This document shows positions 1 to 23,679 of a stretch of DNA of 23,679 nt, piece by piece (positions within the stretch are counted from its first letter, which is position 1; the number at the start of each line of letters is the position of its first letter). The position numbers and the translations under genes are program-made. The stretch is from a virus: IMG/VR virus record IMGVR_UViG_3300042556_001811, positions 1 to 23,679 of that record; one strand, written 5' to 3'. A model generated the notes under the pieces. The model made no database searches. It was not told where the DNA came from and saw only the letters and a program-made list of their open reading frames with translations.

Positions 1-38
1 CCCTTCGTCCGGCGCAACAGACGCCAGTCCCCATTCGT

Positions 39-51
39 TTCTGATACGCTG
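39..51 (+). promoter_or_regulatory. Repeated TTCTGATACGCT promoter element, copy 1
   Basis: TTCTGATACGCTG is identical over 13 bases to the copy at 12268-12280 and over 12 bases to the copy at 9654-9665. It contains TGATACGCT, an extended -10 (TGn followed by TAnnnT, box at 45-50). The box ends 7 bases before the GTG at 58, so a transcript could start at or next to that codon. No -35 hexamer is conserved among the three copies. This copy lies in a frame that is open to the window edge, so it could also sit inside the 5' part of a longer gene. Confidence 0.55.
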
Positions 52-57
52 CGTTTC

Positions 58-435
58 GTGCTGATCTATGCGATCCCCCTGTATGTGCTCACGGGCGCGC
101 TCGTATGGGCGATTTACACGCTTGTTATGCGTGCGCGTGACGCGCTTGAGCGCCCGATTCCGCCTGTTCAGGTCACTTGGAGCGGAGATGTCACGTTTGA
201 AGGCGCCCCGCAGCCGGATTTTGCGCGTGTAACGCAAGATCTGGACTCTCCGGCCGTCGAAATCGCCGAAATGCAGCGTGTTTTCTCGCAGATCGACCCG
301 ATGGACGGCGTAATCCCCTATGTCGACAACGACTGGGCTTACAGGGTCGACAATGACGAACCGATCGACCAGCAGATCATCGGGCAGGGCGAACTGTTCA
401 ACAATTTGCTGGGCATCGGAGACGACGATGTTTGA
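58..435 (+). CDS. Small single-pass membrane protein of the packaging module
   Basis: The product is 125 aa, of unrecognised family. The first 25 residues (LIYAIPLYVLTGALVWAIYTL) are a clear hydrophobic membrane segment followed by a basic stretch (RARDALER). The rest is soluble and acidic, ending in GDDDV. The chosen start is GTG 58, which has no SD but lies 7 bases after the extended -10 at 45-50. The same frame is open to base 1 with no stop (upstream residues end RFV), so the true start may be outside the window and the gene partial. The 3' end overlaps the next gene by 8 bases. A holin-like or virion membrane role is possible, but nothing proves it. Confidence 0.6.
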   Translation: MLIYAIPLYVLTGALVWAIYTLVMRARDALERPIPPVQVTWSGDVTFEGAPQPDFARVTQDLDSPAVEIAEMQRVFSQIDPMDGVIPYVDNDWAYRVDNDEPIDQQIIGQGELFNNLLGIGDDDV

Positions 436-634
436 TCCCGCTGAGTTCACGGAGCCACGCGGAAAGTTCCGCGGGACGTTCCTCACCTACAAGCGGAATG
501 GGCGCGGCGGCGTGGATGTGACCTTGACCGTGGACGACGACGACAAGCACACCGCCATCGACATGGTGGATGGCGGAGACATTGTGGTGCTGTTCACCGT
601 GGCGGGAATCCCCCGCGATGAGGAGGGTGATTGA
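428..634 (+). CDS. Hypothetical 68-aa protein
   Basis: This short acidic beta-prone protein starts MFDPAEFTEP and contains a DDDDK run near residue 40. I do not recognise the family. The start ATG 428 follows a GGAGA stretch and overlaps the stop of the preceding membrane-protein gene by 8 bases, which suggests coupled translation. An ATG 108 bases upstream in the same frame would overlap the preceding gene far more and has no evident ribosome site. Its place directly before the terminase genes suggests a packaging or virion accessory role, by context only. Confidence 0.6.
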   Translation: MFDPAEFTEPRGKFRGTFLTYKRNGRGGVDVTLTVDDDDKHTAIDMVDGGDIVVLFTVAGIPRDEEGD

Positions 635-635
635 C

Positions 636-923
636 ATGGGTGAGCCCACGGATCCCACCCGCCCGTACCCCCATTCTCCAGACGAAGTTTATGACCAAGT
701 CCACGACTTGTTCAGGAAATTGCTGTCTGAAGCCAATTACATTCTGAAAGCGGGAACCACGCAGAACAAGATTGCTTTGATGCGCTCTGTGATCCCTGCG
801 CTGATGAAGGAGCTTCAGGCCCGCGAGGAGTCGGCACGAGACTCTGAAACTCGTGAAATGTTGAAGGATTTGTTTGCTGCTGCCCGCCTCGAAATCAAGG
901 AGAAGCCGGGCGAGGAAAGCTGA
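636..923 (+). CDS. Candidate terminase small subunit
   Basis: The product is 95 aa and almost wholly helical after a proline-rich N-terminus (residues 1-13). The middle (DQVHDLFRKLLSEANYIL) and the C-terminal half are amphipathic helices with many Glu and Lys residues. The start ATG 636 follows a strong SD (AGGAGG, 621-626). Its stop overlaps the large terminase start (TGATG), the usual position and coupling of a small terminase, which recognises packaging DNA and recruits the large subunit. No helix-turn-helix is obvious, so the assignment rests on size, helicity and gene order. It could instead be another small packaging protein. Confidence 0.45.
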   Translation: MGEPTDPTRPYPHSPDEVYDQVHDLFRKLLSEANYILKAGTTQNKIALMRSVIPALMKELQAREESARDSETREMLKDLFAAARLEIKEKPGEES

Positions 924-2563
924 TGGATCTCACCCCGTTTGTGAGCAAGTTGACCATTCTCGACAAGAATGTGAACCTTGTTCACCTTGAACCGAACTGG
1001 GCGCAGGCGGATTATCTCGCCAAAATCGAGGAGCAGTTCAAGTCGACTGGCAGTTGCCGCGTCATCATTTTGAAGGCCCGTCAGCTTGGAATGTCGACAA
1101 TCACCGAAGCTGTCGCCTATTCGATGTCGTTCATCATGGAGAACTACCGTTCCCTGATTATCGCCCATGAGGTTGACGCCGCCCGAAACCTTCTCAAGAT
1201 GACCAAGCGATTTCACCAGTATTCGCCTTGGTCCGATTACTACTCTTTGCGTCACGACACGCGGAACGACATGGAGTGGATTGAGAACGGCTCGTCGATC
1301 AAGGTTGCCACGGCAGGCAAGAAGGGCGATGCCGGAGTTGGGCGTTCATCGACAAACCATTTCATTCATGCGTCTGAGGTGGCTTTTTGGGATGAAGCCG
1401 AAACTGTTTGGAATGGTCTTTCGCAGACAATCCCTAGAAGTCGAGGCACTTTCATCTGTTTCGAGTCGACAGCGAACGGGACAGGCAACTTCTTTCATCA
1501 CATGTGGGAAGATGCGGAAGCGGGAGAGAACGAGTATCTGCCGCTTTTCTACCCGTGGTGGAAGCACCCTGAATACACCGCTACGCGGGCGAATCTTCCG
1601 GTCTACCCACTTGGACATCTCGACGAAGACGAAGAGATGTTGAAGAAGCTCATGTATGCAGAGGGTTTGCGTGATGAGTTCGGCGAGCGCGTCATTTGGC
1701 GCCGATGGGCAGTAAAGAACCTTTGCAACGCAAATGTTCTCCAATTCATGCAGGAGTACCCGGCCACATCCGAAGAGGCGTTCATTGCATCTGGCCTGAA
1801 CGTTTTCCCGCAGGACAAGCTGAAGTCATGCTACGAACGGACGCCGGGGATCAACGGTTTCCTGTTTAGGAACGGCGACAACATCACTTTCAAGCCGGAT
1901 CCGCATGGACCCATGAAGATCTTTAAGAAGCCCGCCCATGACGGATCGTATGTGGTGGGGGGCGACCCAACTCGCACAACTCGCGGTGATTTCGCGTGTG
2001 CTCAGGTTCTGAACCGTTACACACTTGAGCAGGTGGCGATTTGGCGCGGAAAAACTTCTCCCGGCACATTTGCCGAAGAGTTGTTCAAGATCGGCACCTA
2101 TTTCAACAATGCGCTGCTCGTACCCGAAATCGAGGGCCCCGGTCACATGACTGTCGGCCAGTTGATCGGCATGAACTATCCGAACATCTTCCGGCGCAAG
2201 AAGGTCGACCGCACAACCCATTCCAATGTCCCCACCTATGGATGGTCGACAACGGCCCACAACAAGGAACTTGCTATCGGCTGGCTACTGCAGAACGTGA
2301 TCTCTAAGGAACTGCTGATCCACGATCACCACACCTACATGGAGATGCGAGATTACGTCACGCAGGACACAGGAGGTTACGGTCCCGCAGATGAAAAGCA
2401 TGGCCATGACGACACAGTCATGTCGATAGCCATCGCTGTCACAGGCCACAAGATGTCAGGCCCCCCACCAGACACGACGACATCAATGCCAGCTCTGCTC
2501 GATCGCCTCAACAACAAGCGTCCAGATGACGCATACGCCTATCCGGGAGAAGAAAGTGCCTAA
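923..2563 (+). CDS. terL: Terminase large subunit (DNA-packaging ATPase/nuclease)
   Basis: This motor pumps DNA into the prohead through the portal and cuts concatemers. The 546-aa length is normal for the family. The N-terminal ATPase shows a Walker A-like P-loop KARQLGMST (residues 51-59), a Walker B region around HASEVAFWDEAE (149-160) and the coupling motif STANG (182-186). The C-terminal RNase H-fold nuclease has three acidic positions in typical settings: GGDPT (D348), PEIEGPG (E402) and HDDTVM (D496/D497). The KARQLG signature is typical of many large terminases. The ATG overlaps the preceding stop and follows GAGGAAAG. No key residue appears to be missing. Confidence 0.95.
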   Translation: MDLTPFVSKLTILDKNVNLVHLEPNWAQADYLAKIEEQFKSTGSCRVIILKARQLGMSTITEAVAYSMSFIMENYRSLIIAHEVDAARNLLKMTKRFHQYSPWSDYYSLRHDTRNDMEWIENGSSIKVATAGKKGDAGVGRSSTNHFIHASEVAFWDEAETVWNGLSQTIPRSRGTFICFESTANGTGNFFHHMWEDAEAGENEYLPLFYPWWKHPEYTATRANLPVYPLGHLDEDEEMLKKLMYAEGLRDEFGERVIWRRWAVKNLCNANVLQFMQEYPATSEEAFIASGLNVFPQDKLKSCYERTPGINGFLFRNGDNITFKPDPHGPMKIFKKPAHDGSYVVGGDPTRTTRGDFACAQVLNRYTLEQVAIWRGKTSPGTFAEELFKIGTYFNNALLVPEIEGPGHMTVGQLIGMNYPNIFRRKKVDRTTHSNVPTYGWSTTAHNKELAIGWLLQNVISKELLIHDHHTYMEMRDYVTQDTGGYGPADEKHGHDDTVMSIAIAVTGHKMSGPPPDTTTSMPALLDRLNNKRPDDAYAYPGEESA

Positions 2564-2864
2564 ACACCACTTTATTTGCAAGTTGTGCGGTGACGAAAAG
2601 ATCGTCATTGTCTCGATTCGCGAAGATTCGCCAGATCATCCAGATTGCGAAACCTGCAAGTCGAGGATGGCGAAGCGTTACTCGTTTTCTGCGGGTCGAG
2701 TGCCGATTGAGATCATGTCAACTGGCAGCGGCTATCATTCATCTGAGCGTTCCTACAAGGATTCGGTGAAGCGAATGAATGAGGACGCCTACAATCGCAC
2801 AGGTTTCGAGTCGGATTTCCAACCGTTTGATCCTCGTGACCCCGACCAGACACCCCTAACATAG
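2556..2864 (+). CDS. FmdB-like zinc-ribbon protein
   Basis: The product is 102 aa starting at GTG 2556, 6 bases after GGAGA and overlapping the terL stop. Two CxxC knuckles (C8/C11 and C31/C34, 19 residues between the pairs) form a zinc ribbon like the N-terminal domain of FmdB-family regulatory proteins. After the ribbon, a GSGYHSSERSY stretch leads into a polar tail. Phages often carry such ribbons near terL. The role is not established and may be DNA or protein binding during packaging or late gene control. The zinc ribbon is confident, the function is not. Confidence 0.75.
   Translation: MPKHHFICKLCGDEKIVIVSIREDSPDHPDCETCKSRMAKRYSFSAGRVPIEIMSTGSGYHSSERSYKDSVKRMNEDAYNRTGFESDFQPFDPRDPDQTPLT
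2857..2862 (+). promoter_or_regulatory. Possible leaderless -10 box (TAACAT) before portal
   Basis: The portal GTG at 2869 has no SD. TAACAT fits TAnnnT and ends 6 bases before the GTG, the spacing expected when transcription starts at the start codon. There is no TG extension and no clear -35, so this is weaker than the copies at 39, 9654, 12268 and 8465. Confidence 0.3.
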
Positions 2865-2868
2865 AACC

Positions 2869-4632
2869 GTGGCGCTCAACCCGAAGTCTCCGTCAATCGT
2901 TTCTGACGCATTGACCATGTTCAACCATGCCAAGGACAAGCGCCGCACGCTGGTTGGCAAATGGACGACGAACTATCACATTGTCCACAACCGCACTTGG
3001 GGGGCTGGGCGTCCTGCCGGGCATCCTCGAACCGAAATTCCTGAGATCTATCCAATTCTCGCGTCGATTGTGGCGTGGGAAACGGATATGACCCCACAGT
3101 TCAAGATTGCGCCGAATGTGCCGCCGTTCTCTCCGTATGCGGCCATGTATGACGACCTTGCCGCTGATCTTGAGTGGATTCTCAACACAAACTGGGAAAC
3201 CCTCGATTACGACATGGAGGTGTCCCAAATTCTTTGGGATGGCGAGGTGTACGGCATCGGCTACGGCAAGGCCGTGTGGGATGCCCCGTCAAGCGGTGGC
3301 CTCGGTGATGTTTACCTGCGTCGAGTCGACCCTTTCTGCGTTTATCTGGATCCCGACGCTCGTTCATGGAAAGACATTTCGTACATCTTCGAGACAAAGT
3401 CGATCAGCAAGGACGAGCTGAAGCGTCGCTTCCCGAAGGCTGACTTGTCGAACACCAACTTCCGACTCATGGACGCCCCCGAAGCTCCGACGCAGCTTGA
3501 CTCTCAGGGTGGCTACGGACGTAACACGATTCGACCCAACCCCGGATCTCTGCCTAAGCCGGGTGGCGGAACGAACGTCACCTCGTTCGGTGGGGGCAGC
3601 AAGGTCAACGCCACAGTTATCGACGACTCGGTGACACTTGTTGAACTCTGGTACCGCACAATCGAAAAGTCTGATCTCGGCGAACCAGAGATCCCTGATC
3701 CGACGCCGAAGACGCCGAACCGTTCTGAATACAAGGACGAGTGGCGCTGCTTGATCTTCTGTGGCGACCAGATCCTCATGGACAAGTCGGCCACAGACAT
3801 CTTCGGGCACGGTCGTCATCCGTACTCTCGGTATGTCCCCCTTGAAGAGGGGGAGCTGTACGGCTATTCGCTAGTCGAGCAGCTTGCCCCAATGCAGATT
3901 TCGATCAACCGCCTGTTTGCCGCTGTTGAACACAACGCGTGGCTGTCAGGCAACCCGATCCTCATCAAGCGTCAGGGTGACCGTCAGACACTTACGAACC
4001 GTCCCGGCGAAGTTTTTGATGCGCAGGACCCGAATTCGGATGTCCGTTGGCTTGTTCCGCCGCCGATCTCCCCGTCTCACATCACAGTTATCGACCGGAT
4101 TATCGCCGAAATGGAACGGGTTTCTGGCATGTCGGCGATTGTCCGCGGAAGTCAGCCTCAGGGGCGACCCTCTGAGGGGCTGATGAATACGGTTCAGGAC
4201 TCTGCATTTGTGCGAATTCGCCAGCGTCTTCGCAACTTTGAGCGGTTCCTGCGCGAAGCCGGATTCCTTCTCGCTTCAATGGTGGCCGAGTTCTACGACA
4301 CTCAGCGAATCCTGTCCCGTGTCGGCAACGACGACCAGTCCACCGCTCTCGCTCTCAGTAACCAGCATTTCTTCACGCCCACAAAGGATGGACTTGAGCC
4401 TCTGCGCTTCAACATTGCTGTGCGTGCTGGTGCTTTTGGGGCGATTGGCCGTGAGGCACGCGCATCAATGTATGAGCGTTTCTTTGCGATGGGGGCAATT
4501 GATTCGGCTGCGTTGTTGCAGTTGACAGGGGTTCCAAACTGGAAAGACATTTCCGACAGAGTCCAGTCTCAGCAACAGATGGCTGGTACTCTCGGTATGC
4601 CACCAACTCAACGAGCAGCAGCCCGGAGATAG
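2869..4632 (+). CDS. Portal (head-to-tail connector) protein
   Basis: The product is 587 aa. It forms the dodecameric ring at one capsid vertex through which DNA is packaged and ejected. The hallmark VYLRRVDPFCVYLDPDA (residues 148-164) is typical of podovirus-type portals, and it is followed by a helix-rich region (KDELKRRFPKA). The central stretch around YGYSLVEQLAPMQISINRL is the portal core. A Gly/Asn/Pro-rich segment near residues 205-245 is probably a surface loop. Position just after terL supports the call. The start is GTG 2869, 4 bases after the preceding stop and with no SD. The next ATG in frame would remove the conserved N-terminal part. Confidence 0.9.
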   Translation: MALNPKSPSIVSDALTMFNHAKDKRRTLVGKWTTNYHIVHNRTWGAGRPAGHPRTEIPEIYPILASIVAWETDMTPQFKIAPNVPPFSPYAAMYDDLAADLEWILNTNWETLDYDMEVSQILWDGEVYGIGYGKAVWDAPSSGGLGDVYLRRVDPFCVYLDPDARSWKDISYIFETKSISKDELKRRFPKADLSNTNFRLMDAPEAPTQLDSQGGYGRNTIRPNPGSLPKPGGGTNVTSFGGGSKVNATVIDDSVTLVELWYRTIEKSDLGEPEIPDPTPKTPNRSEYKDEWRCLIFCGDQILMDKSATDIFGHGRHPYSRYVPLEEGELYGYSLVEQLAPMQISINRLFAAVEHNAWLSGNPILIKRQGDRQTLTNRPGEVFDAQDPNSDVRWLVPPPISPSHITVIDRIIAEMERVSGMSAIVRGSQPQGRPSEGLMNTVQDSAFVRIRQRLRNFERFLREAGFLLASMVAEFYDTQRILSRVGNDDQSTALALSNQHFFTPTKDGLEPLRFNIAVRAGAFGAIGREARASMYERFFAMGAIDSAALLQLTGVPNWKDISDRVQSQQQMAGTLGMPPTQRAAARR

Positions 4633-4635
4633 AGC

Positions 4636-6759
4636 ATGTCAGTTCAGCCGCAGATTTCGTACAACAAGTCTGATACGACTTCAGCTACGAACACGACGAC
4701 TTCGTACAGCGATGAGGACGTTGTTCTTGACCCAACATTTCCGTCTCGTCACCCAAACATTGTTGGGTCGCTGTACGGGCGTACTGAAGTTGGTGTGACT
4801 GTTGGGACTTCGGCTTCCCCTCAGCCGACGAACAGTCGAACCATCCTTTTTGAGGACGCAGAGGGTCTTCCCGGAGTCCTGAACTACATCTGGAACGCCC
4901 TTGGTGGAGCCGGTTTGAACGAGGTGTTCCAGAGTTTCCTTGCTACTGACAGCGGCTTCCAGTACCACTTCTACTTTGACGACAAGACGACTCCAGCTTT
5001 TTCGGTGGACGCGTTTGAGCTGTTCACTTTTATGGGTGGTGCCCGAGCTTTTGAAACTCCTCGTGTTGGTGTTTCAAAGATTGAGGGCAACGACGTAATC
5101 AACTATGACGGCTTCGGGGCCTACCGATACCTTTTCGCCCCTTACCGCTACTACTGCAGAGTTGAAATCGAAAGCGTAAATCCTGACAGTTACGGGATTT
5201 GGGCGCAGGTCGGTGGTTTTCGTCTCAAGGACGAATACTCTGGCTCGAAGAAGAGTTGGACGATGGCCATCAATGCGGCTGATGCGGCCCCGCAGTACGC
5301 CCTTATTGATGCCGGAATTCCATCGCTTGCATTTTTCAAGCAGTCCAATGTCCCAGTTGTGACCCCTGTTAAGGGCCAGATTGAATCCGTTTCTGCCCGC
5401 TTTAGGGTTGTTTCGGGTGCTGTTGCTGCTCAAGAGGGCGATATCGCGCTTTTCTCTCGTGCCGACAATCCTCTCCCTGATGTGCGAAGCACCGGGATGG
5501 AGGACTGGTCGAACTCTGCTTTTGGTACGGCACGCTACGAGTTGAGTGACTACTTTGCGCCATCGGTTAGTTTCAACACCCCCGGCGCAACCCACACACA
5601 CAATTTTGTGGATCCGGTTACTGGTGACGCAATCACCTCATCTACGCCTTCTGCTGCGTCTGGCGCACACACCCATACAGTTCTGATTCGCGGTGTCACT
5701 TACACGACTGACTCTGTCAGCTCTGGTGGAAGCGGCACAACCAATCACACTCACACGATTCTGACTGGGATCCCCGCTGCTAAGCCGACTGCTTGGCCTG
5801 CCGGTTCACACAACGGTTTTGGTGGTGTGATGCACTACCGTTTCCTTCAGAACGATCCGTTCTTTTTTGAGGATGGATTTAAGGCCCGTTGGCATGTTGG
5901 TCAGTTCGGTCAGCCCGGCAACGAAACCGCGACCGTTGACGTTCGTCTGTGTGCATCAGCTTGGGCTGATGGATGGCGCTCGCAGAATACAAACATTATG
6001 CCCAGTCCGGGTTCTGCAGCTCTTGAGTCGCGCCGAATTTACGATCTTGATTTTGCCAACAAGTCGCTGGCAACCTTGCCGTCGTTCTTTGGCGGGACAT
6101 GGGTTGATTTCGGTGCTGCTGGCGGCACGATCACATTCACGAACGATGGAATGAAGATCGAACCAAGCCCCACTTACGCCTCGGACACAAAGGGCATTGC
6201 GGTTCCTATGCCGACCACAGCGCCGACGACCGTTCATCCGACAGGGTCAGACGATGATTCCTGCCTGCTTTACACCGCTACAGGAAAGATTGACGCTCGA
6301 CTTCTTGGTGGAGGAGCCCCTCTGGCTTTGATGAACTTTGGTGTTTCCTGTCGTGGTGCGGTTGCCCCTCTGGATGCGACTGGCGGAAACGGCGTTGTGT
6401 TCGGATTGCCGCCAAGTTCATCGGGTGGTCCGACCGAATATCAGGGTTTTGTTGAGCATCGTTACCGGAATACGCCAATTCAGAATGTGCTGATTGGCAA
6501 GAACCTTGATATGGATTCTGCCGACATCACTCTTGCCGTGCTTGTTGACAGGCGACGCGACTACTCGATCACCGACGTTTTCTACTACTACTACTCACTT
6601 CCGGGTGAAAACACTTGGATTCCGTTGGGTTGGTCCGATTCTCAGATTGCGTTTGCTGCAGCTCCGAATCAGCGACACATCACGATTTCTTCTTTCTCCG
6701 CAGTTTCCATCTGGAGCAACTTCTCGGTTTACAAGCTTCCACGAGTTCGAGGTCTGTGA
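4636..6759 (+). CDS. Tail protein with GH172 (DUF2961)-like glycoside hydrolase fold
   Basis: The product is 707 aa. Residues about 70-450 follow the order of landmarks I know from GH172/DUF2961 enzymes: EGLPGVLNYIW (76-86), YHFYFDD followed by TPAFSVD (110-124), LFAPYRYYCRVEIE (166-179), STGMEDW (285-291, equivalent to GTGTEDY with its conserved Glu, here E289) and MHYRFLQNDPFFFE (399-412, like YRWHxxDPIxF). Between the last two is an insertion with three HxH motifs (H320/H322, H345/H347, H371/H373), as in metal-binding fibre stalks. The C-terminus (about 470-707) looks like a concanavalin-type beta sandwich. The ATG follows GGAGAT. Likely role: a virion receptor-binding or glycan-cleaving protein. 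Catalysis is inferred and not shown. Confidence 0.65.
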   Translation: MSVQPQISYNKSDTTSATNTTTSYSDEDVVLDPTFPSRHPNIVGSLYGRTEVGVTVGTSASPQPTNSRTILFEDAEGLPGVLNYIWNALGGAGLNEVFQSFLATDSGFQYHFYFDDKTTPAFSVDAFELFTFMGGARAFETPRVGVSKIEGNDVINYDGFGAYRYLFAPYRYYCRVEIESVNPDSYGIWAQVGGFRLKDEYSGSKKSWTMAINAADAAPQYALIDAGIPSLAFFKQSNVPVVTPVKGQIESVSARFRVVSGAVAAQEGDIALFSRADNPLPDVRSTGMEDWSNSAFGTARYELSDYFAPSVSFNTPGATHTHNFVDPVTGDAITSSTPSAASGAHTHTVLIRGVTYTTDSVSSGGSGTTNHTHTILTGIPAAKPTAWPAGSHNGFGGVMHYRFLQNDPFFFEDGFKARWHVGQFGQPGNETATVDVRLCASAWADGWRSQNTNIMPSPGSAALESRRIYDLDFANKSLATLPSFFGGTWVDFGAAGGTITFTNDGMKIEPSPTYASDTKGIAVPMPTTAPTTVHPTGSDDDSCLLYTATGKIDARLLGGGAPLALMNFGVSCRGAVAPLDATGGNGVVFGLPPSSSGGPTEYQGFVEHRYRNTPIQNVLIGKNLDMDSADITLAVLVDRRRDYSITDVFYYYYSLPGENTWIPLGWSDSQIAFAAAPNQRHITISSFSAVSIWSNFSVYKLPRVRGL

Positions 6760-7052
6760 TGAAGGGTCAGTCGATTTCAATTAATGCTTCTGTTGTTCGC
6801 ATTTGGCCTCCTGCTGCAAGTTCGAAGGAGAAGGCTGGGCACGTTGACCAGCCGACAAGTGTGCTCATCAAGCATCCTTCTGGTGGATCTGCAGTTATTT
6901 ATCTCGGTGGATCTGATGTAAATAACACGGGACCAAACATTGGTTTTGCTCTTTCGCCTGGTGAGTCCCTGTCGGTGGATTTGGTTCAGGACGCAATTTA
7001 TGGAATTGCAAGTTCTGGCACTCATACCGTGTATGTGCTTGCATCGAACTGA
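6759..7052 (+). CDS. Small beta-sandwich tail or decoration protein
   Basis: The product is 97 aa. The pattern of short beta strands with IYLGGSDV (about residues 47-54), LSPGESLSVDL (66-76) and AIYGIASSGT followed by VYVLAS at the C-terminus matches a common family of small phage virion beta proteins found near fibres or capsid decoration genes. The ATG overlaps the stop of the GH172-like gene (TGATG) and has a GAGG at 6749-6752. Its position between two large fibre-type genes suggests a structural partner or spacer in the adsorption apparatus. Confidence 0.6.
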   Translation: MKGQSISINASVVRIWPPAASSKEKAGHVDQPTSVLIKHPSGGSAVIYLGGSDVNNTGPNIGFALSPGESLSVDLVQDAIYGIASSGTHTVYVLASN

Positions 7053-8467
7053 TGCCAAAGTTTGAAACCCCTCCTCCATTTCGGCCGTATCATCCTTCTA
7101 ATGGGATGCCTGGCTTTTGGTATGGGAGTTTTTACCGTCAGCGTGTAGATGGCCTGAATGTTGACGCGAATGCTGTCAATATCATGGCTTCTTTGATTTC
7201 TGACAACACCAGACCCGGTGAAGGCGCTCCTTATGCGACGATGACGCCGTTTGGGCAGGACAACTGGAACAACAGTTATGTTTCCGGTGCTGCTGCTGCC
7301 AGCTACTTTTCTGATGTTTGGCCTAATCCGGGTGCACTATCAGTCACTCAAACCAACTGGAACATTCTCAGATCTGACCGTTCGACGGCAAACCCCCATC
7401 CTTACTTCTCTGATTTGAGGCAGCAGGACGCCACTAGGGCCAACCCCCTTTTTGGTGGTGGCTATCTGGTTGGCATTTCTGGTGATCGACATGCAACCCT
7501 TTGGATTCCGTCAAAGCGGATGCTGGTTGAAGCGATCGGCTACAGCGGGCTTAACGCTTCTTGCGAAGCAATCGTCAAATACTCTTGGGGCGACGAAAAT
7601 TCTGGGATCCCGAATTTCACTTTGCCGCTCGCTTCTACTGGCGGAGGGCCTGCAGGCGCAAACGCTGCGTCTATTCCTGTTGGGCCGCTTTTTTTCACCT
7701 ACGACGATCTTCTTGAGTGCGGAGAAACTGGCGATCTCGGCCACATGGTTGGCATCTCGCTTCGCAACTATGGGCGCATTAGCGCAGGCCAGCCGACCGG
7801 CTGGTACAGGTGGCCTGCTCGCCGGTCTGATGGCACGATTGACGGCAGCGCCGTCAAGGCTGGTCAGGTGTTTCGCCTGAAGTCGACGTTCAACGAGGCG
7901 ACAGCATTTCCGACGAATCAGCCGCTTCGTGCGCTTGCTCGTACTTTGAAGAAGTACGGCATGATCGTGTATGACCGCAATTTCAACATCGCCAAGATCA
8001 CGGTCCCCAACGACCCCAAGTGGCCGACTGGTTCACAAGATTTGGGGGTTGTGCTCGGCAACAAGTTGCCGTTGTCGAATTTCGAGCCGGTTGACATGGA
8101 TCCGATTGCCGGGCCGACCAACAGCATTCAGGTGCTTGCCCCGTTTCCGGAAGCCGATTCGTTCGGGGTTCTACAGTCGGTTATTGGCTTTACTCCCGCT
8201 TACGGCGGGGAGCAGATCACGTTGAACGGCGACAATTTGACGGGAACGACCAAGGTGGTAATCACCGGGGCGCTTTCCGCCGTCAGCTTCACGGTTGTTA
8301 ACGACAACACGCTGACGTTTGTGGCCCCGCCCGGACAGCCGGGTTTGTGCGATTTTTGGGTTGAAAACATTTACGGGTCCAGCAACTTTCTCGACTTTGA
8401 ATACACGACAGTTATTCCTAGTCGGAATGTTCATTCCGCCTCATCTGGGCGGATGGGACTTGGATGA
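7052..8467 (+). CDS. Tail/adsorption protein with C-terminal IPT/TIG Ig-like domain
   Basis: The product is 471 aa. Residues about 380-460 form an IPT/TIG domain: GFTPAYGGEQITLNGDNL, then KVVITGA, then LTFVAPP, a fold common in surface and phage adhesion proteins. The preceding body (about 60-350) has GDDDxxN-like and ALKxYGMIV-like blocks (LARTLKKYGMIVYDRNFN) that I recall from secreted bacterial proteins of unknown function, so a carbohydrate-facing jelly-roll body is plausible. The ATG overlaps the preceding stop and has no clear SD, consistent with translational coupling. It probably acts with the GH172-like protein in host recognition. No catalytic residues can be assigned. Confidence 0.6.
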   Translation: MPKFETPPPFRPYHPSNGMPGFWYGSFYRQRVDGLNVDANAVNIMASLISDNTRPGEGAPYATMTPFGQDNWNNSYVSGAAAASYFSDVWPNPGALSVTQTNWNILRSDRSTANPHPYFSDLRQQDATRANPLFGGGYLVGISGDRHATLWIPSKRMLVEAIGYSGLNASCEAIVKYSWGDENSGIPNFTLPLASTGGGPAGANAASIPVGPLFFTYDDLLECGETGDLGHMVGISLRNYGRISAGQPTGWYRWPARRSDGTIDGSAVKAGQVFRLKSTFNEATAFPTNQPLRALARTLKKYGMIVYDRNFNIAKITVPNDPKWPTGSQDLGVVLGNKLPLSNFEPVDMDPIAGPTNSIQVLAPFPEADSFGVLQSVIGFTPAYGGEQITLNGDNLTGTTKVVITGALSAVSFTVVNDNTLTFVAPPGQPGLCDFWVENIYGSSNFLDFEYTTVIPSRNVHSASSGRMGLG

Positions 8468-8473
8468 TACAAT
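8465..8473 (+). promoter_or_regulatory. Extended -10 (TGATACAAT) for a leaderless fibre gene
   Basis: TGATACAAT is a near-consensus extended -10 (TG, one base, TACAAT). It overlaps the stop codon of the upstream gene, and its last base is 6 bases before the ATG at 8480. There is no SD before that ATG, so transcription and translation probably start at the same base. It shares TGATAC with the three TTCTGATACGCT elements. Confidence 0.6.
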
Positions 8474-8479
8474 TTCAAA

Positions 8480-8956
8480 ATGATGTCGTTCTCAAAGGCT
8501 CCAAGTAGGGCAATCCAGATTGTCACTTCTTCTACTTACACCGCCTCAACTGAGGATGTTCTCCTCATCGCCACATCTGGTGCGTGCACCGTTTCTCTTC
8601 CTGCTTGTTCCACTCGGTTCAATAAGAGTTTGAGATTCAGCGTTGTTTCTACTGGCGGCGCTGGAGCTTTGGTCACGATCAATGCTGCATCCAATGACGA
8701 AATTGGATTTCCGTTTGCTTCGATCACTTCTGTTCGGATTCCTCAGGGTGCAACATTTGAAATCACTCCAGTTGATTTCTCTACCCAGCTTCCACCAACA
8801 CCCCCTGCTACAGGGCATTTTTGGACCCTTGAAGAGCTTGAAGGGAATCTCGGCTACATGCCGTTGTGGTGGGATCTTGCGGCAGGTACACCAACTCCGG
8901 CTACAGGACAGGTCATTGAATTCGACGGAACTGCCCCCGTTTGGGCTACTCCGTAA
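8480..8956 (+). CDS. Fibre-tip-like protein
   Basis: The product is 158 aa. The first 95 residues are a beta-rich unit (SRAIQIVTSSTYTASTEDVL, then TVSLPA, then VTINAASNDEI) of the kind seen in the distal parts of phage tail fibres. A Pro/Thr linker (QLPPTPPATGHF) leads to a short C-terminal domain ending TAPVWATP, resembling the end of fibre shaft repeats. ATG 8480 is directly followed by a second ATG. Neither has an SD, and the start is set by the extended -10 at 8465-8473. It probably contributes to receptor binding, by context and composition only. Confidence 0.6.
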   Translation: MMSFSKAPSRAIQIVTSSTYTASTEDVLLIATSGACTVSLPACSTRFNKSLRFSVVSTGGAGALVTINAASNDEIGFPFASITSVRIPQGATFEITPVDFSTQLPPTPPATGHFWTLEELEGNLGYMPLWWDLAAGTPTPATGQVIEFDGTAPVWATP

Positions 8957-8971
8957 TGTAGGGTGGATTCT

Positions 8972-9169
8972 ATGGTTGATCCAATGCTCGCCAAGGCAAA
9001 TTCGCGGGGACGTTCTGCAAAGATCATCACTCCGCAGCTTTCGCATATTTGCTGCACCGTTGGCGAAACGGGGATCAACTATGACACGACTGCCGAAATT
9101 TACGGGGGTGACCCTGTTGCAGGTGGTCGCAAGGAAGCAGTCAACCACGACTACAAGGATGACGACTGA
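8972..9169 (+). CDS. Hypothetical 65-aa protein
   Basis: ATG 8972 follows AGGGTGG with normal spacing. A GTG at 8963 in the same frame lies inside that SD and is less likely. The product is polar with two adjacent cysteines (HICCTVGE) and an acidic end (HDYKDDD). No family is recognised. Its stop overlaps the next start (TGATG), so it is translated with the following small gene as part of the fibre block. Confidence 0.55.
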   Translation: MVDPMLAKANSRGRSAKIITPQLSHICCTVGETGINYDTTAEIYGGDPVAGGRKEAVNHDYKDDD

Positions 9170-9303
9170 TGGCTGAGTCTCAGGTGAAGAAGGCAAAGGG
9201 TGCGCCCATCGTGAAGCTGGGTCATACCGGCAACAAGCATCACGGTCGGGACGAGAAGGTGCAGGGTGTCATTCCCTCCGCCTACGATCAGTCTGCTGGC
9301 TGA
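9169..9303 (+). CDS. Hypothetical 44-aa basic protein
   Basis: This short ORF starts at an ATG overlapping the preceding stop (TGATG) and ends at 9303, eight bases before the next start. The product is basic with Lys/His clusters (KKAKGAP, GNKHHGRDEK) and no hydrophobic segment. The coding call rests on the perfect fit between neighbours, the overlap and the absence of any other frame that fills the gap. Function is unknown, perhaps a small virion or assembly protein. Confidence 0.5.
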   Translation: MAESQVKKAKGAPIVKLGHTGNKHHGRDEKVQGVIPSAYDQSAG

Positions 9304-9311
9304 CGTAACTC

Positions 9312-9653
9312 GTGGCCGTAAGGAGCACAAACACTTATCAGGAAGGTTTGCAGCGACTCATTCAGGATGTCGCTTCAATGCTGATTCTTCCTGATGCGAA
9401 CGCTGAGTTTCTCATGGGTCTGCAGCAGGCCCTTATTGATGAGGCTCAGGCTCCTTTGCGTGCCCAAGCGGATGCCGCAATGATGCAGGCGGCACCGTCA
9501 GGTAATGCTGCACCTCCCGGAGCGCCGATGATGGCTCCGGGAGGTGCGCCCCCCGGTTTGGCCCAGCTCCTTGGAGTTGGTGGCCCCGGTGGTGGCTCTG
9601 CTCCTCTTCCGCCTGCTCCGGCTGCGGATGAGTTGCGCCGCATGACTGCCTGA
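9312..9653 (+). CDS. Ala/Pro/Gly-rich small protein before the scaffold
   Basis: The product is 113 aa. The first 50 residues are helical (YQEGLQRLIQDVASML), and the rest is low-complexity Ala, Pro, Gly and Met (for example APPGAPMMAPGGAPPG, then LPPAPAADEL). GTG 9312 has no SD. AAGGAG lies just inside the frame but is followed by no convenient ATG, so the exact start is uncertain. Proteins of this kind often lie near portal or scaffold genes in phages. Its function is not known. A perfect 14-bp inverted repeat lies within the low-complexity part (9511-9548). Confidence 0.55.
   Translation: MAVRSTNTYQEGLQRLIQDVASMLILPDANAEFLMGLQQALIDEAQAPLRAQADAAMMQAAPSGNAAPPGAPMMAPGGAPPGLAQLLGVGGPGGGSAPLPPAPAADELRRMTA
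9511..9548. repeat. Perfect 14-bp inverted repeat inside a coding region
   Basis: GCACCTCCCGGAGC (9511-9524) pairs perfectly with 9535-9548 around a 10-base loop. It is very GC-rich and has no T-run after it, so it is not a standard intrinsic terminator. It encodes the Ala/Pro/Gly/Met-rich segment of the 113-aa protein and may arise from repeated codons. It lies about 105 bases before the promoter element at 9654. Confidence 0.6.
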
Positions 9654-9665
9654 TTCTGATACGCT
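9654..9665 (+). promoter_or_regulatory. Repeated TTCTGATACGCT promoter element, copy 2
   Basis: This copy starts at the first base after the previous stop codon and contains the extended -10 TGATACGCT (box 9660-9665). The predicted start of transcription lies about 20 bases before the scaffold ATG, leaving room for the SD AGGAGG at 9683-9688. It probably drives the scaffold gene and perhaps genes downstream. Confidence 0.65.
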
Positions 9666-9692
9666 TCACGCGTTGTCCAATCAGGAGGAATG

Positions 9693-10640
9693 ATGAGCGA
9701 TTACGAAGATGACATCCTCGAAGGTTTTGAAGACCCGAATCGGGTTGCAAACATGGCCGAGGATCTCAATGAGATGCTCGAAGAATCTCGTCTTCTTGAA
9801 GAGTCAGAGCAGGATGACGACGACGACCTTCTTTACGAGGATGAGGTCGGCGAGTACGAGGATTCCGAAATTGAGGAGCCGCCTTCGTACTACAAGCTTG
9901 GCGACTATGAGATTCCTGCAAGTCAGGTAGATGATGTTGTCAATCTTGTCCAATGGGCTTCTTCGCTTTCTCCCGAGCAGGCAGACCAAATTAACCGTGC
10001 TTTGGCCGGAGAGGTGGCCGCTGCATCGCAGGTTGCTGATGTCGAGCCAGCTTCTAGTCAGCCCTCGATTCCTTCGTACATCGAAGAGCTTGAGTCTTCT
10101 GATCCCACAATGGCTCGGTACATGCGGGAGATGTACGAGGAGCGAATCCAGCGAGAGCAGGAACTTGAAACTCGTTTGAACGAGGTGATGGGTGAACTGA
10201 CCGCCCTTGAAGGCATTACGGGTGAACGCATTTATGCTGAAACCCGGCAGGAAGTTGCTCAGGTCGAGGAGAACGTTCGCGACAATTTCCTCGCAGAGTA
10301 CGGCCTTGACGACGAGGACTACGACCTTCTTGTTGCTACTGCCGGAGAGCTGAACATCACAAATTCGATGGTTCAGGCTTACGGCATGGAAGAGGGTTTC
10401 CGGAAGACTCTCGAGACTGCACTTTACGCAAATGAGGATCTTCGGAATCGTTCCGTTTCCAACGAAGTTGAGTCTCGACTTGTTGCAGAGCAGACATCTT
10501 CTCGAAAGGAAGCTGCAGCCGGTCTTGCCCCTCAGGGCGGAACAAATCTTCCCACTTCCACACCTGCTGGTTTGCCCCAGTCTGAGCGTCGTTCAGCGAT
10601 GGTTCGTGACATTGAAGCTCTTCTCGGAATGCAGCCTTAA
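9693..10640 (+). CDS. Scaffold-like head assembly protein
   Basis: The product is 315 aa from ATG 9693. The adjacent ATG 9690 is only one base from the SD (AGGAGG, 9683-9688), so 9693 is favoured. It is highly acidic at the N-terminus, with a run DDDDD and EDEVGEYEDSEIEE at about residues 40-65. A long charged helix or coiled coil follows (about 140-180, EMYEERIQREQELETRL), then a C-terminal helix (SERRSAMVRDIEALLG). Acidic, helical and immediately upstream of the coat gene is the usual profile of a phage scaffold, which guides prohead assembly and then leaves. Sequence identity to a known scaffold cannot be shown here. Confidence 0.7.
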   Translation: MSDYEDDILEGFEDPNRVANMAEDLNEMLEESRLLEESEQDDDDDLLYEDEVGEYEDSEIEEPPSYYKLGDYEIPASQVDDVVNLVQWASSLSPEQADQINRALAGEVAAASQVADVEPASSQPSIPSYIEELESSDPTMARYMREMYEERIQREQELETRLNEVMGELTALEGITGERIYAETRQEVAQVEENVRDNFLAEYGLDDEDYDLLVATAGELNITNSMVQAYGMEEGFRKTLETALYANEDLRNRSVSNEVESRLVAEQTSSRKEAAAGLAPQGGTNLPTSTPAGLPQSERRSAMVRDIEALLGMQP

Positions 10641-10662
10641 TTTCTATTCCATACAGAGTTCC

Positions 10663-10689
10663 TTGACTTGCTTCAATTTGGTGTAACTT
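10663..10689 (+). promoter_or_regulatory. Sigma70-like promoter of the major capsid gene
   Basis: TTGACT (10663-10668) is followed after a 15-base spacer by TAACTT (10684-10689). It lies in the 96-base AT-rich gap before the coat gene. The spacer is shorter than the ideal 17; shifting the -10 gives TTTTAT with a 19-base spacer. A start near 10696 would put the hairpin at 10694-10711 at the 5' end of the mRNA. Confidence 0.45.
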
Positions 10690-10693
10690 TTAT

Positions 10694-10711
10694 TTGTCCC
10701 CCAAGGGACAA
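10694..10711 (+). promoter_or_regulatory. Hairpin in the capsid gene leader
   Basis: TTGTCCC and GGGACAA pair perfectly (7 bp) around a CCAA loop. The SD (AGGAG, 10725-10729) and start codon are left free. No U-run follows, so it is not a terminator. A hairpin at the 5' end could protect the coat mRNA from decay. A short alternative hairpin (GGAC-AATC-GTCC, 10706-10717) uses part of the same bases. Confidence 0.5.
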
Positions 10712-10736
10712 TCGTCCGTTACACAGGAGCAAATAG

Positions 10737-11672
10737 ATGGCTACTCCGATCGGAGCAGATCACATCACGGCGATCGTGAACCGTCACCTGATGACGGACA
10801 TCATTGATCTTGCCTACGATGGCAACCCGTTGTTTTTCCGTATCTACAACTCGAATCGTCGATTTGTAGACGGTGGGCCGCAGATTGAGCAGCCGGTGAT
10901 GGTGAACAAGTTCACTTCCGGTGGCGCTTTCAGCGACCTTGATGTTCTCGACATGACGCCGCAGGACACTCTGCGTACTGTCGCTTGGGACTGGAAGGAG
11001 AAGTACGTTCCTGTTGCTTTCTCCAACCTGACGATGGTGAAGCTGAACTCGGCTGATTCGATTGCCAACGGCGTCGAGGTGCAGGTTCAGCAGGCTGCCA
11101 TGACGATGCGAGAGCTGCTCGGCACGGGCCTTTACTCCACGGGTACCAACCCCAAGGAGATTGATGGCCTTGAGCTGGCGATCAACACCACCGGCACCTA
11201 CGGTGGCGTTTCTCGTTCGGGTGCTACCGGCTGGTGGAATGGTGTGACGCCCGGTGCGGCAGCCCTCACGCTCGACAACCTGAACGACTGGCAGATGGCT
11301 GGTGTTGTTGGTGGTCGTTTCCCGACCATTGCGGTCACCACGCAGGTCGGCTATTCGACCATCTGGAAGCTGCTTTCTGGCAACCAGACGTTCTACTCGG
11401 TTTCCGAGAAGGACGCTCAGATGGCTTCGGCCGGGTTCAACAACTTCATTTTCAACGGGACGCCTTTCCTGATTGATCCGAAGTGCCCGGCTAACCGGCT
11501 TTACTTCCTCAACGAGGACTTCATCAAGCTGGCCGTTACGCCCCTGTCGGATTTCCGTATGGAGCCGTTCCAGCAGGCGTTCAATCAGGCCGCAATTGCC
11601 GCGAAGCTTCTTTGGACCGGCCAGCTTCTGGTTACCGCTCCGAAGCTTCAGGTCAAGGCCACGTTCACCTGA
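10737..11672 (+). CDS. Major capsid protein (HK97 fold)
   Basis: The product is 311 aa. The shape matches a common HK97-fold coat family. An N-terminal arm is followed by a central A-domain with a Gly-rich segment. Near the end come VTTQVGYSTIWKLLSG, then FNGTPFLIDPKCPANRLYFLN, then the P-domain strands ending MEPFQQAFNQAAIAAKLLWTGQLL. The block of FNG, DPxxPANRLYFLN and WTGQLL is characteristic. It follows the scaffold gene and precedes a cement-like gene, as expected. The SD AGGAG lies 7 bases before the ATG. Codon use is regular and the gene probably has its own promoter, as fits the most abundant virion protein. Confidence 0.92.
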   Translation: MATPIGADHITAIVNRHLMTDIIDLAYDGNPLFFRIYNSNRRFVDGGPQIEQPVMVNKFTSGGAFSDLDVLDMTPQDTLRTVAWDWKEKYVPVAFSNLTMVKLNSADSIANGVEVQVQQAAMTMRELLGTGLYSTGTNPKEIDGLELAINTTGTYGGVSRSGATGWWNGVTPGAAALTLDNLNDWQMAGVVGGRFPTIAVTTQVGYSTIWKLLSGNQTFYSVSEKDAQMASAGFNNFIFNGTPFLIDPKCPANRLYFLNEDFIKLAVTPLSDFRMEPFQQAFNQAAIAAKLLWTGQLLVTAPKLQVKATFT

Positions 11673-11684
11673 TAGGAGCATTAA

Positions 11685-12200
11685 ATGCCTGTTGATGTCA
11701 TTCCCCCGTCGTATGCACGGACTTCTCGGACGGTCCCTGGCCTTAATGGGGCCACCGATTGGACGACCGGCAAGAATACTGCTGGCATTGTCATCCAGTA
11801 TTCGCAGGTTGTTGTTCAGGCTGAGGCTGGTGTCGCTCTCACCGAGGGCGATCTTGTCCAATGGACCGCACCTACTTCGACCGCCCCTCTTCGTGTTGTG
11901 AAGGCAGACGAGGGCCTCACCAACGGCGTCAAGTTTGTTGGGGCTGTCATTAAGGGTGGGGCCGTCGGCGAGCCTGTCACGATTGCCCGTGATGTCGCCT
12001 ATGTGAAGTGTTCTGCCAGCGTCACCGCCGACGACTATGTCACGGTTACGTCGGGTACGAGCACGGGCACGGCCGTGTCGCAGACGACCACTTTCAATGC
12101 TCGCGGTTCCGCTTCGTTCACCGTCGGTCAGGCTCTTGGCGGCTCGATCGCTAACCTGTTCGGTTCTGGTGTCACCGGCGTTCTGGTTGCGTTCACCTGA
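11685..12200 (+). CDS. Capsid cement/decoration protein (DUF2190-like)
   Basis: The product is 171 aa, nearly all beta strand, rich in Ala, Val, Thr and Gly. The central part VALTEGDLVQWTAPTS followed by KFVGAVIKGGAVGEPVTIAR resembles DUF2190 capsid-stabilising proteins. It begins 12 bases after the coat stop with the SD TAGGAG and is the last gene before the hairpin at 12229-12265, so it is probably co-transcribed with the coat gene and binds the outside of the expanded head. Confidence 0.7.
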   Translation: MPVDVIPPSYARTSRTVPGLNGATDWTTGKNTAGIVIQYSQVVVQAEAGVALTEGDLVQWTAPTSTAPLRVVKADEGLTNGVKFVGAVIKGGAVGEPVTIARDVAYVKCSASVTADDYVTVTSGTSTGTAVSQTTTFNARGSASFTVGQALGGSIANLFGSGVTGVLVAFT

Positions 12201-12228
12201 TTTAAGCTCCGTCACAATCCATGAGCTG

Positions 12229-12265
12229 GACAAGGTCCCCGGTTTCCTCCACCGGGGACCTTGTC
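12229..12265 (+). terminator. Strong 14-bp hairpin after the capsid unit
   Basis: GACAAGGTCCCCGG (12229-12242) pairs perfectly with 12252-12265, with a 9-base loop, extended by one G-T and one A-T pair. It lies 28 bases after the cement gene stop and is followed only by TATTCTG rather than a long U-run, so termination may be partial. It directly precedes the promoter element at 12268. Confidence 0.75.
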
Positions 12266-12267
12266 TA

Positions 12268-12280
12268 TTCTGATACGCTG
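12268..12280 (+). promoter_or_regulatory. Repeated TTCTGATACGCT promoter element, copy 3
   Basis: TTCTGATACGCTG starts 3 bases after the hairpin arm. The extended -10 box TACGCT is at 12274-12279, and the ATG of the next gene is 27 bases further on with a strong SD. A -35 box at normal spacing would fall inside the terminator arm, so an extended -10 or activator-type promoter is likely. Confidence 0.65.
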
Positions 12281-12306
12281 TCTTCACATTCCGACAAGGA
12301 GGAATC

Positions 12307-12843
12307 ATGGAGCCAGAAGAGCCGGTGTGTCTGATCTCTGAGGACACGCGAGATCAGCAAACAGAGTTTGATGGGGCAGTCTGGAAGATTGCCGCTGGGG
12401 CGACGGTTTATTGGCCGTGGAAGATTGCCTGCCACCTGCTTGGAGATCCCGGTCTTCGTAACACCGAGGCCTTTGACCACCGTCGATATGACCGTCATCG
12501 TGTCATGCAGGCTTCTGGTGTGATCCTTCCTCAGTCTGTGACCGAGGAAGAGTGGCAGGAGATGCGCCCCAAGATTCTTGTCCAGACGATGGGTGGTGAG
12601 AAGATCACCATGCTTTCCGAAATGCCGATCGACTCTCCTGTTGACTTCCAAACTGGTTTCTCTAATTCGGATTTGAAGGTCCGAATCTCTGAGCTTGAGC
12701 GGACCATCAGTCAGCTCACGGCGAACATCGAGGAAAACACCCCGTTTGTTGTTACTGAGACTTCGCCCAACGAGAAGTCTGTTACGAGTATCGACGAGAT
12801 CCCAGAGGACACGGGTGGACCGCGCAAGTCAACTCGTCGATGA
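12307..12843 (+). CDS. Hypothetical 178-aa protein, neck region
   Basis: This is the first gene of the transcription unit after the terminator. The SD AAGGAGGAA (12296-12304) precedes ATG 12307. The N-terminal 75 residues form a compact unit with aromatic residues (AVWKIAAGATVYWPWKIA). A helix follows at about 125-140 (LKVRISELERTISQLTANI) with heptad-like spacing, then a flexible charged end (GGPRKSTRR). No family is recognised. Position after head genes and before tail genes suggests a head-completion or neck role. The end overlaps the next gene by 29 bases. Confidence 0.65.
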   Translation: MEPEEPVCLISEDTRDQQTEFDGAVWKIAAGATVYWPWKIACHLLGDPGLRNTEAFDHRRYDRHRVMQASGVILPQSVTEEEWQEMRPKILVQTMGGEKITMLSEMPIDSPVDFQTGFSNSDLKVRISELERTISQLTANIEENTPFVVTETSPNEKSVTSIDEIPEDTGGPRKSTRR

Positions 12844-13081
12844 ACTTCGCGGTTTGCGCCGCGATCTAGCAACGCTTGAACATCAGGCGCACCGTGACAA
12901 GGTTCTGACTTTCATTCAGAACCGTGATGCGAAAACGGTGAAGGAAATGGAATTTCTTGGTGAGGCGGCAGCTCTTCCGCTTCACGGCGACATCCTTTTG
13001 CTTCGCGCCGAGGTACGATCTCTTGAAGACGAACTCAGGATTTTGACGACATGGCCGGACCGAGAGAACTCCAGTACCTAG
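12815..13081 (+). CDS. Small coiled-coil protein overlapping both neighbours
   Basis: The product is 88 aa from GTG 12815, preceded by AGAGGA at 12804-12809. Starting at the first ATG in the frame would overlap the upstream gene by about 150 bases and give an Arg/Ser-rich out-of-frame N-terminus, so GTG 12815 is chosen. It is highly helical and charged: LVDELRGLRRDLATLEHQ, and near the end LLLRAEVRSLEDELRIL, with leucine heptads. It overlaps the previous gene by 29 and the next by 31 bases. A short helical connector or chaperone is likely; no family is recognised. Confidence 0.6.
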   Translation: MDRASQLVDELRGLRRDLATLEHQAHRDKVLTFIQNRDAKTVKEMEFLGEAAALPLHGDILLLRAEVRSLEDELRILTTWPDRENSST

Positions 13082-14979
13082 ACATTTCGGATTTCTCGCC
13101 GGGCATCGTCAAAGACTTGGACGGGGGGATGACCGCTGCTCCGGATGGGTCGGCGACAATCGACCAGACTTATGGTTGTGTCGCTGGCCCATCCGGCGGG
13201 TTGTTTCCCGGCCCCAAGATTGTTGCAAACAATTTTTGGGGAATGAACGGTCGTTCAATAGGCACCGTTGAAGCGGCAATTAGTGCGACCGGGTCTGAGC
13301 CGGAACGCTTCTTCCTGAACGACTTCTGTTTTCTTCCCGCTCAGGGAAACGCGTTCAGCGACTTTGATCCTGTTGGTGCGGTCCGGTTTCAGGGGCCAGC
13401 GAACGCTTGGACCTACCATGACATCTCGATTTCAGCGTTCAGTTATTACCTTCCGGTAACTGACGCTACAAGCGGGTTGAACGCAACTCTTCCTGTTTCT
13501 CATTTCATTCGGCACAGGTGGGATGCGGCGACAATCAATGTTGACCCGAATGTTGTTGGCACGGAAACGGGTGTCAACTGTTATCCGAGGAACATTGGTG
13601 CGGTCATGCCGACCGCCAATCAGGTTGGCGGACACGATTGCGTGGGAGCAGCCCTGTTTGTTCCTTCAAATTCTCAAGACATGCAGAAGATCGGTTTCCC
13701 GATCTTTTATGCAGCTTACGATGGCGCACCATACGATCCGGGCGTGAGCACGATTTTGACTGGGACGGGAACAGGCGGTGCCGCTCTGCGTCTCGCAAAC
13801 GGCAAAGGGTTTCTTTTCTCTCCGAACCCGGAGGTTTCGCCTCGAACTCACGAAAATTGGGTGAACGAAACCTTTGCTCTTGATGGCGGCAACCTAACAA
13901 TTCATTCTGCTGTAACACATGGAGGCAGAATTGTTGCGCTTGCTGCCCCCACCGTCGACACCGGTCGAGCCTCTTACACATCAAATTTTGATGTGAGTGG
14001 CGGTTTTACTCGTATGGGCCAAGATGTAAATCTTTGGACCTACAACAATCAGCAGCTTCATTTTTCCAACTTTGGTTCGTTTACCTCTGCGTGGGACACG
14101 GGAACGAGCGCCGGAACAAACATTGTTGGTTTGACTGATGAGGGCATCGGGCCCATCAATGCGATGGTTTCGATGAACGCAAACCAGTTGTTTCTTGTTA
14201 GCGCAAACCGTGGCGCTATTGCCATTAATGGCGATTTGAGGAACCCGTCGATCATCAACCTTCCCGGTGTCGAGTCGACTTACGGTCGGACACCGAAGCC
14301 GGTTGCCACCAATCAGGGTGTTGTCTACGGGTCGAAGTCCGGGATTTTTCTGTGGAATGGATCCGACACCTCTCAGGAACTTTCCACTCAGTTGGAAGGC
14401 AATTTTTGGAACGTGCCCGCTTTTGACTCTTGGCGCGAATTCAAGCCTATGGGTTCGATGGCTTACCGTCATCCGTACCTGTATGTGCCAAACGAATTTG
14501 TTTACGATTTCCGCACGAATTCGTGGTGGCGGCTTCGTAGCAACCCGTCTGAAACTTCGCGACTTGGTCATTTTTCGACTTCTACACGGGGCACCATTCT
14601 TGGTTCTACTGTCGAGGCTGCAGGTCGCGACCTGTTTAGCGGTGTGCGAATTGACCCGGATCAGTATTCGACAAGCTGGTCGTGGAAGTCTCAGCCGATC
14701 ACCATTTCCCGTAATCGTGCGATCAATGTTCGGGAGATCGACATTGTGCTTCAGGGGACTGCTGATGTGCAGGTGTATGTCATCAAGGACAATGCGCAGC
14801 AGCAGGCCAAGTTCGTGGGTGGCGGGACGTTCTCTTCTGCCTACCCGAAGACCCTGTCATTCAACTTTGATGTGACTGGCACGAACATCCAGATTCGTGT
14901 TGAGGCAAACGGGGGGGTTTGCAAGATGCATCGTCTTTCCATTGGTTGGCGTGACGACGTTCAGGTGCCGGGATCGTGA
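13051..14979 (+). CDS. Tail nozzle / beta-propeller-like protein
   Basis: The product is 642 aa, beta-rich throughout, starting LQYLDISDFSPGIVKDLDGG with an early AATIDQTYGC-like block. Repeated strand-turn units such as GVVYGSKSGIFLWNGSD (about residue 420) recall the beta-propeller of podovirus nozzle proteins (T7 gp12 or P22 gp10 type). The C-terminal part with SWSWKSQPITISRN (about 541-554) followed by DIVLQGTADVQVYVI fits the beta sandwich seen at the end of those proteins. The nearby adaptor gene supports a tail-tube role. A tail-tip hub of another type cannot be excluded. ATG 13051 overlaps the coiled-coil gene by 31 bases. Confidence 0.6.
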   Translation: MAGPRELQYLDISDFSPGIVKDLDGGMTAAPDGSATIDQTYGCVAGPSGGLFPGPKIVANNFWGMNGRSIGTVEAAISATGSEPERFFLNDFCFLPAQGNAFSDFDPVGAVRFQGPANAWTYHDISISAFSYYLPVTDATSGLNATLPVSHFIRHRWDAATINVDPNVVGTETGVNCYPRNIGAVMPTANQVGGHDCVGAALFVPSNSQDMQKIGFPIFYAAYDGAPYDPGVSTILTGTGTGGAALRLANGKGFLFSPNPEVSPRTHENWVNETFALDGGNLTIHSAVTHGGRIVALAAPTVDTGRASYTSNFDVSGGFTRMGQDVNLWTYNNQQLHFSNFGSFTSAWDTGTSAGTNIVGLTDEGIGPINAMVSMNANQLFLVSANRGAIAINGDLRNPSIINLPGVESTYGRTPKPVATNQGVVYGSKSGIFLWNGSDTSQELSTQLEGNFWNVPAFDSWREFKPMGSMAYRHPYLYVPNEFVYDFRTNSWWRLRSNPSETSRLGHFSTSTRGTILGSTVEAAGRDLFSGVRIDPDQYSTSWSWKSQPITISRNRAINVREIDIVLQGTADVQVYVIKDNAQQQAKFVGGGTFSSAYPKTLSFNFDVTGTNIQIRVEANGGVCKMHRLSIGWRDDVQVPGS

Positions 14980-14988
14980 TTCACGATC
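14972..14988. repeat. Inverted repeat at the stop/start junction
   Basis: GATCGTGA and TCACGATC flank one T, and the element covers the stop of the nozzle-like gene and the GTG start of the next. It could form a hairpin that affects coupled translation, or be a dyad site for a protein, or be chance. Confidence 0.4.
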
Positions 14989-15566
14989 AGGAGATTGCTC
15001 GTCTGCCTCACCGGATGCCGCAGAACGATCAGGAGAATCAGGCCAATTTCATTGAAATCGAGAGGCTGCTAAATCAGCGCCCCTCTTACGTCCCTTGGAC
15101 CCTGAACTATCCGTCGTCATTTAATTTCAATAACCCTTGCGTCACCCAGACCAGAATCACAGATCTTGCTGGTTCTGCTGGAAAGTTGAAGATTGTCAAG
15201 GAGCACGACTGGACCGCTCTGACAATTGATTTCCATTCGTCGTTTCAGACCGAAACTACCGACTCTGTATTCAATTTCTTTGCAAAAGTCGAGAGTGGCT
15301 TTATCTCCCCTGATCCGATCTTTATTGGTGTTTCTTGGTTGCGGCTTATTACCGGAACCGGAGTTCACATGGGGCACTCTATGACGACTGGCGAAATTAC
15401 TGAAGTTCCGTACAACATTTCGGATGCTGGCCCCCTGCGAGCCGGCAATTATGAGATCACCATTTACGCGGAACGCATCGCTGGAACCGGGAACCTCAGA
15501 TACAATCAGTTCGACTACTTCTGGATTCGTGCCCTAGAACATCCACCCGCCCCACGATTGGTCTGA
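14976..15566 (+). CDS. Tail-tip or minor fibre protein (coiled coil plus beta domain)
   Basis: The product is 196 aa, from GTG 14976, overlapping the preceding stop as GTGA. The first 35 residues are a polar helix with spaced hydrophobics (NDQENQANFIEIERLLNQ), suggesting a short trimeric coiled coil. The rest is beta-rich, with a repeated strand layout ending in YNQFDYFWIRAL. This arrangement is like small trimeric needle or knob proteins at phage tail tips. Its place between the nozzle-like and adaptor genes supports a tail role. There is no convincing family match. Confidence 0.55.
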   Translation: MIHDQEIARLPHRMPQNDQENQANFIEIERLLNQRPSYVPWTLNYPSSFNFNNPCVTQTRITDLAGSAGKLKIVKEHDWTALTIDFHSSFQTETTDSVFNFFAKVESGFISPDPIFIGVSWLRLITGTGVHMGHSMTTGEITEVPYNISDAGPLRAGNYEITIYAERIAGTGNLRYNQFDYFWIRALEHPPAPRLV

Positions 15567-15567
15567 C

Positions 15568-16281
15568 ATGCCGCTCTCGCGCCTTACATACCGCAATAGG
15601 CTGCGAGAGCGCCTCGGGGAGTCGACCGCATACTCGTGGACGGACGCCGAGCTGAACACTTGGATTTACGAGGGTGCAATCGAGGTTGCGATGCTCACCG
15701 AGTGTCTCCCCACGCAAGCCGACATTTCCGTGCTGGCAAACCAATATGTTGTTTTCCCGCCTGCTGACACGATTCGGATTCATCGGGTTGAGTGGATCAA
15801 CGAAACATCCGGTTCGCCGTCCTTCACGACCGCTCAGGTGTATCCACTTGAGTACCGGAGCATCAACAATCTTGACTCGATTCGCGGCACCGGCCAGCAG
15901 AGCATCACCGGAATCCCACGCCTGTACGCCACATGGGGCTACCAAGGCACCAGCACGTTCCGGGTGATCCTGTACCCCCGCCCAACAAATGCTGGCGTTC
16001 TGCGCGTTTGGTACTACCAGAGGCCACCCGAACCAGTCTCAGACGGTTCAAACATTCTCATCCCAGACGGCTGGGAACACCTCATCCTTGACTATGCCGA
16101 ATACAGGGCAAAGATGAAGGACAGGGATCAGGACTGGCAGGCGGCAAAGGCCCAGTTCAACGAGCACATCGCACAGTTCAAGAAGATGTTTTCTGTTCTT
16201 GTCGACGAAAACGAACCTATGGGTGTCGACGCTTTTTACGCCCCAAATGAATACAACGATCTCTATGGGGGATGGTACTGA
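15568..16281 (+). CDS. Head-to-tail adaptor (T7 gp11 / P22 gp4 type)
   Basis: The product is 237 aa. The N-terminal pattern YSWTDAELNTWIYEGAIEVA (residues 22-41) is typical of podovirus adaptors that sit under the portal. A beta core follows with PPADTIRIHRVEW and IPRLYATWGYQ, then PTNAGVLRVWYYQRP and a helical C-terminal part (ILDYAEYRAKMKDRDQDW) that wraps the portal in this family. It starts 1 base after the preceding stop. Together with the nozzle-like gene it implies a short tail. Confidence 0.8.
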   Translation: MPLSRLTYRNRLRERLGESTAYSWTDAELNTWIYEGAIEVAMLTECLPTQADISVLANQYVVFPPADTIRIHRVEWINETSGSPSFTTAQVYPLEYRSINNLDSIRGTGQQSITGIPRLYATWGYQGTSTFRVILYPRPTNAGVLRVWYYQRPPEPVSDGSNILIPDGWEHLILDYAEYRAKMKDRDQDWQAAKAQFNEHIAQFKKMFSVLVDENEPMGVDAFYAPNEYNDLYGGWY

Positions 16282-17411
16282 TGCCTTGGCCTTTCACCCC
16301 CGGTGGTGCGTTCGGACCCGACAAGCCTTTGCAGCGTGACGCAAACGACGACGGCACATTCGGCCCCAGCACATTCAAGCCGCCGACGTTCGACACTCTC
16401 GGCACTTTTAAAAAGATGCAGACAATGACCCAAGCTGCATCTCGTGCCGGTTGGACGGCGCAAAACGCTGGCCTTCAAGGCCAGCTTGACACCGCACGCA
16501 ACCAGTTCAACAGGGACAGGGTCGGGTATGCCGCCGACACCCAGATCCGCAATCTGGCCAACCGGCAGAGCCGTGGCACGTTCCTCAACGCCCAGCAAAC
16601 ATTTGGGATCGAACAACAGGACGCTGCTGCACGATCACGTTTCGCCGACGAACAGCTTGGCCGTTACATCCGACAGGCAGGTGCCGACACTCGATACAAC
16701 GTCGACCAAATCAACTTTGTGCGACAGCTTCTGCAGAATCAGCTTGGCGGATATGGAACCGACCGAGCTGAAGCCGGTCGCGTGTTCACAGAAAACGTGA
16801 GAAACCTTGGGTTTGACGCGTCAGCTCGCGGTGCTTCACGTTCACTTGGTCTTACGCAGGATACTGAAACCCAGCAGTCGATCCTCGACGAAACTCTCGA
16901 CCGGATCGGTCGACGCGAAACCGAAACACGTGTTGGTGCGGAACGCGAAGAGGGCGGGTTGATGAAGCAGATCGACGACCTCCGTCGAAATGTGGAGTCG
17001 GAACAAGCTGGAACCCGTGAATCCAAGAGGCAGCTTGATGTCGGAACGGCACTCAAGAGGATCGGCCTCAACAACGATTACATCGACTATCTGACTGGGG
17101 TCGCAAGAAACCGGATTGAGCAGAACGCCGCAAGTCTGGGAATCAAGCTGTCTGAAAAGGATTTGAAGAGCGAACAGAATCAGCTTCTTTTCAAGATGTT
17201 TGAAAATCAGTTCGCTGCAAATCAGGAAGCCAACCAGCGGGCTCTTGAGTTCACGAGATCAGCACAGCAATCGTTTATCGAAAAGGCCCGTAATGACTGG
17301 CTTGAGCGTCAGGCTTCTCTTGGTGGCAAGCCAGAAGGAACGACCGAAATGGCCCCCGGCGCTAATTTCTCAGGTGGAGGAACCCCTAGCCGGTTCGGCG
17401 GCAATTACTGA
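16281..17411 (+). CDS. Internal virion / ejection protein candidate, coiled coil
   Basis: The product is 376 aa from ATG 16281, overlapping the adaptor stop (TGATG) and 9 bases after GGGGGA. An ATG 9 bases earlier is too close to that SD. After a Gly/Pro/Phe-rich start (PWPFTPGGAFGPDK), residues about 60-350 are almost entirely charged helix, rich in Gln, Arg, Ala and Glu (AGWTAQNAGLQGQLDTA and QIDDLRRNVESEQAGTRES). The end is a flexible GGGTPSRFGGNY tail. Size, helicity and the place after adaptor and nozzle match the smallest internal core protein of T7-type phages (gp14-like), but no motif proves it. Confidence 0.6.
   Translation: MPWPFTPGGAFGPDKPLQRDANDDGTFGPSTFKPPTFDTLGTFKKMQTMTQAASRAGWTAQNAGLQGQLDTARNQFNRDRVGYAADTQIRNLANRQSRGTFLNAQQTFGIEQQDAAARSRFADEQLGRYIRQAGADTRYNVDQINFVRQLLQNQLGGYGTDRAEAGRVFTENVRNLGFDASARGASRSLGLTQDTETQQSILDETLDRIGRRETETRVGAEREEGGLMKQIDDLRRNVESEQAGTRESKRQLDVGTALKRIGLNNDYIDYLTGVARNRIEQNAASLGIKLSEKDLKSEQNQLLFKMFENQFAANQEANQRALEFTRSAQQSFIEKARNDWLERQASLGGKPEGTTEMAPGANFSGGGTPSRFGGNY
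16467..16485. repeat. Near-perfect 19-bp palindrome in coding sequence
   Basis: GCTGGCCTT and AAGGCCAGC flank a single C. It lies within the 5' third of the coiled-coil gene and encodes an AGLQGQ-type stretch. It may be codon-driven chance. Confidence 0.35.
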
Positions 17412-17436
17412 GACAAAGTTGAGATAGGATTCTGAA

Positions 17437-20259
17437 ATGGCAACGTCAGCAGCAAGGCTCAATGAGGTCATTAGCCAGATCAGAAATGCCAAGAACGCTG
17501 GATCAGCGGCATTGGCTTGGGCTGGTTGGAAGGATGCCCAAAGGAACTATGAAGGCCCCCTGCCAAGGTCCTGGGAAAACAAGGCGTTTGCTGCTCGCTC
17601 GGAGGCTGCAAAGCAATACAAATACTCGGTTGTAGAAGTCAATGAGAAGTTGGGCGAAGTCAAGGAAACTGGAAAGAAGGGCGCTCAATCTGCAGGAGAG
17701 GCAAAGCAAGAGCCCAAGACCCAGCCCAAGGCTGAGAACAAGGCTGAGAACAAGCCTAAGGCCAAGCCCACTAAGGCAGAGCAGGCGCAGTCTGCAGGTC
17801 GTGCAGCCAAGCGAACTCGCGAAATGGCTGGCGAGTCTTTTCGCATGCGCGCCCAGCAGCAAGTTGATAACTTCAACGAGAAGAACAGCAGGAACAAGAA
17901 GGAGGGGCCTCCCCCTCGACAGCGGCAGACCCAGCAGGGCGGAGCATCTGGTGCTGCTCGCCAGCGCCTCGCCAACGCCAATGCGAAGAGGGCCGATGCG
18001 GCAAAGGCCGAAGCGCCAGCAGGCAACCGGGCGCAGCGCCGGGCACAGGCAAAGGCTGAAGGAAATCTCGGCACCAAGGGTGCTGGAGCTGGCGCAACTG
18101 GAGGACAGAAGGGGCGCAAGGGGAGGCAAAATCAGCGCGCCAAGTCGACCCCTACTGGCAGCAAGCGGACAAAGGTTGTGAGTGACGGCCCTCAGGCCAG
18201 AACTCAGACGCGTCGTCCCGGTAAGCGCAACCCGACTACGGTCAAGCGGTCGGGAAACCCTGAAGTTGACGCTCGCAATGAGAAGCTCAAGGAGCTTCGT
18301 TCTCAGGGGCGAATCAGCGCCAAGGACTTTCGGCGTGGCGTAAGTGAATCTGCCGCTCGCCCGGAAATTTCTGACGAGATCATCGCAAAGGGAAACAAGG
18401 CACCGGCTGGTTCATCTGATGTGCAGCGCATCGCCGCACGCGGTGGCGAGGCCACGGATCGGCAGCGCGAGCAGGTTCGCCGTGCGTCTGGAACCCCTGA
18501 AGGCAAGGCCGCAAAGCCCGTTGGTGGAACCTCCGTTTCGACAAAGGATCTGACAGCCAAGCAGGCACATGATCGCATTCAGGCTGCGTTGAAGAAGGCT
18601 GATCCCAACTACGAAGAGAAGCCTTTTAGGGGTAAGAACCCTAATGGTCCTGCAACTGATGGGCAGGTTAAGAAGCTTGAATCAATGGGTGCCGGAAGCG
18701 GCACCGTAAAGGGTACAGCGGCTGCATCAGAAGCCGGAAAGAAGGCTCCTCGCAATGTGGGAACCCCGGCGGATCCGATCAAGGCAAAAGCGGATAAGAC
18801 CCAGCAGCAGCTAACGGCCAAGCAGGCACATGACCGCATTCAGGAGATGCTCAAGAAGTCCGACCCGAATCATGTTACCAAGCCTTTCCGAGGCAATGAC
18901 CCTGATGGTCCTGCAAGTCAAGCACAGTTGAAGAAGCTTGGGATTTCGAATTCAGCAGAGGCGGCGCCTAAGGGGTCTGCAGCTTCTGCTGGGAATGCAG
19001 AAAATCTGACGGCCAAGCAGGCGCATGATCGAATTCAAGCTGAGCTGAAGAAGGCTGATCCGAACCACACGGTTAAGCCTTTCCGAGGCAAAAACCCTGA
19101 TGCTCCTGCAAGTGAAGCACAGTTGAAGAGGCTTGGCGCCAAGCCCGGCAATGCGACTGGCACAGGTACGCCGAAGCAGTCTGGTGGGCTGTTCGGCAAG
19201 CCTTCTGGTGGGGATTCCGGCCAGGCATCTGGGCAGGCATCTGGAGGCAGGGGCGTCAGGTCCGTGAAGGCAAATGGCCAGCCCACCACAACGAGTGGGC
19301 TGTTTGGGCGTCCTCCGGTTGCTGGTGCTAACGCTGGTGCTAACGCTGGTGCTAACGCTGGTGCTGCAGATTCCGCTGCTGGAACTTCCAGCAAGCCTAT
19401 GGGTTTCAAGGTTCTACCTGAGGCGGAGGCGATTGCTGAGAGGGACCGTCTTCTTGCTCAGAGAAACGCCGCTCCAAGAAGCATTGGAGATCTCGCTGAC
19501 GATTTCATGCCCGAGGATGGTCCCGCTGGTCGACTCGCTGCAAGGCTCCCCAAGGGGCTTGGCAGCGCAGTCAGATTTGGTCTTCCGGCAGTTGGCGGTC
19601 TTCTCGCCGATCAGGTAACCGGCAAGATCTTTCAGGAGCTTGACCCGACCCCCTACTCGGACAGCTACCTTGGCGGCGCACTCAAGGCTGTCGGGCGTGG
19701 CGCTGTTGCTGGTGGTGTTGCTGGCGGTTTGGCGAGCGGTGGTCCCGGTGCGCTTGTTGCCGCCCCCGTCGGTGGCCTCATCAGTCTCGGCAGCTACGTT
19801 CTTGGTGGCGGGCCGCAGAATCAGGAAAGCCTTGAAGAGGCAATCGCAAACATCCGCAGCGAAGCCGCCATGTCTGGCACAGATCCGAAGCTCACCAACC
19901 AGATCATCGGACGTTTGCGTTTGACTGCTGGTCGCGCTCAAAGGATGGGCGATAACGAGACGGTGCAGGCCGCTATTTCTGGCGCCTACGGCGAGATTGG
20001 TGGCGTTCTCGGAACTCCGGCAGTCCAGAACCCCTTCAATGTCGACGTCATCAACTCGCTGTCTCGTTCGTCAAACGAACAGTTGATGCCTCTGGTTCAG
20101 AACATGGAAGGGCCGTATCGGGCTGCTGCGATCAACTCGCTCGCTTCAACTCCGATGGCAATGTATTCGCAGGCTGCGGCAAACACCATTGACAACGGTG
20201 GGAATCTCGGCGGGATGCTTGATGCCAACAACCTGTCTAACATTGCGATGGGGATGTAG
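17437..20259 (+). CDS. Large basic repeat-containing internal virion protein
   Basis: The product is 940 aa. Residues about 60-330 are lysine/alanine/proline-rich and histone H1-like (for example KAENKAENKPKAKPTKAE). Three copies of a 46-47-residue unit follow (372-418, 459-504, 524-569) with consensus LTAKQAHDRIQ, DPN, KPFRG and PAs.QLKKLG. Then come a Gly/Ser-rich linker with a GANAGANAGANAG tract (629-643) and a globular C-terminus with hydrophobic Gly/Ala segments (about 705-730 and 747-792) that could enter a membrane. Likely an ejection or DNA-condensing core protein, by context. ATG 17437 follows ATAGGA; TAGGAT (17425-17430) also fits a leaderless -10. Confidence 0.6.
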   Translation: MATSAARLNEVISQIRNAKNAGSAALAWAGWKDAQRNYEGPLPRSWENKAFAARSEAAKQYKYSVVEVNEKLGEVKETGKKGAQSAGEAKQEPKTQPKAENKAENKPKAKPTKAEQAQSAGRAAKRTREMAGESFRMRAQQQVDNFNEKNSRNKKEGPPPRQRQTQQGGASGAARQRLANANAKRADAAKAEAPAGNRAQRRAQAKAEGNLGTKGAGAGATGGQKGRKGRQNQRAKSTPTGSKRTKVVSDGPQARTQTRRPGKRNPTTVKRSGNPEVDARNEKLKELRSQGRISAKDFRRGVSESAARPEISDEIIAKGNKAPAGSSDVQRIAARGGEATDRQREQVRRASGTPEGKAAKPVGGTSVSTKDLTAKQAHDRIQAALKKADPNYEEKPFRGKNPNGPATDGQVKKLESMGAGSGTVKGTAAASEAGKKAPRNVGTPADPIKAKADKTQQQLTAKQAHDRIQEMLKKSDPNHVTKPFRGNDPDGPASQAQLKKLGISNSAEAAPKGSAASAGNAENLTAKQAHDRIQAELKKADPNHTVKPFRGKNPDAPASEAQLKRLGAKPGNATGTGTPKQSGGLFGKPSGGDSGQASGQASGGRGVRSVKANGQPTTTSGLFGRPPVAGANAGANAGANAGAADSAAGTSSKPMGFKVLPEAEAIAERDRLLAQRNAAPRSIGDLADDFMPEDGPAGRLAARLPKGLGSAVRFGLPAVGGLLADQVTGKIFQELDPTPYSDSYLGGALKAVGRGAVAGGVAGGLASGGPGALVAAPVGGLISLGSYVLGGGPQNQESLEEAIANIRSEAAMSGTDPKLTNQIIGRLRLTAGRAQRMGDNETVQAAISGAYGEIGGVLGTPAVQNPFNVDVINSLSRSSNEQLMPLVQNMEGPYRAAAINSLASTPMAMYSQAAANTIDNGGNLGGMLDANNLSNIAMGM
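18550..19143 (+). repeat. Three diverged 46-47-residue repeats
   Basis: Units at 18550-18690, 18811-18948 and 19006-19143 share the frame and LTAKQAHDRIQ, LKK.DPN, KPFRG, and a closing QLKKLG-like helix. They are separated by variable Ala/Gly/Lys linkers. Copies 2 and 3 are most alike at the 3' end. The pattern (helix, DPN turn, helix with xxxQLKKLG) resembles small three-helix modules that bind nucleic acid or protein, but I cannot name the family. Confidence 0.85.
19321..19365 (+). repeat. 12-base tandem repeat (3.75 copies)
   Basis: GCTGGTGCTAAC occurs three times in a row followed by GCTGGTGCT, encoding a repeated Ala-Gly-Ala-Asn. Perfect copies mean recent slippage, so the tract could vary in length between isolates without changing the frame. 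It lies in the linker before the C-terminal domain. Confidence 0.9.
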
Positions 20260-20267
20260 TCGGTGTC

Positions 20268-23200
20268 ATGGCATCATCGGAGGATCCTCTCCAATCATTC
20301 GTAAATAAATGGGGCGAAGTTCCGCAGGGGAGTCCCGAGCAGGAAACCCTTCGCTCGATTGATGAGCGAAGGGTTGCTGCCGGTAAACGTCCGCTTACCG
20401 CTTCGCAAACACAGCGGGCGATTCAGGCTGCCGCAACTCGTCAGCCTGTAACCCCGATTCCAGAGCGTGACCCCACCGCCGTCTGGAAGAACATCACCGA
20501 CGACATCACCGATCTCGTCAAGGGTATCCCACAGTTGCCGATGGCCCTTCTGAATGAAGTGGGCGCTATTGGTAACGCGCCAGTTCAGGACGTTGAAGGT
20601 CTTGGCGACATCTTTGAGATGCCCATTATCAGATTGTTGCCCGGTGCTTTTACAGCTTCTGCTGTTCTTCCGGGTGGCGCACCCATTTCTGAATTGGCGA
20701 TCCGACCTGTTTCAACAGCGTTGGATGTTCTGCCTTTCGCGACATCGGGTGTCAAAGCTTTGGGTCGTCAGTCGCTGGCAAGACTTCCCGGTGACATCCC
20801 TATTCCTGAAACCACTTTGACTGTGGCCGATGTTCCGGCGGCACGCCAGTACGGGACACTTTCTTCTGCTCGGGCAATTGAAAACTTCTTGAAGCAGAAC
20901 ACGACACCTTTGCCTGTGGGTGACCGTATCGGTTTGACTGCTGCGCGTGCTGCCGGTTTGCGGATGAGGGAAATCCCGACGATTCTCTCGCAGACAATCG
21001 AGGTGGGCGACGAGGGTTCAGCCCTCGTGGATCGCGCTTGGCGCAGGAGCATGGCGCGCACAAATGCCGGGCAGAAGGCGCTTCAGTTCTCGCAGCGCGT
21101 TCGCGACGTTCGCTCAACTATCGCGCGGGGTGAAGCCAATGAGATTTCCGAGGCCCGACAGCGCGACGCCTTTGTTGCTGGGGCCAAGCTTGAAGAGGAT
21201 TTCACGGCTGCTTTCCCTGATACCGACCAGAGAAACGCGGCGTGGGATGAGCTGTCTCGGGCGTTCGACGATCCTGACTCCTTTAGCGATCAAGCTGGGT
21301 ACAAGATTCGTACACCGGATGAGGCCAGAGACTTTCTCCGTCCAGAGGTTGAACCTTTTTTCGATCAGGTAAAAACGTCTGTTGAGTTGCTGCGAGGAGA
21401 AATTCTCGGTCCGGCACGACTGGACCGGCCAATGGCGCGTGACGCGTTTGTTCGCCGCTATGCCGGAGACGGAAATGTCTACACTCTCGACGAGGTAAAG
21501 CGTTTGGAGAAGGCCGACGCTTCGCTCGACAAGGCTCGACTCAGGGTTCAGAACGGACTTCAGAAGCCGATGGCTCGGGTTCGCGCTTCAGTTGAAGCAC
21601 AGTTTCCGGGTGCCATCGACGCCAGCAAAGCTGGCTTGCCGATTCCCGCTGCAGCGAAGGCGGCTGTCGACCAGTTCATCGAACTGGAGCGCGCCATCGA
21701 CGGACATCTTGACGGATCATACATGCCGTCGTGGGGCCGCATGTCTGTGTCGCAGCTTCGCATGGCCCCCAAGGATGCAACTGCAATTGCCTCGCGCCTT
21801 GACGACGCGAGAAATGCGCAGAAGGTTCGCAATACTCAGTCGATCATGATCCGTCCAGCGACTGAAATGCGAACGGGTTCGCGCCTGTTCTACACTCGCG
21901 CCAAGGAGAACCTTGATCGAGCCGCCGCAATGGCGAACGATCCAAACTTTCAGGTATTTCGTGAGGCTTACCAGCAGTCACGGGATCTTGCGCCAGCAGA
22001 AAGGGTTCGTGTCACCCGGCTGCTGCGTCAGCAGATGGGTGACGATTTCTACCTGCTGCGTTACGCCACGCCTGATACTCCGAACTTTGTCAAGTTCTTC
22101 AGCGACGACCTCGAACGACAGAATCTGCGCTCTCTGATTGAACCGGCTGAAGTTGCTCGGCTTCAACGTCAGATCAACGAGACTCTCTACAGCATGGCGA
22201 ATGACGGCTACAAGCCTAGTTGGCTGCCGGGCGTAGCAATGGAGAAGGCCGCCAGCGTGGACTCCACTTCCGTCCGTATGACCTACTTCCAGCCTGATTA
22301 CGCCAAACGCAGAACCTTCGATTATGCGCCGCAGAATCACAGTATTGGCGTGAACATTTCATACGCGTCCCTTCAAGACTATTTCTCTCGTTTGGCTGTT
22401 CCGTACATCACGAACGAAGTGCAGAAGTTTGGCATGTCAGGCGACGAGCTTGTCAACATGCTGCAGGCCGAAGCCCGTTCCAAGGCTGCGCGTGTTCCTG
22501 AAGCACTCAGGTCCGATTACATCCGCGAGTATGTGAACGATGCGATGGGCCGTGGAGCGAACAGACGCAAGGCTCGTTTCGTCCAGTTCAACCCGCAGAA
22601 GCTGTGGCCGACCATGCCGGATTCGCCTACCTCCAACTTGCAGTCGCAGGTGTGGCTGCCAAGGGAGGTTGAGTCTGTAATTACACAGTCGTTCACCGAC
22701 TCGACATCCTTCTTTCAGCAGCTCTTTGAACCCATCACAGACACTTTTCGTGTTTCGGTTCTGTTGTTTGCGCCTGCTTGGCATTGGAACAACATCATGT
22801 CGAACTCGCTCATCACGGGCTTGACGAATCCTCAGGCGTTCCTGAAGCTCGCTGACGAGTGGAACAACATGGGTGGGTGGGGCAACTTCAAGCGTCAAAT
22901 CAAGGGCGCCGATGATGCAAGCGGAGGTGTTGAGCAGTCTCTTCGTGGCCTTGAACAGGATTTTTCGCCGCAGATGCAGCGGGTTGGATTCCAAGGTGTG
23001 CTTGGCGCCATCGAGAACATGACGATCAAGATCTCGGCCAAGAAGGGTCGCGCCGCAATCCAGAATTCCATTGCACGTTTCAAGACGGGCAACAGAATCA
23101 TTGATGAGGTGCAACAGTCTAAGGGTCTTGACGCTGCACGCAGCGCCTACGGCCGCATGACAGGCGGGTCGCTTGCACTCAACTCTTGGTTTGACGATGT

Positions 23201-23679
23201 GTTCCGACGCGCCAACTTTGAGGCCTTCTACGACAAGGAGTTCAAGCGTCTCAGCGACGAAAACGTTTGGGATGCCGACCAGATCGAAGCGAAAGCTTCA
23301 GAGTATGCCCTCCGTCAGACACAGGACTGGCTGATGGATTGGTCGCAGATGCTTCCGGTTGAGCGGGGCATTTTGCGTGCTGTGTTCCCGTTTTATTCGT
23401 TCATGTCGCACATCATTCGTGCCGCAATCAAGTACCCGTTTGACCATCCTCTGCGTGTCGCTGTCATCAACGCTTTCACTCGTGCAGAAATCGAGGACTG
23501 GCAGTCCCGTTACCCACAGATTTTCCGGCGTCTGCTCGGTGTGCCTGATGTCGACAACAAAGACAAGTGGCTTGCCATGAATGTTGACTCGTTCAACCCG
23601 TTCCGTGATGTCGGCAACATCTTCACTTTGGGTGGGATGCTTTCAGCTTCTAACCCTTTGATCCAGTTCATCTTTAAAA
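20268..23679 (+). CDS. Giant internal virion / ejection protein, 3' end beyond window
   Basis: The frame from ATG 20268 has no stop for 1137 codons and runs off the window, so the gene is partial. The N-terminal 150 residues are mixed polar with a hydrophobic stretch (IIRLLPGAFTASAVLPGGAP). The centre is long charged helix (residues about 240-560). Later there are FAPAWHWNNIMSN (about 842-854), ILRAVFPFYSFMSHIIRAAIKY (about 1036-1057) and a RRANFEAFYDKEF block, layouts I know from giant phage virion proteins. It follows the 940-aa protein, as large core proteins do in T7-type order. No lysozyme or transglycosylase motif is visible in this part. An SD is not obvious. Confidence 0.75.
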   Translation, partial: MASSEDPLQSFVNKWGEVPQGSPEQETLRSIDERRVAAGKRPLTASQTQRAIQAAATRQPVTPIPERDPTAVWKNITDDITDLVKGIPQLPMALLNEVGAIGNAPVQDVEGLGDIFEMPIIRLLPGAFTASAVLPGGAPISELAIRPVSTALDVLPFATSGVKALGRQSLARLPGDIPIPETTLTVADVPAARQYGTLSSARAIENFLKQNTTPLPVGDRIGLTAARAAGLRMREIPTILSQTIEVGDEGSALVDRAWRRSMARTNAGQKALQFSQRVRDVRSTIARGEANEISEARQRDAFVAGAKLEEDFTAAFPDTDQRNAAWDELSRAFDDPDSFSDQAGYKIRTPDEARDFLRPEVEPFFDQVKTSVELLRGEILGPARLDRPMARDAFVRRYAGDGNVYTLDEVKRLEKADASLDKARLRVQNGLQKPMARVRASVEAQFPGAIDASKAGLPIPAAAKAAVDQFIELERAIDGHLDGSYMPSWGRMSVSQLRMAPKDATAIASRLDDARNAQKVRNTQSIMIRPATEMRTGSRLFYTRAKENLDRAAAMANDPNFQVFREAYQQSRDLAPAERVRVTRLLRQQMGDDFYLLRYATPDTPNFVKFFSDDLERQNLRSLIEPAEVARLQRQINETLYSMANDGYKPSWLPGVAMEKAASVDSTSVRMTYFQPDYAKRRTFDYAPQNHSIGVNISYASLQDYFSRLAVPYITNEVQKFGMSGDELVNMLQAEARSKAARVPEALRSDYIREYVNDAMGRGANRRKARFVQFNPQKLWPTMPDSPTSNLQSQVWLPREVESVITQSFTDSTSFFQQLFEPITDTFRVSVLLFAPAWHWNNIMSNSLITGLTNPQAFLKLADEWNNMGGWGNFKRQIKGADDASGGVEQSLRGLEQDFSPQMQRVGFQGVLGAIENMTIKISAKKGRAAIQNSIARFKTGNRIIDEVQQSKGLDAARSAYGRMTGGSLALNSWFDDVFRRANFEAFYDKEFKRLSDENVWDADQIEAKASEYALRQTQDWLMDWSQMLPVERGILRAVFPFYSFMSHIIRAAIKYPFDHPLRVAVINAFTRAEIEDWQSRYPQIFRRLLGVPDVDNKDKWLAMNVDSFNPFRDVGNIFTLGGMLSASNPLIQFIFK
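20345..20375 (+). repeat. Perfect 12-bp inverted repeat near the start of the giant gene
   Basis: AACCCTTCGCTC (20345-20356) pairs with 20364-20375 around the loop GATTGAT. It lies about 26 codons into the gene. There is no U-run after it. It may slow or attenuate expression or be chance. Confidence 0.5.

Follow-up and report, generated by a model that had tools for sequence, protein, structure and literature searches.

The locus raises the question of what a DUF2961 protein does among the structural genes of a phage. In Pfam, CAZy family GH172 is named DUF2961 (PMC8605356), and its members form trimers with active sites between the subunits (PMC8812541). In a 2022 survey, homologues were reported from all cellular domains and not from viruses, with no link to proviruses (PMC8812541). 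The family is a proposed cellular sister of the double jelly-roll capsid proteins. The window, meaning the whole stretch that was analyzed, is a viral record of 23.7 kb (23,679 nucleotides), and one of its genes, P0001, had been likened to GH172 in an earlier sequence-only reading. That reading also proposed a tail-fiber-type insertion in the protein and an arabinan-type target on an actinobacterial host. Accordingly, the gene, its domains and its genomic surroundings were analyzed, and the features are listed in Table 1.

The reading frame of P0001 was intact and real. It starts just 3' of the portal stop codon, and its own stop codon shares letters with the start codon of the following ORF (TGATG); thus, P0001 was regarded as part of the structural operon. 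The gene order in the window is terminase large subunit, small zinc-ribbon ORF, P22/SU10-like portal, P0001, a 97-aa ORF, a 471-aa TIG protein, small ORFs, a scaffold-like ORF and the major head protein, which are followed by a decoration-like ORF and other structural genes, one of them for an SU10-type adaptor. The gene was also found, together with its flanks, in two other metagenome contigs with 99.99–100% DNA identity, so that it is not an assembly chimera, and DUF2961 is present in this phage on three contigs. The 471-aa protein, whose N-terminal 370 residues were unmatched, had no match in the phage collection and is probably a second adhesin. The small zinc-ribbon ORF (2526–2864) is FmdB-like, overlaps the end of the terminase gene and is kept between terminase and portal in several related phages.

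Table 1. Coordinates of P0001, its parts and the neighboring genes in the window.
Feature	Position	Strand	Basis or remark
Terminase large subunit	923..2563	+	phrog_2
P22/SU10-like portal protein, directly upstream of P0001	2869..4632	+	Library matches
P0001, DUF2961/GH172-type protein, 707 aa	4636..6759	+	ORF call and Pfam match
P0001 N-terminal region, residues 1–71	4636..4848	+	Without match in any library
DUF2961 domain, first part, residues ~72–300 (first jelly roll and catalytic block)	4849..5535	+	Pfam, hhalign, collinear alignment
E267 codon, motif EGD	5434..5436	+	Alignment; aligned with acid/base Glu270 of alphaFFase1
TGMEDW, residues 286–291	5491..5508	+	Alignment; E289 = nucleophile Glu291, D290 = essential Asp292, T286 = Ca-binding Thr288
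Insertion segment, residues ~303–396, between nucleophile motif and YRF..DP block	5542..5823	+	Motif spacing
HTH motif 1, residues 320–322	5593..5601	+	Sequence
HTH motif 2, residues 345–347	5668..5676	+	Sequence
HTH motif 3, residues 371–373	5746..5754	+	Sequence
DUF2961 domain, last part, residues 401–447 (YRFLQNDPFFF block and tail)	5836..5976	+	Alignment
P0001 C-terminal region, residues 468–707, beta-rich	6037..6756	+	Without library match
Small structural-block ORF, 97 aa, conserved	6759..7052	+	Directly 3' of portal in relative L005
471-aa protein, C-terminal IPT/TIG domain	7052..8467	+	Pfam match
Scaffold-like protein (9690–10640) and major head protein (10737–11672)	9690..11672	+	phrog_9953 and synteny

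The family assignment was evaluated with several independent scores. Against Pfam PF11175 (DUF2961), residues 112–302 of P0001 scored 28.7 bits (E 1.2e-6) with a curated cut-off of 27, and a six-frame genome search with the same model gave only 23.9 bits, which places P0001 close to the edge of the cut-off. DUF2961 profiles were also considered that had been built without P0001 from 80 cellular loci and divergent members. With these, P0001 scored 17.5 bits, compared with a maximum of 8.2 bits in 5,000 shuffles, and exceeded all of the approximately 9,800 ORFs from 80-odd related phage loci. In the profile–profile comparison with hhalign (HH-suite), residues 79–297 were matched with a probability of 90% (P 1.7e-6, score 54.6), while the controls did not exceed 22.2 for 30 shuffles and 21.6 for the other 20 proteins of the window, all with a probability below 3%. 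The alignment with cellular members was collinear through the blocks PG..IW, YFDD..P, PYR, EGD, TGxED and YR...DP, at an identity of 20–26% to members of the family. Homology of P0001 to DUF2961 was thus considered established, and the GH172 relation that had first been proposed agrees with all three kinds of score. The landmarks named for it were all located correctly, namely G77-x-P-G-xxxx-I-W86, YFDD (113–116), TPAFSVD (119–125), PYRY (169–172), TGMEDW with E289, YRFLQNDPFFF (401–411) and HTH at 320, 345 and 371.

In alphaFFase1 of Bifidobacterium dentium (7v1v), Glu270 acts as acid/base and Glu291 as nucleophile; around the sugar are Asp292, Trp267 and Trp298, together with Tyr187 from the neighboring subunit, and activity was approximately 2% or less in those mutants of Glu270, Glu291 and Asp292 that were tested (PMC8605356). 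This residue numbering was reproduced by our alignment with the PDB entry. By alignment, P0001 has the catalytic Glu pair and the adjacent Asp (E267, E289 and D290). The motif EG[DEN], in which E267 is located, precedes TGxED in 121 of 121 cellular homologues. E289 had already been singled out, and its alignment with Glu291 is consistent with a nucleophile position; a second acid, which was still sought, is supplied on alignment by E267. The set of aromatic residues of the -1 subsite (Trp267, Tyr187 and Trp298) was not preserved as a whole. An aromatic residue is retained at the Tyr187 position (W189), the position of Trp298 is occupied by F296, and the Trp267 loop is deleted (8 residues). As a result of the latter two changes, the pocket of P0001 differs from that of alphaFFase1. 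Trp267 was also missing in four divergent cellular DUF2961 homologues. Thus, Trp267 does not define the whole family, and its loss in P0001 is no proof of inactivity.

P0001 shares with alphaFFase1 the order of blocks, both catalytic Glu residues, the adjacent Asp, the Thr of TGxED and the aromatic residue at the Tyr187 position. Apart from the missing Trp267 loop, it differs from alphaFFase1 in having additional regions at both termini, in being encoded within the structural block of a phage and in carrying about 50–80 extra residues with three HTH motifs after the nucleophile motif. The spacing from TGxED to YRxxxxDP was 110 aa in P0001 and 31–63 aa in 114 cellular homologues, all of which lack the insertion. 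A single HxH occurred between the two motifs in one of these 114. In P0001 the three HTH motifs are 25–26 residues apart, and three HTH were obtained in none of 20,000 shuffles, which upholds the earlier description of an HxH insertion of tail-fiber type. The insertion had no match in the PDB. In T4 gp37, iron is bound by HxH repeats, which have also been noted in other tail fibers (PMC11705849). Repeated HxH in a phage structural protein is thus common to T4 gp37, Alteromonas phage R22Y gp12 and P0001, for which the virion location is our inference; in the former two the motifs lie in a fiber shaft, whereas in P0001 they lie inside a globular, enzyme-type domain. Because trimers are formed by DUF2961 proteins as well as by HxH stalks, a stalk rising from an enzyme trimer is plausible. 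We met no description of such an architecture, with an HxH tower beside active sites.

Structure prediction was also conducted with AlphaFold2 using GH172-based alignments. The mean pLDDT was 44 for the full length and 52 for residues 50–450, and the first jelly roll, not the second, was modeled with confidence. In Foldseek searches of the PDB with both models, all seven matches with E < 0.001 were to the four GH172/DUF2961 proteins with solved structures (8ah3, 4kq7, 8ic8 and 7v1v); since the alignments behind the models consisted of GH172 proteins, this support is partly circular. The best matches included the GH172 exo-alpha-D-arabinofuranosidases ExoMA1 (8ic8) and DgGH172c (8ah3), as well as BACUNI_00161 (4kq7). 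These three share the catalytic pair with P0001; unlike P0001, they come from cellular genomes, ExoMA1 and DgGH172c from polysaccharide-utilization loci, and have no HxH insertion. A viral structure library gave nothing below E 0.001 for the P0001 model. The BFVD entry UPI001E6B8B39, a predicted structure of 367 aa, which is a length typical of DUF2961, matched the P0001 domain with a probability of 0.99 and E 1.1e-3. P0001 had no PHROG match, and no recognized virion anchor was found in it, although residues 1–71 may serve as one. The C-terminal region, which had no match in the PDB, resembles a LamG/ConA-like fold by eye only.

The position of the gene was compared with that in related phages, which were found by terminase and portal. 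In L005, whose portal is 57% identical, a homologue of the 97-aa ORF directly follows the portal, and an esterase-like protein and an amidase come next. Thus, P0001 is an additional gene between portal and 97-aa ORF. The slot contained Ig-like domains and a beta-helix tail fiber in L148 and was nearly empty in L147 and L150. In L149 the portal is followed by a collagen fiber, and an M15 endolysin is encoded between the terminase and portal genes. Across L005 and L145–L150, the cargo near the portal varied from esterase-like protein, amidase, M15 endolysin, beta-helix fiber and collagen fiber to a glycine-rich protein or almost nothing. PF11175 was detected in none of 49 related phage records, nor in control genomes, while the same search found the window's own record; consequently, the DUF2961 gene was regarded as dispensable cargo. 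P0001 therefore occupies the portal–scaffold slot of a structural operon, in which relatives carry fiber and lysis genes, and its being extra cargo in this attachment and lysis module was the principal ground for reading it as an attachment protein.

Taken together, P0001 is likely a protein of the attachment module that contains a diverged GH172 domain. In its full form, to which we give a probability of roughly 0.55, the preferred reading is that P0001 belongs to the host-attachment module of a P22/SU10-like podovirus, most likely as a homotrimeric tailspike or fiber, and acts on a surface glycan with furanosidic sugars by binding and probably cleaving it. Catalysis and substrate, the trimer, its metal binding and its place in the virion are inferred here. 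The body of the protein would be a DUF2961/GH172 double jelly-roll domain that was captured and has diverged strongly, and the protein may dock on the virion through the unmatched N-terminus and trimerize like cellular DUF2961 proteins. A furanosidic glycan of the cell surface would be bound at the subunit interfaces and probably cut by the retaining GH172 mechanism, with E289 as nucleophile and E267 as acid/base, so that the glycan would be cleared or gripped during adsorption. The three HTH motifs beside the active-site motif may form a three-chain stalk or tower pinned by metal ions, as in T4 gp37. The chance that P0001 is an active hydrolase in the virion, for which both location and catalysis have to hold, is about even.

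In an unlikely reading that nevertheless carries appreciable weight, P0001 derives from DUF2961 and is a receptor-binding or decoration protein that no longer catalyzes, and either binds a glycan without cleaving it or only provides a trimeric base for the HxH stalk. The deleted Trp267 loop, the change of Trp298 to Phe and the strong divergence of the domain would suit this reading. DUF2961 domains are moreover often paired with binding modules (PMC8812541), and the W267A variant of alphaFFase1 could not be produced (PMC8605356). However, both catalytic Glu residues and the adjacent Asp were kept amid this divergence, for which a pure binder offers no evident reason. Improbable in our estimate is a non-virion enzyme carried as late-operon cargo that would act during lysis or, once released, on polysaccharide of the host. 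The amidase in the slot of L005 and the M15 endolysin of L149 point in this direction, but the same slot also holds fibers in relatives, and a protein of 707 aa with a tail-fiber-type HxH insert and additional terminal regions is not lysin-like.

That P0001 is an ordinary jelly-roll fiber resembling GH172 by convergence is hardly credible. The models were poor beyond the first jelly roll, and BLAST-level similarity to GenBank phage proteins was lacking, yet motifs, motif order and catalytic residues agree and three scores were significant. A virion D-arabinanase whose target would be mycobacterial-type arabinogalactan on an actinobacterial host was judged quite improbable as well, if less so than convergence. 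It draws on the exo-D-arabinofuranosidases within GH172 (PMC10115798) and on an early gene discussed below; however, the GH172 activities in the literature consulted were exo-acting or directed at small fructosides, and the relatives of the phage point elsewhere.

Judged by terminase and capsid, the nearest classified phages have hosts mainly in Pseudomonadota or Myxococcota. On another contig of the window's phage (L228:5002–5565), a gene similar to MSMEG_6728-family pyrimidine-dimer glycosylases was located. Almost all phage relatives of this gene come from phages of Gordonia and Microbacterium, which makes it a weak clue to an actinobacterial host, while the metallophosphatase of the same phage was 54% identical to gammaproteobacterial phage proteins. 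The early genes are thus contradictory as to the host. No tRNAs that might indicate the host were found in the scanned stretches, and a search with P0001 of 399 genomes from the phylum of G017, 195 from that of G001 and 297 from that of G015 gave only two chance matches. Consequently, the arabinan-type target and actinobacterial host proposed earlier were not borne out, and an arabinogalactan substrate is possible and not favored. The sequence-only reading had the family right, under-interpreted the viral novelty and over-interpreted host and substrate.

With regard to this novelty, a literature search found no described phage GH172, as had been presumed for phage tails, P0001 had no match in 50,697 phage records, and canonical GH172 motifs were not found in viral contigs. 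Scanning with divergent DUF2961 members revealed a second phage-borne copy (148 bits) on a 25.5-kb contig, L229 (IMGVR_UViG_3300010379_000051). The protein (L229:2–2155) lies at the contig end and is open-ended, with 717 aa or more; it has a partial second DUF2961 copy at the N-terminal side and a Thr/Pro-rich tail, and EGD and GTGTED are kept. Its gene directly precedes head genes (for a major head protein and a neck protein), and baseplate and tape-measure genes are also present. L229 is a myovirus-like phage unrelated to that of the window. It thus appears that DUF2961 was acquired by phages on at least two occasions, and two unrelated tailed phages break the stated absence of the family from viruses. 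Somewhat short of even odds, we would suggest that both recruited it independently as a glycan-cleaving attachment protein of the virion, in one case with a metal-pinned HxH tower beside the active sites.

Podoviral tailspike depolymerases resemble P0001 in genomic context and in the presumed cutting of surface glycans at adsorption. Their catalytic part is usually a beta-helix or another fold, not DUF2961. If P0001 is a virion enzyme, it would add a new catalytic fold to phage depolymerases and point to furanosidic surface glycans as targets. The double jelly-roll major capsid proteins of Bamfordvirae share fold class and trimeric habit with DUF2961 (PMC8812541). Unlike them, P0001 is not a capsid protein, as a separate major head protein (phrog_9953) is present; as a virion enzyme it would place putative relatives of these capsid proteins in the virions of another realm in a non-capsid role.

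A cellular GH172 query also retrieved four fecal contigs labeled "Bacteriophage sp." (MT835583.1, MT835628.1, MT836379.1 and MT838830.1), which were rejected as mislabeled bacterial DNA; three contained SusC/SusD loci, and the fourth contained AAA-ATPase-like and beta-lactamase genes.
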